From positions 434,001 through 498,000 of the forward strand of contig NC_014136.1 in NCBI RefSeq assembly GCF_000092505.1: a DNA stretch of 64,000 nucleotides, written 5' to 3'. This DNA comes from Leuconostoc kimchii IMSNU 11154. GTDB taxonomy: Bacteria > Bacillota > Bacilli > Lactobacillales > Lactobacillaceae. A program made the position numbers and the translations under genes. The number at the start of each line of letters is the position of its first letter. Positions within the stretch are counted from its first letter, which is position 1. The notes under the pieces were generated by a model, which saw only the letters and a program-made list of their open reading frames with translations, did not search any database and was not told where the DNA came from. This document shows positions 1 through 64,000 of this stretch, one piece after another.

Positions 1-200
1 TGCGTTTCAGGAGAAGTCAGCGATACTTTATAGCCTGCTGTTTTTTCATTTTTCAATGCCATAACTGCGTCTTGTACCTCATATGCCGTGTCAAAATCTT
101 GTACGACATTGACGTAATCGTCTTGATCTAATGGGACATTATCTTTGAATGCCTCAAACAAACTTTGCGCAAGCTTTTGTTGTTCTAATGTTAATGTCAT
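1..200 (-). CDS. 2-keto-4-pentenoate hydratase-like protein, 5' part only
   Basis: Only the first 66 codons are in the window; the gene runs off the left edge. The ATG is at 198-200, with GGGAG 6 nt upstream. The N-terminus opens MTLTLEQQKLAQ and continues through AYEVQDAVMAL and GYKVSLTSPE, resembling the fumarylacetoacetate-hydrolase/MhpD fold proteins annotated in lactic acid bacteria as 2-keto-4-pentenoate hydratase (hydration of 2-hydroxypentadienoate-type enols). The catalytic core is outside the window, so substrate is unknown. It is preceded by an Ile/Thr-codon leader peptide and an intrinsic terminator (228-383), which suggests control by aminoacyl-tRNA supply; this is inference. Family assignment is from memory of N-terminal motifs only. 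Confidence 0.55.
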   Translation of the reverse strand, partial: MTLTLEQQKLAQSLFEAFKDNVPLDQDDYVNVVQDFDTAYEVQDAVMALKNEKTAGYKVSLTSPET

Positions 201-227
201 AATATTCTCCCACGAAATAAAACAAAA

Positions 228-266
228 AAAGAGACAAGCTGCTTTTAAAAAGCAGCTTGTCTCTTT
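228..266 (-). terminator. Attenuator terminator in front of the hydratase gene
   Basis: A near-perfect inverted repeat with a stem of about 18 bp (AAAGAGACAAGCTGC arm) is followed on the minus strand by seven T residues and another T-rich stretch. It lies between the leader peptide and the hydratase RBS, so it acts as a conditional terminator rather than a gene-end terminator. Confidence 0.85.
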
Positions 267-282
267 GACAATTATCAGCTGC
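252..282 (-). promoter_or_regulatory. Candidate antiterminator stem
   Basis: On the minus strand GCAGC (278-282) and TTGTC (267-271) can pair with GCTGC (252-256) and GACAA (257-261). That stem uses the whole 5' base of the terminator arm, so the two structures exclude each other. The pairing is read directly; its use in the cell is inferred. Confidence 0.6.
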
Positions 283-323
283 CCATCAAATGATTGATAG
301 GCACCCAAAATTATCAGCACCTA

Positions 324-383
324 TCACGAAATAATGATAATGCTGATAATAATTTGTGTTGTTGTGTTAACTGATGTTGTCAT
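324..383 (-). CDS. Ile/Thr-rich leader peptide (19 aa)
   Basis: A short ORF of 19 codons begins with ATG at 381-383 and ends with TGA at 324-326. It reads MTTSVNTTT then QIIISIIIIS, giving five Thr and seven Ile codons, the Ile codons clustered right before the stop. A weak purine-rich AGAGA lies about 8 nt upstream. It sits between a good promoter (415-443) and the attenuator terminator (228-266). This is the architecture of a ribosome-mediated attenuation leader as in the thr and ilv operons of enterobacteria. The codons ATT ATC AGC (342-350) can pair with either of two identical GCTGATAAT copies downstream (310-318 and 271-279), the second overlapping the antiterminator. Confidence 0.75.
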   Translation of the reverse strand: MTTSVNTTTQIIISIIIIS

Positions 384-414
384 TTGTTTATCTCTTTTTT
401 TATTTAATATATTT

Positions 415-443
415 ATTAAAACATACTAATTAAAAATTGTCAA
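415..443 (-). promoter_or_regulatory. Promoter of the leader peptide/hydratase unit
   Basis: A consensus -35 TTGACA (438-443) and -10 TTTAAT (415-420) are separated by 17 nt. The predicted start of transcription is near 408, about 25 nt before the leader-peptide ATG. Confidence 0.75.
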
Positions 444-468
444 TAATTAATTAAAATCACAGAATTAA

Positions 469-1083
469 TTATCCTTTAATCCCAGAATTTTCGGCTAATG
501 GCACTAAAATTTTGCCAATAATTGTAACTAAAATAGCCCCTGTAATCACTTCAAATATACCATTGAATGCAACAATACTAACTAACCACCCTAAAATATT
601 TTCTGTTGGTACGCCCGTAAAATTAGTATGCATCACTGTAAAACCAACCGCCGTTGACAAGACAACGCCAACAGTATTAAGTAATGCGGCTAATGCTCCC
701 AAAGAAGCTAAGCCGAAAACTTGTATTCTAGCACTTTTCCCGCGCAGTAACTGATTAAATAACCAACCAATTAAAAATCCCATTAAAAGACGCGGCACAA
801 TTGCTGTAATTGGATTTTGAAATATGAGAGAACCGATAGTCCCTGGCGTTGACCATGCTTGCCATAGCGTTATTAACCCCCAAAACGCACCCATGAACGC
901 ACCCCAACGCGCGCCTAAAATAATTGCTGCAATGGCCACCGTAAATTGAATAATTGTTGGCGCAGCCCCAACAATAAAGGCACCTAGTGGAATGTAACCT
1001 AACCATGGGACAACAACTTGTATTATCACAATAGCCATAAAAAAAATTGCCATTACTAAATATTTTGTTCGATTATTTGTCAT
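469..1083 (-). CDS. ECF transporter S component, PanT-like (paralogue A)
   Basis: A 204-residue very hydrophobic protein with about six membrane segments. It has the ECF_trnsprt-type signatures PTIIQFTV and LGARWGAFMGAFWG near residues 43-70, characteristic of substrate-binding S subunits of energy-coupling-factor vitamin transporters. PanT (pantothenate) proteins look similar, but I cannot fix the substrate. The shared T/ATPase module (ecfA1-ecfA2-ecfT) is not in the window, as expected for group II S components. The ATG has AAGGAA about 8 nt upstream. A second gene of the same family lies at 1267-1881, and the gap between them carries a tRNA on the opposite strand. Confidence 0.8.
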   Translation of the reverse strand: MTNNRTKYLVMAIFFMAIVIIQVVVPWLGYIPLGAFIVGAAPTIIQFTVAIAAIILGARWGAFMGAFWGLITLWQAWSTPGTIGSLIFQNPITAIVPRLLMGFLIGWLFNQLLRGKSARIQVFGLASLGALAALLNTVGVVLSTAVGFTVMHTNFTGVPTENILGWLVSIVAFNGIFEVITGAILVTIIGKILVPLAENSGIKG

Positions 1084-1135
1084 CGTATATTTCCTTATTA
1101 AAAATTAAGATCGTATTGACCAGTTGCGTTATTGC

Positions 1136-1163
1136 TTGTTTTTAAATCAATTTACGGTATAAT
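1136..1163 (+). promoter_or_regulatory. Promoter of tRNA-Arg
   Basis: TTGTTT (1136-1141), a 16-nt spacer and a perfect TATAAT (1158-1163) place the transcription start around 1170, just before the mature tRNA 5' end at 1174. Confidence 0.65.
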
Positions 1164-1173
1164 AAAATAGTTC

Positions 1174-1246
<73 letters not shown>

Positions 1247-1266
1247 TCATATAATATTTCCCCTCA

Positions 1267-1881
1267 TCAGCCGTTAATCCCTGATCGTTGAGCGATTGGC
1301 AGCAAAATATTACCTATAAGCATCACTAATATAAATCCAACAATCATTTCAAAAATTGCATTGAAAGACACAATACCGACTAACCAATTTAAAAGATTGT
1401 GGTCAGGAATACCGGTAAAATTAGTATGCATCATCGTAAATCCAATAACTGTTAAGATAACCACACCAATTGTATTAATTAAGGCAGCTAATACACCCAA
1501 AATTCCTAGCCCAAGTGTTTGAACTGCGGCTGAACGATTACGTAAAAATAAATTAAATAACACACCAATTAATAAACCAACTAAAATACGTGGCAGCAGT
1601 GCAGTAACTGGATTTTGAAACATTAATGAACCAATGGTCCCTGGATGTGTTAACGCATTAATGAATGACAGGCTCCCCCAAAAAAAGCCAACAATGGCGC
1701 CGTACTTTGGGCCGAGTAAAATACCAGATAATGCTACTGTAAATTGTATAATCGTTGCACTAGCGCCAACAACAAACGCTCCTAAGGGCATAACCCCCAA
1801 CCACGGCACAATCATTTGAACCAACACAATAGCAACAAATAATGTTGTAATAATGTAATACTTCGTTTTTCGGTTTGTCAT
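1267..1881 (-). CDS. ECF transporter S component, PanT-like (paralogue B)
   Basis: About 204 residues and clearly homologous along its whole length to the product of 469-1083: shared VPWLG, PLGAF, TIIQFTVA, PGTIGSL, FQNP and MHTNFTG blocks. It is therefore another S component of an ECF-type vitamin transporter, with about six membrane helices. I chose the ATG at 1879-1881 because it aligns exactly with the paralogue start and has AAGGG immediately upstream, though unusually close; a GTG at 1897-1899 would add six residues. Substrate unknown. It probably forms a unit with paralogue A, driven from the promoter at 1934-1962. Confidence 0.8.
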   Translation of the reverse strand: MTNRKTKYYIITTLFVAIVLVQMIVPWLGVMPLGAFVVGASATIIQFTVALSGILLGPKYGAIVGFFWGSLSFINALTHPGTIGSLMFQNPVTALLPRILVGLLIGVLFNLFLRNRSAAVQTLGLGILGVLAALINTIGVVILTVIGFTMMHTNFTGIPDHNLLNWLVGIVSFNAIFEMIVGFILVMLIGNILLPIAQRSGING

Positions 1882-1933
1882 GACCCTTATATCGGTCACT
1901 CGTAATGATGAGAACCGCTCCTCTTATTTGATA

Positions 1934-1962
1934 ATTATATTGTATCTTAATCAGTAGGTTAA
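1934..1962 (-). promoter_or_regulatory. Promoter of ECF paralogue B
   Basis: TTAACC (1957-1962), 17-nt spacer, perfect TATAAT (1934-1939), roughly 50 nt upstream of the chosen ATG. Confidence 0.55.
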
Positions 1963-2028
1963 ACACAATCAAAAAAAGTCGTAAGGATGGTTACTAACTC
2001 GGATTAGTCAGTTTATGGCTAACCACAA

Positions 2029-2352
2029 TCAGTTATCTTTCAATAGCGTTTCAGCCATCTTCAGTATATTATCGCCATTCATCGTACCATAATCTATCAT
2101 ATTCATCACAGCCATGGGTATCTTATGAATATCAGTTTGGTTCTTAACCTCATCTTTTAAATACGAAACTTGAGGTCCTAACAGTACAACATCAGGTTGC
2201 GTATCATTTAATTTTCCCGCAACATCCGACAGAGCCACCGCAAATATTTCGTAATCTTTTCCTTGATTAGCCGCTGATTTTTTCATATTAGCCACTAAAA
2301 GTGATGTTGACATACCAGCAGCACAAACTAACATAACGCGTTTTGTTGCCAT
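2029..2352 (-). CDS. PTS lactose/cellobiose-family EIIB component (orphan)
   Basis: A 107-residue protein starting MATKRVMLVCAAGMSTSLL. The P-loop-like CAAGMSTSL segment carries the Cys (residue 10) that is phosphorylated in cellobiose/lactose-family EIIB domains, which relay phosphate from EIIA to sugar bound at EIIC. Length is normal for a stand-alone EIIB. No EIIA or EIIC gene is adjacent, so it either works with components elsewhere or has a regulatory role. Start ATG has AAGGAG about 9 nt upstream. A cre-like site (2421-2434) just above the -10 suggests CcpA control. Confidence 0.88.
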   Translation of the reverse strand: MATKRVMLVCAAGMSTSLLVANMKKSAANQGKDYEIFAVALSDVAGKLNDTQPDVVLLGPQVSYLKDEVKNQTDIHKIPMAVMNMIDYGTMNGDNILKMAETLLKDN

Positions 2353-2394
2353 AAAGTTTTTCTCCTTAAATGTCTAGCATGCTTTCCTACTACT

Positions 2395-2400
2395 ATTATA
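2395..2400 (-). promoter_or_regulatory. -10 box of the EIIB gene
   Basis: A perfect TATAAT lies 42 nt before the EIIB start codon. The matching -35 region is weak and overlaps the cre-like site. Confidence 0.55.
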
Positions 2401-2420
2401 CCGCTAATTGTATTTGCTTA

Positions 2421-2434
2421 TGTGAGCGTTTTCT
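2421..2434 (-). promoter_or_regulatory. cre-like catabolite-repression site
   Basis: AGAAAACGCTCACA on the minus strand matches 13 of 14 positions of the CcpA-binding consensus WGWAARCGYTWWCW. It lies 20 nt upstream of the -10 box of the PTS EIIB gene, where CcpA binding would block the -35 region. Confidence 0.6.
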
Positions 2435-2456
2435 TTTTAAGAAAACTAATGGCAAT

Positions 2457-2497
2457 AAAAAATGTTATTGTAGAGTGACTATACAATAACATTTTTT
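2457..2497 (-). terminator. Terminator after ileS
   Basis: Arms AAAAAATGTTATTGTA and TACAATAACATTTTTT enclose a 9-nt loop and end in T runs on both strands. It lies 31 nt past the ileS stop. Confidence 0.85.
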
Positions 2498-2527
2498 ATT
2501 ACTTTGATTAGCAGACAAATAGCTACG

Positions 2528-5323
2528 TTATTCTAAGCCTTCCGTTAGGGCTTCAGGATAAAACTCACGTACGATGTCGGCCTCATGTTGAGATAATTCA
2601 GGGAATGCCGCATCAGCACCCAAATCCTCGTGGAACATACGATCACGCGGTGATACCCCACCAATTGCATGTTTAACATCAATTAATATACCGTCATATG
2701 ACTTAACATCGGTCGGCGCTTTTTCAACATCAACAATGTACAATTGAGAAACCATAAGCAATAGACGCACATCTGCATTCAAATTTTGTAATAAATCGTT
2801 TTGTTCAGAAGTAACATACAGCGTCAAAGCCGCTTCGGCATTTTTACCAATTAATTCAGCGCCACGTGCTTCTTCAAGCGCTTTATTCACAGCATCACGT
2901 AGAGACATAAATGTTGACCAATTCTCTAATAAGGCTGTTACGTTTCCTAGATCTTTCGCTTCCGGCATTTCTGACAAGTAGGCAAAATCTAACGTTTCAT
3001 TTGGCAAATATTCCCAAACTTCTTCAGCCGTATGGGGCAAAACTGGTAATAACAACTTTGTTAATGCTAGCAAAGTTTCATAAAATACCGTTTGCATAGA
3101 ACGCCGCGCATGTCCAGTTGGTGCTTCAACGTAAACCACGTCTTTAGCAATATCCAAATAGAAGGCTGACAAATCAACGTTGACAAAATTAATCACTCGT
3201 TTGAAAATATCATTAAATTGATAGTTATCATAAGATTGACGAACATCTTTAATAAAGTTATTCAATAACACAGAGAAATATTGATCGTGTCCCGCCCGTT
3301 CAGCGAATGGCACCGCATCAGTTGTCGCATTATAATCTGTTGTATTGGCCATTAAGAACCGCAATGTGTTTCTTAATTTACGATAACTTTCGGAAACTTG
3401 TTTTAATATGTCATTTGATACTGGCATATCTTGTGATGTGTCAACCGAAATTGTCCACAAGCGCAAAATTTCAATACCCATCTTATCAGCCACATCGAGT
3501 GGTGAAATTGTGTTACCAAGTGACTTAGACATTTTATTGCCTTTACCGTCTAGCGTAAATCCTTGTGATAGCACATTTTTATAAGGCGCATGACCAGTAG
3601 CAGCAACCGATGTGATTAGGGACGAGTTAAACCACCCACGATATTGATCTGATCCTTCCAAATACATGTCCGCAGGATAATCTAAATGATCACGTGTATT
3701 CATAACACCGGCCCAAGACGACCCTGAGTCAAACCAAACATCCATGATATCTTCTTCTTTGGTAAATTGGCCATTTGGTGAATGCTCATTTGTATAACCA
3801 TCAGGCAATAAGTCTTTAGCCTCATGCTCAAACCAGTAGTTTGATCCATGTGCTTCAAATAAATCAGCCACATGATTAATAACTGCTTGATCCACAATTG
3901 GTGTTTGATCTTCCGCATAGAATATTGGTAATGGTACACCCCACACACGTTGACGTGAAATAACCCAATCACCACGGTCACGTATCATATTGTACAGTCG
4001 CTTCTTGCCCCATTCAGGATAAAAAGTCACATGATCAAGCTCATTTAATATATTTTGACGGAACTTTTCTACAGATGCAAACCACTGTGGCACTGCTCGC
4101 CAGATAATTGGTTTCTTTGTACGCCAATCAAAAGGATATGAGTGTGTAATTTTTTCTTTTGCTAAAAATAGCTGTGCATCTTTTAACTTATTAATGACGA
4201 CACCAACAACATCATCATAAAACTTGCCTTCGAAATCAGGGCCGGCATTTTTCGTCATGTACCCCTTTTCGTCCACTGTCACAAATGCCTCAAGGCCATA
4301 CTTCATACCAACATTGAAATCATCTTCACCAAAACCTGGGGCTGTGTGCACTAGCCCCGTACCGGAATCTAATGTCACATGATCAGCATTCATAACTAAT
4401 TCTTCAGTTTCAGAATCCCAAGGATGATACGCTATTATGCGATCTAATTCTTGTCCTTTATAAGTTGCAAGAATTTCATAATTTTCCCAGCCAAATAGCG
4501 GTACAATGGCATCCAAACGGCCAGTTGCAATCACAAACTTTCGTGTTTCACCTGCAGGTTGAATAACGGCATACGTCATATCAGGGCCAAGCGTAATACC
4601 ACGCGATGCTGTTACTGTAAATGGTGTTGTTGTCCAAACAACAAAATATGTATCGTTATCAAGAATACCTTTACCATCCTTGACCTGGTTGGCATAGTAC
4701 AATGAAACAGAATCAATATCATGATATTCTATTTCGGCTTCTGCAAGTGCAGATTCTGATGACCATGACCAATAAACAGGTTTTGAACCTTTAAATATAT
4801 AGCCTTTGCCAGCCATTTCACCAAAGACACGTAATTGAGCTGCCTCAAATTCAGGTAACAAGGTAATATATGGTTTTTCCCAATCTGCCATGATTCCTAA
4901 ACGTTTGAAATCATTTCTTTGCTTGTCAACTTGCGTCAAAGCAAAATCTTTTGCTAAATTACGCCACTCTGCCTTCTTCATCGATTTACGATCATAACCA
5001 GCTTTCGTCAATTGTTGCTCAATTGGCAAACCATGTGTATCCCACCCCGGAACATAAGGTGCATAAAATCCAGCCATATTCTTATAACGAACAATAATAT
5101 CTTTTGAAATTTTATTTAAAGCATGCCCCAAGTGAATGTTACCATTGGCGTATGGTGGCCCATCATGCAAATTAAAATGCGGTTTATTTTCATTTTGTGT
5201 CAATCTTTGTTGATACAAATTAATATCGTACCATTTTTGTTGACGAACAGGTTCCGTTTTTGGCAACGAGCCACGCATTGGAAAATCGGTTTTCCCTAAA
5301 TTAAGTGTGTCTTTGTATTTCAT
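2528..5323 (-). CDS. ileS: Isoleucyl-tRNA synthetase
   Basis: A 931-residue class I synthetase that charges tRNA-Ile. The HIGH-type motif is HLGH (about residues 64-67, in [10 protein letters not shown]) and the KMSKS motif is intact ([10 protein letters not shown]). The editing domain carries WTTTPFT and [10 protein letters not shown]. The start is supported by GGGAGA 8 nt upstream. The C-terminal region that is normally a zinc ribbon (CxxC pairs in Bacillus-type enzymes) is present but reads SPRDRM and LSQHEA where the cysteines should be, and I find no cysteine anywhere in the protein. Expression is controlled by the T-box leader at 5385-5605; a strong terminator follows. Confidence 0.98.
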
Positions 5324-5384
5324 TTAATTTCTCCCATCGTTTATCTTTAATTCTTATTAGCAGTTTGCGTCATGTTCAAATAAA

Positions 5385-5421
5385 AAAGTGTCCCTATGTC
5401 ATTTCGACATAGGGACACTTT
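5385..5421 (-). terminator. T-box terminator hairpin of the ileS leader
   Basis: Arms AAAGTGTCCCTATGTC and GACATAGGGACACTTT with a 5-nt loop, followed on the minus strand by a TTTTTTATTT tract. It is directly downstream of the conserved T-box sequence, which can invade it as antiterminator. Confidence 0.9.
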
Positions 5422-5605
5422 CGCGTGGTACCACCCAAGTTTAGTTATATTAAATAACCCTCAAACCAGTATTAACGGACTGCACCGTTTGAACTTACTA
5501 AAACTTCAGTTCAACAAAACTTGTAACTGATTTAAATGGCTACAGTGACGATCATCTCAAACCACCATGACTCGCTGCGCGTATGTATGCCAATCTTTTT
5601 GTGTT
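5385..5605 (-). ncRNA. T-box riboswitch controlling ileS
   Basis: The minus strand carries the T-box motif GGGTGGTACCACGCG (5422-5436) followed at once by the terminator, and about 170 nt of upstream leader containing a stem I-like region (AGCGAG and GGTGG elements near 5560-5580). T-box leaders bind uncharged tRNA, here presumably tRNA-Ile, and stabilise the antiterminator. An ATC triplet near 5550 is a possible specifier, but I did not prove its position in the loop. The 5' limit is approximate; divIVA ends at 5616. Confidence 0.88.
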
Positions 5606-5615
5606 ACGCTTCTTG

Positions 5616-6314
5616 TTATTTATTATTGTCGTTACTATTTTCTTCTGATTCTGGAAACACCACAACTGGACCTGAGGCAGGCTTTGCATCAGTTATTGTA
5701 TCATCAAGTGCCTCTGCTTCTATCTGTTGTTGATCTTCTACAGCAGCAGATGATTCTTCAGTTGTTATTGTATTATCATTATCCACACGCTTGGCAGTAA
5801 CTTGACCAAACGGTAAATGATGAACCGCTTCAGCTAATTCATCATTTTCTATTAGTTTACGCTGAAGTGTTAATAATTTCAAGAAGGAATTTTTAAAATT
5901 TTCCACTTCAGTTCGTAGTTGGTTCTGCTCATCAATCAAATCAGCATTTTCTTGTGCTAAGTTTGATGCTTCAGCTTCAGCCTTGGTACGTGCATCGCTA
6001 ATAATTTTAGTGGCAGATTCTTGAGCATGAGTCAGCTGTTTCTTTACCTCAACATCAGCCTCCTGCTTTAAACGATCTGCAGCTTCTTGAGCAACAAAGA
6101 TAGATTGATTAACTTGTTCACGCTTCGCTTCTAATTCATCAACTCTAGCTTTTAAACCACTATTATCATTGCGCAACTTATCGCGTTCAGCGATCAAGGT
6201 TTCATAATCACTATTGACAGTATCCAGAAACGCATCGACTTCCGACGCAATGTAAGCACGTGAGCCTTTCTTAGTAAATTCGTGGTTCAAAATTTCATCA
6301 GGTGTTAATAACAT
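5616..6314 (-). CDS. divIVA: DivIVA domain cell-division protein
   Basis: About 232 residues. The N-terminus MLLTPDEILNHEFTKKGSRAY matches the DivIVA membrane-curvature-binding head, followed by a long coiled coil (about residues 30-165) and an acidic, low-complexity tail rich in Glu, Asp, Asn and Thr. DivIVA marks negatively curved septal membrane and recruits division and wall-synthesis proteins. I prefer the second of two tandem ATGs because AAAAGGAG is then 5 nt away; the first adds one Met. It is the last dcw gene before the ileS leader. Confidence 0.95.
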   Translation of the reverse strand: MLLTPDEILNHEFTKKGSRAYIASEVDAFLDTVNSDYETLIAERDKLRNDNSGLKARVDELEAKREQVNQSIFVAQEAADRLKQEADVEVKKQLTHAQESATKIISDARTKAEAEASNLAQENADLIDEQNQLRTEVENFKNSFLKLLTLQRKLIENDELAEAVHHLPFGQVTAKRVDNDNTITTEESSAAVEDQQQIEAEALDDTITDAKPASGPVVVFPESEENSNDNNK

Positions 6315-6351
6315 CATATCTCCTTTTAACTTCGAAATATTTCGTGTTAAT

Positions 6352-7146
6352 TTAACGACGAATAATATTTACAACTGTCTTAATTTTATCTTTCTTAGTT
6401 AAACCATCAATCATCACCAGTTGCAGTCGTCCATAGTGACGAACAGAAACCATATCACCGACAGCAATGACATGATCTGGCTTAAGCATCGTTGCCCAAT
6501 TAATACGAACTTGTTCTTGTTCAACTAATGACTTTGCCATGCGTCGTGATATATCAAAAGCAGCTGAGACAGCAGTATCGATGCGCAGCGATGAAAGTAG
6601 TAAAAACACTTCGTCCCAATCATCGCGATCTGTCACAGGAATATGGTCTAAATTTTGTTCCATCAATGTGATTCTTACACGACCAATTTTTTCAACGGTC
6701 TGTTGAATATACGTCACCATTTTAGCATCGACAACAATTTGCCATTGATCCTGATGAGATAGAATATCACCAATAACAGCACGTTCTATACCAGCACTCA
6801 TAAATGAGCCAAGTATTGTTGCGTGATGTAGCTCGGTAAATTTAACTGGATACTTAATTTCTAATAAAGCTAACTCGAAATCTGACAATTCAATCTCGTA
6901 AAAACTTGGGGCGATAAAAGCGCGTTGACTTTCTGCATGAGGTACCACACCATTAAATTGAACAACTAAATCTTTTGCTCGATTAACGCATGTTTGTAAA
7001 ATATATTGCTCACGTGGGTTTAAAAAACGCGTCAATATGCCTCGATATTCATCCTCACTTTGACGGATCCAATCACTTGCTTGTTGTATAAATTTTTCTT
7101 CTTCTGGTCTAAAATGTTGCGTTACTGCGACTGCACTCTCTGTCAT
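6352..7146 (-). CDS. ylmH: YlmH family S4-domain RNA-binding protein
   Basis: A 264-residue protein with the YlmH layout: an N-terminal alpha/beta region containing LGSFMSAGIERAVIGDI and a C-terminal S4 RNA-binding domain at about 180-245 (SRRMAKSLVEQEQVRIN, VAVGDMVSVRHYG type). YlmH is conserved beside sepF and divIVA in Gram-positive bacteria and has been linked to ribosome rescue and cell division. The ATG overlaps the yggT stop by 4 nt, implying translational coupling. Confidence 0.93.
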   Translation of the reverse strand: MTESAVAVTQHFRPEEEKFIQQASDWIRQSEDEYRGILTRFLNPREQYILQTCVNRAKDLVVQFNGVVPHAESQRAFIAPSFYEIELSDFELALLEIKYPVKFTELHHATILGSFMSAGIERAVIGDILSHQDQWQIVVDAKMVTYIQQTVEKIGRVRITLMEQNLDHIPVTDRDDWDEVFLLLSSLRIDTAVSAAFDISRRMAKSLVEQEQVRINWATMLKPDHVIAVGDMVSVRHYGRLQLVMIDGLTKKDKIKTVVNIIRR

Positions 7147-7412
7147 ACTACAACAAATAATAACACTAAATGTGTCAGCCCACTAATAGCAAAATTCAAT
7201 GCTAATATTGCCACAATCGGAGAAATATCAATCATACCGCCGATAGGTGGTATGATCCTAAATAGATTCAAATAAGGTGAGACAATACGATGAAGCCAAC
7301 GCCCTAATGTTGATTGCTGTGCACCAGGCAACCAAGACATCAAAACATAAATAACAATAGCATATTCATAATAGCGCGCAATGCGGACAATCCAGTTTAA
7401 TATTTCAATCAT
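7143..7412 (-). CDS. yggT: YggT family membrane protein (YlmG)
   Basis: An 89-residue protein with two membrane segments (about 10-27 and 66-88) separated by the signature LHRIVSPYLNLFRIIPP and the GGMIDISPIVA motif of the YggT/YlmG family. The family is linked to membrane/septum organisation, with no firm biochemical role. It lies between sepF (4-nt gap) and ylmH (4-nt overlap). AAGG is 10 nt before the ATG. Confidence 0.93.
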   Translation of the reverse strand: MIEILNWIVRIARYYEYAIVIYVLMSWLPGAQQSTLGRWLHRIVSPYLNLFRIIPPIGGMIDISPIVAILALNFAISGLTHLVLLFVVV

Positions 7413-7416
7413 ATAG

Positions 7417-7875
7417 TTAGTACCTTGTATTAGGTTCTAAATTATCAGTTAGCGTCCCAGAAATTTCAAACGTTGCTGGCGTCACCAAAAAGATAGATTG
7501 CCCAATACGTTCAATTTCGCCATTCACAGCATAAATCGCGCCGCCTAAGAAATCTAAAATACGCTTAGCTTGTGATTCATCAATTTGTGTAAAGTTAACG
7601 ATAACAGCCTCACCACCTAAAATTTGAGAAGCAATCGCTCGAGAGTCAGAGTACACTTTGGGCTCAAATAAAGCAATTTTGCTATTCGCATTACTTGGAT
7701 CAGTCATTGTTGATTGCGATGCTTGACGGCCCAAATAAGTCGCCTGTTGTGAATTCTGTTGGATTGGTTGCTGAAATTGTTGTTGTTCCTGATAACTATT
7801 ATTATCGTAGCCATCTTCATATAAATCGTCTTCATCATTACTGAAAAGGCGTTTAATCGTATCACCTAATGCCAT
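7417..7875 (-). CDS. sepF: Cell-division protein SepF
   Basis: A 152-residue protein. It starts with a probable amphipathic membrane helix (ALGDTIKRLF), passes through an acidic Gln-rich linker (about 17-60), and ends in the SepF fold (FEPKVYSDSRAIASQILGG, then GGAIYAVNGEIERIG). SepF tethers FtsZ to membrane and shapes septal rings. It follows ftsZ by 108 nt. The YggS-like ylmE gene found between ftsZ and sepF in many Firmicutes is absent here. GGAG is well placed before the ATG. Confidence 0.95.
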   Translation of the reverse strand: MALGDTIKRLFSNDEDDLYEDGYDNNSYQEQQQFQQPIQQNSQQATYLGRQASQSTMTDPSNANSKIALFEPKVYSDSRAIASQILGGEAVIVNFTQIDESQAKRILDFLGGAIYAVNGEIERIGQSIFLVTPATFEISGTLTDNLEPNTRY

Positions 7876-7914
7876 AGTTTCTCCTTAACACGTAGATTGG
7901 TGATTGCTATGTAC

Positions 7915-7944
7915 AATCGATGGCTTAATCATAATTCATCGATT
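7915..7944. repeat. Small inverted repeat in the ftsZ-sepF gap
   Basis: AATCGATG and CATCGATT arms flank a 14-nt loop in the 108-nt gap. There is no T run, so it is not a typical terminator. It may be an RNA-processing or regulatory hairpin, or chance. Confidence 0.35.
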
Positions 7945-7983
7945 TACCACACAATCAAGGTGTTTCCAACCCCTACTGGTATT

Positions 7984-9288
7984 TTAACGTTTCTTAAAAA
8001 ATGGTGGTTGCTCGTTATCATCATCAGTGTTCGAGAAGTCAACGGACGTCGTATTTGATGTTGGTGTATTAAAGACATCAAAAGATTGTTTCTTAACACC
8101 GTCAAAGCGTCCATCTTCGGCAAAAGCATCTTTCGATTCACCGCTAATATTCCAATCAGCAAATGGGTCACTTTGTGTTGGGTTAACTGATGATTTAACA
8201 GGTTCCGAGTCTGGTTTTTCAAAAATAGATGTATTCTGAACGGGCTGGGTTGTGTCCCTAGTTGATGTGCCAAAGACTTTAGCCGCATTAGCTTTAGGCG
8301 CCGCGCTCTTAGTTGATGCAGGATCCACTGTCGCGTTTTGCAAGCCCGTTGCAATAACTGTGACACGAATCGAATCACCTAAGTTTTCATCAATTGATGT
8401 ACCAAAAATAACGTTAACTTCTCGTCCAGCTTCTTGTGCAATAACTTCTGATGCAGTTTGTGCTTCAAACAAAGACATGTCTAACCCACCAGTAATGTTT
8501 AACAAAACATCCTCAGCACCAGACATATCTACTTCAAGTAATGGTGATGAAATTGCTTGTTTCGTTGCGTCAGCAGCACGAGTTTCACCGCTTGCTTGAC
8601 CAACGCCCATTAACGCAGGACCAGCATCTTGCATCACTGTCTTGACGTCAGCAAAATCAAGATTAATAAATCCTGGGTTAGTAATCAATTCTGAAATGCC
8701 ACGAACACCTTGTGCCACAACTTCATCCACCACTTTGAACGCCTCTGACAAAGGTGTTCGCAAATCAATACGATCCTTTAAACGTTCGTTGGTGATCACG
8801 ATGAGTGAGTCTACAGATTCTGATAAAGCCTGCAAACCTTCAGCAGCAAATCGACCGCGCTTAGGCCCTTCCCATTTAAATGGTCGCGTCACAACAGCTA
8901 CAGTCAAGGCGCCTTGTTCTTTTGCAATGCGTGCGACAACAGGTGCTGCACCATTTCCTGTACCACCACCCATTCCAGCAGTAATAACAACCATATCAGC
9001 ACCTGAAATAGCTGTTGCAATCGCCTCAGATGATTCTTCGGCAGCCTTTGTACCTCGCTCTGGGTTAGAACCTGCGCCTAATCCACCTGTAAGCTTTGGT
9101 CCAATTTGAATTTTAATGTCAGCATTTGACTTATCTAATGCTTGAACATCAGTGTTGGCAACAATAAACTCAACACCACTAACACCTTCTTCTATCATGT
9201 GGTTAACAGCATTTGAACCACCACCGCCAACACCAATAACTTTAATGATTGCGCCAGTCTCTTGGGCGTCATCAATTGAAAAATCCAT
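7984..9288 (-). CDS. ftsZ: Cell-division GTPase FtsZ
   Basis: A 434-residue tubulin homologue that forms the Z-ring. The GTP-binding signature [10 protein letters not shown] is at about 107-116, the N-terminal nucleotide loop [13 protein letters not shown] at about 19-31, and the T7-loop region NLDFADVK follows. After residue about 320 comes a low-complexity linker, ending in [13 protein letters not shown], the conserved tip that binds FtsA/SepF. The ATG has AAGGAG 7 nt upstream. It is 21 nt behind ftsA and transcribed with it. Confidence 0.98.
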
Positions 9289-9309
9289 GAGTTATCTCCT
9301 TAAATTATA

Positions 9310-10656
9310 TTAATCTTCGCTAAATAAGTTCTTAATCATTTGAATCACTCGCCCAAATAAATTTTTTTGAGGTTGATCATCTGATATACCATTATAATTA
9401 ACGGCTTGAGCATTTGATTCGGGCAGTTCAGAATACTCGTTTGCCTGAACTGTTGTTTGTGCCATATTTTCCTGGTTATTATGATCTTCACGTCGTGACA
9501 TAATAACTTGTTTAATGACTTGTTGTGTCATATTTTCACGTGAGGCAAACATAGCGTAAGACATGGCTCTCGTGTAAGATGGATGTCTCAAACCAATTTG
9601 ATCAGGTACAAATAATCTGACGTTTTCGCCTAGAATTTTTTTAGCAAAATCTACAGTCCCCGGTAAAGCTGCGTTCCCACCCGTTAACACAAAACCACCG
9701 GGCATATTTAAGCCATTGACAGTGTTTAATGGATCAAAGGCACGCGTATATATTTGTTCCAATCGTGCTGCAATAATTTCAGATAAATAACGTTCATTGC
9801 TAACATGTGGTTGATTATCACCAACAACTTCGACTGGAAATTCTTTATCGACACTAGCTTGATTAGGATCAGCATACCCAAAACTACGTTTAATTTTTTC
9901 TGCTTGTATATAAGATGTTTCAAGTACCGTTGAAATGTCTTTGGTAACATTATCGCCACCCTCCAAATCAACATGATTAAATTTTAATTGACGATCATGA
10001 ACAATAGAAGTTGTCGTTTGTCCGCCACCCAGATCAATCAATACTGTACCAAAATCCTGTTCACCATCATTCAAAATACTTTTTCCGACAGCAAGTGGTG
10101 CAAGTACAAATTCTTTCAAGGACAACCCAGCCTTTTGAATAGCCATTCGGCTGTTATCCAAAATTTTAGTTGGCGCAACATACGCCGTTCCACGCATTTC
10201 AAGGCGTACACCAATCATTTCATGTGGATCTTGAATGCCATCAAAACCATCAACACTAAATTCATCAGCAATTAAATCAATCACATCATGATCAGCTGAT
10301 ACACTATGAGACAATGCCTGATGAGCAACATTTTGTACATCCGCATAAGTAATTCGTTTATTTTGATTAGCAATGGAAACGAGGCCTTCAACATGAATCA
10401 TTTCAACTTGATTTGCAGAGATGCCTGCAACAACTTCATTAATTTGAAAATTTGCTTTTTCTTGTGCTTGCGCAATCGCTTCGCGAATCGCATTAGCAGT
10501 CGCATCAATGTCTATAATGACGCCCTTACGCAAGCCATGTGATGGTGCATTACCTGCACCAATCACGTTAAATTCATTACCCGTTGTTTGCGCAATGACC
10601 ACCTTGATGGACGTCGTGCCAATATCTAAACCGACCGTCACGCCTGAATTATTCAT
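9310..10656 (-). CDS. ftsA: Cell-division protein FtsA
   Basis: A 448-residue actin-like ATPase that tethers FtsZ to membrane. Phosphate-1 motif GLDIGTTSIKVV (about 9-20), phosphate-2-type LIDLGGGQTT (about 207-216) and the adenosine motif VLTGGNAALPG are visible. The C-terminus ends in an amphipathic helix (NLFGRVIQMIKNLF) typical of the membrane-targeting sequence. The ATG follows AAAGGGG. Between divIB and ftsA is an 85-nt gap with a small inverted repeat. Confidence 0.97.
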   Translation of the reverse strand: MNNSGVTVGLDIGTTSIKVVIAQTTGNEFNVIGAGNAPSHGLRKGVIIDIDATANAIREAIAQAQEKANFQINEVVAGISANQVEMIHVEGLVSIANQNKRITYADVQNVAHQALSHSVSADHDVIDLIADEFSVDGFDGIQDPHEMIGVRLEMRGTAYVAPTKILDNSRMAIQKAGLSLKEFVLAPLAVGKSILNDGEQDFGTVLIDLGGGQTTTSIVHDRQLKFNHVDLEGGDNVTKDISTVLETSYIQAEKIKRSFGYADPNQASVDKEFPVEVVGDNQPHVSNERYLSEIIAARLEQIYTRAFDPLNTVNGLNMPGGFVLTGGNAALPGTVDFAKKILGENVRLFVPDQIGLRHPSYTRAMSYAMFASRENMTQQVIKQVIMSRREDHNNQENMAQTTVQANEYSELPESNAQAVNYNGISDDQPQKNLFGRVIQMIKNLFSED

Positions 10657-10692
10657 GCGTCGTGCCCCTTTACAAAATTATTTTTTAATAAA

Positions 10693-10730
10693 ATATACCT
10701 AACAATAATAATATCATAAATTAGGTGTAT
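10693..10730. repeat. Inverted repeat between divIB and ftsA
   Basis: ATACCTAA and TTAGGTGTAT arms with an 18-nt AT-rich loop. On the minus strand it is followed by TATATTTTATT rather than a clean T run. It could be a weak terminator or processing hairpin that separates wall-precursor genes from ftsA-ftsZ. Confidence 0.35.
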
Positions 10731-10741
10731 TACGCTACCGA

Positions 10742-11503
10742 TTATTGCTTCTGATGTGCTTTATTATCGGCTTTCTTTTTGGTACCATTTGCCTGTGCTG
10801 TGCCATAAGCATATGAATAAGCACCAAACTGTAAATCAACCACACCCTTACTAGGCATTTGAGCAGCAATTCCAGGATAGTAGCTGATTTTCTTCCCAAA
10901 TGTACCTATTGTTGCATAAACTGTATTACCATCATTCATTATGATTAATAAGCGGTTTGCATTATCCTTGTTAGGTGAAAAATTAATTTGACTAATATTT
11001 TGTCGCAACGTTAACTCCAACTTTACAAATTCTGATACCACTGTTTTAACATCTGCCGGATTGTTAAAACCCGTATATACAGGCGCATTGCCTTCAGGGA
11101 TCTCAATTTTCTTCTGGATACCATTTCGGTTAATAACGTACCACTGCTTACTTTTTTGAATATATCCCGCTGTCACTTTTTCGGCAATATCAATTGTCAC
11201 GTGACTGCCTTCTTGTGTTACTTTGGCCGTGTCTATTTTATCGTCATGTTTAACAATCTTTTGCGCAATAAATTGCGTCTGTCCAGTAACTTTCCAAGAC
11301 GGCGTGTTAGGGTAAATGCCAGCATATCGCTCAATTTTTTCAGATGGTATTGAAGTTGATTGGACAGTAACTGTTTTAATCGTTTGCCATGGTTGTAATA
11401 GCAACAAAGTACCCACAGCAATCGTAACAAAAACTGCTAAACTTATCCAAAGTTGTAGCGGCCATTTGATTTTCAATATTTGATTGTACCTTATACCAGT
11501 CAA
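10742..11503 (-). CDS. divIB: Cell-division protein DivIB/FtsQ
   Basis: A 253-residue bitopic protein: short cytoplasmic N-terminus, one membrane helix (about 17-37), then a POTRA domain beginning VTVQSTSIPSEKIERYAG and the FtsQ beta domain (KQWYVINRNGIQKKI, NPADVKTVVSEF). It forms the divisome FtsQ/L/B-type subcomplex. The start used is TTG (11501-11503), 4 nt beyond the murG stop, with only a weak AGAAAGA upstream; a second TTG nine codons in is possible. A Lys-rich C-terminal tail follows the domain. Confidence 0.88.
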   Translation of the reverse strand: MTGIRYNQILKIKWPLQLWISLAVFVTIAVGTLLLLQPWQTIKTVTVQSTSIPSEKIERYAGIYPNTPSWKVTGQTQFIAQKIVKHDDKIDTAKVTQEGSHVTIDIAEKVTAGYIQKSKQWYVINRNGIQKKIEIPEGNAPVYTGFNNPADVKTVVSEFVKLELTLRQNISQINFSPNKDNANRLLIIMNDGNTVYATIGTFGKKISYYPGIAAQMPSKGVVDLQFGAYSYAYGTAQANGTKKKADNKAHQKQ

Positions 11504-11507
11504 TGAA

Positions 11508-12617
11508 TTAATCTTTCTTCTCTAAAATAGCATCTTGAATCAGATGATACAGCCGGTCGCCCGCATCTGTCATGCCAACTTTTACAACCTGTGCAGCCAT
11601 ATTATCACTTATAATTTCATTAAGCAATAATTTATCTGCAGCATTGACAAGCGACTTACCAGTTAGTTCTGTCTCTGTCAGCAGAAGTGCCGCACCATCA
11701 TCGACCAAGCTTTGTGCATTTTTTGTTTGATGGTTTCCAGTCACATGCAGACTAGGCACTAAAATGGACGGAATACCTAAAGCAGTAATTTCTGCAATTG
11801 ATGTCGCTCCTGCTCGTGACACAATTGCATCAGTTTTTGCTAAAACTTCTGGCATGTTATCAATATAAGGTATAATTCTAACATTATCAGCTGCCGCAAT
11901 TTTCTGTTCACTGAGTTTATTTAGTACGTTATCGTAGCGCTTAGGTCCAGTAACAATAACGACCTGATATTGACGCAAATTAAAATCATTTATTGCATCA
12001 ATCACTGCCAAATTAATAGCAGGTGCACCCTGTGAACCACCAAAAATAAGTAACGTTGCTTTATCATCTCGTAAACCTAAACTTTGCCAAGAAAAAGTTG
12101 ACTTAATATGGGCTACTTGTTGTGCACGTGGATTACCTACTAATGTCGCTTTTCCTGCAGGAAATTGCTGTTTAGCAACATCAAAAGCCACACCAATTTT
12201 TGTTGCACCACGTGCTAAAAACTTATTAGTAACACCAGCGACAGAATTTTGTTCGTGGATAACTGTCGGAATATGCATACGTTGTGCAGCATACACAACA
12301 GCTCCAGCAACATAGCCACCTGTGCCTACCACAACATCTGGTTTAAAGTCTTTGATGATTTTCTTAGATTGCCTAACTGCTTTTAAAAATAAATTAACTG
12401 TTTTAATATTGTCCAATGACAATGATCGTTTAAAACCTTGTACAGTTAATTGTTCAAAATCCATACCTGTGGCTGGCACAATATGTGACTCAACACCACG
12501 CTCTGAACCAACGTATAAAAATTCCGCTTCTGGTTCATGTTGTTTAATGACTTCTGCGAGTGCGAGCGCTGGATAAATATGGCCACCAGTGCCACCACCT
12601 GATAAAATCACACGCAT
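11508..12617 (-). CDS. murG: UDP-GlcNAc:lipid I GlcNAc transferase MurG
   Basis: A 369-residue GT28-type transferase that converts lipid I to lipid II on the inner face of the membrane. The N-terminal loop GGGTGGHIYPALALAE (about 7-22) and C-terminal donor-binding segments (IFGGSQGAPAIN, SRAGATSIAEITALG, PSLHVTGNHQTKNA) are all present. It starts 3 nt after the murD stop, so translation is probably coupled. Confidence 0.97.
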   Translation of the reverse strand: MRVILSGGGTGGHIYPALALAEVIKQHEPEAEFLYVGSERGVESHIVPATGMDFEQLTVQGFKRSLSLDNIKTVNLFLKAVRQSKKIIKDFKPDVVVGTGGYVAGAVVYAAQRMHIPTVIHEQNSVAGVTNKFLARGATKIGVAFDVAKQQFPAGKATLVGNPRAQQVAHIKSTFSWQSLGLRDDKATLLIFGGSQGAPAINLAVIDAINDFNLRQYQVVIVTGPKRYDNVLNKLSEQKIAAADNVRIIPYIDNMPEVLAKTDAIVSRAGATSIAEITALGIPSILVPSLHVTGNHQTKNAQSLVDDGAALLLTETELTGKSLVNAADKLLLNEIISDNMAAQVVKVGMTDAGDRLYHLIQDAILEKKD

Positions 12618-12619
12618 AA

Positions 12620-13966
12620 CTATACCCCCATTACTTTCTTTACTTCAGTAACATATGCTTCGCCACGTTCTTCAAAATTATCGTATTGATCCCAGCTAGC
12701 TGCAGCGGGTGAGAGTAGCACAATATCTCCAGCTTCAGCTAATTTCACTGCAACAGGTACAGCTTGCGTCACGTCTGTGACGGTAATCACCGGTTTGTTA
12801 GCAGCACGCGCGACTTCAACAATTTTTTGTTGTGTTTCCCCAAACGCAATGACTACCTTGACATGCGTCAAATTAGGCACTAATCGTGTTAAATCATCCC
12901 CCCGATCAAGCCCACCAGCCAACCAAATTGTCGGTTGATCAAAGCTATTTAAGGCTGTTTGTGTGGCCTCAATATCAGTTGCTTTTGAATCATTGTAAAA
13001 TTTAATCTGATTAGCCGACAAAACAAATTGTAATCGATGCGCTACCCCACCGAATGTTTCGAGCACTTGACGAATAGCAGAATCATGAACACCAGCCAAC
13101 TTAGCAACAGTTGTCGCTGCTACAATATTTTCCAAATTATGTGGTCCTACAAGTTTAATAGCTGTTAATGGCATCACAGGATGATTAGCAATCATTAAAG
13201 AGTCGGCATTTACAGTCACCATAAATTCTGAGCTTTTACGCGAAAATTCGACAACCTTTGCATTTGTTCTTGTTATGAAATTTTGAGTGTCCTTACCTTC
13301 TGCATTAAGCACCAATGTTTGATCAACTGTTTGATTTTTAGTAATCTGAAATTTAGCCTCGACGTAATTATCACGTGATCCATGGTAATCAAGGTGGTTA
13401 GCAAAAATATTAGTAATCAGGGCAATATCAGGGCGAATATCTGGTGTTCCCAATAATTGAAAACTAGATAATTCAAGCAATAGCGTCTCTTCGTCAGTTA
13501 GATTTTCAACGACTTCACTAACAGGTGTGCCAATATTTCCAGCAGTCGTCACCTGTTGTCCATCAGACTCAAGCATGTCTCGAATCAACGAAGTTGTTGT
13601 TGTTTTTCCGTTTGAACCTGTTACAGCAATCAAACGGCCATTAAATAAACTTAATGCTACTGCAACTTCAGTTAAGATAGGAATATTTAATTTTTGGGCT
13701 TTTTTAACGATATCTGTTTGATAATCGATTCCTGGATTTTTAACCAAGAAATCAAACGATTGGTCTAATGAGCGATCATCATCATGGTTAATAAATTTAA
13801 CGCCAGCTGAACGCAGTGTTTGATAAACATCATCATTATCAAAATCACCACCATTAACAACTGTCACTTGTGCCCCAATTTTAGTTAAACATTTAGCTGC
13901 TGCTTTACCAGAACGTGCCCAGCCAAATACCATGACTTTTTTATTGTTAAAATTTTGTATTCCCAT
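12620..13966 (-). CDS. murD: UDP-MurNAc-L-Ala:D-Glu ligase MurD
   Basis: A 448-residue Mur ligase that adds D-glutamate to UDP-MurNAc-L-Ala. It has an N-terminal Rossmann-like domain (VMVFGWARSGKAAAK), the ATP P-loop VTGSNGKTTTTSL (about 115-127), the central Mur motif LLELSSFQL and NIFANHLDYHG, and a C-terminal ligase domain (DSKATDIEAT, LAGGLDRG). GGAG is very close to the ATG. It lies 54 nt after mraY. Confidence 0.97.
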   Translation of the reverse strand: MGIQNFNNKKVMVFGWARSGKAAAKCLTKIGAQVTVVNGGDFDNDDVYQTLRSAGVKFINHDDDRSLDQSFDFLVKNPGIDYQTDIVKKAQKLNIPILTEVAVALSLFNGRLIAVTGSNGKTTTTSLIRDMLESDGQQVTTAGNIGTPVSEVVENLTDEETLLLELSSFQLLGTPDIRPDIALITNIFANHLDYHGSRDNYVEAKFQITKNQTVDQTLVLNAEGKDTQNFITRTNAKVVEFSRKSSEFMVTVNADSLMIANHPVMPLTAIKLVGPHNLENIVAATTVAKLAGVHDSAIRQVLETFGGVAHRLQFVLSANQIKFYNDSKATDIEATQTALNSFDQPTIWLAGGLDRGDDLTRLVPNLTHVKVVIAFGETQQKIVEVARAANKPVITVTDVTQAVPVAVKLAEAGDIVLLSPAAASWDQYDNFEERGEAYVTEVKKVMGV

Positions 13967-14020
13967 GCTCCATAACCTGATTTCTAAAATTTTATGTACG
14001 CGAGTAAACTCGCCTAATGA

Positions 14021-14983
14021 CTAATTCATGTAGAATATACCAGCAACTGCTAGAATAGCTGATATAATCCAGAATAACGTGTCAATTTGCCATTCACTCC
14101 ACCCAAACTTTTCAAAGGAATGGTGAATTGGTGCCATGGGGAAAATTCGCTTGTGCCAAAAATGAAAGCCAATTGTTTGTACGATAACTGATACCGTTTC
14201 AATAACAAAAACAAGTCCAAACCAAACCAAAGAGAAAGGTATTCCAAGTAAAATGGATTCAATGGCTAATCCTGCTCCTAGTGCTAATGACCCCGTGTCT
14301 CCCATAAAAATTTTAGCCTTTGGTTTATTGAAAATCAAAAAGCCAATTAAAGCACCTAATATAGCGAAATTAAAAATAACAATCGTCTGGTTATGATCAT
14401 TCATTGCAATAACTGTATAAGCACCATAAACAATGACACTAATACCAGTCAATAATCCGTCTAATCCATCTGTGAGGTTTGTGGCATTAGACCACCCAAC
14501 TAACCAAAACCAAAGAAAAATAAAATAAAATATGCCAAGATAGAAAGTTCCGAAAAGTGGTATATAAAGTGTAAACGGTATGTTCATCACCCACATCAAA
14601 ATCATAATCACGAGGGCACTAACTGTTTGTGCCAGAATTTTTGGTTTAAACGCAAAACCATCATCAGCGTGATTAATTAACTTGAGCGCGTCATCAATGC
14701 CGCCAATAACAGCATACGCTAAAAAGGCAACTGTCGGCAAAACCATTGCCGTAAATCCCGTCCACCCATTAGCTACGCCACCACCAATTAAAGCGCTAAG
14801 AGACGCCGCTATAACAAAAAGTGCACCGCCCATGCTTGGCGTGCCAGATTTTGCTTGATGATCAGGTCCAAGTTTACGAATAACGGCTTGTTCTTTAGAT
14901 TGCTTTAAAAATTTAATGAGCATTGGCATAAATAAAACAGTGACCACGAACGCTCGGGCTAACGCCCATAAATTGTCTGACAT
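14021..14983 (-). CDS. mraY: Phospho-MurNAc-pentapeptide transferase MraY
   Basis: A 320-residue polytopic membrane enzyme that makes lipid I from UDP-MurNAc-pentapeptide and undecaprenyl phosphate. About ten membrane helices. Family motifs: KSGTPSMGG (about 46-54), NATNLTDGLDGL, FMGDTGSLALG and the cytoplasmic PIHHSFE loop with catalytic/metal residues. A GGGGGAAA ribosome site precedes the ATG. It is 9 nt behind the transpeptidase gene. Confidence 0.97.
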   Translation of the reverse strand: MSDNLWALARAFVVTVLFMPMLIKFLKQSKEQAVIRKLGPDHQAKSGTPSMGGALFVIAASLSALIGGGVANGWTGFTAMVLPTVAFLAYAVIGGIDDALKLINHADDGFAFKPKILAQTVSALVIMILMWVMNIPFTLYIPLFGTFYLGIFYFIFLWFWLVGWSNATNLTDGLDGLLTGISVIVYGAYTVIAMNDHNQTIVIFNFAILGALIGFLIFNKPKAKIFMGDTGSLALGAGLAIESILLGIPFSLVWFGLVFVIETVSVIVQTIGFHFWHKRIFPMAPIHHSFEKFGWSEWQIDTLFWIISAILAVAGIFYMN

Positions 14984-14992
14984 AATTTCCCC

Positions 14993-17173
14993 CTACTTCT
15001 TCTCTTTTAGCCTAACACCAACTTGACTCGTTTTAACAACGAGCTGATTCTTACCAACATCTTGTCCAGTAACAAACCCAGAACCTGACCAAACTAGTTT
15101 GAAACCAGCTTCATGTGCATATGTTTGTGCATCTGTTAAACTCCATCCTGTCATATCAGGTAAATGTGTATTTCCTTTTGTTTTTATAATAACTAATTGG
15201 TTTGTGAGTGATTTCTGTTCAGGCAATAGCGACTGTGATGTGACTTTACCAGTCGAACCTACTAACGCTGATCTAAAGCCAGCTTTATTTAGTGTTTGCG
15301 TGGCTTCTTGGACCGACTGACCAACAACATTGGGAACCGTTTGTTTTGTTGTTTTTGATTTTACCGCACTGTCACTATTATTTAAAGCTTGAAGCATTAG
15401 AGGTTGAAAAACTTTATTCATTGTTTCTTGTATGCTAACATCTGGAAATACTTGTGGTTGTTTAACCGCCATGTAAAAAATATACTTTGGATCCTTTTCT
15501 GGTGCCAAAACCATAACAGAGTGAATCGCATTATTTAATCCTTGAAGATATTGGCCTTTTTCAGATACTTGCGCCGTTCCTGTTTTTGCTGCAATCTGAT
15601 AACCAAATTTTCTTAAATCAAATTCTTTTGCAGTCCCCGTCTCTTGGTTCACAACATCAATCATGTATTTGCGAACCTGTTTTGCTGTACTTGCTTTAAT
15701 AGGACGTGCAACATTTTCTGTCTTGCCTTGCTTGACAATAGCACCTGTGGCTGGATTAACAATCTTATCAATGAAGTACGGTTTAATTTCCTGCCCATTG
15801 TTTGCAATTGCCGAGAAAGCTTGTACCATTTGCAAGGGTGTTGTACTTATACCCTGCCCATACGCTGTGTTCGCTTGGTCGATAGGGTAGTCATAAGATA
15901 TATCCCCTCGCTCTTCATCAGCCAAGCCCGCGTTAGTCGATTGCAAAAAGTGAAATTTTTCTAAATATTTAAGCCAAACAGCTGCACCAAGCTTTTGTTG
16001 CGTACGTGCAAAGGCAACGTTTGAAGAACGCCAAAAACCTTCACGATAGCTTAACATACCTTGATCTTGCCCAAAAGCATCAACCACCTTCTTACCGTCA
16101 ATCAACAATGTTCCAGATTGGTATGTATCATTTGGTCGCCATTCTCCAGTATCAATGGCTGCTGATAAGGTAATAGCTTTCATGGTTGATCCCGGTTCAA
16201 ACGCCCCTTGATCTAATAGATTAGTCCATAGTTCCGGATTAATCGGCTTATCATTTGGATCATAGTTAGGTCGCTGTGAGGCTGCCACAATACGACCTGT
16301 TTTTGCTTCCATTAAAACCCCTACTGCAGATTTAGCTTTGGTTGTTTTGAATAAATCATCCATCCGAGTTTCTAATGTATTCTGAAGCGACGTATCTAGA
16401 GTCAAGTAGACATCATTACCATTTTCTACCGTCTTACTACCCTGTACATTTTCTACTTGGCCATCATATTTTTTGACACCATTTTTACCGGCCAAAACAT
16501 TGTTTTCAGATTTTTCGATACCCATCAACCCAGTTTGTATCGATTGACCCGTTTGTTGATCTTCATGCGTTTTCATAGCGCCAACCAAATGCGAGGCTGT
16601 ACTGCCGCTAGGATATATACGTGCAGGTCGTGAAGTGAAATTAATACCAGGTAAATTCAAAGCTTGGATTTTTTTGTACTGATCAATACTTAAATTTTTA
16701 CTTGCCTGTACTTTTTTAGAAATAAATTCAACCTGATAAGCTTTTTTTTCTAATCGCTCTAATATTTCTTTCTTATCCATATTGATGATTTTACTCAATT
16801 TTTCAGCTGTGACTTCTTTGTCAACGACATGTCCAGATCCGTTAATATATTTACCCGTTTTTGAGTCTTTAGCGCGAAGAACTTTTTTATCTAGTACGGC
16901 ATACATATCATAAACTGTTGTGTTTTCTGCTAAAATTTGCCCATTCATGTCATATATTTTGCCACGATTAGCTGGTACTACTTGGTTTGCCATAAATGCT
17001 TGACGTGTTGCAGCATTTAAATTGTGACCATCAATGGAACCACTGGCAATAACAAAAAGACGCACACCAAGTCCTAAAGTCACAAGCACAATTGCGCCCA
17101 ACAATACACCACCAAAAATTTTGGCGTTTTTTGTGACTTTTTTATTTGGCATGCGTCTCACTTTATTTTTCAT
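14993..17173 (-). CDS. pbpX: Division transpeptidase PBP2x-type with PASTA domains
   Basis: A 726-residue class B penicillin-binding protein for septal cross-linking. One membrane helix (about 20-45), a dimerisation/pedestal domain, then the transpeptidase with S329-T-M-K332, S383-S-N385 and K530-T-G-T533. Two PASTA domains occupy about 612-726 (VPNVVGQSVQEAT and LPDMTGWSLTDAQ starts), as in streptococcal PBP2x. No Shine-Dalgarno precedes the first ATG, which is 2 nt past the ftsL stop; coupling or an alternative ATG at codon 8 is possible. Confidence 0.95.
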   Translation of the reverse strand: MKNKVRRMPNKKVTKNAKIFGGVLLGAIVLVTLGLGVRLFVIASGSIDGHNLNAATRQAFMANQVVPANRGKIYDMNGQILAENTTVYDMYAVLDKKVLRAKDSKTGKYINGSGHVVDKEVTAEKLSKIINMDKKEILERLEKKAYQVEFISKKVQASKNLSIDQYKKIQALNLPGINFTSRPARIYPSGSTASHLVGAMKTHEDQQTGQSIQTGLMGIEKSENNVLAGKNGVKKYDGQVENVQGSKTVENGNDVYLTLDTSLQNTLETRMDDLFKTTKAKSAVGVLMEAKTGRIVAASQRPNYDPNDKPINPELWTNLLDQGAFEPGSTMKAITLSAAIDTGEWRPNDTYQSGTLLIDGKKVVDAFGQDQGMLSYREGFWRSSNVAFARTQQKLGAAVWLKYLEKFHFLQSTNAGLADEERGDISYDYPIDQANTAYGQGISTTPLQMVQAFSAIANNGQEIKPYFIDKIVNPATGAIVKQGKTENVARPIKASTAKQVRKYMIDVVNQETGTAKEFDLRKFGYQIAAKTGTAQVSEKGQYLQGLNNAIHSVMVLAPEKDPKYIFYMAVKQPQVFPDVSIQETMNKVFQPLMLQALNNSDSAVKSKTTKQTVPNVVGQSVQEATQTLNKAGFRSALVGSTGKVTSQSLLPEQKSLTNQLVIIKTKGNTHLPDMTGWSLTDAQTYAHEAGFKLVWSGSGFVTGQDVGKNQLVVKTSQVGVRLKEKK

Positions 17174-17175
17174 AA

Positions 17176-17538
17176 TTATTGGTTAACATTTCGAACACTG
17201 CTGTCTGACAGCGTCATATTGTATTTTTTTGCAACCTCATCCAAGTTTTTTTTGCTTGTTTTACGCTGGATATCACTACGCAAAACATTATTTGCTTCCT
17301 TCGTCTCGTCAGTTTTTGATTGCATATTTGCTGCACTTGTGCGAGCAGCATTTGTTTGCATACTTGAGAAGACAACGCCGACCATCAATACCATCACAAC
17401 AGCCGACACAAAAGCGACCATCATGCGCTCTTTTCGTGTCCAGCGAGCTGCTTTGTACTTGATACGCGTTTTAGTTTTAGGTTGTGCCAAGGGTGTGGCT
17501 TCGGCAGTGGTTGAATATTGATATGCATTTTGTGCCAT
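17176..17538 (-). CDS. ftsL: Cell-division protein FtsL
   Basis: A 120-residue bitopic protein: basic cytoplasmic N-terminus (KTKTRIKYKAARWTRKE), one membrane helix (about 40-60) and a short extracellular coiled coil ending SKKNLDEVAKKYNMTLSD, the family pattern. It partners DivIB/DivIC in the divisome. Sequence conservation of FtsL is low, so position between rsmH and the PBP gene is a major part of the call. AGGAG is about 11 nt before the ATG. Confidence 0.92.
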   Translation of the reverse strand: MAQNAYQYSTTAEATPLAQPKTKTRIKYKAARWTRKERMMVAFVSAVVMVLMVGVVFSSMQTNAARTSAANMQSKTDETKEANNVLRSDIQRKTSKKNLDEVAKKYNMTLSDSSVRNVNQ

Positions 17539-17557
17539 AACTCATGTGCTCCTAAAT

Positions 17558-18499
17558 TTATTTGCGCTCTATACCACGCAATTTAGCGGATTCAGATCGA
17601 TGGTTAATCGTCATTTCGTGCTCACTTGGCAAAATAGGCTTGCGTGTTAACAACGTATAATCTGCTTCAAACTGTCCTGGAAGGACGGGTAATCCCACTG
17701 GTAATTCTGGTGTCGATGTTTTCTCACGAAACATTTGTTTAACCAAACGATCTTCAAGAGATTGAAATGTAATCGCACTAATTCGGCCACTGGGTGCAAG
17801 CAAAGCGATTGCTTGTGTTAATGAATCTTCCAATGCCCCTAACTCATCGTTAACAGCAATTCGCAAGGCTTGGAAGGTACGCTTAGCTGGGTGACCACCT
17901 TTGCGCCGTGCAGGTGCCGGAATAGCTTCTTTAATAATATCAACTAATTCAAACGTTGTATTAATTGGTTGTGCCTCTCGATGGCTTTCAATTTTGCGTG
18001 CAATCTGCTTAGGAAATCTATCTTCGCCGTAACGGCTCAATATGCGTAATAATTCATGAAAAGACCAGTCGTTAACGATTATTTTAGCCGTTAAATTCTG
18101 ACGTTGATCCATACGCATGTCCAAATCTGCATCGTAGTTATAACTAAATCCACGTTGCCCATCGTCAAATTGTACCGAACTGACACCTAAATCATAAATA
18201 ATCCCATCAACCTGCGTTACACCACGCTCAGCAAGAGCTGATGTTAGCGTGCGGAAATTTTGATGAATAAGAACTAGTTTCCCTGCTTGAATATCATCAG
18301 CAAACTGCTCTCGATTATATCGAATAGCTAAATCATCTTGATCAAAACTATATAACGTGCCAGATGTCAATTGTTTTAAAATTTCTCCCGTATGCCCACC
18401 GCCACCTAACGTAGCATCGACATAGAGACCGTCTGGTTTAATATTAAGCAAAGCGACTGCTTCGTGTAAGAGTACTGTGACATGTTCAAATTCAGTCAT
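17558..18499 (-). CDS. rsmH: 16S rRNA (cytosine1402-N4)-methyltransferase RsmH
   Basis: A 313-residue AdoMet-dependent methyltransferase (MraW). The SAM loop [14 protein letters not shown] (about 28-41), the Asp motif [20 protein letters not shown] and RGFSY segments and the C-terminal [18 protein letters not shown] region are family hallmarks. It modifies C1402 in the decoding centre. AAAGGAAAT precedes the ATG. It is second in the dcw operon, 18 nt after mraZ. Confidence 0.97.
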
Positions 18500-18517
18500 T
18501 AAAATTATTTCCTTTAA

Positions 18518-18949
18518 CTAGAAGTCGAAGTCAACTAGTCCCTCTGCAATTTCATCAAAATCTTCGGCAGTTGCAAGTGTATAATCGTGCCAGTTTTCTG
18601 AACTCCAAATTTCAAAGGAATCACCAGATCCTGTGACAGTCACACTTTTTTCAAGTGAAGCGTATGCTTTCAAATTAGACGGAATTATAATACGTCCTTG
18701 TTTATCAATTTCTGCTTCCATAGCACCTGCTAAAACAAAACGTTTAAATTGACGTGCTTCTTTTTTACCTAATGGTAGCTGGTTCAGTTGTTCTTCTAAT
18801 TTTTCCCAGATCGGCATTGGCATGGCGCGTAAAGCATGTTCCATCCAACGTGTTACGATAAATTTATCGCCTAACTGGTTACGGAATTTTGCTGGGATAA
18901 TAAGTCGCCCTTTTGTATCGAGCGTATGTGAATATTCGCCCATAAACAT
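18518..18949 (-). CDS. mraZ: Transcriptional regulator MraZ
   Basis: A 143-residue AbrB-like double-domain protein: two copies of the SpoVT/AbrB-type unit, DTKGRLIIPAKFR (about 10-22) and DKQGRIIIPSNLK (about 81-93). MraZ binds repeated short boxes in its own promoter and controls the dcw operon. The ATG at 18947-18949 is chosen because GGAGG lies 8 nt upstream; an earlier ATG at 18964 overlaps that ribosome site. Three GTGG boxes spaced every 10 nt lie just upstream (18989-19012). Confidence 0.96.
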   Translation of the reverse strand: MFMGEYSHTLDTKGRLIIPAKFRNQLGDKFIVTRWMEHALRAMPMPIWEKLEEQLNQLPLGKKEARQFKRFVLAGAMEAEIDKQGRIIIPSNLKAYASLEKSVTVTGSGDSFEIWSSENWHDYTLATAEDFDEIAEGLVDFDF

Positions 18950-18988
18950 TAGGACTACCTCCATTAAAAATTCTATACTACTAATTTA

Positions 18989-19012
18989 CCACATTTCACC
19001 ACTTCCCTCCAC
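18989..19012 (-). promoter_or_regulatory. MraZ-binding repeat operator
   Basis: Three GTGG boxes at exact 10-nt intervals on the minus strand (19009-19012, 18999-19002, 18989-18992), about 40 nt before the mraZ start. Tandem GTGG/TGGG boxes with 10-nt period are the known MraZ operator layout. Confidence 0.7.
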
Positions 19013-19050
19013 CTAATTATTATTTTGTCATCATTTAGTAAATTTTAGTA

Positions 19051-19096
19051 CACATAAAAAAGCTGTTATCTTCAGAGATAACAGCTTTTTTATGTG
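19051..19096. terminator. Bidirectional-type terminator before the dcw operon
   Basis: CACATAAAAAAGCTGTTATCT pairs with its 21-nt complement around a TCAG loop; A/T runs on both sides make it able to work on either strand. On the minus strand it ends the DUF3397 transcript ahead of the mraZ promoter. Confidence 0.85.
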
Positions 19097-19103
19097 GTGG
19101 GGA

Positions 19104-19445
19104 TCAGTGGGTTGTGAAACCCACAATTGTAACAATTAACAGCAAGACACCACCTAATAACCCACTCCATTCCCAAAATTTATACCAAAACGAACGCCAA
19201 TGCCATTTATTTTGTAGTAAAACCCACGACAAAATTGACCCAATCAGACACCAAACGATAACAAACCATAAAATCCAACTCACACCAAAACGATAACCCA
19301 TCGTGTAATGTAATAGAATCCACAAGGGAATCACACTTATATCTAACGTTTTAAGTTTAAGTTTACGCAGTCGTGTCCACTTTTTTAATACAAAAATGAT
19401 TAAAATAATAACAACCGCTCCTATTGGCCCAAACCACCATTGCAT
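19104..19445 (-). CDS. DUF3397-like membrane protein
   Basis: A 113-residue Trp-rich protein with four predicted membrane segments (about 4-20, 36-50, 55-76, 92-111) and basic loops. Position directly upstream of mraZ and the four-helix pattern match the DUF3397 family found there in Lactobacillales. Function unknown. The ATG has GAGGT about 9 nt upstream. A terminator immediately after the stop separates it from the dcw operon. Confidence 0.75.
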   Translation of the reverse strand: MQWWFGPIGAVVIILIIFVLKKWTRLRKLKLKTLDISVIPLWILLHYTMGYRFGVSWILWFVIVWCLIGSILSWVLLQNKWHWRSFWYKFWEWSGLLGGVLLLIVTIVGFTTH

Positions 19446-19615
19446 AATTTTACCTCACTATACTTTATTAACAATATCGAAATATCGACAAAAAGGCAAA
19501 TAGCCTATTTGATCATGTGACAGGTTTAAAAATACCAAATATATAGTATACCATTACAATTGCATATTAATCCCTCAATATGGTAAACTAAATTTGAATT
19601 ATAACGAGGTGAAAC

Positions 19616-19822
19616 ATGACAGACGAACAACATTCGCGACCTGTTAATGCTAAATTACAAGCAGAAATTGACGCAAAATTAAATCAACATCGTGTACCAA
19701 AAAGCAAACCGAAATCACGCACTCGCATTGAAAAGATGATACTTACTATGTCTTGGGTCATGATTATTTTACTCGTTGGTGGTGTTTTCTACGCCGCTAT
19801 TAGCTCACTGGGATGGTTTTAA
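19616..19822 (+). CDS. Small single-helix membrane protein, DUF4044-like
   Basis: A 68-residue protein with a charged cytoplasmic N-terminus (about 1-40, basic RVPKSKPKSRTRIEK) and one C-terminal membrane helix (about 42-64, ILLVGGVFYAAISSLGW). This resembles the short DUF4044-type proteins of Lactobacillales. GAGGTG lies 5 nt before the ATG, and a terminator follows directly, so it is a monocistronic gene. Function unknown. Confidence 0.75.
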   Translation: MTDEQHSRPVNAKLQAEIDAKLNQHRVPKSKPKSRTRIEKMILTMSWVMIILLVGGVFYAAISSLGWF

Positions 19823-19833
19823 CATAGCCTGTA

Positions 19834-19880
19834 CACAAAAAGAACCCTGAGAAAAATAGCATTTCTCAGGGTTCTTTTGT
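19834..19880. terminator. Bidirectional terminator, convergent genes
   Basis: ACAAAAGAACCCTGAGAAA and its complement enclose a 9-nt loop, with T runs on both strands. It serves the small membrane gene (plus) and the fakA-like gene (minus). Confidence 0.9.
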
Positions 19881-19885
19881 GTAAC

Positions 19886-21583
19886 TTATTCGACTGAAAT
19901 TAAGAACGGATACAAGGGCTGTTTGCCTTCATGAATTTCAACTTCAAGCGCATCATCAATTGACAATATTGCTTCTTGAAGTTTTTTAGCGTCTTTTTCT
20001 TTCACATCTTCTCCAAAAATCACTGTTACAATTTCAGAATCACTATCTATCATTTGTGAAACAGCTTCAATGGCAGTGTTTTGCATTTTTTTCGTGACAA
20101 CTTCAATCTTACCATCAATAATACCCAGCCAATCACCATGCCGAATATTAACGCCATCAAGTGACGTATCACGAACAGCTTGTGTTACCTGAGCAGATTT
20201 TACTTCCAACATCATTGAGGCCATTTCTTCAGCGTTGTTTGATAATTCTGCCTCTGGATTATACCCCATCATTGCTGTTAGTCCTTGTTGAACTGTACGC
20301 GTTTTCACGACGCGGACTGGTACATCAACAAGATCTGCAGCTTGATCTGCAGCCATAAAAATATTTGAATTGTTTGGTAAAATCAAAACCTGCTTGGCAT
20401 TAGTAGCATTAATGGCATCAACAATATCTGATGTTGATGGATTCATCGTTTGCCCACCAGAAATAACCGTGTGTACACCTAAACTCTTAAACAACTCTGC
20501 AACGCCATCACCCGCGGCAATAGCAATTACAGCCGTCTCTGAAGCGGTTACTGTTGCGGTTATTTTAGACACCTGTGCCTCTTCAGCTCGTTGTTCATCA
20601 ATAACTGCTTGTTGCTGGTCACGCATGTTATCAACTTTAACTTTAACTAGCGAACCAAAATGTGTCCCCCAACTAATCACTTCACCAGGGTTTTCCGTAT
20701 GAACATGGACCTTAACAATCTCATCATCATTAATAACAAGTAATGAATCGCCTAATTTTGCTAAATGATTATAAAATGTGTCATAATCAAATTCATGGTC
20801 ATAAGTAGTGCCCTTACCAATTTGAACCATAACTTCCGTACAATAACCAAACACGATACTATCTGGATCTAAGCTACTATTAGCTTGAGCACCAGCGTGC
20901 AGTTCTTTGACCATTTGCTCTAATTCAGCATTGTCAGGCGTTTTCAGATCTTCTTCACTAATGTCACCACTAAGTGCCTGATAAAAAGCTTTCAAAACAA
21001 AAACAAGACCTTGCCCACCAGAATCAACAACACCTACCTGTTTTAAAACAGGTAATAAATCAGGTGTTGACGCTAAAGCACTCTGCGCCGCCTCGTTAAC
21101 AGCAGACATCAATTCAACAACATCATCTGTCTCATCAACTATTTTGTTAGCCTTTGATGCGGCTTCACGAATAACCGTGAGAATAGTACCTTCTGTCGGC
21201 TTCATAACTGACTTATAAGCAACTTGGGCGCCAGTCATTAAGGCATCTGCTAAATCACGTGCTGATAGTGTCTCTTTTCCATCAACTGAATTAGAAAAGC
21301 CACGAAAAATTTGTGATAAGATAACACCGGAATTACCACGTGCACCCATTAATAACCCCTTAGAGGTTGCTTTTGCCAAGGCACCAATATTTGTATCTAA
21401 CGCGTCACGTTCATACTGCGCACCACTAGCCATTGACAAGCTCATATTTGTACCTGTGTCCCCGTCTGGCACAGGAAAGACATTTAATTTATTGATCTTA
21501 TCTGCATTTGCAGCAAGTGCTGTTGCCGCTGCGTTAATCATCTTACCAAATTCTACATTGGTAATCTTTGTAATTTTAGTCAT
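19886..21583 (-). CDS. fakA: DAK2/DegV-linked fatty acid kinase FakA-like (YloV)
   Basis: About 565 residues. The N-terminal dihydroxyacetone-kinase-like DhaL domain has NKLNVFPVPDGDTGTNMS, GARGNSGVILSQ and KPTEGTILTV motifs (metal/ATP site). FakA phosphorylates fatty acids bound to FakB proteins so that exogenous fatty acids can enter phospholipid synthesis. The ATG at 21581-21583 is chosen for AGGAG 5 nt upstream; a longer ORF would overlap the asp23 stop. It forms the conserved asp23-yloV pair, and ends at a convergent terminator. Confidence 0.92.
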   Translation of the reverse strand: MTKITKITNVEFGKMINAAATALAANADKINKLNVFPVPDGDTGTNMSLSMASGAQYERDALDTNIGALAKATSKGLLMGARGNSGVILSQIFRGFSNSVDGKETLSARDLADALMTGAQVAYKSVMKPTEGTILTVIREAASKANKIVDETDDVVELMSAVNEAAQSALASTPDLLPVLKQVGVVDSGGQGLVFVLKAFYQALSGDISEEDLKTPDNAELEQMVKELHAGAQANSSLDPDSIVFGYCTEVMVQIGKGTTYDHEFDYDTFYNHLAKLGDSLLVINDDEIVKVHVHTENPGEVISWGTHFGSLVKVKVDNMRDQQQAVIDEQRAEEAQVSKITATVTASETAVIAIAAGDGVAELFKSLGVHTVISGGQTMNPSTSDIVDAINATNAKQVLILPNNSNIFMAADQAADLVDVPVRVVKTRTVQQGLTAMMGYNPEAELSNNAEEMASMMLEVKSAQVTQAVRDTSLDGVNIRHGDWLGIIDGKIEVVTKKMQNTAIEAVSQMIDSDSEIVTVIFGEDVKEKDAKKLQEAILSIDDALEVEIHEGKQPLYPFLISVE

Positions 21584-21590
21584 GACACTC

Positions 21591-21950
21591 CTAGTCCGTG
21601 ACACGAATGCCTTGAACAATCACATTAACTTCTGTTACATGAATGCCTAGCAACGCATCAAGATTATATCTTACTTTACCTTGAACTGATTTCGAAATTT
21701 CTGACAATTTTGTGCCATACTGTGCGACCAGATAAACATCGACGCTCACGCCATTATCTTCTTGGTAAACAACAACACCTTTACCATAATTTTCACGATT
21801 TAAAATTTGATTCATACCATCACGAAACGTTGCTTTAGAAGCCATTCCTACAACACCAGGATTTTCAATAGCCGACCCACCTACAATGGTTGCAATAACA
21901 TCATTTTCAATAGTGATATCACCTATTTTAGCTTTAATTTTAATTGCCAT
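21591..21950 (-). CDS. asp23: Asp23/Gls24 family envelope-stress protein (YloU)
   Basis: A 119-residue protein of the Asp23 family: GDITIENDVIATIVGGSAIENPGV start, ENYGKGVVVYQEDNGVSVDVYLVAQYG middle and VTEVNVIVQGI end. Asp23 proteins associate with membrane and envelope-stress responses; YloU is the partner of YloV in many Firmicutes. The in-frame stop just upstream fixes the ATG at 21948-21950, yet no Shine-Dalgarno precedes it. A tiny ORF with a strong ribosome site lies 83 nt upstream (22033-22056). Confidence 0.92.
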   Translation of the reverse strand: MAIKIKAKIGDITIENDVIATIVGGSAIENPGVVGMASKATFRDGMNQILNRENYGKGVVVYQEDNGVSVDVYLVAQYGTKLSEISKSVQGKVRYNLDALLGIHVTEVNVIVQGIRVTD

Positions 21951-22032
21951 AATAATTCAAAGCATTTTAATGTCACCAACGATTAAAAATTAAATTAGCC
22001 ATGTGCATGGTACTATCTAATCTAACCTTTAA

Positions 22033-22056
22033 TCATTGATTAACACACTTATGCAT
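22033..22056 (-). CDS. Candidate 7-codon leader ORF before asp23
   Basis: ATG-CAT-AAG-TGT-GTT-AAT-CAA-TGA (peptide MHKCVNQ) follows a strong AAGGAGG, but only 2 nt away, shorter than ideal spacing. The end of the ORF overlaps a near-perfect palindrome TTAATCAATGATTAA. It may be a regulatory uORF for asp23 or a remnant ribosome site. I see it in the sequence; function is speculation. Confidence 0.3.
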   Translation of the reverse strand: MHKCVNQ

Positions 22057-22083
22057 TTCCTCCTTAAAAGGTTTACTGTAACC

Positions 22084-22092
22084 ATTTTAACA
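22084..22092 (-). promoter_or_regulatory. Extended -10 upstream of asp23
   Basis: TGTTAAAAT gives a TGn-extended -10 with no clear -35, about 30 nt before the 7-codon ORF. Confidence 0.35.
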
Positions 22093-22133
22093 TATCACAA
22101 CGTTAAACGTATTTTGGCAGTTCGTTATTTGAC

Positions 22134-22160
22134 ATAAAAAAAGCCACCGCAAAGGTGGTC
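22134..22160 (-). terminator. rpmB terminator
   Basis: GACCACC and GGTGGCTT arms with a TTTGC loop are followed on the minus strand by seven T residues; located about 50 nt after the rpmB stop. Confidence 0.85.
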
Positions 22161-22211
22161 AATTTATGATAGTGGTATACAAATAATGATTTGCACATCA
22201 CTTAAATCGCA

Positions 22212-22412
22212 TTATACGCGTTCTATAGTACCAGTCTTCAATCCAGCCTTCAACGTACGTGCTGATAAATAAACTTTCTTTGCGGGAGCACCATTAATCT
22301 TAACAGTCACTTTTTGCAAGTTCGGCTTCCAGCTACGACGACTTGAATTCAACGCGTGTGAACGTTGGTTACCAAAGCGTGTATGTGCGCCTGTAATAGC
22401 ATCTTTTGCCAT
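22212..22412 (-). CDS. rpmB: 50S ribosomal protein L28
   Basis: A 66-residue basic protein of the large ribosomal subunit. [22 protein letters not shown] and [11 protein letters not shown] are the L28 signatures, and the C-terminus [17 protein letters not shown] is typical. No zinc cysteines are present, as in C-minus L28 forms. AAAAGGAGG precedes the ATG by 6-8 nt, and a strong promoter (22470-22498) and terminator flank it, so it is monocistronic. Confidence 0.97.
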
Positions 22413-22469
22413 GTTCGACCCTCCTTTTCGAGCTAATATTTTAAAAAGCTCTTTCTACAACATTAATAA

Positions 22470-22498
22470 ATTTTACCAGATTATAAACACTTTGGCAA
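22470..22498 (-). promoter_or_regulatory. rpmB promoter
   Basis: TTGCCA (22493-22498), 17-nt spacer, extended -10 TGGTAAAAT with TAAAAT at 22470-22475. It begins inside the trxA end region. Confidence 0.75.
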
Positions 22499-22499
22499 G

Positions 22500-22814
22500 T
22501 TATTTTGTATATTTCGACAAAATGTTTGCGAGTTGTTCCTTAGTATGGAATCCTGTGAGTCGTTCTACTACTTCGCCATCCCTTTGAACCAATAATGTTG
22601 GAATTGCACGAATACTAAATTTTGCGGGTGTATCTGGGTTGGCATCAACATCCATCTTGACAAAATCGACATTATCAACTTCTTCAGATAAGGCTTCCAA
22701 AACAGGTGATTGCATACGACAAGGCCCACACCAAGTTGCCCAAAAATCAGTGATACTAACGCCATTAGCCGTTTCTTTTTCAAATGTTGCGTCTTCTATT
22801 ACTTTTACTGTCAT
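22500..22814 (-). CDS. trxA: Thioredoxin
   Basis: A 104-residue thioredoxin with the active-site WCGPC motif (DFWATWCGPCRMQSPVL), the cis-Pro loop AIPTLL and C-terminal GFHTKEQL. It reduces cytosolic disulfides. The ATG at 22812-22814 is used because GGAGG lies 8 nt upstream; an ATG five codons earlier overlaps that ribosome site. Insertion of trxA between thiN and rpmB is not the Bacillus order (which has spoVM there). Confidence 0.95.
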   Translation of the reverse strand: MTVKVIEDATFEKETANGVSITDFWATWCGPCRMQSPVLEALSEEVDNVDFVKMDVDANPDTPAKFSIRAIPTLLVQRDGEVVERLTGFHTKEQLANILSKYTK

Positions 22815-22856
22815 TATTTTTTCCTCCATAGTTGTCTTTCTGACAAAGCAAGAACG

Positions 22857-23501
22857 TTACGTACGATCTTTTGTTTGCGTCACCATAAGAATGCCCTTAT
22901 CAAAGCTAACATCTACGGTATCAGTAACAAATTCATTCGATGACCACATTTTATAAACATTTTGTGTTAGAGCAAGGGTGTATTTGGCATCAATGATTTT
23001 AAAATGCGTGACTTCCGTCAATGGCATAAAGCCAAGGTATTTTGTTCCCGAAATTTTGTGAATCGTTTTTGAACCCGAAGCTAAATAACTCACGTCGTTG
23101 ACATTATCAATAATATGCGTTTTTTCTACAATGGATTCAAATTTAGAATCTGCCAGTAGCCATAAGTTACTTAGCAAATGGTCTAGACGACCACCCGTAG
23201 CACCAAATATATTAATGATATCTGGCTTTTTGGTCTGCGCATACAATAAGGCTAATTCTGTGTCTGTTTCATCTTTCTCAGCCTTGACATGGATAATTTC
23301 ATTTTTTTCGAGGTGTGACTCAAGTAGCTGTAACTCATCTTGACTCAGGGAATCAAAGTCGCCAACTGCCAACAACATGGGAATACCATGTTGATACAGT
23401 CGCCAAGCGCCTCGATCTGCACCAATCCAAAGCCCTGGTTGATCAAATAATTTTTCTGGCCATAACGATGGGTCGCCACCCGCCAATATATTTATTTGCA
23501 T
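22857..23501 (-). CDS. thiN: Thiamine pyrophosphokinase
   Basis: A 214-residue protein that makes thiamine diphosphate directly from thiamine and ATP. N-terminal domain motifs: ILAGGDPSLWP, WIGADRGAWRLYQHGI, AVGDFDSLS (Asp-rich metal site) and KDETDTELAL; then GATGGRLDHLLSNL. The C-terminal beta domain has KYLGFMPLTEV. The ATG overlaps the rpe stop (TAATG), implying coupling in rsgA-rpe-thiN. Confidence 0.94.
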   Translation of the reverse strand: MQINILAGGDPSLWPEKLFDQPGLWIGADRGAWRLYQHGIPMLLAVGDFDSLSQDELQLLESHLEKNEIIHVKAEKDETDTELALLYAQTKKPDIINIFGATGGRLDHLLSNLWLLADSKFESIVEKTHIIDNVNDVSYLASGSKTIHKISGTKYLGFMPLTEVTHFKIIDAKYTLALTQNVYKMWSSNEFVTDTVDVSFDKGILMVTQTKDRT

Positions 23502-24157
23502 TATTTCGTTAGTTCTTTCAAAAGATTAATTTTAGCTGCCGGATCAACCTTATCATATACATATGAACCAGCCACAAAAACGTTAGCGCCTGCTTCATAG
23601 GCAGCACCAATAGTTTCGTTATTCACACCACCATCAATTTCGATGTCAAAAGTATAACCCAACTCATCTCGAATAGCTTTTAATTGCGCAACTTTTTCAA
23701 TTGTTGAAGGCAAAAATTTCTGACCACCAAAACCAGGATTAACAGTCATAACCAATACCTGATCAACCATATCTAATACAGATTCAATCGCTAATACAGG
23801 CGTGCCCGGATTGATAACAACTTCTGCTTTTACCCCTTTGTTTTTAATCATCTGTAACACCCGATGAATATGAGACGTTGCTTCAACATGTACACCAATA
23901 ATGTCGGCACCTGCATCAGAAAATTCATCAACGATTTTTTCAGGATTAACTACCATCAAATGGACATCCAAAATCATATCCGTTTCTGGACGTAATTGTT
24001 TAACCCAATTAGGCCCATAAGAGATTGAGGGCACAAAACTACCATCCATTACGTCAATGTGCAGATACTCCGCACCGGCTTCTTCAACAAGCTTAACATC
24101 ACGTTCTAAATTTGTATAATCCGCACTCAAAATAGATGGTGCAATAATTCCTGACAT
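23501..24157 (-). CDS. rpe: Ribulose-phosphate 3-epimerase
   Basis: A 218-residue TIM barrel that interconverts ribulose 5-phosphate and xylulose 5-phosphate, a key step feeding the phosphoketolase pathway used by heterofermenters. Signatures: APSILSADYTNL, HIDVMDGSFVPSISYG, DVHLMV, VMTVNPGFGGQKF and DIEIDGGV (catalytic Asp and phosphate site). GAAGGAT precedes the ATG; it lies 16 nt after rsgA. Confidence 0.97.
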   Translation of the reverse strand: MSGIIAPSILSADYTNLERDVKLVEEAGAEYLHIDVMDGSFVPSISYGPNWVKQLRPETDMILDVHLMVVNPEKIVDEFSDAGADIIGVHVEATSHIHRVLQMIKNKGVKAEVVINPGTPVLAIESVLDMVDQVLVMTVNPGFGGQKFLPSTIEKVAQLKAIRDELGYTFDIEIDGGVNNETIGAAYEAGANVFVAGSYVYDKVDPAAKINLLKELTK

Positions 24158-24173
24158 GCTACAATCCTTCTTC

Positions 24174-25079
24174 CTAGTAATTTCGATTATCTGTACTGTA
24201 TTTTGGCTTTTGCGATTTAATCAATTCGTAGAAGGCCTTGTAACTATTATACCGTGATTGTGCAATGTCGCCAACAGATACAGCTTCTTTCACCGCGCAA
24301 CCCGGCTCATTAAGATGGAAGCAGCCACGAAAACGACAAGAGTAACGTGCTTTTACAAATTCTGGGAAATAATTATCTAGATCTTCAATTGGAAAATCAA
24401 AAACTTCATATGATGAGAATCCAGGTGTATCTGCGATAAGTGCATCATCCACCTGAATTAGTGTGACTTGCCTCGTTGTATGCTTTCCACGGCTTAATGC
24501 CTTTGAAACAACACCTGTTTCAAGACCAAGTTGTGGTGAGAGATGATTCAATAACGTGGACTTACCCGCACCAGTCTGGCCCATAAATACAGACACCTTA
24601 TCTTTAAGGACATCTTGTAACATATGAAATGCTACGGTATCTTGAACAGACGTTGGTAATATTGCAGTATAACCAATTTGTTGATAGGTATCCACAACAG
24701 TTTTTGTCGCCATTAATTCCGTTGATGTTAATAAATCGGATTTAGTAAAATAAATTAACGGTCTAACGTTGGCAGCTTCTAAGGCAACGAGCTGTCTATC
24801 CAGTAAATTAGGCGTAAAATTAGGCTCCTTTAACGCAGTTACAATCACCGCAACATCAATGTTAGCAACCGGTGGCCTGACTAACACATTTTCTCTTGGA
24901 TGAATCCGCCAAATTAAGCCCTCATCATTTTCACTTTCAAAGTCAACAAAATCGCCCACTAATGGCTTCTGTCCCGACTTTCTAAATTCACCTCGTGCAC
25001 GCGTTCGCTCGATGTGACCATCTTCAATTTGTATGTCATAATAGCCACTCAATGAGCGGATAATGCGTCCTGTTTTCAT
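24174..25079 (-). CDS. rsgA: Small-subunit ribosome biogenesis GTPase RsgA
   Basis: A 301-residue circularly permuted GTPase. An OB-fold N-terminus ([12 protein letters not shown] type), then G4 TKSD before G1 [10 protein letters not shown]3 DTPGF, and a C-terminal zinc knuckle with [16 protein letters not shown]. It checks 30S maturation. The ATG has no Shine-Dalgarno; instead an extended -10 TGTTACAAT ends exactly 6 nt before it (25086-25094), just after the pknB terminator, suggesting a leaderless transcript. Confidence 0.96.
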
Positions 25080-25085
25080 AGTTTA

Positions 25086-25094
25086 ATTGTAACA
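25086..25094 (-). promoter_or_regulatory. Extended -10 directly upstream of rsgA (leaderless type)
   Basis: TGT plus TACAAT, with six nt (25080-25085) between the hexamer and the ATG, so transcription would start at or next to the A of ATG. The -35 is weak. Confidence 0.5.
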
Positions 25095-25115
25095 AAAAAG
25101 CCGCTTTTAAGCGAC
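25094..25115 (-). terminator. Terminator between pknB and rsgA
   Basis: GTCGCTT/AAGCGGC arms around AA, followed on the minus strand by six T. It lies inside a conserved co-directional gene string and so partly isolates rsgA from prpC-pknB. Confidence 0.75.
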
Positions 25116-25125
25116 TGAGTTTAAA

Positions 25126-27057
25126 TTATTCTTTATCACTACTACTTGATGAGGAGTCAGTACTTGAACTATTTTTTGATGAAGATGAATTTGAACTGGA
25201 ATTATTCTTAGATGAGGATGAATCACTATCACTAGATGTATCTTCATCATCAGAACTATCACTTGAAGATTGCTGTGGTCCCTGAGAAATAGTGACCAAC
25301 AAAACCATATCTTTGGTGATACTAGATCCACCACGAATTGATTGACTGATTACATGGTCTTTTTTAGTATTACCATCATATTGGGTATTAAAATTAACAA
25401 CAATGTCGTTTTGGCTAGCCCAATTTTGTACCTGTTCTTGCGTTCCTTTACTTGTAAAGTCAGGAACAGTAATTTTGACTGCACCGGTAGAGACTGTAAA
25501 ATCAACCGTAGTTGATATTGGATCTACCTTATCATTTGCATCAATCGATTGTAACATAATTTTGCCCTCAGCAACATTATCAGAGGCACTATCTTTCCTG
25601 TTAACAGAATAGCCTTGTGCTCTCAACTGCGCTGCAGCCATCGTATAGTCTGACCCAACATAATCACCAAAACGTACTTTAGCACGTCCAGAAGAGATAA
25701 TAAGGTTAATAGCATCCCCCTTTTTCGCCTCTGATCCACTACTTTGTGTGGAACGGACAACTTTTCCCTTTGCAACACGCTTTGACGTCGTTGAACTAAT
25801 TGTTCCCACCGTCAGTCCTGCTTTTTTAATCCTTGTCGTTGCTTGGTCTTGTGTTAAATTAGTGACATCTGGCACGGTTACCTTATTGGATTGATAATTA
25901 AGGAAAATCAACGTTGCCGCAATCAGAATCAACATACCCAAAATTGCCCATGGCCATTTTGGCGATTTACGAAACTTAATACCGTTTTCTTGCAGCACAT
26001 TACGAACAAAGTTGGGTGTACGATCAACTTTACGTGCTATATCTTTAATCGCATAGCCTTTTTTTCCATAAGTAATAATTGTTTCTTGAACTGAGGGCTC
26101 TTCAGGTACCTCATCTGGAAAAATTTTATCTGAAGAAACACCTGTTTTAAGTTGATCTTGAATTTGTGCCATGGGAATGATACGTGTTTCGTCTGTCGTT
26201 TCAGACATAGGTGCAAAACGCGTCTCATCGGAACGTCTGGGCGATAATGCTGTTTGAAGGTCCTCAGACATAGCAGCTGCACCCAGATAGCGATCTTGTG
26301 GTCGCTTAGCCGTTGATTTTAAAATCACATTTTCTAAAGCCTGAGGTATTCGTGGGTCAAAATCACGAACAGATGGCATATCTGCCGTTGCATGCTTCAT
26401 CGCCACTGCAACTGGCGTATCCCCTTCGTAAGGCACCTGTTTAGTCAGCATTTCGTATAACATGACACCAAGTGCATAGATGTCTGATTTTGCTGAAGCC
26501 ATTCCGCCACGTGTTTGTTCAGGAGATAAATAATGAACCGAACCAATCACAGTATTTGTTTGTGTCATGTCCTGTACTGATTTAGCAATGGCAATACCAA
26601 AGTCAGTAATTTTAACTTGTGCTTGTTCATTGATTAAAATATTTTGTGGCTTTAAATCTCGATGAATAATGCCCGCATCATGAGCTGCTTGAACTGCACT
26701 TAAAATTTGTATCATGATATCAACAACCTGTTGATAAGGAATTGGAAAATGTTGCGCAATATAGGACTTTAAATCATCCCCCGCAACATACTCCATCACC
26801 AAATATTGTGACACCTCGTATTCGCCAGTATCGTATACTTGAACAATATTATCATGTACTAATTCTGTTGCAGAAACTGCCTCCCGTTGAAAGCGTTTCG
26901 CTAGATCAGCGTCATTTTTCATATCCAGTCGCATCATTTTAAAGGTGACATCTCGGTCTAAAAATTCATCATGCGCCAAATAAACGTTGGCCATGCCCCC
27001 GCCACCAAGCGATTTGATAATTTTATAACGATTGTCTATCACTGTATCTGGTAACAT
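25126..27057 (-). CDS. pknB: PASTA-domain Ser/Thr protein kinase (PrkC/Stk family)
   Basis: A 643-residue membrane kinase. Kinase domain (about 10-270) with GGGGMANVYLA, Lys40 in VTFK, catalytic IHRDLKPQN (Asp134), DFG (152-154) and APE-equivalent SPEQ. A Thr-rich linker carries two DETR-x-x-P repeats (about 277-295). Residues about 327-361 look like a helix-turn-helix. One membrane helix (about 368-388), three extracellular PASTA domains (from VPDVTN, about 393-600) and an Asp/Asn/Ser low-complexity tail of about 47 residues follow. It binds muropeptides/lipid II and phosphorylates envelope and division proteins; prpC is its partner phosphatase, 2 nt upstream. Confidence 0.96.
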   Translation of the reverse strand: MLPDTVIDNRYKIIKSLGGGGMANVYLAHDEFLDRDVTFKMMRLDMKNDADLAKRFQREAVSATELVHDNIVQVYDTGEYEVSQYLVMEYVAGDDLKSYIAQHFPIPYQQVVDIMIQILSAVQAAHDAGIIHRDLKPQNILINEQAQVKITDFGIAIAKSVQDMTQTNTVIGSVHYLSPEQTRGGMASAKSDIYALGVMLYEMLTKQVPYEGDTPVAVAMKHATADMPSVRDFDPRIPQALENVILKSTAKRPQDRYLGAAAMSEDLQTALSPRRSDETRFAPMSETTDETRIIPMAQIQDQLKTGVSSDKIFPDEVPEEPSVQETIITYGKKGYAIKDIARKVDRTPNFVRNVLQENGIKFRKSPKWPWAILGMLILIAATLIFLNYQSNKVTVPDVTNLTQDQATTRIKKAGLTVGTISSTTSKRVAKGKVVRSTQSSGSEAKKGDAINLIISSGRAKVRFGDYVGSDYTMAAAQLRAQGYSVNRKDSASDNVAEGKIMLQSIDANDKVDPISTTVDFTVSTGAVKITVPDFTSKGTQEQVQNWASQNDIVVNFNTQYDGNTKKDHVISQSIRGGSSITKDMVLLVTISQGPQQSSSDSSDDEDTSSDSDSSSSKNNSSSNSSSSKNSSSTDSSSSSSDKE

Positions 27058-27059
27058 AA

Positions 27060-27806
27060 TTATTTTGTATCCTTTTTATTGCTACGACTGACCAAAAGTG
27101 CCGTGACATTATCTGGTGCGCCATGACTATTAGCTGCACGGATTAATTCGCAAGCGCGAGAATTTAAAGATGTTTCTGCTCTCATAACCTGTTTAATGCT
27201 TGAGCTATCCAAAACTTTAGTGATCCCATCTGATGTGAGAAATAGCATGTCATCCCCTAAAAATGGATATTGTTTAATTTCGACATTTGCGTGCTCATCA
27301 ACACCTAAAAATCGTGTCACACTATTTGCATTGGGTACATTTTCAGCATCAGCTTGACTGACCGTGCCAGCACGGATCAATTCATTTTTAAGATTATGGT
27401 CAAATGACAACTGGCTGAACCTATCTTGATGTAATAAAAATGCTTTTGAGTCACCTAAATTACCAATAAGTACTTGTTCATCAAATAAGATAGCTAGAAC
27501 AAGTGTGGTTGCCATTGTTTTCAAGTCATCAAATCGCTTCCCGACTTCAAGAATAACTTTATTTTCATGGTTTGTTGTTTCTGCTATCCACGTCGCTGCT
27601 AATTTGATTGTTTCAATCGTTGTGTTTTCCCAAGCGTGCCCAAAATGCTCTACAGCCATGGCACTGGCAACCTCACCACCCTCAGTGGAGGTTACGCCAT
27701 CAGCTACAATCACCATAACAGTGCCTTTTTTATTGGTAAACGCACCAACATAATCTTGATTCTCATCTCGTTTTATACCTGGATCAGTATGAAATGCTAT
27801 TTGCAT
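27060..27806 (-). CDS. prpC: PP2C-type Ser/Thr protein phosphatase
   Basis: A 248-residue metal-dependent phosphatase. PPM motifs: DENQDYVGAF (about 13-22), VADGVTSTEGGEVAS, NLGDSKAFL, LTSDGITKVL and GAPDNVTALLV, with the metal-binding aspartates intact. It reverses PASTA-kinase phosphorylation. No Shine-Dalgarno precedes the ATG; a near-consensus promoter (TTGACG-17-TAAAAT) has its -10 ending 6 nt before ATG, so the prpC-pknB mRNA is probably leaderless. Confidence 0.96.
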   Translation of the reverse strand: MQIAFHTDPGIKRDENQDYVGAFTNKKGTVMVIVADGVTSTEGGEVASAMAVEHFGHAWENTTIETIKLAATWIAETTNHENKVILEVGKRFDDLKTMATTLVLAILFDEQVLIGNLGDSKAFLLHQDRFSQLSFDHNLKNELIRAGTVSQADAENVPNANSVTRFLGVDEHANVEIKQYPFLGDDMLFLTSDGITKVLDSSSIKQVMRAETSLNSRACELIRAANSHGAPDNVTALLVSRSNKKDTK

Positions 27807-27812
27807 AGGCGT

Positions 27813-27841
27813 ATTTTATCTTTTCAAAATAGTATCGTCAA
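27813..27841 (-). promoter_or_regulatory. prpC-pknB promoter (leaderless type)
   Basis: TTGACG (27836-27841), 17-nt spacer, TAAAAT (27813-27818), then six nt and ATG. Transcription start is predicted at the start codon. Confidence 0.7.
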
Positions 27842-27897
27842 ACTTACCGAACATCATTTTAAAATGTCGATTAATTTAATTATGCGTTCTATTTTCT

Positions 27898-29271
27898 TTA
27901 CTTTTTTATATTTGCTGTATCAATTGACGCCCGCTTCTTAAATGTCGCAACGAAGAAACCATCGGTCTGATAATCGTTTGGATACACATGAAGTACATCT
28001 TCACCACGATTCGACTTTAAATTTTTAACAGTTTGCGTGGGTATCAGTTCAAACTCTGTATGTGCCAATAAAAACTTTGTAACAACATCATCATTTTCTT
28101 GACTCAGAATTGTACAAGTACTGTAAACCATCATACCATTGTCAGCTACATTTTGGCTAACAGAATCTAATATATCAAATTGTAACTGTGCTAAGTTCTG
28201 AACGTCTTCCAATGTTTTATCGTAGCGAATTTCAGGTTTGCGTCTCAGTAATCCAAACCCAGAACACGGCGCATCAACAAGAATACGATCGAATTTAGTG
28301 TCAATTTCGTTTGGCACTTTACGCGCATCTAATATCCGTGTTTGAATGCGATCCGCAACGTGCAATCTCTGAGCATTATTATTAATTAGCTTTATTTTAT
28401 GTTCATGGATATCCAGTGCCGTAATCTTAGCATCTGCGCTTATACATTGTGCAATTTGTGTTGTTTTACCACCTGGTGCCGCCGCTGCATCTAAAATGGT
28501 TTTAACCTCTGCTGTTAGATGCATACTTTCAACTGGTAACATGGCGCTTTCGTCTTGAATAGTTAACCAACCATCATGATAAGCTTTCGAACTTGCAACA
28601 TGCCCGCCAGAAACGATATAGGCATGATCAGCCACAAGTGATTTAACCGTCGTATAATTTTCAGATTCAAGTGACTTGACCACATCATCATCAGTTGCTA
28701 CCACCGTATTAACACGAATAGACTGACTTGGGGCATCATTGATTGTTTCAACTAATGCGCGTGTTTTTTCTTCACCATGTTGCTTAACAAGTTCATTAAT
28801 CAACCAAACAGGTAAACTTTTTTCAATTGATAATCGCTGGATTGGATCTTTAATGTCATCAATGTCTCGCAAACCTTGTCGTGCAATATTATGCAAAATA
28901 GCAGTCACAAATTTACCAGTACCGACATGACCTAATATTTTAGCAACCTCAATGGATTCATTAAAAATAGCATGCTCTGGTATCTTGTCTAAAAACTCCA
29001 TTTGAAACATTGCAGTATAAAGTAACTCACGAACCCAAGCATCAATTTTCTTATTACCAATAAAAGGTGTTAACCAGTATTCAAATGTTAGTCGATGTTG
29101 AATTACACCGTACACCAGCGTTGTTAACAATCTTTTATCTGCTTCACCCAATTGATGTTGCTTAATCACTTGATTCAGTTGCAAATTAGAGTAAGCCCCA
29201 TTTTTAATTTTTGCTAAAGTTTGTACTGCTAAAACTCTTGGATTATCACTATAAACACGTTTATCGCTCAT
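27898..29271 (-). CDS. rsmB: 16S rRNA (cytosine967-C5)-methyltransferase RsmB
   Basis: A 457-residue protein. The N-terminal NusB-like domain (about 1-140) precedes a Fmu/SAM methyltransferase domain with DAAAAPGGKTTQIA, ALDIHEHKI, LVDAPCSGFG (catalytic Cys motif) and YSTCTILSQEND (second Cys). It methylates C967 of 16S rRNA. The start overlaps the fmt stop by 11 nt, and AGAGGGG sits upstream of the ATG. Confidence 0.95.
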   Translation of the reverse strand: MSDKRVYSDNPRVLAVQTLAKIKNGAYSNLQLNQVIKQHQLGEADKRLLTTLVYGVIQHRLTFEYWLTPFIGNKKIDAWVRELLYTAMFQMEFLDKIPEHAIFNESIEVAKILGHVGTGKFVTAILHNIARQGLRDIDDIKDPIQRLSIEKSLPVWLINELVKQHGEEKTRALVETINDAPSQSIRVNTVVATDDDVVKSLESENYTTVKSLVADHAYIVSGGHVASSKAYHDGWLTIQDESAMLPVESMHLTAEVKTILDAAAAPGGKTTQIAQCISADAKITALDIHEHKIKLINNNAQRLHVADRIQTRILDARKVPNEIDTKFDRILVDAPCSGFGLLRRKPEIRYDKTLEDVQNLAQLQFDILDSVSQNVADNGMMVYSTCTILSQENDDVVTKFLLAHTEFELIPTQTVKNLKSNRGEDVLHVYPNDYQTDGFFVATFKKRASIDTANIKK

Positions 29272-30232
29272 TAATCGGCCCCTCTGCCCATAAATCTCCT
29301 GTTTGTAACTGACTACCAGCGCCGTTCAAATAGGCATTAACAGTCATTTCTGATTTACCTGCCGGTTGTAATTTATCAATACTAATCACTGTCTGGTTAG
29401 CTGCTGCAACTTTTAACACTTTTTTACTCTTTTCAACAATTTGTCCTGCAGATAAATCGGTTTTTTCGTCTAACGGCGTCACTTTTGTTAGTTTGATTCG
29501 CTGACCTAGGACCTGAACATACGCGGGATGTGTTGGATAAAGCCCCCGAACATGCCAATCGATTTGTTGGGCTGTTTCATGCATGAAATCTAAATTTTGT
29601 AATTCATGTGGTATGTTAGGCGAAAATGATACCTCATCTTCATTTTGGACAACTGAGTGACTCTCTCCTGATGCAATTTTAGGTAGCGTCGCCAATAATA
29701 AATCACGTCCAGCCAAACTCAATTTATCAAACATTGTTCCAACATTGTCTTGTTTAGTAATGGGGACTTTAACAACATCAATAATGTCACCGGCGTCCAT
29801 TTTTTTGACCATATACATAATTGAAACACCTGTTTCAGTATCACCATTCATGATGGCATAATGAACTGGTGCACCACCACGATACTTTGGTAACAATGAT
29901 GCATGCGTATTGACAGCAGCAATCTTAGCCGCTGCTAATAATTTTGTTGGTAAAAATTGACCAAATGCTGCTGTCACAATGAAATCCGGATTCATTGTTA
30001 TCACTTGTTGCATCTCATCAGATCCACTAATTTTTTCAGGTTGTAAAACGAGTAGATTATGAGCTAATGCTGCAACTTTAACGGGACTAGGTGTCAATGT
30101 GTGTTTACGCCCTTGCGGTCTATCTGGCTGAGTCACAACAGCTTTAACATCATACCGTTCATCATCAATTAACGCCTCTAAAATCGGTACCGCAAATTTG
30201 GGTGTGCCCATTAATACCACCGAATAAGTCAT
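29261..30232 (-). CDS. fmt: Methionyl-tRNA formyltransferase
   Basis: A 323-residue enzyme that formylates initiator Met-tRNA. N-terminal Rossmann part with MGTPKFAVPIL; the formyl-transfer core NTHASLLPKYRGGAPVHYAIMNGD contains the Asn-His-Asp catalytic set; the C-terminal domain holds a beta-barrel. GAGG lies 8 nt before the ATG. A deformylase gene, often next to it, is not present here. Confidence 0.97.
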   Translation of the reverse strand: MTYSVVLMGTPKFAVPILEALIDDERYDVKAVVTQPDRPQGRKHTLTPSPVKVAALAHNLLVLQPEKISGSDEMQQVITMNPDFIVTAAFGQFLPTKLLAAAKIAAVNTHASLLPKYRGGAPVHYAIMNGDTETGVSIMYMVKKMDAGDIIDVVKVPITKQDNVGTMFDKLSLAGRDLLLATLPKIASGESHSVVQNEDEVSFSPNIPHELQNLDFMHETAQQIDWHVRGLYPTHPAYVQVLGQRIKLTKVTPLDEKTDLSAGQIVEKSKKVLKVAAANQTVISIDKLQPAGKSEMTVNAYLNGAGSQLQTGDLWAEGPINER

Positions 30233-30327
30233 GGCTGTGCCTCTTTCCTAATATCATCTGTCTAACATGTTTATATGGCATTTATAATTAGTAAATCGCA
30301 TTAAAAACGATGCTACCTTTATTCACT

Positions 30328-30355
30328 AAAAAATACCCGTACTGACGAGTATTTT
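30328..30355 (-). terminator. priA terminator
   Basis: AAATACTCGT and ACGGGTATTT arms (one G-T pair) around CAGT, followed on the minus strand by six T. It separates priA from fmt. Confidence 0.8.
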
Positions 30356-30396
30356 GTTTCTTATTCATTATACCATAGAATAATGTCACGCATTTG

Positions 30397-32814
30397 TTAC
30401 ATAAAAGAAATAGGTTCACGATCAATCGTTAATTGTAACCCATTTTTAGCTTTTTGCGCTCTGTTTTGTAATTCAGTTAATAAATTGTCCATTTCATGTC
30501 GTTGCTTGAATTTTAAAATAATTTGAAAATAATAACGATTACGTAATTTTGCAATTGGCTTAGGTGACGGTCCAAGGATGATGACATGCTCATCGGAATG
30601 TAATCTTAGCCAACGCGCAACTTGTATCATTTGCTTTGCGGTTTCATTTTCCTCACTATGGCTGGCTTGAATTTGAACAGTGTAATAATATGGCGCATAA
30701 TTACCAGCATGGCGTACAGCCATTTCTTGTTGATAAAAGCCCTCGTAGTCATGATGTTGTGCATACGTAATGGCATAATGTTGTGGGTTAAAAGTTTGTA
30801 CTAATACTTCCCCCAATTTCTTTGATCGACCAGCTCGGCCGCTGACTTGTGTTAACAATTGAAATGTTCTTTCGCTTGCATGAAAATCCGGTAATCCCAG
30901 GGCCGTATCAGCATTTAATACACCAACTAATGTGACGTCTGGAAAATCAAGTCCTTTTGCAATCATTTGAGTACCTAATAAAATATCGGCTTCATGGTTG
31001 CCAAATTTTTGAAGCATGCGATCCATTTGGCCTTTTTTTCGTGTCGTATCTTGGTCCATGCGTATCACGCGAGCATCTGGAAACAATTGATGAAGCTCAG
31101 TTTCAACCTTCTCGGTTCCCGTACCATAATAACGAATGCGACTTGAACCACATTGCGCACATTTTGTCGGGATTGGTTCTTCGTGGCCACAGTAATGGCA
31201 TTTCAAAGTGCGTGAATCCATATGTAAAGTCATCGCTAAATTACAGTTTGGATCACGTGGTACATAGCCACAGTCGCGACACATCACAAAACTTGAAAAG
31301 CCACGCCTGTTTAACATCAGTACAGACTGTTCCTGACGATTTAATCGATCAGTTAATTTGTCTTTAAGCTGTTTTGAAAAATTAGTCTCCGGCCCATCTG
31401 CTATCATTGTTGTCATATCAACAATTTCAACAACAGGTAGTTTGGCACCACCTGCTCTATGTGTTAACCGTAATAATTCATACACGCCGCGCTGTGCGCG
31501 AGCACGGCTTTCAAGTGACGGTGTAGCCGAACCTAGGATGACTGGAATTTGATAATATGCACCGCGCCAAAGCGCTACATCACGTGCATTATATCTTGGA
31601 TTATCACTCTGTTTGTAAGAAGTTTCATGTTCCTCATCCACAATAATTAGACCAATATTATCTAATGGCGCAAAGACAGCTGAACGTGCACCTACAACGA
31701 TCTTAACGTCACCACGTTCAATACGACGCCATTCATCATATCGTTCACCATCAGATAAACCTGAATGCAATACGGCAGTTTGCGTGCCAAATCGCGATTT
31801 GACACGGCGAACCATTTGCGGCGTTAACGCAATTTCTGGGACTAAAAAAAGTACTGTCTTCCCTTTATTAAAAACATGCTGCGCTGCCTGTAAGTATACT
31901 TCTGTTTTGCCAGATCCCGTGATACCCTCTAGTAAAAATGGCTGATAACGCATGCTATCTGCGCTTGATACAATACGCTCAAAAGCTGTTTGTTGTTCTT
32001 CATTCAATGCCAGCGGTTGCGTTGGTGCAACGCGAGTTGCTGAAAATGGATCACGAAGCTGTTCTACACGTACTTTTTCTAACCAATTTTTAGACACAGC
32101 CTGATTAAGCGTCGCGTCACTTACCGTAATAATTTCCTGTAATTCCTTTTTTACCCACGTTTCACCTAGATGTCCCATAATGAACGACAATAAAATTTTC
32201 TGTTTTTTTGCTGATGCCCTAAGCGATTGAGATTCATTTTCTAATAAATCAATCTCATCAGTAAAACGATAGGCTGTCTGCGTTTTTATTTTTGCACGAT
32301 TAGTCACGTTCACAGAAGCTGTGATACGATGCTCACGCTGTAATTGCGCGAGTTTGGCAATATCCACCTCGCTTAATTCACGCGCGCGATAAATCATATC
32401 ATCTAAGCCCTTAAATAAACGATCACGTGTATCATCATCAACTTCATCAACGATCTTCAGAACACGTTCATAGTTCGCTTTTAGTGCATTAGGTAACATC
32501 ATTTGTAGTATTGAAATACGAAACGCAAATGTTTCTTGTGCTAAGTAGTTTGATAAATTCAATAATTCTGTATTCAAAACAGGTGATAAATCTAGCACTC
32601 GAGCTATGAAACGTAGTTTTTCATCTTCTAATTCAGTTGTCTCATGTAATCCAACAACAAATCCCATGACATGTCGATGACCAAAAGGCACATCAACACG
32701 CATGCCTGGTTTTAACGTCTCACGGACAGCATCTGGCACAATATAGGTGTACGGTTGGTTGGTTTGCATCGTTGGCACATCAACAATGATTTGTGCATAT
32801 TGCATTTTAGTCAT
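30397..32814 (-). CDS. priA: Primosomal replication-restart helicase PriA
   Basis: An 805-residue superfamily 2 helicase. N-terminal 3' DNA-binding domain (YTYIVPD to VPFGHRHVMGFVVG), Walker A GITGSGKTEVY, Walker B VDEEHE, and the eight-Cys zinc-binding insert CRDCGYVPRDPNC ... CHYCGHEEPIPTKCAQC. It reloads the replicative helicase at stalled forks. The start ATG lacks a Shine-Dalgarno; an extended -10 TGATACAAT ends 6 nt before it. Confidence 0.97.
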   Translation of the reverse strand: MTKMQYAQIIVDVPTMQTNQPYTYIVPDAVRETLKPGMRVDVPFGHRHVMGFVVGLHETTELEDEKLRFIARVLDLSPVLNTELLNLSNYLAQETFAFRISILQMMLPNALKANYERVLKIVDEVDDDTRDRLFKGLDDMIYRARELSEVDIAKLAQLQREHRITASVNVTNRAKIKTQTAYRFTDEIDLLENESQSLRASAKKQKILLSFIMGHLGETWVKKELQEIITVSDATLNQAVSKNWLEKVRVEQLRDPFSATRVAPTQPLALNEEQQTAFERIVSSADSMRYQPFLLEGITGSGKTEVYLQAAQHVFNKGKTVLFLVPEIALTPQMVRRVKSRFGTQTAVLHSGLSDGERYDEWRRIERGDVKIVVGARSAVFAPLDNIGLIIVDEEHETSYKQSDNPRYNARDVALWRGAYYQIPVILGSATPSLESRARAQRGVYELLRLTHRAGGAKLPVVEIVDMTTMIADGPETNFSKQLKDKLTDRLNRQEQSVLMLNRRGFSSFVMCRDCGYVPRDPNCNLAMTLHMDSRTLKCHYCGHEEPIPTKCAQCGSSRIRYYGTGTEKVETELHQLFPDARVIRMDQDTTRKKGQMDRMLQKFGNHEADILLGTQMIAKGLDFPDVTLVGVLNADTALGLPDFHASERTFQLLTQVSGRAGRSKKLGEVLVQTFNPQHYAITYAQHHDYEGFYQQEMAVRHAGNYAPYYYTVQIQASHSEENETAKQMIQVARWLRLHSDEHVIILGPSPKPIAKLRNRYYFQIILKFKQRHEMDNLLTELQNRAQKAKNGLQLTIDREPISFM

Positions 32815-32820
32815 ACATTT

Positions 32821-32829
32821 ATTGTATCA
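32821..32829 (-). promoter_or_regulatory. Extended -10 of priA (leaderless type)
   Basis: TGA plus TACAAT (32821-32826), six nt before the ATG; a 4/6 -35 (TTTATA) lies 17 nt further upstream. Confidence 0.6.
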
Positions 32830-32862
32830 AATATATGTCATTTATAAACTTCTCAAGCAAGC

Positions 32863-32887
32863 AAAAAGGACTGCCTGAACAGTCCTT
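32863..32887 (-). terminator. ysxC terminator
   Basis: AAGGACT and AGTCCTT arms around 7 nt, followed on the minus strand by a short T run; just after the ysxC stop. Confidence 0.8.
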
Positions 32888-32892
32888 ACATA

Positions 32893-33477
32893 TTACATAT
32901 GTGCTTCAATCCATTGCCAAACTTGGTCTTTCCCGTATTTTGTTTCCGAAGAAAAGAATTGAAAATCACTATCATCGCTATCAAATCCTAGTACTCGTTT
33001 GATATTAGATTCATATTTATTAAACTTACCCTTGGAAATTTTATCAGATTTTGTAGCCACAACTAATATTGGAATATTGTAAAAATGTAGCCATTCGTAC
33101 ATTGAAACATCGTCATCACTAGGCTCGTGTCGCGCATCAACTAAGCTCACAACACCACGCAACTGCTTACGAGAGGTGATATATTCCTCTATCATCCGAC
33201 CAAATTCTTCACGTTGCTTCTTAGAAACTTTGGCATAACCATAACCTGGTACATCCACAAAGTATAGCTTGTCTTCAACATTATAAAAATTCAACGTCTG
33301 AGTTTTACCAGGTTGTGATGATGTTCGAGCAAAATTTTTACGTTGAATTAAAGTATTGGTTAGAGACGACTTACCAACATTTGAGCGACCCACTAAAGCT
33401 ATTTCTGGTTTACCATCAGTTGGATACTGAGAAGCAGAAACCGCACTCATCACCATATCAACATTGTGTACATCCAT
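32893..33477 (-). CDS. ysxC: Ribosome biogenesis GTPase YsxC/EngB
   Basis: A 194-residue TrmE-Era-EngA-like GTPase. G1 [10 protein letters not shown] (about 32-41), G2 region [15 protein letters not shown]3 DVPGYGYA and G4 TKSD are all visible. It acts in late 50S assembly. It overlaps the clpX stop by 1 nt, forming the conserved clpX-ysxC pair, and ends at a strong terminator. Confidence 0.97.
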
Positions 33478-34727
33478 TATTTTGTCACCTTTTTTAATTG
33501 TAATTCAGGTTGTTCACCAGACACAACACTAGCCCTTGTGATAATAACTTTTGCAACATCATCACGGCTAGGGATATCAAACATGACATCTTTCATGGCT
33601 AATTCGATAATTGATCGCAAGCCACGTGCGCCAGTATGACGCTTAATTGCTAATTCTGCCATGGCTTCTAGTGCATCTGGTTGGAATTCCAACACAACAT
33701 CATCTAAACCAAGTAGTGTTGTATATTGCTTGATCAAGGCATTTTTAGGTTCAGTCAAAATACGTGTTAAATCATCAATTTTTAATTCGTCCAACACTGT
33801 AACGATAGGTAAACGACCAATAAATTCTGGAATAAGACCAAACTTAGTCATGTCTTCAGGTTGAACATGTGCCAAAATATTTTCAGAATTTAGAGCAGCC
33901 GCATTATCATTGGCATCTGATCCAAACCCTATGACTCGTTCACCTAAACGTTCTTTAATAATCGTATCAATGCCAGCAAAAGCACCACCCACGATGAACA
34001 AAATATTGGTGGTATCAACTTGAATCAACTCTTGTTGTGGATGCTTTCGACCACCTTGGGGTGGCACACTAGCAATTGTACCCTCAAGCATTTTCAAAAG
34101 CGCTTGCTGCACACCTTCACCTGAAACGTCACGGGTAATTGACACGTTTTCTGATTTTTTAGCAATTTTATCGATTTCATCAACATAAATAATACCGTGT
34201 GAAGCCGCTTCAACATCAAAGTTAGCTGATTGAAGCAATTTCAATACAATATTTTCAACATCTTCACCAACATAACCTGCCTCTGTTAACGTTGTCGCAT
34301 CAGCAATAGCAAATGGCACATCAAGAATACGTGCTAAGCTTTGCGCTAAATAGGTCTTTCCAGACCCCGTTGGTCCGATTAAGGCAATATTTGACTTTTG
34401 CAGCTCAACATCTGTTGTTGGCGTGTAATTTTCGTTAATGCGCTTGTAATGATTATAGACTGCCACAGCAAGCGTTTTTTTAGCATCCTCTTGTCCAATC
34501 ACATAATCATTTAATTCCGCAACAATTTCATGTGGTGTTGGCAAAGATAATGTTTTTGGTACTTGATTAACTGGTAATTCCTCGTCAATAATATTTTTAG
34601 CCAAGTCAACACACTCATTACAAATATAAATACCATTGGGCCCAGCAACAATTTTTTTTACTTCACTTGCAGATTTTCCACAAAAACTACAATAAATTTC
34701 TTCTTCAAAATCTGGTGTTTTTGCCAT
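33477..34727 (-). CDS. clpX: ATP-dependent Clp protease ATP-binding subunit ClpX
   Basis: A 416-residue AAA+ unfoldase. N-terminal C4 zinc domain (CSFCGKS about 12-18 and CNEC about 37-40), Walker A GPTGSGKT, Walker [11 protein letters not shown], pore loop region GFGSDAND and the sensor-2 arginine in HTGARGLR. It feeds substrates to ClpP. AAAGGAT lies before the ATG. It is divergent in position from tig but co-directional, with its own promoter 60 nt upstream. Confidence 0.98.
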
Positions 34728-34787
34728 ATTTTTATCCTTTGAATTTATTTACTAAATGCTTCTTTATAAAATTTAAAATACTATTCC

Positions 34788-34815
34788 ATTCTAACAGATT
34801 ACACTATGCTTTTAA
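34788..34815 (-). promoter_or_regulatory. clpX promoter
   Basis: TTAAAA (34810-34815), 16-nt spacer, TGT-extended TAGAAT (34788-34793). No CtsR- or HrcA-type operator was recognised. Confidence 0.5.
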
Positions 34816-34860
34816 CGACAAATTACTTTTTTAAACGTTATCAGATGACTTATTGTATAC

Positions 34861-34896
34861 AAAAAGTCATCTCCAATAACACTTGGGATGACTTTT
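34861..34896 (-). terminator. tig terminator
   Basis: AAAAGTCATC and GATGACTTTT arms around 15 nt, with T tract on the minus strand. A third matching arm AGATGACT (34843-34850) could compete for pairing. Confidence 0.75.
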
Positions 34897-34928
34897 CTAT
34901 ACAACTCATTATGATGTTGCGTGATAAT

Positions 34929-36224
34929 TTACTTTGTCTTTGCAGAATCAGTAATCTTTTTAATGACTTCACGCATAGAAATATCATGCTTCAACAATGA
35001 ATCTGACAAATTAGCGCGTACTTGTGCAGCTTCCATCTTGTACTGTGTTGCTAAGCTTTCAACTTCTGCATTAATTTGATCTTCAGTAGGTTCGATAGCC
35101 TCTGCTTTAACAATTGCTTCAAGAACTAAGTTTGTCTTAACACGTGTTGCTGCACCTTCTTCGAATTGCTTATGCAAATCATCTTCAGTTTGACCTGAAA
35201 TTTGGAAGAACATTTCACGTGAAATACCTTGTTGTTGCAATTGTGCCAAATATTGGTCAATTTGACGGTGAACATCTTCATCAATCATAGCGTCAGGAAT
35301 TTTATCGCCATCAATTGATGCATTGTCAACTGCTTTTGTAATCACTGCATCTTCAAATGCTGCTTGTGCTGACTCAGCTTTTTCTTCAGACAACTTCTTT
35401 GTTGTTTTTTCCTTCAATTCAGCTAACGTTTCAACTTCTTCGTCAACATCCTTAGCAAATTCATCATCTAACTCAGGTAATTCCTTACGCTTCAATTCAT
35501 GAATTTTAACTTCAAACAATGCTTCCTTGCCAGCAAGATCTGCAGCTTGGTAATCTTCAGGGAATGTCACAGTCACGTTAACATCTTCACCTGATGTATG
35601 TCCAACCAATTGTTCCTCAAATCCTGGAATAAATTGACCAGAACCAAGTTCTAATGAAAAGTCGTTAGATTGGCCACCATCAAAATGCTCACCATCAACT
35701 GAACCATCAAAATCAATCACAACTGTATCGCCGTTTTCAGCCTTCACAGCTTCTTCTTGCAAAACTAATTCTGCTTGACCATCTTGTAAACGCTTGATTT
35801 CAGCATCAACATCAGCATCTGTTACTTCAGTGTCTGCAGCTTCAACCTCAAGGTTCAGATATTCACCTAATTTAACTTCAGGTGCCGTAGCAATTTCGGC
35901 CTTCATTGTCCATGCTTCACCCTTATTCATTGACACGGGTTCGATATTAGGACGACCAACTGGTGTAATACCAGCTTCTTCAACAGCTGCTTCATAAGCT
36001 GCTGGCAAAACGATATCCATTGTTTCTTGATACAAAGCTTCTTCGCCAAACTTTGAAAAGAAAAGTGCCTTAGTTACTTTACCCTTACGGAAACCAGGGA
36101 TAGAAACTTCGTTCTTATTGCGTTGGAAAGCCTTTTCCAAACCTTCTTCAACTTGTGCGCGTGAAATTTCAAATTCTAATGTGCCTTGGTTCTTTTGATC
36201 CGCAGCTACTGTCCAGTTAGACAT
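34929..36224 (-). CDS. tig: Trigger factor, ribosome-associated chaperone
   Basis: A 431-residue chaperone and peptidyl-prolyl isomerase. The ribosome-docking signature GFRKGKV lies at about 44-50; the FKBP-type domain spans about 150-245 (GDTVVIDFDG, DFSLELGSGQFIPGFE); the helical C-terminal arms follow. It binds at the exit tunnel. GGAGG lies 7 nt before the ATG; a promoter with 17-nt spacing is at 36258-36286. Classic tig-clpX-ysxC neighbourhood. Confidence 0.98.
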   Translation of the reverse strand: MSNWTVAADQKNQGTLEFEISRAQVEEGLEKAFQRNKNEVSIPGFRKGKVTKALFFSKFGEEALYQETMDIVLPAAYEAAVEEAGITPVGRPNIEPVSMNKGEAWTMKAEIATAPEVKLGEYLNLEVEAADTEVTDADVDAEIKRLQDGQAELVLQEEAVKAENGDTVVIDFDGSVDGEHFDGGQSNDFSLELGSGQFIPGFEEQLVGHTSGEDVNVTVTFPEDYQAADLAGKEALFEVKIHELKRKELPELDDEFAKDVDEEVETLAELKEKTTKKLSEEKAESAQAAFEDAVITKAVDNASIDGDKIPDAMIDEDVHRQIDQYLAQLQQQGISREMFFQISGQTEDDLHKQFEEGAATRVKTNLVLEAIVKAEAIEPTEDQINAEVESLATQYKMEAAQVRANLSDSLLKHDISMREVIKKITDSAKTK

Positions 36225-36257
36225 TGTAAGTCCTCCAAATGTTTTAAATACCTTTTA

Positions 36258-36286
36258 ATTCTATCTTAAATACCGGTAAATCACAA
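36258..36286 (-). promoter_or_regulatory. tig promoter
   Basis: TTGTGA (36281-36286), 17-nt spacer, TAGAAT (36258-36263). Confidence 0.6.
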
Positions 36287-36350
36287 CAATTTTATCTTAT
36301 TTGTTACAAGTAATTCATCTATTTGTATTAGAATCTCAAATTTCTAGATA

Positions 36351-36385
36351 GAAAAACACCATAAGCAAACTTTTCCGCTTATGGC
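36351..36385 (-). terminator. Terminator after the wall hydrolase
   Basis: CCATAAGC and GCTTATGG arms around 10 nt, followed on the minus strand by TGTTTTTC; 25 nt after the stop codon of the hydrolase gene. Confidence 0.75.
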
Positions 36386-36409
36386 GTTTATACAATTAAC
36401 GATACTTGG

Positions 36410-38980
36410 TTACTGTGCTAATCGATAAACGTAATAGTAAGGGTACCCATTTCTAGCGGCATACTGATTATATTGTACTTCTTGAACAGCTGTACCTTTT
36501 TGACCTTGTGTGATATAGCAAGTTGAAATAAACAATGGATTATCTGCATTATTCGTGATAATTCCAATATGTCCGGCAGCACCGTCACTATGACCTTGCT
36601 GTCCCCAAATCACAATATCGCCACGCTTTGACATCCAGCCATCGCGGTCATTATTATCAATGAGTTGGTAAGTGTTGCCCTTTAAATAATCATGGATAGC
36701 TTCAGTATTGTACAGCCATGTATAAGGTGTACCACCCGCATCACGAATCGCCTGTACAACAGAACCTGAACAATCAGCTGTACCGTCTGTACCATTACGA
36801 GAACCGTACATTGAGTATGTTATTTTCCCTTTGCGACTTTCAAACCAATCAATTAACTTATTTGTATCAACTTTAAAGTTAACTTTGTTGATTTGTAAGT
36901 CTGTTTCAAGTACATCTTTGATTACTATACCGTTATTAAGTTTGACTGTGTATTTCCAATTTGACTGTCCGTTTTGAACAGCAGTCGCATCAATGATTTT
37001 AACATTTTGCCCAGCATATTTTTTCAAATTATGGTTGCCATTTACTGATTGATCCGCGTTGCTGGTAAGATATACGCTAGCATTCTTTGCATATTTAGCG
37101 GCTGCAGGTTTTTTAGGCTTGATTGAATCAGCATCGCCATCCTTGTTGAAATGATAAATGTTATCACCAATAGTTACCGACTGATTACGTACTTGCTTGA
37201 AATCAGCACCATAGTACTCAAATCCTGTCGAACTGTACTGACGTAAGCCCTTATAGGCATCACCGTTAGCTTTTAAATAATAATACGTATTACCCGTACG
37301 AATATAGCTACTCCGAATTTGCTTATAATTAACGTCATAGTACTCCATGTTTGAGCCATAATGACGTATACCAGTCACCGCATGCCCATTCGCGTCAAAG
37401 AACATGAGTGACCTGTTTAACCATGCATAGTTATTGCGTACTTGCTTGAAATTATTATCATAGTATTCAAGCTTGCCATTGACTTTTCGTACACCCTTAA
37501 TGGCATCACCGTCACCATTGAAATAATAGGTTGTGCCATTCGTTGTGGCATAGTTATGACGCACTTGTTTAAAATCAGTGCCGTAATACTCAAAACCTGT
37601 CGAACTATACTGACGTAAGCCCTTATAGGCATCACCGTTAGCTTTCATGTAATAATATGTGTTTCCTGTACGTATATACTTATTACGTATTTGTTTATGA
37701 TTCGTATCATAATATTCCATGTTTGATCCGTAATGACGTATACCAGTCATCGCATGTCCATTTGCGTCAAAGAACATGAGTGACCCATTTAACCATGTAT
37801 AGTTATTACGTACTTGTGCATAGTTAGCACCGAAAAATTCTAACTGGCCATTAACTTTCCGCGACCCCTTAAAAGCGTCACCATTTGCAGTCAAATAATA
37901 TCTTGAACCGCCTACTGTCGCATAATTATTGCGTACTTGCTTGAAATCAGACCCATAGACTTCAACACCACCACTGTAATGTCTCACACCAGTTATCGCG
38001 TGTCCGTCACTTGTATCGAAAAACATCAATGAGCCATTTGACCAAACATAACCATACTTCATTTGACCTGACTTAACATCGTAAAATACTGTCTTATGCG
38101 CCAGTGTCGTTAATCCTTTTGATTGCACACCACTTTGGTTAAAATGATACCAATACCCTTTAATCTGCTTTTCACCAACAACAGCCGCGCCGTTAACATA
38201 GTACTTAGTGGTGCCATTCTCATTCGACCAACCATCCTTATGGACTGGTTTATTCGTATAATGTTGTAAGTCTTGTTCTAAGACTTTGGCTATCACAACG
38301 CCATTATCTAAAGTGACCTGATAATAAAAGTTTGATGATAACCTGTGAAAGCGTGTAACCTTAGTAATCGTGCCCCCAATACCACGATAGGCGCTAATAT
38401 TTTTAGCATCACCATCTTGTGTAGCATCTTTTTTAATCTCAACGCGGTTATTAATCGCAAACGCGCTTGTTTTCACAAACGCAACAACACCTGTTTCTAA
38501 AACATTAGACACCACAACACCGTTGTCTAATTTAATGTCATAAGCGTAATTTTCCTTGGCATTTTTTGGTGCAATGACCTTCGTCACAACACCCGATTGG
38601 TTATCGTAACCATTCAATTGTGTACCGTTTGATGTCTTTGCCACAACAGTCAAGGCAACCACAGAACCGGTTTTAAATTTAGACTGGGGTATTTGAACGG
38701 CACGTGTTGACGGCGTGACATTAGCACTAGTGCTCTGAGTCGAACTCGTAGCGGAAACAGAAGGCTGCGCTGTCACTGATGATGAGCTTGATTTCTTAGT
38801 ACTTGGTACCTGTGACGATACCGCACTCGAACTCGGAACCGAGGCCACTTTGCTTGACGACTGTGTCGCGACATGCGCTGTACTTTCATCAGCACTAGCC
38901 GTAGATAACGTGCCTAAAACACTTCCAATAATTATTGTTGAAACGAGTAATTCTTTGACGTGCAATTTCTTATTTACCAC
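36410..38980 (-). CDS. Secreted repeat-rich peptidoglycan hydrolase, Amidase_5-type
   Basis: About 856 residues. Signal peptide (KKLHVKELLVSTIIIGSVLG, cleavage near ASADES), a Ser/Thr-rich linker, two SH3-like modules with LDNGVV and VLE patterns, then about 14 tandem glucan/choline-binding-type repeats (YYLTANGDAFKG, FFDANGHAMTGIRHYG), a third SH3-like module, and a C-terminal catalytic domain of about 154 residues. That domain (FESRKGKITYSM, ADCSGSV, RGDIVIWG, GHIGII, YPYYYVYRL) matches phage-lysin Amidase_5 proteins, with a Cys-His pair. GTG at 38978-38980 is preferred, GGGAG 11 nt upstream; an ATG 10 codons earlier overlaps that site. Likely remodels or lyses cell wall. Confidence 0.88.
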   Translation of the reverse strand: MVNKKLHVKELLVSTIIIGSVLGTLSTASADESTAHVATQSSSKVASVPSSSAVSSQVPSTKKSSSSSVTAQPSVSATSSTQSTSANVTPSTRAVQIPQSKFKTGSVVALTVVAKTSNGTQLNGYDNQSGVVTKVIAPKNAKENYAYDIKLDNGVVVSNVLETGVVAFVKTSAFAINNRVEIKKDATQDGDAKNISAYRGIGGTITKVTRFHRLSSNFYYQVTLDNGVVIAKVLEQDLQHYTNKPVHKDGWSNENGTTKYYVNGAAVVGEKQIKGYWYHFNQSGVQSKGLTTLAHKTVFYDVKSGQMKYGYVWSNGSLMFFDTSDGHAITGVRHYSGGVEVYGSDFKQVRNNYATVGGSRYYLTANGDAFKGSRKVNGQLEFFGANYAQVRNNYTWLNGSLMFFDANGHAMTGIRHYGSNMEYYDTNHKQIRNKYIRTGNTYYYMKANGDAYKGLRQYSSTGFEYYGTDFKQVRHNYATTNGTTYYFNGDGDAIKGVRKVNGKLEYYDNNFKQVRNNYAWLNRSLMFFDANGHAVTGIRHYGSNMEYYDVNYKQIRSSYIRTGNTYYYLKANGDAYKGLRQYSSTGFEYYGADFKQVRNQSVTIGDNIYHFNKDGDADSIKPKKPAAAKYAKNASVYLTSNADQSVNGNHNLKKYAGQNVKIIDATAVQNGQSNWKYTVKLNNGIVIKDVLETDLQINKVNFKVDTNKLIDWFESRKGKITYSMYGSRNGTDGTADCSGSVVQAIRDAGGTPYTWLYNTEAIHDYLKGNTYQLIDNNDRDGWMSKRGDIVIWGQQGHSDGAAGHIGIITNNADNPLFISTCYITQGQKGTAVQEVQYNQYAARNGYPYYYVYRLAQ
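37200..37806. repeat. 124-codon internal duplication in the wall hydrolase gene
   Basis: Two blocks with the same order of motifs, for instance ACGTAAGCCCTTATAGGC at 37241 and 37613 and GTCAAAGAACATGAGTGAC at 37394 and 37766, are offset by exactly 372 nt. The offset keeps the frame, so copy number could change by recombination without breaking the protein. Confidence 0.8.
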
Positions 38981-39039
38981 AACAGGAAAATCTCCCTTTC
39001 TCCATCTCACATTTAACGTGATTTTTTATAACAATGTAT

Positions 39040-39048
39040 ATCATACCA
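39040..39048 (-). promoter_or_regulatory. Extended -10 of the wall hydrolase gene
   Basis: TGGTATGAT (hexamer TATGAT at 39040-39045) about 60 nt before the GTG start; -35 region unclear. Confidence 0.45.
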
Positions 39049-39093
39049 TAATGGTTATCCGCTTAAACTTAATTTTTATGACAAATATGATAC

Positions 39094-39115
39094 AAAAAAA
39101 GTGCCTAAGCACTTT
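39094..39115 (-). terminator. Terminator after the SDR gene
   Basis: AAAGTGC/GCACTTT arms around TTAG, followed on the minus strand by seven T. It lies about 125 nt after the stop of the 39240-40016 gene. Confidence 0.75.
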
Positions 39116-39239
39116 GGTTTTGTTGCATATAATTTATATTGAACTCGTGTCTCTAGAAGTAAGGTAAATGTTGTCTTGTAATGGTTTAAGCTCCCGTTAA
39201 GCTGACACACATCTAAAGAGTATCACAGTAGCCACTTAA

Positions 39240-40016
39240 TTATTGAAACTTAATTCCACCATCAACTGCTAATGATTGGCCTGTAATATAATCAGCTTGA
39301 TCTGATACTAAGAACGACACATACTTAGCAATGTCTTCTGGTTCTTCACCACGACCAAGTAAAATTCCGTCAATGAAAGCTTGACGTGTTGAACCGAGTG
39401 GGACATTCTTACGTTCAGCAAAACGCGCATCGATTTCGTCCCACATTGGTGTCAAAACAATCCCTGGATTGTAGGCATTAACACGAATATTATCAGCAGC
39501 TAATTCCTTTGCTGCTGCTTGCATTAATCCACGAGCCGCAAACTTTGTTGCTGAGTAGATACCTAACATTTCAAAGCCTTCCATACCAGCAATTGAAGAA
39601 GCTAAAATAATTGTTCCACCCTGCTTGCCATTTTTACGTATGGCTGCCGGCGCTGCTTGAAGTGCCCATATTTGTGATTTTAAATTGATATTTAAAATAT
39701 TATCAACTTCTGATTCAGGTGTCTCTTCAATTGTATCCACCCAATCCACACCTGCGTTGGCGACAAACGTATCCAGTCGACCATAATTCTCCAAGGCAAA
39801 TGATACTAAATCAAAATTAGTTTGTCGTGATTGAACATCCCCCACAAAAGCAGCTGCCTCACCACCGGCTGCCTTTATTTTGTCAATAACGGCTATTAAC
39901 TTACTTTCTGTTCGACCATTAACAACAACAGCATAACCGTCTTGTGCTAACCTTAAAGCGATGCCCTCGCCAATACCTTGTCCGCCACCTGTAACAATTG
40001 CTACTTTCTTTGACAT
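39240..40016 (-). CDS. butA: SDR oxidoreductase, probable diacetyl/acetoin reductase
   Basis: A 258-residue classical short-chain dehydrogenase. NAD(P) loop TGGGQGIGEGIA (about 9-20), NAG motif, catalytic Ser in ILASSIAG and Tyr-x-x-x-Lys in YSATKFA; C-terminal NPGIVLTPMWDEID and YITGQSLAVDGGIKF closely resemble (S)-acetoin-forming diacetyl reductases and meso-butanediol dehydrogenases (BudC/ButA). That fits a citrate-fermenting lactic acid bacterium, but the SDR family is large, so substrate is inferred. Good ribosome site AGGAGAA before the ATG; monocistronic. Confidence 0.78.
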   Translation of the reverse strand: MSKKVAIVTGGGQGIGEGIALRLAQDGYAVVVNGRTESKLIAVIDKIKAAGGEAAAFVGDVQSRQTNFDLVSFALENYGRLDTFVANAGVDWVDTIEETPESEVDNILNINLKSQIWALQAAPAAIRKNGKQGGTIILASSIAGMEGFEMLGIYSATKFAARGLMQAAAKELAADNIRVNAYNPGIVLTPMWDEIDARFAERKNVPLGSTRQAFIDGILLGRGEEPEDIAKYVSFLVSDQADYITGQSLAVDGGIKFQ

Positions 40017-40090
40017 GTTATTCTCCTAACTGTTTTGTGAATTAATTAACAATTTAATTGTAGTCGCTTTTTTATCACAAGTCAATACTG

Positions 40091-40122
40091 AAAAAATAAA
40101 AAAACCATCCTTAGACAGTTTT
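40091..40122 (-). terminator. Terminator after nadR
   Basis: AAACTGTC/GATGGTTT arms (with G-T pairs) around TAAG, followed on the minus strand by TTTTATTTTTT. Confidence 0.7.
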
Positions 40123-40133
40123 TTTATTTGATA

Positions 40134-41300
40134 TTATAAATGTTTGATATTAAATCCTGTTTTTTCCTGGATAGCTTCTAATGCCTGTAGATAGCGTGCA
40201 TAATAACCGTATGGGTCTTCATTATCCCCTTTCGCATCAAGTAGCACAACTTTATCCATAAAACCATACTGCTTGATGACACGCATTAATTCATTATGAA
40301 ACAACCATCTGGATTCATTATCCGCACTGGTCATATTACGGAATCCATCGTTAACATAAGGAGTCACCGGCGGAATAACAAGGATGAGATCGATCAACTC
40401 TTCACTAATCGTATTATCAAATAAAGGCTGTAATTGACGATTATCTTCATTACTTAGCCAAAGATTAGCATACACCTTGGTAACCATTGCATCAGTATCA
40501 AAAATAGTTAATCCATTATTAGCTGGTGAATTAATTTCTTTAGAATTTGCATCGTATTGCCCTTGAATTAAGCGAATATAATCTTTTACAACTAATTCAT
40601 TATCACTCACATTTGAGCGTTCTTGATATTCACGTGCATATTCTTCTGAAAATGGTGAGTTACTTGTTCGTGCCAACCGTCTGACCAATGTTGATTTACC
40701 AGTTGAGGCAGATCCCATGACCGTCACCTTTTTTGCGAAATGACGTCGAAATACACGATTAATATAATCCCAGTTACCAATAGGGTCTTTCCGAATATCT
40801 GTCGCAGATATTTTTAACACGGTACGATCCATTAAACTAACATTAAATTGGCCTGTTTTTGGTAATCGCTTTTCTAATTCTAATTTATATTCAGGCTCTC
40901 CCGTGTAAAACGTAATTTTAGCGGCTGGATTAACGACATTTCGTTTAACAGTTTCTACTAGAATGCGTGTCCATTCATTCCACCCAGCAGGCATTTGAGG
41001 AATACTATCTTCATTGATATAATCCACTTTAATATCTGTTTCATCGCTAAAAGCCTCACGTAAATAGCGGAAGCGCTTTTCAACAGACAATCCCATTTGA
41101 TCACCACGATCACCTGTATATCCTGAAGCAATTACAACAACACCATCATTTAATGCGGCCGCTTTATAGATTTCTGCTTGATGACCAACGTGCATTGGTG
41201 CTAACGTACCAAAAAAAACGCCAATTTTATCACCTATTAAATCATCTTTATATAGATTTCCCGCAATAGTCCTCATTTTACCACTGTACGTTGCTATCAT
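40134..41300 (-). CDS. nadR: Bifunctional NMN adenylyltransferase/ribosylnicotinamide kinase NadR
   Basis: A 388-residue protein. An adenylyltransferase domain (GTLAPMHVGHQAEI, nucleotidyltransferase HxGH; ISATDIRKDP) precedes a P-loop kinase domain (VTVMGSASTGKSTLVRRL, TIFDTDAM). It turns nicotinamide riboside into NAD. The N-terminal helix-turn-helix repressor domain of enterobacterial NadR is absent. The ATG lies 20 nt downstream of the pnuC stop and inside a perfect 8-bp hairpin (41293-41312), with AAGGGA about 15 nt away; an ATG at codon 9 is an alternative. Confidence 0.93.
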   Translation of the reverse strand: MIATYSGKMRTIAGNLYKDDLIGDKIGVFFGTLAPMHVGHQAEIYKAAALNDGVVVIASGYTGDRGDQMGLSVEKRFRYLREAFSDETDIKVDYINEDSIPQMPAGWNEWTRILVETVKRNVVNPAAKITFYTGEPEYKLELEKRLPKTGQFNVSLMDRTVLKISATDIRKDPIGNWDYINRVFRRHFAKKVTVMGSASTGKSTLVRRLARTSNSPFSEEYAREYQERSNVSDNELVVKDYIRLIQGQYDANSKEINSPANNGLTIFDTDAMVTKVYANLWLSNEDNRQLQPLFDNTISEELIDLILVIPPVTPYVNDGFRNMTSADNESRWLFHNELMRVIKQYGFMDKVVLLDAKGDNEDPYGYYARYLQALEAIQEKTGFNIKHL

Positions 41301-41312
41301 TAAAATGATAGC
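41293..41312 (-). promoter_or_regulatory. Hairpin over the nadR start codon
   Basis: GCTATCAT and ATGATAGC form a perfect 8-bp stem with a TTTA loop. The ATG initiation codon is the first triplet of the 3' arm, so folding would block initiation. Confidence 0.5.
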
Positions 41313-41319
41313 TCGTCCC

Positions 41320-42087
41320 TTATTCTTTCTTTGTTAGTTTGCGCCACTGTATGATTCCATAAATTGCATTCACAGTTAGTGCTAAGTTCATCCCGAGCAT
41401 AGCAAACGCACTCGGGTCGGCATGACCAGTCCAAGCACGCGCCCATAAAACAATTTCAACAAGGTCAAACAATAACCAAGCATACCAAGACTCGGCTAAT
41501 TTTGCCGTCTGAAGTATTTGTGCACCCATTGAAATTGTAGTTGTCAAACCATCCATATATGGCTGACGTGAACCAGCCTGCTCTAATATTAACCCAACAA
41601 TTGCTAAAATCACAATAAATACAGGAACAACAAACAACCATTGTCGGATTGTCATGAATTGTGTTTTAACAACATCTTGATGATCGTTCTCAACATTTTG
41701 ATCACGACGCATAAAGCCGAGCCAAGCTATCACACCCACAAATTGCATGATAACCCAAAAGGCACTGAGCGCAACTTCACCAAATAACTGTGATTGGAAT
41801 GCCAATGGCATATACATAGCTGAATATACGAGTCCCCAAAAATAGTTCGTAATTCGTCCCTTAGCTACCAATACAACTGTAATAATGTTCATTAACCCCG
41901 TTGCAAGGCCAAACCAATCATAATAGTGACTATGTCCAACGCCAAATCCCCAGACTGTTATCTGTAATAATACTAAGACAATAAATAACGTTGCTTCTGC
42001 CAACGTCCAGCCAAACAATAGCTCCTTAATGATATTGCGTGGGTTAAAATATTGCCAAAATCTATTCGTTCGTGAATTCTCCGTCAT
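41320..42087 (-). CDS. pnuC: Nicotinamide riboside transporter PnuC
   Basis: About 255 residues, polytopic (about seven helices). Family features include the WFGLATGLMNIITVVLVAKGR region, YFWGLVYSAMYMPLAF and AESWYAWLLFDLVEIVLWA, all Trp-rich as expected of PnuC. It facilitates uptake of nicotinamide riboside, which the adjacent NadR kinase traps by phosphorylation. The ATG at 42085-42087 is used because GGAGAAG lies 6 nt upstream; a longer ORF begins 7 codons earlier. Confidence 0.92.
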   Translation of the reverse strand: MTENSRTNRFWQYFNPRNIIKELLFGWTLAEATLFIVLVLLQITVWGFGVGHSHYYDWFGLATGLMNIITVVLVAKGRITNYFWGLVYSAMYMPLAFQSQLFGEVALSAFWVIMQFVGVIAWLGFMRRDQNVENDHQDVVKTQFMTIRQWLFVVPVFIVILAIVGLILEQAGSRQPYMDGLTTTISMGAQILQTAKLAESWYAWLLFDLVEIVLWARAWTGHADPSAFAMLGMNLALTVNAIYGIIQWRKLTKKE

Positions 42088-42154
42088 GTTCACTTCTCCA
42101 GAAAGCATTTCTTACATTATAACAAAGAACAGCCCAAAAACTATCACAGTTTTG

Positions 42155-42595
42155 TTAAGAATTAAACAATTCAAGATATTGTTCATATCCTGCCTGCGCT
42201 AATTCATTTTTCGGTATAAACTTTAGACTAGCAGAATTAATGCAATACCTTAAACCACCTTTATCAGCTGGCCCATCAGTAAACAAATGTCCTAAATGTG
42301 ATTTTGCGTCACGCGAGGTCACCTCCGTACGTGTCATACCAAACGAATGATCAACATGACGATCGATATGTTGATCATCAATTGTTTGTGTGAATGACGG
42401 CCAACCACACCCAGCATCATACTTATCTGTTGAGCTAAACAATGGTTCACCACTAACAACATCCACAAAAATACCTTCATCCCACCACTGATCGTATTTA
42501 CCAGTAAACGGTCTCTCAGTCGCTGCATGTTGTGTTACTTCATATGATTCAGGCGTTAATCGTTCCCGTAGCTCTTTATCCGTATATTTTGCCAT
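42155..42595 (-). CDS. msrB: Peptide-methionine (R)-S-oxide reductase MsrB
   Basis: A 146-residue MsrB that reduces methionine-R-sulfoxide in proteins. Motifs [17 protein letters not shown] and the catalytic-Cys block [11 protein letters not shown] are intact. Zinc-binding CxxC pairs of some MsrBs are not seen. The ATG at 42593-42595 follows AAAAGGAT by 7 nt; an ORF extension upstream only covers the terminator T tract. The pepV terminator sits 23 nt upstream with no room for a promoter, so expression likely depends on read-through. Confidence 0.93.
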
Positions 42596-42617
42596 GCGTT
42601 TATCCTTTTCTATTGGC

Positions 42618-42648
42618 CAAAAAAGCCAGAACAATCGTTCTGGCTTTT
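42618..42648 (-). terminator. Terminator between pepV and msrB
   Basis: AAAAGCCAGAAC and GTTCTGGCTTTT arms around a 4-nt loop, followed on the minus strand by T. It starts only 7 nt after the pepV stop and ends about 23 nt before the msrB ATG. Confidence 0.85.
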
Positions 42649-42655
42649 ATAGTAG

Positions 42656-44074
42656 TTACTCATCTAAATTAGTAATTTCAGCAATTGCTTGTGCATAAAT
42701 TGAAATTGAACGATACAAATCATCTAATAAAGCAAATTCATTCACTTGATGCATCGTATCGGGTGAATCTGGGAATAGTGCCCCAAAAGCGACACCACGT
42801 GCCATTAGTCGGCCATAAGTACCACCACCAATAACCTGATCATGCGCTGGTAAGCCAGTCTGTTCATGATACACACGCAAAAGCGTCTTCACGATCGGAT
42901 CAGTGGGTGCAACATAATGTGGCACTTGCGCATGCCCACCAATAGTTGGTACAACAGACCAACCATCAAGTTTTGATGTCAAGCCTGCAACAATGTCGTC
43001 AGGTGTGATACCCTTTGGATAACGGAAATTAAAATTGATGAAAGCTTGCTCACCGGCAACAAACTTTTGAATGCCGACATTCATAGACAAAGCACCCATG
43101 ACATCATCTGTGTAATTCACGCCGAATTTTTTACCAATCGTATCTTGATGCGCGGGTGTCCCTAAATAAGTCACAAATGATTTTGCTGTACCACCAAAAT
43201 TAAGTGTCTGCAAAAAATTAGCTAAGTAAGTTCCTGCATTTTTACCAGTTTCAGGCATAGCACCGTGAACTTGCTTACCATTTAGAACAAATTTAATGTC
43301 ATTGCCAGTCGTATCAGTTGTGCCTGATATTTCAGAATTGTCAGTTAAGAATGTTTGAAATGCTGCAACAATTTGATTGACGTCATCTGTCTGCACTGTT
43401 GCTCTAGCAACACCAGGAACCATGTTCGTTCTAAGTCCAGATTCAAAAGCAAGTAATTGATCAGCGTCACCATTTGTGGCATCGCCATCAAGGACAACCT
43501 GAACATTTCCTTTTTCACCGTTAATGATTGGATACTCTGCATCTGGTGAAAAACCAAAGACAGGTGCTGGTTCAACCTCAAAATAACGTGTCATGCCCAA
43601 CCAATCATTTTCTTCATCTGTGCCAAAAATCAAACGAACACGTCGCTTTAACGGCACATTTAAATCTGATAAGATTTTAAAAGCATAATAGGCAGCCATT
43701 CCTGGCCCCTTATCATCTGATGCACCACGTGCAATAATTTTGTCTTCAGTCACTACTGGCACGAAAGGTTCTGTATGCCAATCCTCGCCAGCAGGCATCA
43801 CATCAACATGGGCTAATATAGCAACGTATTCATCAGCATCTTTTGGCCCAATTTCAATATATCCAACAATATTATCAATATTTTTGGTTGTAAATCCATC
43901 GCGTTCAGCAATAGATAATACCTTAAGTAGTGCTTCTGTAGGTCCTGGTCCTAGCGGTGCATCTTTTGTTGCTTTTGAATCATCACGAACTGATTCGATA
44001 GCTAACAACGATTTCAAATCTTCAATATAAGCGACTTGACGCGAAGCTGTCTCTTTTTGCCAATCAATTGTCAT
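42656..44074 (-). CDS. pepV: Dipeptidase PepV (M20 family)
   Basis: About 472 residues, the usual PepV length. Metal-binding motifs: AHVDVMPAG (His-x-Asp), GASDDKGP, FGTDEENDW and HGAMPETG. It hydrolyses dipeptides released by the peptide-uptake systems and is typical of lactic acid bacteria. The ATG at 44072-44074 (MTIDWQKE) is chosen; the longer ORF upstream encodes a hydrophobic stretch with no family similarity. AAAGG is 12 nt from this ATG, a poor spacing. Confidence 0.93.
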   Translation of the reverse strand: MTIDWQKETASRQVAYIEDLKSLLAIESVRDDSKATKDAPLGPGPTEALLKVLSIAERDGFTTKNIDNIVGYIEIGPKDADEYVAILAHVDVMPAGEDWHTEPFVPVVTEDKIIARGASDDKGPGMAAYYAFKILSDLNVPLKRRVRLIFGTDEENDWLGMTRYFEVEPAPVFGFSPDAEYPIINGEKGNVQVVLDGDATNGDADQLLAFESGLRTNMVPGVARATVQTDDVNQIVAAFQTFLTDNSEISGTTDTTGNDIKFVLNGKQVHGAMPETGKNAGTYLANFLQTLNFGGTAKSFVTYLGTPAHQDTIGKKFGVNYTDDVMGALSMNVGIQKFVAGEQAFINFNFRYPKGITPDDIVAGLTSKLDGWSVVPTIGGHAQVPHYVAPTDPIVKTLLRVYHEQTGLPAHDQVIGGGTYGRLMARGVAFGALFPDSPDTMHQVNEFALLDDLYRSISIYAQAIAEITNLDE

Positions 44075-44214
44075 GTTTTTAGAAAACCTTTCATTATTTA
44101 ATATACTTCTCATTATACTGTTTGTTGCTATTATAGCAAGTAAAACAATTATTTTAAAATTGATACATAAATCATGACACAGATTGTAAAACATCACATA
44201 ATCATATAAAATTA

Positions 44215-44280
44215 ATGGTATGTAGCTCAGTGGTAATCAAATATCATTGAACGATGCACAATACGGGAACATTCAAATAA
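44215..44280 (+). pseudogene. tRNA-like relic
   Basis: GGTATGTAGCTCAGTGGTAA reads like the 5' third of a tRNA (acceptor end plus D-arm A-box), and a TTCAAAT appears about 50 nt later, roughly the T-loop distance. The anticodon and T-stems do not pair, so no functional tRNA folds. It may be a decayed tRNA gene or a fragment copied from one. Confidence 0.3.
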
Positions 44281-44325
44281 ATATGTTTTGAAAATATAAC
44301 TCACGTATTATTAAGGATACTACTT

Positions 44326-44496
44326 ATGAATAAGACAACACTTTATGCGACACTCATCGCCATTATATTGATGTTCGTTTCTCTGGTTAGTTGGATTGTC
44401 GAACAAATGACTTTCGCAATACTTGCTGCTAATTTAGGCCTACTTATTTTAGCAGTCACAACACTTTGGGTTAACCGCAATCATTTAACACATTAA
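44326..44496 (+). CDS. Small two-helix membrane protein (56 aa)
   Basis: ATG at 44326 with AAGGA 8 nt upstream opens a 56-residue ORF ending at TAA 44494-44496. It begins MNKTTLYATLIAI and has two hydrophobic segments (about 5-25 and 29-48) joined by a short VEQM linker, ending WVNRNHLTH. No family is recognised; similar small membrane proteins are common in this group. The good ribosome site, continuous hydrophobic design and position 42 nt before nnrD make it likely real. It would have been missed by a 60-codon cut-off. Confidence 0.65.
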   Translation: MNKTTLYATLIAIILMFVSLVSWIVEQMTFAILAANLGLLILAVTTLWVNRNHLTH

Positions 44497-44511
44497 AACT
44501 TACCATATTCC

Positions 44512-44517
44512 TATAAT
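44512..44517 (+). promoter_or_regulatory. -10 box of nnrD
   Basis: TATAAT immediately precedes an ATG at 44518; that ATG is therefore probably upstream of the mRNA 5' end, supporting the downstream TTG as the true start. No clear -35. Confidence 0.45.
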
Positions 44518-44538
44518 ATGCCAAAGAGGTGTCAGGTT

Positions 44539-45363
44539 TTGGAAAAATTGTCAGAACAAATACTCTATCAAGTCATCAAAAACAGAGCTAATGACTCACA
44601 CAAAGGAACATATGGTCGTGTACTAATTATTGGTGGCACCAAACAATTTGGCGGCGCAGTTATTATGAATGCCCTAGCTGCAGTAAATTCCGGCGCTGGA
44701 TTAGTCACTGTGGCCACTGATCCTATCAATTTTACCGCGATACACAGCCATTTACCTGAAACAATGGTGATGGATTTCAATGATGACCTAACTCACGCCA
44801 TTCAAGCCAGTGACGTGATACTAATTGGTTCTGGTCTGGGTGATCGATTGGACATCGTTAAACATACTTTTTCAGCCGTCTTTGCCAAACAAATTTTAAT
44901 TGTGGATGGCTCCGCACTCACGTTAGTTGCAGAGCATCATTTACCTTGGCCAAAATCACGATTGATTCTAACACCCCATCAAATGGAATGGCAACGGCTG
45001 AGCGGTGTTTCTGTTGAACAACAATCTTTTGAGGCATTTAATATACTAGCTCGCGAAAAATTTATTCAGAAGCCCATTATTGTATTGAAGCAATTTCATA
45101 CACAAGTTTATACAAATAAAGGGATTTACGAGCTACCAATTGGCGGTCCATACCAAGCAACCGGTGGTATGGGCGATACTTTGGCAGGGATTATTGCAGG
45201 TTTTGCCGCCCAATTTTTACTCACACCGTTAATTGATACAACACTAGCAGCTGTTTATAGCCATTCAGCAATAGCTGACGAACTAGCACACACGCAATAC
45301 GTCACATTACCAACCCAAATTAGCGCAGCACTTCCTCGTTTTATGAAACGCTACGCTAATTAA
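44539..45363 (+). CDS. nnrD: ADP-dependent NAD(P)H-hydrate dehydratase
   Basis: About 274 residues of the YjeF C-terminal/ribokinase-like family that repairs hydrated NADH/NADPH using ADP. Motifs: KGTYGRVLIIGG (about 23-34), SDVILIGSGLGD, LTPHQMEW and the nucleotide-binding TGGMGDTLAGIIAG. I choose the TTG at 44539 because AAAGAGGTG lies about 7 nt upstream inside the longer ORF; the ATG at 44518 has no ribosome site. The epimerase domain (NnrE) is not fused. Confidence 0.92.
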   Translation: MEKLSEQILYQVIKNRANDSHKGTYGRVLIIGGTKQFGGAVIMNALAAVNSGAGLVTVATDPINFTAIHSHLPETMVMDFNDDLTHAIQASDVILIGSGLGDRLDIVKHTFSAVFAKQILIVDGSALTLVAEHHLPWPKSRLILTPHQMEWQRLSGVSVEQQSFEAFNILAREKFIQKPIIVLKQFHTQVYTNKGIYELPIGGPYQATGGMGDTLAGIIAGFAAQFLLTPLIDTTLAAVYSHSAIADELAHTQYVTLPTQISAALPRFMKRYAN

Positions 45364-45408
45364 CAAACCATGTGTCAACGACACGACATCTAAAAAGGGA
45401 CATCATTT

Positions 45409-46227
45409 ATGCAACTCATATCTTGGAACATTGATTCAATCAACGCTGCGATTCAACATCAATCAGCGCGTGGTGAAATGACATGGGACGTGCTCAATAA
45501 GATTGCCGCACGCAAACCTGACATTTTTGCCATTCAAGAAACAAAGCTAAAACCAACTGGCTTGACCAAAAAACAAGCCGCTGCTTTAAGTGACCTATTT
45601 CCTGATTACCATATCTACGTTAATTCTAGTACAGCACGTCCTGGCTACTCAGGAACAATGTTCTTATCACGTAACGAACCACTTGAAGTGACATTTCCTA
45701 AAATTTCTGCGCCTGATACAATGGATATTGAGGGACGTATAATCACACTCGAATTCGAGGACTTTTATGTTTCAACCGTTTACACACCAAACTCTGGTTC
45801 TGGCTTGGCCCGTTTAGACGATCGCGGTGCATGGGATGATGCCTACCGTAGTTATTTGCAGGGACTTGATAATAAAAAGCCCGTGATATTTAGTGGCGAT
45901 ATGAACGTTGCACATCAAGAAATTGACCTTAAAAACTTTAAAACTAATCATCATTCTGCTGGATTTACTGATCCAGAACGAGAGAAATTTTCTGCCTTAC
46001 TTGAGGCCGGATTTACTGATACGTTACGTATGAAGAATCCAGATACACCAGGTATTTATACTTGGTGGGCGCAAATTAGTAAAACGAGTAAAATTAACAA
46101 CTCTGGTTGGCGAATTGATTATTACTTAGTCAGTAATCGTCTTGCAGCAAAAGTATCTGACAGTCATGTCATAGATACTGGCCTTAGACAAGATCATGCC
46201 CCAATTGCATTAGAAATTAATATTTAA
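45409..46227 (+). CDS. exoA: Exodeoxyribonuclease III
   Basis: A 272-residue AP endonuclease/3' exonuclease. Active-site motifs SWNIDSIN, QETKL, GRIITLEFEDFYVSTVYTPN, GDMNVAH and RQDHAPI (catalytic Asp-His) are in order. It works in base-excision repair. AAAAAGGGAC lies about 8 nt before the ATG. It is convergent with the exonuclease gene at 46259. Confidence 0.95.
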   Translation: MQLISWNIDSINAAIQHQSARGEMTWDVLNKIAARKPDIFAIQETKLKPTGLTKKQAAALSDLFPDYHIYVNSSTARPGYSGTMFLSRNEPLEVTFPKISAPDTMDIEGRIITLEFEDFYVSTVYTPNSGSGLARLDDRGAWDDAYRSYLQGLDNKKPVIFSGDMNVAHQEIDLKNFKTNHHSAGFTDPEREKFSALLEAGFTDTLRMKNPDTPGIYTWWAQISKTSKINNSGWRIDYYLVSNRLAAKVSDSHVIDTGLRQDHAPIALEINI

Positions 46228-46230
46228 CTG

Positions 46231-46266
46231 ATAAATGACCGCTTAATCGATTAAGCGGTCATTTAT
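46231..46266. terminator. Bidirectional terminator, exoA and exonuclease gene
   Basis: A 36-nt perfect palindrome (ATAAATGACCGCTTAATC arm). It overlaps the stop codon of the minus-strand gene. Confidence 0.85.
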
Positions 46267-46792
46267 TTTGCACAAAGGATTTAAGATTATCAACACCAAA
46301 ATGATCAGCCTCGTAAATCAAAATATTTGCTGCTGCTACCGCATCATCCAATGCATTATGATGATGATCAAGTGTAATTCCAAAATTTTCAGCCACTGTG
46401 TTTAATTTGTGATTTTTAAAATCAGGCAATAACTTACGACTAGTACGCACGGTATCTAACAACATATAATGTGGTTCTTCAATACCATAGTACGCTAACG
46501 TGCCTTTTAAAATACTGTTATCAAATGCAGCATTATGTGCCACCACTAATTTATCTTCTTTAAAAAGTGGCGCGATGATTTTCCAAACTTCTGGAAATTT
46601 AGGCGCCTGCGCAACATCGCTTTCTTTCAAACCGTGTACAGCCGTATTTCGTGCACTAAAATAAGTTTCTGGTTTAATCAAACTATAAAACTTGTCGACA
46701 ACTTGATTATGACGTACAACAGCAATTGCAATTGATACCGCTGAGTGCTTTTCATGATTCGCTGTTTCAAAATCCATTGCAATAAAATTCAC
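46259..46792 (-). CDS. DnaQ-like DEDDh 3'-5' exonuclease
   Basis: A 177-residue exonuclease with Exo I AMDFETAN (Asp7, Glu9), Exo II VAHNAAFDNSIL and Exo III HHNALDDAVAAA (His and Asp). It resembles stand-alone epsilon-type proofreading domains; the specific partner is unknown. It starts 3 nt after the GNAT gene and would be co-transcribed with tsaE. Confidence 0.9.
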   Translation of the reverse strand: MNFIAMDFETANHEKHSAVSIAIAVVRHNQVVDKFYSLIKPETYFSARNTAVHGLKESDVAQAPKFPEVWKIIAPLFKEDKLVVAHNAAFDNSILKGTLAYYGIEEPHYMLLDTVRTSRKLLPDFKNHKLNTVAENFGITLDHHHNALDDAVAAANILIYEADHFGVDNLKSFVQNK

Positions 46793-46795
46793 AAT

Positions 46796-47299
46796 TTACT
46801 CTCCTTGATAATTTAACATTTTTTCCATACGTTGTAACGTCGTTACGCGACCGTTCGGCAAAACATAGTTCACCGTATCACCACGACTTTGAAATTCAAA
46901 TTGTCGATAAATATGAATCGCAGCCGCGTTATCAATTTGTACATCAAGCCAGACTTTTTCCAGACCGACTTCGTTAGCCCAATCCAGTAGCGCTGACAGC
47001 AAACTATGACCAAGTCCGGCACCTTGAAATTGTTTTAAAATTGCCATACCAACTTCGCCCCCCTCAATGGAAGCAATACCGACTGGCTGCGCTTCTGTTC
47101 CTTGTTCAGCAACTAATAACAAGGTAATTGCTGGCTCGTCACTTATTTCAGGTATAACATCGTCATCGCGCATACTAGCAATCAAAAAAGTATCCGTTTC
47201 GGTCATCAATTCCTGAATGAGATGTTGCCAAGATACAGCTTGCTCCAATGTTGCTTCAGCTAATTCAAAAGTAATCGGTTTCGTCATATCAAAAGTCAT
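46796..47299 (-). CDS. GNAT family N-acetyltransferase
   Basis: A 167-residue acetyltransferase. The acetyl-CoA binding loop FQGAGLGHSLLSALLDWA and the C-terminal WLDVQIDNAAAIHIYRQFEFQSRG match GNAT motifs A and B. Substrate unknown; proximity to tsaE is common for RimI-like enzymes, but the sequence is not clearly RimI. The ATG overlaps the tsaE stop by 4 nt; an alternative start is Met5. Confidence 0.85.
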   Translation of the reverse strand: MTFDMTKPITFELAEATLEQAVSWQHLIQELMTETDTFLIASMRDDDVIPEISDEPAITLLLVAEQGTEAQPVGIASIEGGEVGMAILKQFQGAGLGHSLLSALLDWANEVGLEKVWLDVQIDNAAAIHIYRQFEFQSRGDTVNYVLPNGRVTTLQRMEKMLNYQGE

Positions 47300-47745
47300 A
47301 ATTGCATCTCTATTTCTGAACAGTCACCTAGCCCCTGAATGCGAATCATTCGATCATCATCGCTATCCCCACGGAAAAAGTGCAACGTTAAACGGTCATT
47401 AGGTAGTAAGTCTGCCATATACTCAGGCCACTCAATCAAAGTGACGCCATCAGTCCCAACATAATCTTCAAATCCTTGATCTTGTGCACCGGTTGCTTCT
47501 AGACGATAGGCGTCGAAATGATAAATTGGAAAATCACGTCCGTTGTATGTGTTCATAATATTAAAGGTTGGACTTTTAACCCGCGCAGTGACCCCAAGTG
47601 CCTTTGCATAGCCTTGCGTGAACGTTGTTTTTCCAGCACCCAAATCACCATATAATGCAATGACTAATCCTGGGATAGATAACTGAGCGACTTTTGCAGC
47701 AAACTGTTGCGTTTCATATCGATTGTTTGTCAAAATTTCTTTCAT
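47296..47745 (-). CDS. tsaE: tRNA threonylcarbamoyladenosine biosynthesis ATPase TsaE
   Basis: A 149-residue P-loop ATPase: YGDLGAGKTTFTQG Walker A (about 33-46), SPTFNIMNTY and LIEWPEYM. It assists TsaB/TsaD in t6A37 synthesis. The ATG has no Shine-Dalgarno; an extended -10 TGATATAAT ends 6 nt before it (47752-47760). It is divergent from pncB, with only 72 nt between start codons. Confidence 0.95.
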   Translation of the reverse strand: MKEILTNNRYETQQFAAKVAQLSIPGLVIALYGDLGAGKTTFTQGYAKALGVTARVKSPTFNIMNTYNGRDFPIYHFDAYRLEATGAQDQGFEDYVGTDGVTLIEWPEYMADLLPNDRLTLHFFRGDSDDDRMIRIQGLGDCSEIEMQL

Positions 47746-47751
47746 GTTTTA

Positions 47752-47760
47752 ATTATATCA
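47752..47760 (-). promoter_or_regulatory. Extended -10 of tsaE (leaderless type)
   Basis: TGA plus perfect TATAAT (47752-47757) with exactly six nt before the tsaE ATG. No clear -35. Confidence 0.65.
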
Positions 47761-47780
47761 CGGCTTTTGCACAATATTTT

Positions 47781-47789
47781 TGCTATAAT
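47781..47789 (+). promoter_or_regulatory. Extended -10 of pncB
   Basis: TGC plus perfect TATAAT (47784-47789), 28 nt before the pncB ATG, leaving room for its ribosome site. It lies back to back with the tsaE promoter. Confidence 0.65.
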
Positions 47790-47817
47790 GAGTTTAATAA
47801 TTTTAAAGGAAATCACG

Positions 47818-49167
47818 ATGATTTACTCAGATGATTCATTCACGTTACATACTGATTTATATCAAATAAATATGATTTACACATACTGGCAAAGTGGTAT
47901 TGATCAAAAACAAGTCGTCTTTGAGGCTTATTTTCGGCACATGCCTTTTAACAATGGCTACGTTGTTTTCGCTGGCTTGGCACATGTTATCAAGTACCTT
48001 GATCATTTAAAATTTAGCCAAAGCGACCTAGCCTACTTAAAATCACTTAATCTATATGAAGACGCTTTTTTAGACTATTTAAAAAGCTGGCGTCTAACTG
48101 CGACACTACGGGCACCTTATGAGGGGGAAGTGATGTTTGATCATGAACCACTTCTTCAGGTTGAGGGGCCATTAATTGATGCACAATTACTTGAAACAGC
48201 ATTACTCAACATCATTAATTTTCAAACATTGATTGCTACGAAAGCCTCGCGCATTGTCACTGCTGCAGAAGGTGACCCACTCATGGAATTTGGCACACGT
48301 CGTGCGCAAGAATTTGATGCGGCACTATGGGGAACTTGGGCTGCATATATCGGTGGTTTTAATGCGACATCAAATGTACGCGCAGGTAAGTTATTTGAAT
48401 TACCAGTTTCTGGTACGCATGCGCATGCATTAGTCCAAGCTTACCAAAGTGATTATGCTGCTTTTAAGGCATACGCACGGACACATCACGACGTTGTTTT
48501 TTTAGTTGATACTTTTGATACCTTAAAATCTGGTGTACCTGCAGCAATTAAAATTGCTCAAGAATTCGGTAAAAAGATTAACTTTCAAGGTGTTCGTATT
48601 GATTCAGGTGATATGATCTCACTGTCAAAAACGATTCGTCAAATGCTGGACACCGCAAATTTTCCCAATGCCAAAATATACGCCTCAAATGATTTAGATG
48701 AATATGCGATTGCTGATTTAAAATCACATGGTGCAAAAATAGACGTTTGGGGTATTGGTACAAAACTCATCACTGCTTTTGATCAACCAGCACTTGGTGC
48801 TGTGTACAAAATGGTAAGCTTGGATGGTCAAGATACCATTAAATTGTCCAATGATGTTGGTAAAATATCAACACCAGGCAAAAAACAAATTTGGCGAACA
48901 ACAACCGGTGATATTTTAACATTAACGACAGAAGTATCAACTGGCACCCCTATTTTACATGATATTTTTCTTACCGGAAAGCTAATATATACAAGTCCAT
49001 CAATTCATGATATTCAAACATACGCCAAGAACGCTTTGTCTCAACTACCCAACGATTTCAAAAAGCTAAACCAACCAAAAAAATATGCTGTCACCTTATC
49101 ACAACAATTATATGATGCTAAAACTGCAGCTATTAATCGTGTCAGACAATCAGTTAAGGAGAATTAA
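47818..49167 (+). CDS. pncB: Nicotinate phosphoribosyltransferase
   Basis: About 449 residues. [19 protein letters not shown] start, [46 protein letters not shown] and GVRIDSGDM are family signatures including the catalytic His and phosphoribosyl-binding residues. It makes nicotinate mononucleotide from nicotinate. The ATG at 47818 has AAAGGA 7 nt upstream; the longer ORF crosses the tsaE start. It is 1 nt before nadE. Confidence 0.95.
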
Positions 49168-49168
49168 A

Positions 49169-50002
49169 ATGCGCCCATTACAATCTCAAATTATTGCTGA
49201 TCTTCATGTGCAGCCTATTATCGACCCTGCGCTGGAAATACGGCGATCCGTTGACTTTTTAAAACAATATTTGAAACACAATCCCCAATATAAAAGTTAT
49301 GTCATTGCCATCTCTGGCGGTCAAGATTCCACATTGGCTGGTAAACTAGCTAAAATTGCTATTGATGAACTCAATGAGAAAACAGATAAAACTAACTACC
49401 AGCTTATTGCTGTCCGACAACCTTATGGTATTCAGTTGGATGCCTCTGATGCACTTTCTGCTCTAGATTTTATCCAACCTGATCAAACCCTCACGACTAA
49501 CATTAAAACAGCTACCGATGCCATGACTGATGCCTTACGACAAGGTGGCCTGATTGTTGACGATATGAGTCGTGGTTCGATCAAACCTAAAATGCGTATG
49601 ATCGCACAATATGCTGTTGCACGAGAAAATCAAGGTGTTGTCGTCGGCACAGATCATGCCGCGGAGGCATTTGCTGGTTTCTTTACAAAATATGGTGATG
49701 GCGGTACAGACATCAATCCTTTATGGCGTTTAAATAAACGTCAGGGACGTCAAATGCTCCAGTCACTTAGCGCGCCAACCGCATTGTATGAGAAAATACC
49801 AACTGCTGACTTAGAGGACGATAGACCACAACTACCAGATGAAATAGCCTTGGGTGTAACTTATGACCATATTGACGATTATTTAGAAGGTAGGCCAGTT
49901 CCAGTAACGGCGGCGGTTAAAATTGAATCCCTATACTTGGCTAGCGCTCACAAAAGGCATGCCCCACTGACCCTATATGATACCTGGTTCTACCATTCAT
50001 GA
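49169..50002 (+). CDS. nadE: Ammonia-dependent NAD+ synthetase
   Basis: About 277 residues, adenylation plus amidation of deamido-NAD. The ATP pyrophosphatase loop [14 protein letters not shown] (about 48-61) and [20 protein letters not shown] are hallmarks; no glutaminase domain, so it uses free ammonia. AAGGAG lies 7 nt before the ATG. Coupled to pncB, giving a complete nicotinate-to-NAD route minus the adenylyltransferase NadD, which is not here. Confidence 0.96.
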
Positions 50003-50093
50003 TTATCGCAGACCACTCAACCATAGACTGCAGACAAGACATCTATCTAAAATCTAGCCTACCTAAATGTTTACACGTTAGTATACTTGAGTT

Positions 50094-50102
50094 TGATATA
50101 AT
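50094..50102 (+). promoter_or_regulatory. Extended -10 of the MucBP-like gene
   Basis: TGA plus perfect TATAAT (50097-50102), 18 nt before the ATG with a GAGAGG ribosome site between. Confidence 0.6.
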
Positions 50103-50120
50103 AACGTGAGAGGTTAAACT

Positions 50121-50810
50121 ATGACAAAAGAAGCACCCATTTGGGTATATTATGAAAATATTGCAACACACGAAACACTTAAATCCCCACAACGCATAGA
50201 TGGCGAGTTTAATACGAAATATACGATTGATGCGCCTGATATTTCTGAATTTACCTATGTTGACAACTCTGGTGAACTAACAGGTGTGTTTGGCACATCG
50301 CCACAGTCACTTCATCTCTATTATCGGCCGAAAAGTTGGCGTGCTGTCCATCGTGTCGATATGTATATTGCACTACAATCTGAGGTGCTCGCCCAAGAAT
50401 TACCAGATGATTACGCCAATATCACAACCACACTCCTATCGCAAAGTTATTGGGCAACGCCTTTACGCGTAATTTCTGGGAACGGTCAATTTTGGTATCA
50501 AGTGGGCACCCATGCATGGGTACGTTACGATGCTTCTTTGATGACACTTTCTGATACCGCACCAAATGTTGAAAACATTAACTATATTCAAGATTTAGAT
50601 ATTGAAAATGATCAACCTAACGCAGTAGTTGATTTTCTGCCTGGGAAAACAACAGAAATCTTTGAAGCGCCTTATGGCCTACCAACAGGTAGCGTGGCAG
50701 ATGGTGACTTTGTTGCAATTGCTAAAGAGCAGCATCACGAAAATGGACTAACTTGGTATAAAATTGCTAACAGTGGTTGGATCAATAGTATGTATATTAA
50801 TAAATTATAA
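50121..50810 (+). CDS. MucBP/SH3-like domain protein without signal peptide
   Basis: A 229-residue protein. The first 70 residues (VYYENIATHETL, GEFNTKYTIDAPDI, LHLYYRPKSW) resemble a MucBP repeat, normally found in cell-surface mucus-binding proteins. Residues about 115-150 (FWYQVGTHAWVRYD) and 165-229 (VDFLPGKTTEIFEAPYG to WYKIANSGWINSMYI) look SH3b-like. There is no signal peptide, membrane helix or LPXTG, so it is probably cytoplasmic or secreted by another route. GAGAGG is well placed. Own promoter and terminator. Function unknown. Confidence 0.72.
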   Translation: MTKEAPIWVYYENIATHETLKSPQRIDGEFNTKYTIDAPDISEFTYVDNSGELTGVFGTSPQSLHLYYRPKSWRAVHRVDMYIALQSEVLAQELPDDYANITTTLLSQSYWATPLRVISGNGQFWYQVGTHAWVRYDASLMTLSDTAPNVENINYIQDLDIENDQPNAVVDFLPGKTTEIFEAPYGLPTGSVADGDFVAIAKEQHHENGLTWYKIANSGWINSMYINKL

Positions 50811-50850
50811 AAAGCAAGCGACCCTAATAAGTAGGTCGCTTGCTTTTTAT
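50807..50850. terminator. Bidirectional terminator
   Basis: ATAAAAAGCAAGCGACC and its complement around a 10-nt loop; serves the MucBP-like gene (plus) and sepM-like gene (minus). Confidence 0.9.
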
Positions 50851-50861
50851 AGTTACCCGAT

Positions 50862-51953
50862 TTATGATACGCTGTCAGTTGTTTGAATGACTTTCCCTGT
50901 TTCAAGATAGTCAACTGCGTCTTGGAATGTTCTAACAGGAATCACCTTCATATGAGGTGCATATTTTTTAGCTGTATCTCGTGCTAATTGATAATTTGTT
51001 TTATGTTGTTCTTCATATTTTAAAATTTCTTTGGTTGGTGCAATATACGGTGCAAAAAACACACTTGACCCTGAATTTTTGGCAGCAATGATTTTTTTAT
51101 CAATACCACCAATTTCACCTACATATCCATTAGCATTCATTGTTCCAGTACCGGAAATATTGCGATTCTTAGACAATTTATCACCCGTTAACTGGTCATA
51201 TATTTGTAATGTAAACATCAATCCACCAGAAGGACCACCAATTTTTCCAGGATCAACGGTTACTTTTTGTGGTGTTGATACGGCAACATTATCCGTTAAA
51301 ACAATGCCAATACCCGAACGTCCCTTAGGATACTCTGCTGACTTACTACTAGGTAATTTAATAGTCGTTCCTGACGTATGACCACTTTTACCATGACGCA
51401 GGTAATCTACTGTGACTTTAACGCCCTTTGGCTTATCTGCTAGATACTTAATAAAGCCGTCTGAGTTTTCATAATGATGACCGTCGACTGCTGTAATCGT
51501 ATCACCAACTTTAATTGTCTTTTTAAAATGAGACGTATCACTGACACTTAAGACATAAATGCCACGATAAGTTGCAGTAATTGGCTTGTTGGCTTTTTTA
51601 AAAGCCACCTGCTCTGCGTTTGCAATCGCGCTTTGCATATAAAAATTTTGCACTTCGTTAAAAACTTCTGACGTTTCACCACCCGTCACATCATCTGCTT
51701 TAGCATAGGATAAATGTGGATTTAACTTTGTCTGTAAGTAACTAAAACCGTGTGCCTTGGATAGATAAACTGAGGTAATGTTGTATCTTCCTTTCGAATT
51801 ATCCCGTTTGCCATCTATTTTAACAAATTGTGCTAAATCATCCGCTTCTCCAGGACTTTCAATATAACCATCAAGTGGCCAAACGAGCCACGCTAAACCA
51901 ATAATAATAATAAAGGCTGTAATTATAGCAATAATTTTACTTTTTATGCGCAT
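50862..51953 (-). CDS. sepM: PDZ-Lon family membrane serine protease, SepM/YlbL-like
   Basis: A 363-residue protein: N-terminal membrane helix (about 7-28), a PDZ domain (about 130-205, GIYVLSVSDTSHFKKT, VGDTITAVDG) and a C-terminal Lon-type S16 domain with catalytic Ser in GGPSGGLMF and Lys in GGIDKKIIAAK. Streptococcal SepM trims competence peptide; YlbL is the Bacillus homologue. Substrate here is unknown. The start overlaps the coaD stop, as in the rsmD-coaD-ylbL cluster. Confidence 0.92.
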   Translation of the reverse strand: MRIKSKIIAIITAFIIIIGLAWLVWPLDGYIESPGEADDLAQFVKIDGKRDNSKGRYNITSVYLSKAHGFSYLQTKLNPHLSYAKADDVTGGETSEVFNEVQNFYMQSAIANAEQVAFKKANKPITATYRGIYVLSVSDTSHFKKTIKVGDTITAVDGHHYENSDGFIKYLADKPKGVKVTVDYLRHGKSGHTSGTTIKLPSSKSAEYPKGRSGIGIVLTDNVAVSTPQKVTVDPGKIGGPSGGLMFTLQIYDQLTGDKLSKNRNISGTGTMNANGYVGEIGGIDKKIIAAKNSGSSVFFAPYIAPTKEILKYEEQHKTNYQLARDTAKKYAPHMKVIPVRTFQDAVDYLETGKVIQTTDSVS

Positions 51954-52429
51954 TAATTCAACCTTTCTTTTAAAGCATCGACGACGACTTTTGGAACGAA
52001 TTTAACCATATTGTCAGCCCCCATACTACCAATTTCTTTGACCATGGAACTTGAAATATTTTGATTTTCAGGTTTCGCCAACAATAAGATTGTCTCAACA
52101 TCCGCCAACGCACTATTAACTCCAGCAATATCGCGTTCATACTCAAAATCTTTACTGTTACGTAACCCGCGAACAATAAATTTAGCGCCTATTTCTACCA
52201 TAAATTGCACAGTGAGGCCATGCATAATGGCTACCTCAACATTTGGTAAATCAGCTACGGTATCCGAAATTAACGAAATCTTTTCTTCAGGCGTGAATAA
52301 CGCCGTTTTACTTGTGTTGCTGCCCACACCAACAACAACTTTATCAAACATCTTGCTTGCGCGCCGAATAATGTCTAAATGCCCATTAGTCAGTGGATCA
52401 AAACTGCCTGGAAATAGTGCAATACTCAT
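51953..52429 (-). CDS. coaD: Phosphopantetheine adenylyltransferase
   Basis: About 158 residues. ALFPGSFDPLTNGHLDI contains the nucleotidyltransferase TxGH motif, and ISSSMVKEIGS is the C-terminal ISSTxIR-like site. It makes dephospho-CoA. The ATG at 52427-52429 follows GAGGGG by 7 nt; an earlier ATG 5 codons upstream overlaps that site. Confidence 0.96.
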   Translation of the reverse strand: MSIALFPGSFDPLTNGHLDIIRRASKMFDKVVVGVGSNTSKTALFTPEEKISLISDTVADLPNVEVAIMHGLTVQFMVEIGAKFIVRGLRNSKDFEYERDIAGVNSALADVETILLLAKPENQNISSSMVKEIGSMGADNMVKFVPKVVVDALKERLN

Positions 52430-52453
52430 TGTTTTTCCCCTCATTACTTGTAT

Positions 52454-53011
52454 TTAGAAGCTACTATATTGATAAATAGTGACAACAGTGATGCCATACT
52501 GTTTTTGTTGAATTATTTTAAATAGCTGATCTTCAAGTGGTAAGTTAGCTACATCATTACTTTCTGCCAAAATAATAGCACCATCAACCAATAAATGATG
52601 ATCAACTAAATCATGCATATCAGTGGCAATGGTTTCCTTAGCATATGGTGGATCCAAGAAAACAAGTTCAAATTTTTTATTCGCCACTGCCAAGCTTGGT
52701 AACGCGTCTTGAGCAGGTGATTTTAACACCGTAAAGTCGTCTTGAGCATGCGTTTTTTCAATGTTACTGTGAATTACCTTGATTGCCTGATATTGTCGGT
52801 CGACTAATGTTGCATGGCTCATACCACGCGATACTGCCTCAATTCCTAAACCACCTGTTCCTGCATATAAGTCTAGCACTTCCCCATCATCCAAATATGG
52901 CATGAGCATACTAAACATGGCTTCTTTTACTTTATCTGTTGTTGGTCGTGTTTTATCACCAGCAACAGCCTCTAACCTTGTGCCGCGAAAGCGACCCGAA
53001 ACTACTCGCAT
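52454..53011 (-). CDS. rsmD: 16S rRNA (guanine966-N2)-methyltransferase RsmD
   Basis: A 185-residue SAM methyltransferase: RVVSGRFRGTRLEAV start, TDKVKEAMF, LDLYAGTGGLGIEAVSRG and catalytic FLDPPYA. No Shine-Dalgarno is visible before the ATG at 53009-53011. It leads the rsmD-coaD-sepM string, 49 nt after ylbG. Confidence 0.94.
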   Translation of the reverse strand: MRVVSGRFRGTRLEAVAGDKTRPTTDKVKEAMFSMLMPYLDDGEVLDLYAGTGGLGIEAVSRGMSHATLVDRQYQAIKVIHSNIEKTHAQDDFTVLKSPAQDALPSLAVANKKFELVFLDPPYAKETIATDMHDLVDHHLLVDGAIILAESNDVANLPLEDQLFKIIQQKQYGITVVTIYQYSSF

Positions 53012-53060
53012 TTTAATACATGGCGTATTGTCACTATTTCAGATTAATGTTGCTATAGTG

Positions 53061-53348
53061 TCAATCTACACTCTCCTCATCATAATTTTCAAAGAAAATA
53101 TCATCGTGCATATCACCCAAATCCGGGTCAATATCTGGACGTGGTGAAGCAACAACCTCTTTAACAAATTTATATTGTTTAATTTTGCTTATTTTTTGAT
53201 CAATGTTATCGTCGTCAACATAAATCATAGCAAATCCCATTTTACGAGAGACATAATTTAGTTGCCCAAATTTTTTTAATTGCGGTGCATGACGATTATT
53301 TTTTAAATAAACGTATAACGCGCGCCTTGGCTGTATTTCTAATGTCAT
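53061..53348 (-). CDS. ylbG: YlbG-like DUF2129 protein
   Basis: A 95-residue cytosolic protein. RRALYVYLKNNRHAPQLKKFGQ and YVSRKMGFAMIYVD match the DUF2129/YlbG family, which always sits beside rsmD in Firmicutes; its biochemical role is unknown. An acidic tail follows. The ATG overlaps the ftsW stop by 4 nt. Confidence 0.88.
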   Translation of the reverse strand: MTLEIQPRRALYVYLKNNRHAPQLKKFGQLNYVSRKMGFAMIYVDDDNIDQKISKIKQYKFVKEVVASPRPDIDPDLGDMHDDIFFENYDEESVD

Positions 53349-54529
53349 TTAAAATCCTTTCTAGCAATTATATCAGCAGGATGAATCGCAACAGTCTTTT
53401 TTTGTGTTGCGGCAATGTTTAATGCCAATCCAATAGCGGCACTAAACACAATATAGGAGGAACCGCCACCAGAAATAAAGGGAAACACAACACCAGTAAT
53501 TGGTAACACACCCACGACACCTCCCAAATTAACAAGTGCCTGAATAAAAAGTAACGTAGCAATACCAAACAATAACAGTCTTAAATATTGATGTTTCTGA
53601 CGAATGCCAAGAATAACCATTCTTGACACTAATATCATCATTAATATTAACACAGTAACCGTTGTTACTGCACCAAGTTCCTCAGTCATCACGGCCATAA
53701 TAAAGTCAGTATTTGACTCAGGTAAATACGGTTTAATGAGCGAATTACCAAGGCCAACACCAAATAGTCCGCCATGAGCAATAGCATAATAACCATATAG
53801 TAACTGCCGGCTCGTATCTACAGCATTTGGATCCCAAGGATTAACAAAACTCGTTAAGCGCGCAATCGCATAATGATTACTACTATTCAAATTAAAAAAA
53901 TGATTAGCCAAACCAATAACTGTTTGTAAAAAGCCAAAACCTAAGCCCATAATAGCTGATACCATAGCAATAAAACGACGTGATACACCAGAGGCTAAAA
54001 ACATTGCTAATAAAATCAGTAATGTAATCAAACCATTACCGTTATCCGGCATAATAAAAACCATCAATAATGATGCAATGGGCAGCCACCAAATTGTCAT
54101 GCGACTAATTGGTTGTAGTGCGAGACGCACATGGCTTTGCCACGGATACCGTGTAAATATATTGGCAAAATATAAAATAATAGCTAGTTTCAAAAACTCA
54201 GCAGGCTGCAATGTGATTAATCCTAAATTAATCCAACCATGGGCACCATTAACAGGCGGCATCACAAATTTTGCAACGAATAACGCACCTAGGACACCAA
54301 ATTGGATATTACGCATCCAGCTATCTTTTTGCAAATTTTTAAGATTGAAATGATAGAGTAACAAGGCACCAAATAAACCAATAATAACGAAAATACCTTG
54401 TTTAATAAAATTACTAAAGGCGGCAGTTGTTCCTTGCGTAGCCGAAAAAACCATAACAATTCCAAGCATACTTAGAATTGCAAATGGTACTGCTATCCAA
54501 TAATCTAATTTTCGTAACTTTTTAAACAT
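53345..54529 (-). CDS. ftsW: Septal peptidoglycan polymerase FtsW (SEDS)
   Basis: About 394 residues with ten membrane helices, SEDS family lipid II polymerase. The motifs GVLGALFVAKFVMP, the INLGLITLQPAEFLKLAIILY region and the C-terminal PFISGGGSSYIVF are typical of FtsW/SpoVE rather than RodA. It partners the PBP2x at 14993. ATG at 54527-54529 has AGGTGA 11 nt upstream; a GTG 5 codons earlier overlaps the M42 peptidase stop. Confidence 0.93.
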   Translation of the reverse strand: MFKKLRKLDYWIAVPFAILSMLGIVMVFSATQGTTAAFSNFIKQGIFVIIGLFGALLLYHFNLKNLQKDSWMRNIQFGVLGALFVAKFVMPPVNGAHGWINLGLITLQPAEFLKLAIILYFANIFTRYPWQSHVRLALQPISRMTIWWLPIASLLMVFIMPDNGNGLITLLILLAMFLASGVSRRFIAMVSAIMGLGFGFLQTVIGLANHFFNLNSSNHYAIARLTSFVNPWDPNAVDTSRQLLYGYYAIAHGGLFGVGLGNSLIKPYLPESNTDFIMAVMTEELGAVTTVTVLILMMILVSRMVILGIRQKHQYLRLLLFGIATLLFIQALVNLGGVVGVLPITGVVFPFISGGGSSYIVFSAAIGLALNIAATQKKTVAIHPADIIARKDFK

Positions 54530-54536
54530 AAAAAAA

Positions 54537-55613
54537 TTAATCACCTAAAATTGTTTTTAAATTCGACTCATCCAGATTTTTAGCGATCGCAATAACAAAT
54601 GCTGTTGCTGCTTCAAAATCAGCAATTGACCAAACTGTTTGATGGGTGTGAATATAACGCGAAGCCACTCCGAGTGCAACTGAGGGTATACCCGTTAATT
54701 CACTTTGAGCAGCCGCTGCATCAGTGCCACCTTTAGATACAAAATACTGGTATGGAATATGATTATCTTCCGCTGTTGACAACAAAAATTCCTTAAGCCG
54801 TAAAGGTAAAATGACTGTTGGGTCAAAAACACGTAATAGCGTTCCTTGGTCCAACACACCTTGGTGTCCTGTTGCATCAACAAGATCATCTGCAGCACTA
54901 GAATCAATGGCAAAAAAGATATCAGGCTTCATTAGGTTGACTGCCCCATGTGCGCCACGTAAACCAACCTCTTCTTGGACGTCAGCCCCCATAATTAATG
55001 TATTTGGTGTTTGTACATCTTTCAAGGCTTCCAGTGTCTCTAAAACAGTCACCATACCAAACCGATTATCCCATGACTTTGATATAACGCGTTTCTGATT
55101 AGCAGTTTTCACTGTTTTAACATCAGGAACGATAAAGTCACCCGGCCGAACACCAAAGGCTATTGCTTCCTGCCCATCAACAAAACCAGCATCAAATAAT
55201 ATATCATCTACCGTAGGCAGAGTCGGTGAACTACCACCACCTCGCAACAAATGCGGTGACACAGAACTCGATACTACTGGATAGTTCCCTTTTGACGTAA
55301 ATAAAGTGAATCGCTGTGACGAAATCACAGTGACATTCCAACCACCCACAGCCGCGACCTTAATGGCACCACTAGCCAAAATTTGAGTCACAATAAATCC
55401 CACTTCATCCATATGAGCAGCAAACATAACCCGAGGTGCTTGTGGGTTGCTATGGGTTTTAACACCAAAAATACCACCAAGACCATCTTGTTGAATATCT
55501 TCGACTAGTGGCTGTAATTCAGCACGGAAGGTTTGACGAAGCATATGTTCTTGCCCTGATGTCCCTTGTAATTCTGTGTATTTTTTTATGCGTGACCAAG
55601 TCTTATCGTTCAA
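54537..55613 (-). CDS. pepA: M42 family metallopeptidase (glutamyl aminopeptidase-like)
   Basis: A 358-residue di-zinc aminopeptidase: AHMDEVGFIV, SKSWDNRFGM, DVQEEVGLRGA and SKGGTDAAA give the metal and catalytic residues. PepA of lactic acid bacteria removes N-terminal Glu/Asp. The start is a TTG at 55611-55613 with AGGAG upstream. Clustered loosely with ftsW but no functional link is evident. Confidence 0.88.
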   Translation of the reverse strand: MNDKTWSRIKKYTELQGTSGQEHMLRQTFRAELQPLVEDIQQDGLGGIFGVKTHSNPQAPRVMFAAHMDEVGFIVTQILASGAIKVAAVGGWNVTVISSQRFTLFTSKGNYPVVSSSVSPHLLRGGGSSPTLPTVDDILFDAGFVDGQEAIAFGVRPGDFIVPDVKTVKTANQKRVISKSWDNRFGMVTVLETLEALKDVQTPNTLIMGADVQEEVGLRGAHGAVNLMKPDIFFAIDSSAADDLVDATGHQGVLDQGTLLRVFDPTVILPLRLKEFLLSTAEDNHIPYQYFVSKGGTDAAAAQSELTGIPSVALGVASRYIHTHQTVWSIADFEAATAFVIAIAKNLDESNLKTILGD

Positions 55614-55632
55614 AATGTACTCCTATATATCA

Positions 55633-56301
55633 TTACCTTAAATACTGACGATCACCAAGCTGTAATTGGTCATTAAACGTATAACAAATTGGCTCACCAT
55701 TACCAATTTCGAGACCATCAATATCATCATCAGCAATTGCTTCTAAATATTTTATCAATGCACGCAATGTACTGCCATGAGCAACAATTAACTGGTTACG
55801 ACCAGCCTTTAAGCCAGGTAAAATCTCAGTTGACCAATAAGGCAGTAGGCGCTCGCTCGCCATTTGCAAACTCTCACCATGTGGCTCTATACTATCGGGA
55901 TAACGTCTATCTGTTACTGTTTTTCCTAACAGCGGTGGTACAGCCGTATAGCTTCTACGCCATAATGCAACAGCATCCACACCGTATTTTAATCGTGCCG
56001 CATCTTTATTTAGACCGCGTAAAGCACCATAGTGACGTTCGTTAAGTCGCCACGTTTTATGGACAGGTAACCAAGATTGATTCATTTCTAATAAGATAAT
56101 GTTAGCTGTCGTAATCGCACGTTGTAAGTATGAGGTATGTACATCATCAAACAACAACTGATGGTTTGCCAAAATATCCCCCACCTTTTTAGCCTGTTGT
56201 CTGCCTTTTAGTGTTAAAGGCACATCTGTCCAACCTGTAAATTCATTATCACGATTAGCGGTTGATTCACCATGACGAACCAACACAAGCTGTGTTACCA
56301 T
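55633..56301 (-). CDS. gpmA: 2,3-bisphosphoglycerate-dependent phosphoglycerate mutase
   Basis: A 222-residue histidine phosphatase-fold mutase. [18 protein letters not shown] holds the phospho-His; [32 protein letters not shown] and [14 protein letters not shown] complete the GpmA pattern (the last normally reads HGNSLRAL, so Asn to Ser and Ser to Thr). It interconverts 3- and 2-phosphoglycerate in glycolysis. AAGGAAG precedes the ATG. Confidence 0.9.
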
Positions 56302-56607
56302 AAGTTAACTTCCTTTAAACAATGTTGTTTCTATTATAGCATTAAAAATTAAACAAAATGTTACTCAGCTGATCAAAAAAATTTAGCAGAACAACATATA
56401 TAAAACCCATCAATTATTTTGTGCAAAACACACTAATTTAATTACATTATCAAAATGTTCGTTTATTAAGCGGTTACATGATTTTTTTATCATTAAATAA
56501 CCTTATTTTAACCAAAATAAGACAGGTTAACCATTTTATTTATTAGTTTATACTGCTAAAATTAAATAGAACGTTTTAACGTTACTATATTTTTTTGGGA
56601 GACAATC
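56302..56607. other. 306-nt AT-rich intergenic region, divergent promoters
   Basis: Between gpmA (minus) and the purine permease (plus). It holds the permease promoter at 56527-56554 and a PurBox-like GTTCG element near 56457-56461. No ORF with a ribosome site, tRNA or clear riboswitch was found. Confidence 0.5.
56527..56554 (+). promoter_or_regulatory. Promoter of the purine permease gene
   Basis: TTAACC (56527-56532), 16-nt spacer, TATACT (56549-56554); start near 56561, giving a leader of about 45 nt. Confidence 0.45.
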
Positions 56608-57915
56608 ATGTCCGCGATTGCAAATTATTTTAAACTTGACGAATTGAATACCTCAATTCGTACCGAATTCATTGCCGGCCTCACGACATTTACTTCAATG
56701 GCGTATATTCTCTTCGTCAATCCATCCGTTTTAGGCGCTGCAGGCATGGATAAAGGTGCCGTATTCACAGCTACAGCAATAGCTTCAGCTGTAGCAACCT
56801 TATTTATGGGTATTGTTGCTTTGTATCCAATTGCTATTGCACCAGGCCTTGGTGTGAATGCATTCTTTGCTTATTCTGTCGTGATTGGTATGGGGGTCAA
56901 GTGGGAAACTGCAATGGCCGGTGTATTCGTAGCCGCAATCATATTCTTACTACTCACATTTTTTAAAATTCGTGAAAAGATTATTAACATCATTCCTCAA
57001 AATCTAAAATTAGCAATTGCCGCAGGCATTGGTTTGTTCATTGCATTTATCGGGTTACATGATGCCGGCTTGATTGTAGCAAACAAAGATACAATGGTGT
57101 CTTTAGGTAACTTAACAACGCCCACATCCCTTTTATCTATTTTCGGCATTATTCTGACCTTCATTTTGTTAACACGTAAAACACCTGCTGCAATATTCAT
57201 TGGTATGGTGGCAACTTCTATCGTTGGTATCATCTTTGGCTTAATCAAACTACCCACTTCAATTATTTCATCGGTACCTTCTCTAGCACCAACATTCGGC
57301 AAAGGTATCATGCACATTGGTGACATTAATTCGTTACAGATGGTTACTGTTGTCATTACTTTTTTACTCGTAACATTTTTTGATACTGCTGGCACCATGA
57401 TTGGTTTAGCAACACAAGCTGGCTTTATGAAAAATAATGAAATGCCACGCGCCGGACGTGCTTTGATGGCTGATGCTGTTGGTATGACAGTTGGTTCAGT
57501 GATTGGCACATCTCCAACCTCTGCATATGTTGAATCATCTTCTGGTATTGCTGTTGGTGGTCGCTCTGGATTAACCAGCGTGTTCACTGGTTTGTTTTTC
57601 TTGCTTGCACTATTCTTTTCTCCTTTATTATCAGTTGTCACATCACAAGTTACTGCACCTGCATTAGTCGTTGTCGGTGTCTTGATGGCAGAGAGTTTAC
57701 GTCAAATTGCGTGGGATGATTTTGCCATTGCTGCACCTGCATTTTTAATTATTATCGGGATGCCACTAACTTATTCAATTTCAGACGGTATTGCTTTAGG
57801 CTTCATCTTGTATCCAATTACAATGATCGCAACAGGTCGTGGAAAAAAGGTCCACCCATTGATGTATGCATTGGCCATATTATTCACACTATTTTTGGTC
57901 ATTGTTGCCCATTAA
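56608..57915 (+). CDS. NCS2 family purine (guanine/hypoxanthine) permease
   Basis: A 435-residue membrane protein with about 12-14 helices of the AzgA-type NCS2 family: SMAYILFVNPSVLGAAGMD, GLGVNAFFAYSVV, AAGIGLFIAFIGL, TFFDTAGTMIGLA and GTSPTSAYVESSSGIAVGGRSGL. AzgA-like members carry adenine, guanine or hypoxanthine; the exact base is not fixed. GGGAGA 6 nt before the ATG. Own promoter and terminator. Confidence 0.9.
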   Translation: MSAIANYFKLDELNTSIRTEFIAGLTTFTSMAYILFVNPSVLGAAGMDKGAVFTATAIASAVATLFMGIVALYPIAIAPGLGVNAFFAYSVVIGMGVKWETAMAGVFVAAIIFLLLTFFKIREKIINIIPQNLKLAIAAGIGLFIAFIGLHDAGLIVANKDTMVSLGNLTTPTSLLSIFGIILTFILLTRKTPAAIFIGMVATSIVGIIFGLIKLPTSIISSVPSLAPTFGKGIMHIGDINSLQMVTVVITFLLVTFFDTAGTMIGLATQAGFMKNNEMPRAGRALMADAVGMTVGSVIGTSPTSAYVESSSGIAVGGRSGLTSVFTGLFFLLALFFSPLLSVVTSQVTAPALVVVGVLMAESLRQIAWDDFAIAAPAFLIIIGMPLTYSISDGIALGFILYPITMIATGRGKKVHPLMYALAILFTLFLVIVAH

Positions 57916-57924
57916 TCAGTAAGC

Positions 57925-57962
57925 AAAAAGCGAGTCAGTTCAATAGAACTGACTCGCTTTTA
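57925..57962. terminator. Bidirectional terminator, permease and recN
   Basis: AAAAAGCGAGTCAGTTC and its complement around a 4-nt loop, A/T runs on both sides; convergent genes. Confidence 0.9.
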
Positions 57963-57980
57963 ATATTGCTCTACAATTGT

Positions 57981-59657
57981 TTAGCCCTTGTTTGCTTGTT
58001 GACGTAAATCTTTTGCGTTGGCTAGTGCCGTTTGGGTGACATTATCACCAGATAGCATCATCGCAATCGCACGCTCACGGCCTGGTTCATCCAATGCAGT
58101 CACTCTAGTCATTGTGCGATCATTAACTGTTGCTTTAGCAATTAAAAAGTGATGCGTCGCAACTGCGGCTACCTGTGGTAAATGCGTGATTGCAAACACT
58201 TGTGAATTTTCAGCAATTGTCATCATTTTTTTAGCTATGGCTTGCGCGACACGACCTGAAACGCCTGTGTCTGCCTCATCAAACACGATTGAAATAATGT
58301 GCTGTTGCTTAGTAAAAGCTGTTTTAAGAGCTAACATCAAACGCGCCGTTTCTCCACCAGAAGCTATTCGGGCAAGTGGCGCCATTCCCTCGCCAACATT
58401 GGTTTGAACATAGAATTCAATCTTATCTGTACCAGAGGATACAAAACCCTCAATTTGATCAAAATGTACAGCAAATTCAGCGCCAGTCATCAAAAGTTCG
58501 CTTAATTGTTGGTTGACCGCTTGCTCCAATTTACGAGCCACCTGTTGTCTGGTTTCGCGTAATTTAATAGCATACTTACGCAAAACCTGACGTAAGTTAT
58601 TTTGAGTGACTTGTAATTGCTCAACATCTAATTCATCCGTCGTCATGGTCGATAATTCATGGTCAACTTTTGATTTAAATAATAAAACATCAGCTACTGT
58701 TGTGCCATATTTTCGCTCTAGCGAATGTATGAGTTGCAAACGTTCATCGATACGCACAAGTTCATTTTCGTCATAAGTCAATTCACTCATTTGCTCATCA
58801 ACATCGCGACCAACCTCTTGCGCTGTATAATAACTATCAGAAATAGTCTTGGATATCTCGGCATAATTATCGTCGTATTCAGCTATTTCTTGCAAGTCTT
58901 GCATTGCAGTTGCCAAAAGATCTACCGCACCACCTTGATCACCGTTTAAAGCTATCTGTGCGTTTTGCAAATGATCAGCAATTTTTTTATAATTCAATAA
59001 TTTACCACGCGCATCCAGTAAATCGCCCTCTTCGTTGGGCTGCAAATCTGCTTCTTCCAGCTCTTGTTGCTGAAATTGTAATAAATCTAAACGTTGCGTG
59101 ATTTCTTGTTGCGATGTCTGTATTTTTCGAATTTTTTGGGAAATCGCACGAAAATCATGAAAAAGTTTTTGGTATTCATCTTTAACGACGTTTAACGTAG
59201 AACCACCAAATGCGTCCAGTAAAGGTAAATGTTCATCAGGATTCAATAGTTGTTGTGTATCGTTTTGGCCTTGGATATCTACCAAATAACGACCAATGAC
59301 TGCCAAGGTTTTCAAATTAACAAGTACACCATTAATTCGAATCATACTTCGACCATTATGGTTTAACTCACGATAAATAATCAACTCACCATCATCTATA
59401 GCTATGCCCCTTGTCAATAATTGATCAATCAAACTCTGATTTTTGGGTACACTAAAAACAGCTTGTAAGATAGCCTTTTTGCTACCATGACGAATCATGT
59501 CAGAACTGGCGCGACCACCTGTGAGCATTAAAAGTGCATCAATGATAATTGATTTTCCAGCACCTGTTTCACCAGTCAAGACACTCATGCCACCTTCAAA
59601 TTGCAAATCAACTTTTTCTATAATAGCAAAATTTTCAATGATGAGATTTTCTAACAT
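57981..59657 (-). CDS. recN: DNA repair protein RecN
   Basis: A 558-residue SMC-like ATPase: Walker A LTGETGAGKSIIIDAL (about 28-43), long central coiled coils, signature ASGGETARLMLALK and Walker B IVFDEADTGVSGRVA. It acts early at DNA double-strand breaks. No Shine-Dalgarno is seen before the ATG; GACAAT ends 4 nt upstream. Last gene of the argR-recN end of a conserved operon. Confidence 0.96.
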   Translation of the reverse strand: MLENLIIENFAIIEKVDLQFEGGMSVLTGETGAGKSIIIDALLMLTGGRASSDMIRHGSKKAILQAVFSVPKNQSLIDQLLTRGIAIDDGELIIYRELNHNGRSMIRINGVLVNLKTLAVIGRYLVDIQGQNDTQQLLNPDEHLPLLDAFGGSTLNVVKDEYQKLFHDFRAISQKIRKIQTSQQEITQRLDLLQFQQQELEEADLQPNEEGDLLDARGKLLNYKKIADHLQNAQIALNGDQGGAVDLLATAMQDLQEIAEYDDNYAEISKTISDSYYTAQEVGRDVDEQMSELTYDENELVRIDERLQLIHSLERKYGTTVADVLLFKSKVDHELSTMTTDELDVEQLQVTQNNLRQVLRKYAIKLRETRQQVARKLEQAVNQQLSELLMTGAEFAVHFDQIEGFVSSGTDKIEFYVQTNVGEGMAPLARIASGGETARLMLALKTAFTKQQHIISIVFDEADTGVSGRVAQAIAKKMMTIAENSQVFAITHLPQVAAVATHHFLIAKATVNDRTMTRVTALDEPGRERAIAMMLSGDNVTQTALANAKDLRQQANKG

Positions 59658-59697
59658 ATCAATTGTCGCGGCAAAACACGCGCTTTCTTTCTAGTCA

Positions 59698-60153
59698 TTA
59701 TTTTTCAAGCAACTTCTGAATAATATTAGTCATTTGAGAGGTCACGATACCATCTTTTAATAGTACGAGAACTGAGCCATCATCACTTAATGTGCCAAAA
59801 ACTTCTGGAAATTTAACTTGTTCAAATAAATTTGAAATTAATTGTCCGTTTCCGGGTTGTACCTTTATAATAATTTGACCACGCTGTGCACGTTGACTTA
59901 AGAATGATTGTTGTAATGCACGCCGTAATCGTTGCAAATGCGGTCGATCATCTTGTTTTGGTAAATGATAGTGAAACCCACCATGTACATTAGGTACTTT
60001 TATAAGCCCCAGTTCATTAATATCTCGTGAAATAGTGGCTTGAGTGACTGTTTCACCCAAAGTTTCGAAATACGCCACAATATCTTCTTGACGGCCTACA
60101 GGATTATTTTGAATTTGTGTCAATAATGTTTTCTGGCGCACTTTTTTATTCAT
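59698..60153 (-). CDS. argR: Arginine repressor family regulator ArgR
   Basis: About 151 residues: N-terminal winged helix (VRQKTLLTQIQNNPVGRQEDIVAYF, TVTQATISRDINELGLIKV) and C-terminal oligomerisation/arginine-binding domain (NLFEQVKFPEVFGTLSDDGSVLVLL). The ATG at 60151-60153 has AAGGT 7 nt upstream and overlaps the tlyA stop. In the xseA-xseB-ispA-tlyA-argR-recN context this is the AhrC-type member. Confidence 0.93.
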   Translation of the reverse strand: MNKKVRQKTLLTQIQNNPVGRQEDIVAYFETLGETVTQATISRDINELGLIKVPNVHGGFHYHLPKQDDRPHLQRLRRALQQSFLSQRAQRGQIIIKVQPGNGQLISNLFEQVKFPEVFGTLSDDGSVLVLLKDGIVTSQMTNIIQKLLEK

Positions 60154-60988
60154 CCGCTTTACCTTCTGTATGATTAAGCTGTGCATAAGTTTGTGATAAT
60201 AACGTATCTATATTTATTTTATCATTCATTTTCCCTGAATCTTCACGCACCAATACACCCAAAAATTCAATGTTCCCTTGTCCGCCCTTAATGGGTGAAT
60301 AGGTTAATTCTTCAATCGAGAAACCACTATTAATCATCATTTGGGTAACTGTCTCTAACACTTTTTTGTGTACAAGCGCATCCTTAATGATGCCATTTTT
60401 CCCAACACTTGCACGTCCCGCTTCAAATTGTGGTTTGATAAGTGCTACGACATGACCACCCATACTAATAATTTCAGACAAGGGTGGTAATATCAAGCCA
60501 AGTGAGATAAAGGAAACATCTATTGTTGCAAATTCAGGTTGTCCAAATTCAAAATCAGATAATTTAGCATACCTAAAGTTTGTATTTTCCATAACTTTTA
60601 CACGCTCATCGGTACGTAACTTCCAAGCTAATTGATTTGTTCCCACATCCAATGCATACACTAACTTAGCCCCGTTTTGTAACGCCACATCTGTAAACCC
60701 ACCAGTAGAAGAACCAATATCTAACACAACTTTATCTTGCACTGCAATATCGTAATCATTCAATGCTTTTTCTAATTTTAGGCCACCACGCGACACATAT
60801 TTTAATTTCTCACCTTTAAAATGTAACTCAGTAGTGACTGGAATTTTTTGACCAGCTTTGTCTAATCTCTCTTCATTTTCGCCAAGAATTTCACCTGCCA
60901 TAACTGCGCGTTTGGCTTGCTCCCTTGAATCAAATAATCCTTGCTGGACAAGTAAAATATCAACACGTTCTTTTTCTACAGCACTCAT
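60146..60988 (-). CDS. tlyA: TlyA family rRNA methyltransferase/hemolysin-like
   Basis: A 280-residue protein with an N-terminal S4 domain (about 5-65, RVDILLVQQGLFDSREQAKRAV) and a FtsJ-type methyltransferase domain (VVLDIGSSTGGFTDVALQNGA, TIDVSFISL). TlyA proteins 2'-O-methylate rRNA riboses. The ATG overlaps the ispA stop by 4 nt. Confidence 0.93.
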   Translation of the reverse strand: MSAVEKERVDILLVQQGLFDSREQAKRAVMAGEILGENEERLDKAGQKIPVTTELHFKGEKLKYVSRGGLKLEKALNDYDIAVQDKVVLDIGSSTGGFTDVALQNGAKLVYALDVGTNQLAWKLRTDERVKVMENTNFRYAKLSDFEFGQPEFATIDVSFISLGLILPPLSEIISMGGHVVALIKPQFEAGRASVGKNGIIKDALVHKKVLETVTQMMINSGFSIEELTYSPIKGGQGNIEFLGVLVREDSGKMNDKINIDTLLSQTYAQLNHTEGKADE

Positions 60989-61905
60989 ACATTATCTCCA
61001 ATTAAGTTCAAAAAATCATCTAGCAAAGTACGATCGAATTTTGAATTATGTCTTGAAACATCAGATAGCATTTGGCGTGCATGCCTCAAATATGAATCAC
61101 GTTTCTGAGTTGCTGCTGGTACACCGATTAAATGTGGTAAGGACATTATATCTTCCGTATCGTCTTGGTCAAAATCATCCAAATCATCTTGAATTTGAAA
61201 AGCAATACCAAAATCGTAACCAAAGGTCAGCATAGCTAAATTTGTATCAAACCGATCTTGTCCAATCTGATCAATATCCTGCTGGTTAGATAGCCTCGTG
61301 CCTGCCAGCGCAGAAAATCCCAATAAAGCGCCTGTTTTCGGCATATACACTTCGTCTATTAACCATGTCTCATCTATCTTTGATTGTTTTCCATGGTTAT
61401 ACATATCATGAACTTGTCCAATGACCATGCCCAAACTACCCGATTGAACGGACAATATTTGTGATAATTTTAATAATTCTACTGCACTGATCATCTCATC
61501 CTCAACAACAGAATCATTAGCAGTTGCCAGCACATGAAATGCACCTGTTAACAACGCATCACCAACTAATATAGCCTCTGCTTCACCAAATTGAGCATGT
61601 ACACTGGGTTTACCACGCCTCACTAGATCATTGTCCATTGCTGGCAAATCATCATGCACAAGTGAATAAGAATGCACCCACTCCACCGCTGTTGCTGCTT
61701 TTAAAAAGCTCGGTGTAATTTTTTGACCAAAACAAGCCATAGCAGCTAAACTCAGCATTGGCCTAAGTCGCTTGCCACCATTAAGCACTGCGTACTTCAT
61801 CATATCAGAAAACTCACTATCATTTGTTGCACGCGTTAGATCATCTTCTAACTGTTGATTTAGCTTTGGTATCCATTCTGATTGAAATTCTGCTAGTCTA
61901 GTCAT
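60985..61905 (-). CDS. ispA: Farnesyl diphosphate synthase-type polyprenyl synthetase
   Basis: A 306-residue trans-prenyltransferase. Both aspartate-rich motifs are present: [11 protein letters not shown] (first, with two-residue insertion) and [11 protein letters not shown] (second), plus GGKRLRPML. It supplies farnesyl diphosphate for undecaprenyl phosphate. The ATG overlaps the xseB stop by 8 nt. Confidence 0.95.
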
Positions 61906-62122
61906 TTGTTAATTCCAAATCTGTTAAGTTGTCGTTGTCATCCATTACTTTAGCTAAAGTGTTCTCTGCGTTTTTCAAAGTAGTTTGTAGCTCTTTTACT
62001 AATTCAACGCCATTTTTAAAATCTGTTAACGCACCTTCTAAAGGCCGATCGCCTTTTTCTAATTGGCTCACAATAGTTTCTAATTGTTGTAGTTTTTCTT
62101 CAAAAGATTTTGACTCACTCAC
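61898..62122 (-). CDS. xseB: Exonuclease VII small subunit
   Basis: A 74-residue helical protein: [38 protein letters not shown] is the XseB signature, the subunit that wraps XseA. It overlaps xseA by 8 nt and ispA by 8 nt. Confidence 0.95.
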
Positions 62123-63401
62123 TTTTCAAGACCCTCGTTTCTATAATTTTTGCTGTTGCACTGCCATTTGCCAAACGTAATTCGACCTCATCGTCCGGAT
62201 GAACTTCTTTAATATTTCGAATGACTTGACCGTCTTTTTCAATCAATACATAACCACGTGTCAAAATTTTTAGCGGACTCATTAAATCTAGTTTAGCTGC
62301 TAACAATTGAACCTTTTCACGTGGTTGTTGCAAAATATTTTGTCGAATCTGCGACTGCCTTTGCGCCAAAGTTGTTAACTGATGTTGCGTTGAAACCAGT
62401 CGTTGATGTAACAACTGATTCAATGTATGTGACAGTTGATCTACACGCTGATTATATCCAGAATACAATCTGTCTGGTTGCTGAAAAATCACATGTTGTG
62501 CAACACGGTCCACACTTTGTCGCCTGTTGTCAATCAACTGCTTCATTCGTAGATTCAATCTTACTTGCAGTTCATTTAAACGTGAAACGAGTTGTGTTAA
62601 CGTAACAGGTGTTGCTAATTCTGCAGCAGCTGTTGGTGTTGCTGCGCGTTTGTCAGCTACAAAATCTACTAAGGTATTATCAGTTTCATGACCCACAGAA
62701 CTAATCACTGGTAACTGAGTGGCAGCAATAGTACGTGCTAACTTTTCATCATTGAATGCCCATAAATCCTCAATCGAACCACCACCTCGACCAACAATAA
62801 GTGTATCGTATTGATTAGACGCATCAATTCGTAAAATTTGTTTAATGATTGTCGTACTAGCTTTATCACCCTGCACCACTGCCGGAAATAAAACCACCTG
62901 CGCACTTGGAAATCGACGTTGCACTGTACGCACAATGTCTTCAATAACCGCACCAGTTGGTGAAGTAACGACAGCAATCCGTTTTGGAAACAATGGTATA
63001 TGTTTTTTAGGCAAATCAAACAAACCTTCAGCTGATAATTTGCGCTTAAGTTGTTCATAAGCCAAAAATAGTTCGCCAATACCATCAGGCGCCATCTGTT
63101 CCAAAATAATAGCATAGGTACCACTAGGCTCATATATTTGTACACGGCCAATGGCATTAATTTTCATGCCTTCTTCTGGGTCAAATTTCAATCGACTCGC
63201 GTATGAAAACATGGCTGCTGAAATCACAGCATGCCCATTTGGATCTTTAATCGAAAAATATAAATGGCGACCACGTCGCCGACCAATATTAGAAATTTCA
63301 CCTGTAACATAAACTTTTTCTAAATAAGGATCAGCATCAAATTTGCGTTTCAAATAGGCTGTGAGCGCACTTATTGTTAAATATTTATTTGCTTCAGACA
63401 T
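62115..63401 (-). CDS. xseA: Exonuclease VII large subunit
   Basis: A 428-residue nuclease subunit. N-terminal OB-fold ([28 protein letters not shown]), the middle catalytic domain ([64 protein letters not shown]), then coiled-coil C-terminal arms. It leads the operon. No Shine-Dalgarno; extended -10 TGGTATAAT ends 6 nt before the ATG. Confidence 0.96.
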
Positions 63402-63407
63402 AGCTAA

Positions 63408-63416
63408 ATTATACCA
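63408..63416 (-). promoter_or_regulatory. Extended -10 of the xseA operon (leaderless type)
   Basis: TGG plus perfect TATAAT (63408-63413), six nt (63402-63407) before the ATG. A TTGTAT -35 lies 16 nt further upstream. Confidence 0.7.
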
Positions 63417-63433
63417 TTATTATGCAGACATAC

Positions 63434-63456
63434 AAAAAGCATAGATAACTATGCTT
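63434..63456 (-). terminator. camS terminator
   Basis: AAGCATAG/CTATGCTT arms around TTAT, followed on the minus strand by five T; overlaps the camS stop codon. Confidence 0.8.
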
Positions 63457-64000
63457 AATCGAGAAGTGTAATTGTAAAAGTTTTGTCATTCGTATTACGC
63501 GTTAGTATAGCTTGTAATTCATTCGCTGTTTTAACTATGATACGGACTGGCACATTACTTGGTAAAAACTTTAAAGCAGATTGCGATACATAAGTTGTGA
63601 AGCTATCAATTTCTGTTTGGCTATAGAATTGCGTCGTTACGGTAACATTCATACTAGTTAATGTGCCCGCCTTAAAGTTAGCCACAGCCGTTGCTCCAGC
63701 GATGTTTGGAAAGAAGTTAGCAACATCATTTTTAAAATTAGCAAAACCATTATTCTCGTCGTTGCCTAATTTAGACGTGTCAGTTGATTCTTTCGGGAGC
63801 ACAATAGATTTGTCATTAACATCTGTCCACGCCTTTAAATCTGTCCCTTTGTCACTTGTTGATTCAGCATAGAAGCTACCTGGCGCTAATGAATCTGAGG
63901 GCGAATTGGCATACATCGCAATCACAATTGGTACATCTTGTGGCACACCAGATTGCTGACGCACTTTTTGAATGATTTTAGGTGCAATTTTTCGACCATA
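63455..64000 (-). CDS. camS: CamS family sex-pheromone lipoprotein, 3' part
   Basis: The reading frame stays open to the window edge, so only the C-terminal 181 codons are present; the lipoprotein signal and pheromone segment are outside. YGRKIAPKIIQKVRQQ, DSLAPGSFYAES, FFPNIAGATAVANF and MNVTVTTQFYSQTEIDSF match the CamS/YerH family C-terminus, anchored proteins whose signal peptides yield pheromones in enterococci and staphylococci. Whether a pheromone exists here cannot be judged. Confidence 0.88.
   Translation of the reverse strand, partial: YGRKIAPKIIQKVRQQSGVPQDVPIVIAMYANSPSDSLAPGSFYAESTSDKGTDLKAWTDVNDKSIVLPKESTDTSKLGNDENNGFANFKNDVANFFPNIAGATAVANFKAGTLTSMNVTVTTQFYSQTEIDSFTTYVSQSALKFLPSNVPVRIIVKTANELQAILTRNTNDKTFTITLLD

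Follow-up and report, generated by a model that had tools for sequence, protein, structure and literature searches.

A stretch of 64,000 nucleotides from Leuconostoc kimchii IMSNU 11154 (the window), part of a 2.1-Mb genome, carries on its minus strand a leader that probably reads the isoleucine supply through a tiny Ile-rich peptide and turns on an importer and a linked enzyme at shortage, as judged from sequence and modelled folds. We suggest, at a probability of roughly 0.87, that this leader senses charged tRNA-Ile as a transcription attenuator of the ribosome-mediated kind and so governs an operon of a hydratase gene and brnQ. The initial annotation had claimed ribosome-mediated attenuation, and the claim is well supported, since anatomy and conservation would both fit it, as would the ribosome-position folding and the covariation seen for the terminated state; attenuation by Ile is very likely. 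Related leaders are recognizable by sequence in other Lactobacillaceae genera.

The leader region (443-201, minus strand) ends directly before the hydratase ATG at 200, and its attenuator part covers 443-224. It opens with the promoter TTGACA-N17-TTTAAT (443-415; TTGACA at 443-438, 17 nt, TTTAAT at 420-415), and the same hexamers and spacing were present in all 12 genomes of group A, defined below. This promoter was not listed by our promoter scan because the scan accepted only -10 boxes whose second base is A. The leader peptide ORF (383-324) has 19 codons and encodes MTTSVNTTTQIIISIIIIS, with five Thr codons and seven Ile codons (codons 11-13 and 15-18) and the C-terminal end QIIISIIIIS; its ribosome-binding site is weak (GAGA, judged by eye). 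Two near-identical blocks, TGATAGGTGCTGATAAT (327-311) and TGATGGGCAGCTGATAAT (288-271), were located in the leader. The possible antiterminator (282-252) consists of GCAGC (282-278) and TTGTC (271-267), which can pair with GACAAGCTGC (261-252) inside the 5' arm of the terminator. The terminator itself has an 18-bp stem (266-249/245-228), a loop of 3, and a T-run to 224. The consensus promoter, the 19-codon ORF, the paired blocks, the antiterminator consuming the terminator 5' arm, and the 18-bp terminator had all been pointed out in the initial annotation and were found here as described. The leader folded at -70.7 kcal/mol, compared with -29.3 +/- 3.8 for shuffles (z -10.8; 0/200 as stable). 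None of 5000 dinucleotide-shuffled versions of the 268-nt intergenic region contained an ORF with seven Ile in eight codons, and 6/5000 contained one with six of eight; seven Ile anywhere in an ORF was not rare (278/5000).

The leader can be divided into six segments, namely A (349-334), which lies within the Ile codons, B (327-311), C (304-294), D (289-267), E (266-249), and F (245-228; the terminator loop, F, and the T-run together cover 248-224), with a pairing plan of A:B, C:D, and E:F versus B:C and D:E. B pairs either with A, as the pause stem, or with C; C pairs with B or, as the protector, with D. Segment D uses 289-281 for C, and 282-278 with 271-267 for its target E, the terminator 5' arm. 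The assignment was based on folding, together with covariation for A (A:B, in the wider family), B, and C and the group A comparison for E; for D:E the covariation was weak or absent. The kit that had been described is kept as an attenuator, and its layout is one of six segments, like his leaders, and not of four. Two features of ribosome-mediated attenuators are both present, a promoter followed by a short ORF with consecutive regulatory codons and an intrinsic terminator between this ORF and the first gene; an exclusive antiterminator favoured by a stalled ribosome was obtained as a folding prediction only, with mixed covariation of D:E.

Without a ribosome, A:B, C:D, and the terminator E:F would form, and transcription would stop. 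When Ile is sufficient, the ribosome would reach the stop codon and cover A and part of B, so that C:D would form and E would be free for the terminator. When Ile is short, a ribosome stalled at codons 11-16 would cover A, which would allow B:C to form and release D; the released D would pair with E, no terminator would arise, and the hydratase and the BrnQ carrier would be made. This scheme was modelled by folding the RNA between the stalled ribosome and the end of E under an assumed 12-nt footprint. In the window, E had an antiterminator pairing of 0.05 in the ribosome-free RNA. The value was 0.52-0.62 for a ribosome at codons 11-16, of which five are Ile and one is Ser; it was 0.05-0.24 at codon 17 and beyond, up to the stop, also low at codon 10, and middling (0.25-0.38) at codons 1-9. 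In some group A relatives, middling values were obtained at first-codon stalls too, up to 0.65 in G015. The same scan was applied to 54 of the 55 leaders of the R1 family described below (L081, whose E arm was unaligned, was skipped, and its Ile-rich leader was seen separately). The mean pairing was 0.22 without a ribosome, 0.63 at the best Ile/Val codon, and 0.38 at the stop; 3/54 leaders did not rise above the ribosome-free state and 7/54 did not exceed the stop position by 0.1. The ORF content in this family scan is no independent test because the rule for choosing the ORF favours Ile/Val.

The hydratase is encoded in 18 of the 19 Leuconostoc genomes, the window's own included, and an Ile-rich short ORF was found upstream of it in 18/18. 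In group A (12 genomes, window included), the leaders share start, length (18-19 codons), stop, and an Ile core, IIISIII(I/T/M), and a 23-base stretch is invariant in the 11 aligned. Because this core does not vary even in its DNA within group A, it is silent there on selection for the peptide as such. The Ile codons are conserved among related genomes, with 6-8 in each of the 12 group A leaders. In group B (6 genomes), the hydratase has a different Ile-rich leader, for example MNKQMNSQVNNTIINAIIII, which forms stems and a terminator of its own. Its A:B, C:D, and E:F pairings are conserved, and no codon-dependent switch appeared in its folds. No gene stands close behind the hydratase on its strand in the stretch viewed, and brnQ is located elsewhere, behind a group-A-like leader (6/6). 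In all six group B leaders (L015-L020), the leader ATG was observed 6-7 nt behind a -10-like box. Translation of the group B leader peptide may therefore proceed on a leaderless mRNA.

The first regulated gene in the window, encoding an MhpD-like hydratase of 263 aa, occupies 200-1 and continues beyond the window edge (G000:C6:433409-434200, minus strand), where its stop overlaps the start of brnQ by one base. The brnQ gene (462 aa; G000:C6:432021-433409) lies wholly outside the window, and its product belongs to the LIVCS carriers (TIGR00796, 312.1 against a cut-off of 243.4; PF05525, 368.4 against 22.3). Since the operon extends into brnQ, Ile control of the operon is not surprising. Further downstream are upp, a PTS EIIC gene, and an ABC transporter; the binding protein of this transporter is similar to those for branched-chain amino acids, with 154 bits, below the cut-off of 477. 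No match to ilvD (TIGR00110) was obtained in the window's genome, and 6/19 Leuconostoc genomes have one; all 14 control genomes were positive. From the missing ilvD match, uptake is probably the Ile source of this organism. For the Leuconostoc ilvD genes, no T-box match was obtained and no clear leader was seen. A second Leuconostoc brnQ was preceded by a T-box in all five loci scanned (four at or above the gathering score), with GTA (Val) at a specifier-like position by eye. In L109, L110, L111, L112, L114, and L116, the interval from this T-box to brnQ includes a short ORF that is conserved and encodes SVGGLYRV. Elsewhere in the window, two similar ECF transporter substrate components (469-1083 and 1267-1899, minus strand) flank a tRNA-Arg(CCT) gene on the opposite strand (1174-1246).

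A covariance model built from the window-type leader (R1) was searched against 397 Lactobacillaceae genomes and gave 105 match rows in 71 genomes at E <= 0.001, weak false ones among them. From these rows, 40 regions were chosen by hand, mostly top-ranked, with G019 (65 bits) and others left out. These regions held 44 matches at E <= 1e-7, and with the 12 group A leaders, 55 of the 56 matches at that threshold entered alignment A4; L084, which has no leader ORF, was dropped before alignment, as was L085 (1.2e-7), which has no Ile- or Val-run leader. The 55 aligned leaders come from 11 of the 40 sampled genera. Their first genes are 32 brnQ, 12 hydratase, 7 MHS-type transporter, 2 ilvD, and 2 glutamate-cysteine-ligase-like (gshA-like) genes; in four cases (L040, L079, L081, and L083) the downstream gene is present as split ORFs. 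The two leaders before the glutamate-cysteine-ligase-like gene (L056:4846-4981 and L057:4989-5120) were observed to have the same architecture with a Val/Ser/Thr-rich peptide, LTVSVSSVTH. The MHS family name indicates resemblance because the TIGR00883 score of 415.8 is below the cut-off of 443.45; E. coli YhjE has been described as an MHS-family Ile/Val permease, with which an MHS-type transporter behind Ile leaders agrees (PMC12708883). In the genus g2, a tandem pair of brnQ genes was found in 7/9 genomes fetched. One leader of the pair ends in AIIISIIIP and the other in AVVVSV(V/L)I(R/H), mostly with GTC codons, and in L061, the locus tested, the second carrier scores 329.3 for TIGR00796, over the cut-off of 243.4. 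The core pairing TCAGC:GCTGA is unchanged despite the change from Ile to Val codons. Judged from this comparison, the Val-codon leader is the same device set for another amino acid.

In a sample of 295 genomes, a number that refers to the whole order and not to the genomes outside Lactobacillaceae, four R1 matches at E <= 1e-6 lay outside the family. All four lack an Ile/Val-run leader and look like ordinary terminators behind gene ends, so they were rejected. Weak R1 matches are unsafe for this reason, and also because L084 lacks a leader ORF and L085 an Ile/Val run. The leader family is absent from Rfam. At gathering score, the window matched no Rfam family except tRNA-Arg, and none was matched on the R1-type leaders of L009, L056, L058, L065, L070, L073, and L079.

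Within group A, both-sided changes were found in 9/18 pairs of the terminator stem E:F, and A:B and C:D are nearly invariant. The antiterminated state (B:C with D:E) showed no excess covariation in group A, where its paired cells were matched by 318/500 shuffles. All three stems of the terminated state covary in the wider family (54 distinct rows), with 338 cells changed on both sides compared with 95.6 in shuffles (0/500); alignment A4 favours this state because it was fitted to the terminated structure. B:C, which lies outside the model, had 36 both-sided cells versus 16.0 in shuffles (0/500), and its pairs with both-sided changes numbered 7 versus 5.3, equalled by 52/500 shuffles. D:E gave a mixed result in the wider set, with 6 both-sided cells versus 1.9 (0/500) and both-sided pairs matched by 182/500 shuffles. 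Taken together, the comparison with relatives upholds the ORF, A:B, C:D, E:F, and B:C; the pairing of D:E is mostly kept and its covariation is weak.

The hydratase has its named relatives in Leuconostoc, at 94% in L. inhae, the nearest, 89% in L. rapi, 79% in L. carnosum, 73% in L. miyukkimchii, and 64% in L. pseudomesenteroides and L. falkenbergense. It is distantly MhpD-like, with the PDB homologue 1sv6 (1.4e-15); one Lys and three Glu, which we take to be catalytic, are conserved in the alignment. Against the NCBIfam MhpD/HpaH/DmpE/DmpH equivalogs, it stayed below the cut-offs (best 74.1 bits versus 351.5), and Pfam gave no match at 0.001. The gene was found in 175/397 Lactobacillaceae genomes. 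Among 20 loci from other genera, a sample unselected for T-boxes, 17 have a T-box upstream of the hydratase, two (genus g2) have an Ile leader ending in NIIAAIIIV/T, and one lies directly behind ilvE, a branched-chain aminotransferase gene (TIGR01123, 394.6 bits versus 250.05). Of the 17 T-boxes, six reach the gathering score and the others score 64-92 bits (E <= 1.2e-11). Together with eight further loci picked by eye for T-box-like sequence, 25/25 have ATC (Ile) at what we take to be the specifier position of the T-box alignment, shifted by one alignment column in L146. The scan at gathering score, which left out L095, L099, and L100, detected no T-box in L091 and L096; this absence is weak evidence, because L090 was missed at the same threshold and found later at 79 bits.

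Given these T-boxes with ATC and the Ile leader peptides, two dissimilar devices appear to place the hydratase gene under Ile sensing. In L097, L098, L101, L142, L144, L145, L083, and L086, the hydratase or MHS gene is separated from its T-box or leader by a short ORF that has a strong ribosome-binding site and often SDIS or a similar motif near its start. The L. plantarum hydratase is listed among genes lowered in a study of a LysR regulator (PMC9019972).

These loci bear on the alternative that survives best, that the control is meant for brnQ alone, with the hydratase as a passenger. We consider it unlikely. It would explain why brnQ is the commonest gene after the leader family (32/55) and follows the hydratase in 9/12 group A genomes. 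On the other hand, leader and hydratase are retained in G015, in whose genome no brnQ was found, and in G005, where a remnant of 41 codons with a stop remains (G005:C1:1303514-1303636); G004 has the same remnant (G004:C78:2560-2682) and adds little, as it is a poor draft close to G005 with the hydratase in three pieces. Moreover, the group B hydratase stands alone behind another Ile leader (6/6), and an ATC T-box precedes the hydratase in 17 of the 20 other-genera loci. With the ilvE neighbour and the two Ile leaders in addition, the hydratase itself looks Ile-controlled. The suggestion of the initial annotation that the enzyme may act in Ile or 2-oxo-acid metabolism is strengthened by the brnQ loss, the T-box(Ile), and the ilvE neighbour, as an assignment to an area of metabolism and not to a reaction.

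The initial annotation had also read the leader as under both Ile and Thr codons. Joint control by Thr and Ile, as in the E. coli thr leader, would mean that stalls at Thr codons open the operon too, and this appears improbable. The five Thr codons of the window ORF, a match to the Rfam Thr_leader below threshold (25.8 bits; gathering score 55), and Thr-codon stalls at 0.25-0.38, above the ribosome-free 0.05, are in line with it. However, each of the 12 group A leaders has between 1 and 5 Thr codons, two leaders having just 1, where Ile is steady at 6-8; the other 42 family leaders scored have 0 to 4, and 23 of these have 0 or 1. The Thr codons also lie upstream of A, and their stalls give lower pairing than the 0.52-0.62 of codons 11-16. 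Thr as the main signal was rejected on these grounds, so that the Ile part of the earlier reading stands and the Thr part is not supported. A constitutive partial terminator, with the Ile run as a by-product of RNA structure, would agree with the DNA-invariant core of group A, which could be preserved for pairing alone, but is very improbable, since the core varies in the wider family yet stays Ile or Val (with Val codons in 7/9 g2 genomes and TCAGC:GCTGA retained) and the second leader of group B, of other sequence, is again Ile-rich.

Among Firmicutes, branched-chain amino acid (BCAA) biosynthesis is known from the literature to be under ribosome-mediated attenuation in Listeria (PMC5864092) and in S. 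aureus (PMC5794164), with further cases mentioned in a review (PMC6123439). T-boxes of Firmicutes were reported by Naville and Gautheret to be replaced by regular leader peptides (PMC2965389). A T-box survey of 2008 covers BrnQ carriers, and its main text has no Leuconostoc or hydratase (PMC2494555). A 2022 study counted Leuconostoc among genera that carry T-boxes for His and described attenuators for the same amino acid in other Firmicutes (PMC9413887), and a 2013 study stated that Ile/Val-specific amino-acid attenuators were then absent from Rfam (PMC3766115). Our full-text literature search, with most subscription journals outside its scope, returned in the text available no description of a Lactobacillaceae brnQ leader peptide or hydratase T-box. 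The mechanism is thus already known; the leader family, the Ile/Val exchange, and the T-box exchange before one gene appear undescribed in the literature searched.

The R1 family, present in 11 of 40 sampled Lactobacillaceae genera, precedes brnQ, an MHS-type transporter gene, ilvD, and the hydratase, and its codons may predict whether a carrier responds to Ile or Val. The same hydratase gene has a leader in Leuconostoc and a T-box in most other sampled genera, which makes the exchange of tRNA-charging sensors studiable on one gene, and the leader would give an orphan enzyme a physiological address. We tentatively propose, at somewhat less than even odds, that the MhpD-like hydratase is an unrecognised Lactobacillaceae enzyme of isoleucine or 2-oxo-acid supply, brought at least twice under sensors of tRNA-Ile that work in different ways (leader peptides in Leuconostoc and in one further genus; the T-box in most of the other sampled genera), also without a co-transcribed carrier, and that the Leuconostoc leader family is a modular sensor whose specificity was changed by an Ile/Val codon swap.

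The nearest known design is the his operon leader of enterobacteria, a six-segment attenuator with the same plan (A:B, C:D, and E:F versus B:C and D:E) and with its regulatory codons in A. The Leuconostoc leader differs from it in reading Ile and not His, in belonging to Lactobacillaceae, and in serving uptake and not biosynthesis. E. coli thrL also has a Thr- and Ile-rich peptide ahead of a terminator, but the window leader scores 25.8 bits for RF00506 (Thr_leader), short of its gathering score (55). The T-box(Ile) (RF00230) likewise senses tRNA-Ile charging and precedes the same hydratase in other genera and ileS in the window; unlike the leader, it reads the tRNA directly and has no leader peptide. 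RF00230 had no match at 200-470, and its sole match in window 1-6500 is at 5408-5620 (minus strand), before ileS; with 73 bits this T-box falls short of the gathering score (93), and it has ATC near the specifier position. Among Firmicutes attenuators, Rli60 of Listeria monocytogenes, which is ribosome-mediated and mutation-tested, has a BCAA-rich leader peptide as well, but controls ilv-leu biosynthesis and has one terminator/antiterminator pair, a distinction drawn from its description and not from its sequence (PMC5864092). The ilv-leu attenuator of Staphylococcus aureus also uses a peptide before BCAA genes; it differs in being Leu-rich and serving biosynthesis, and brnQ1 in that species is described as controlled by CodY (PMC5794164).
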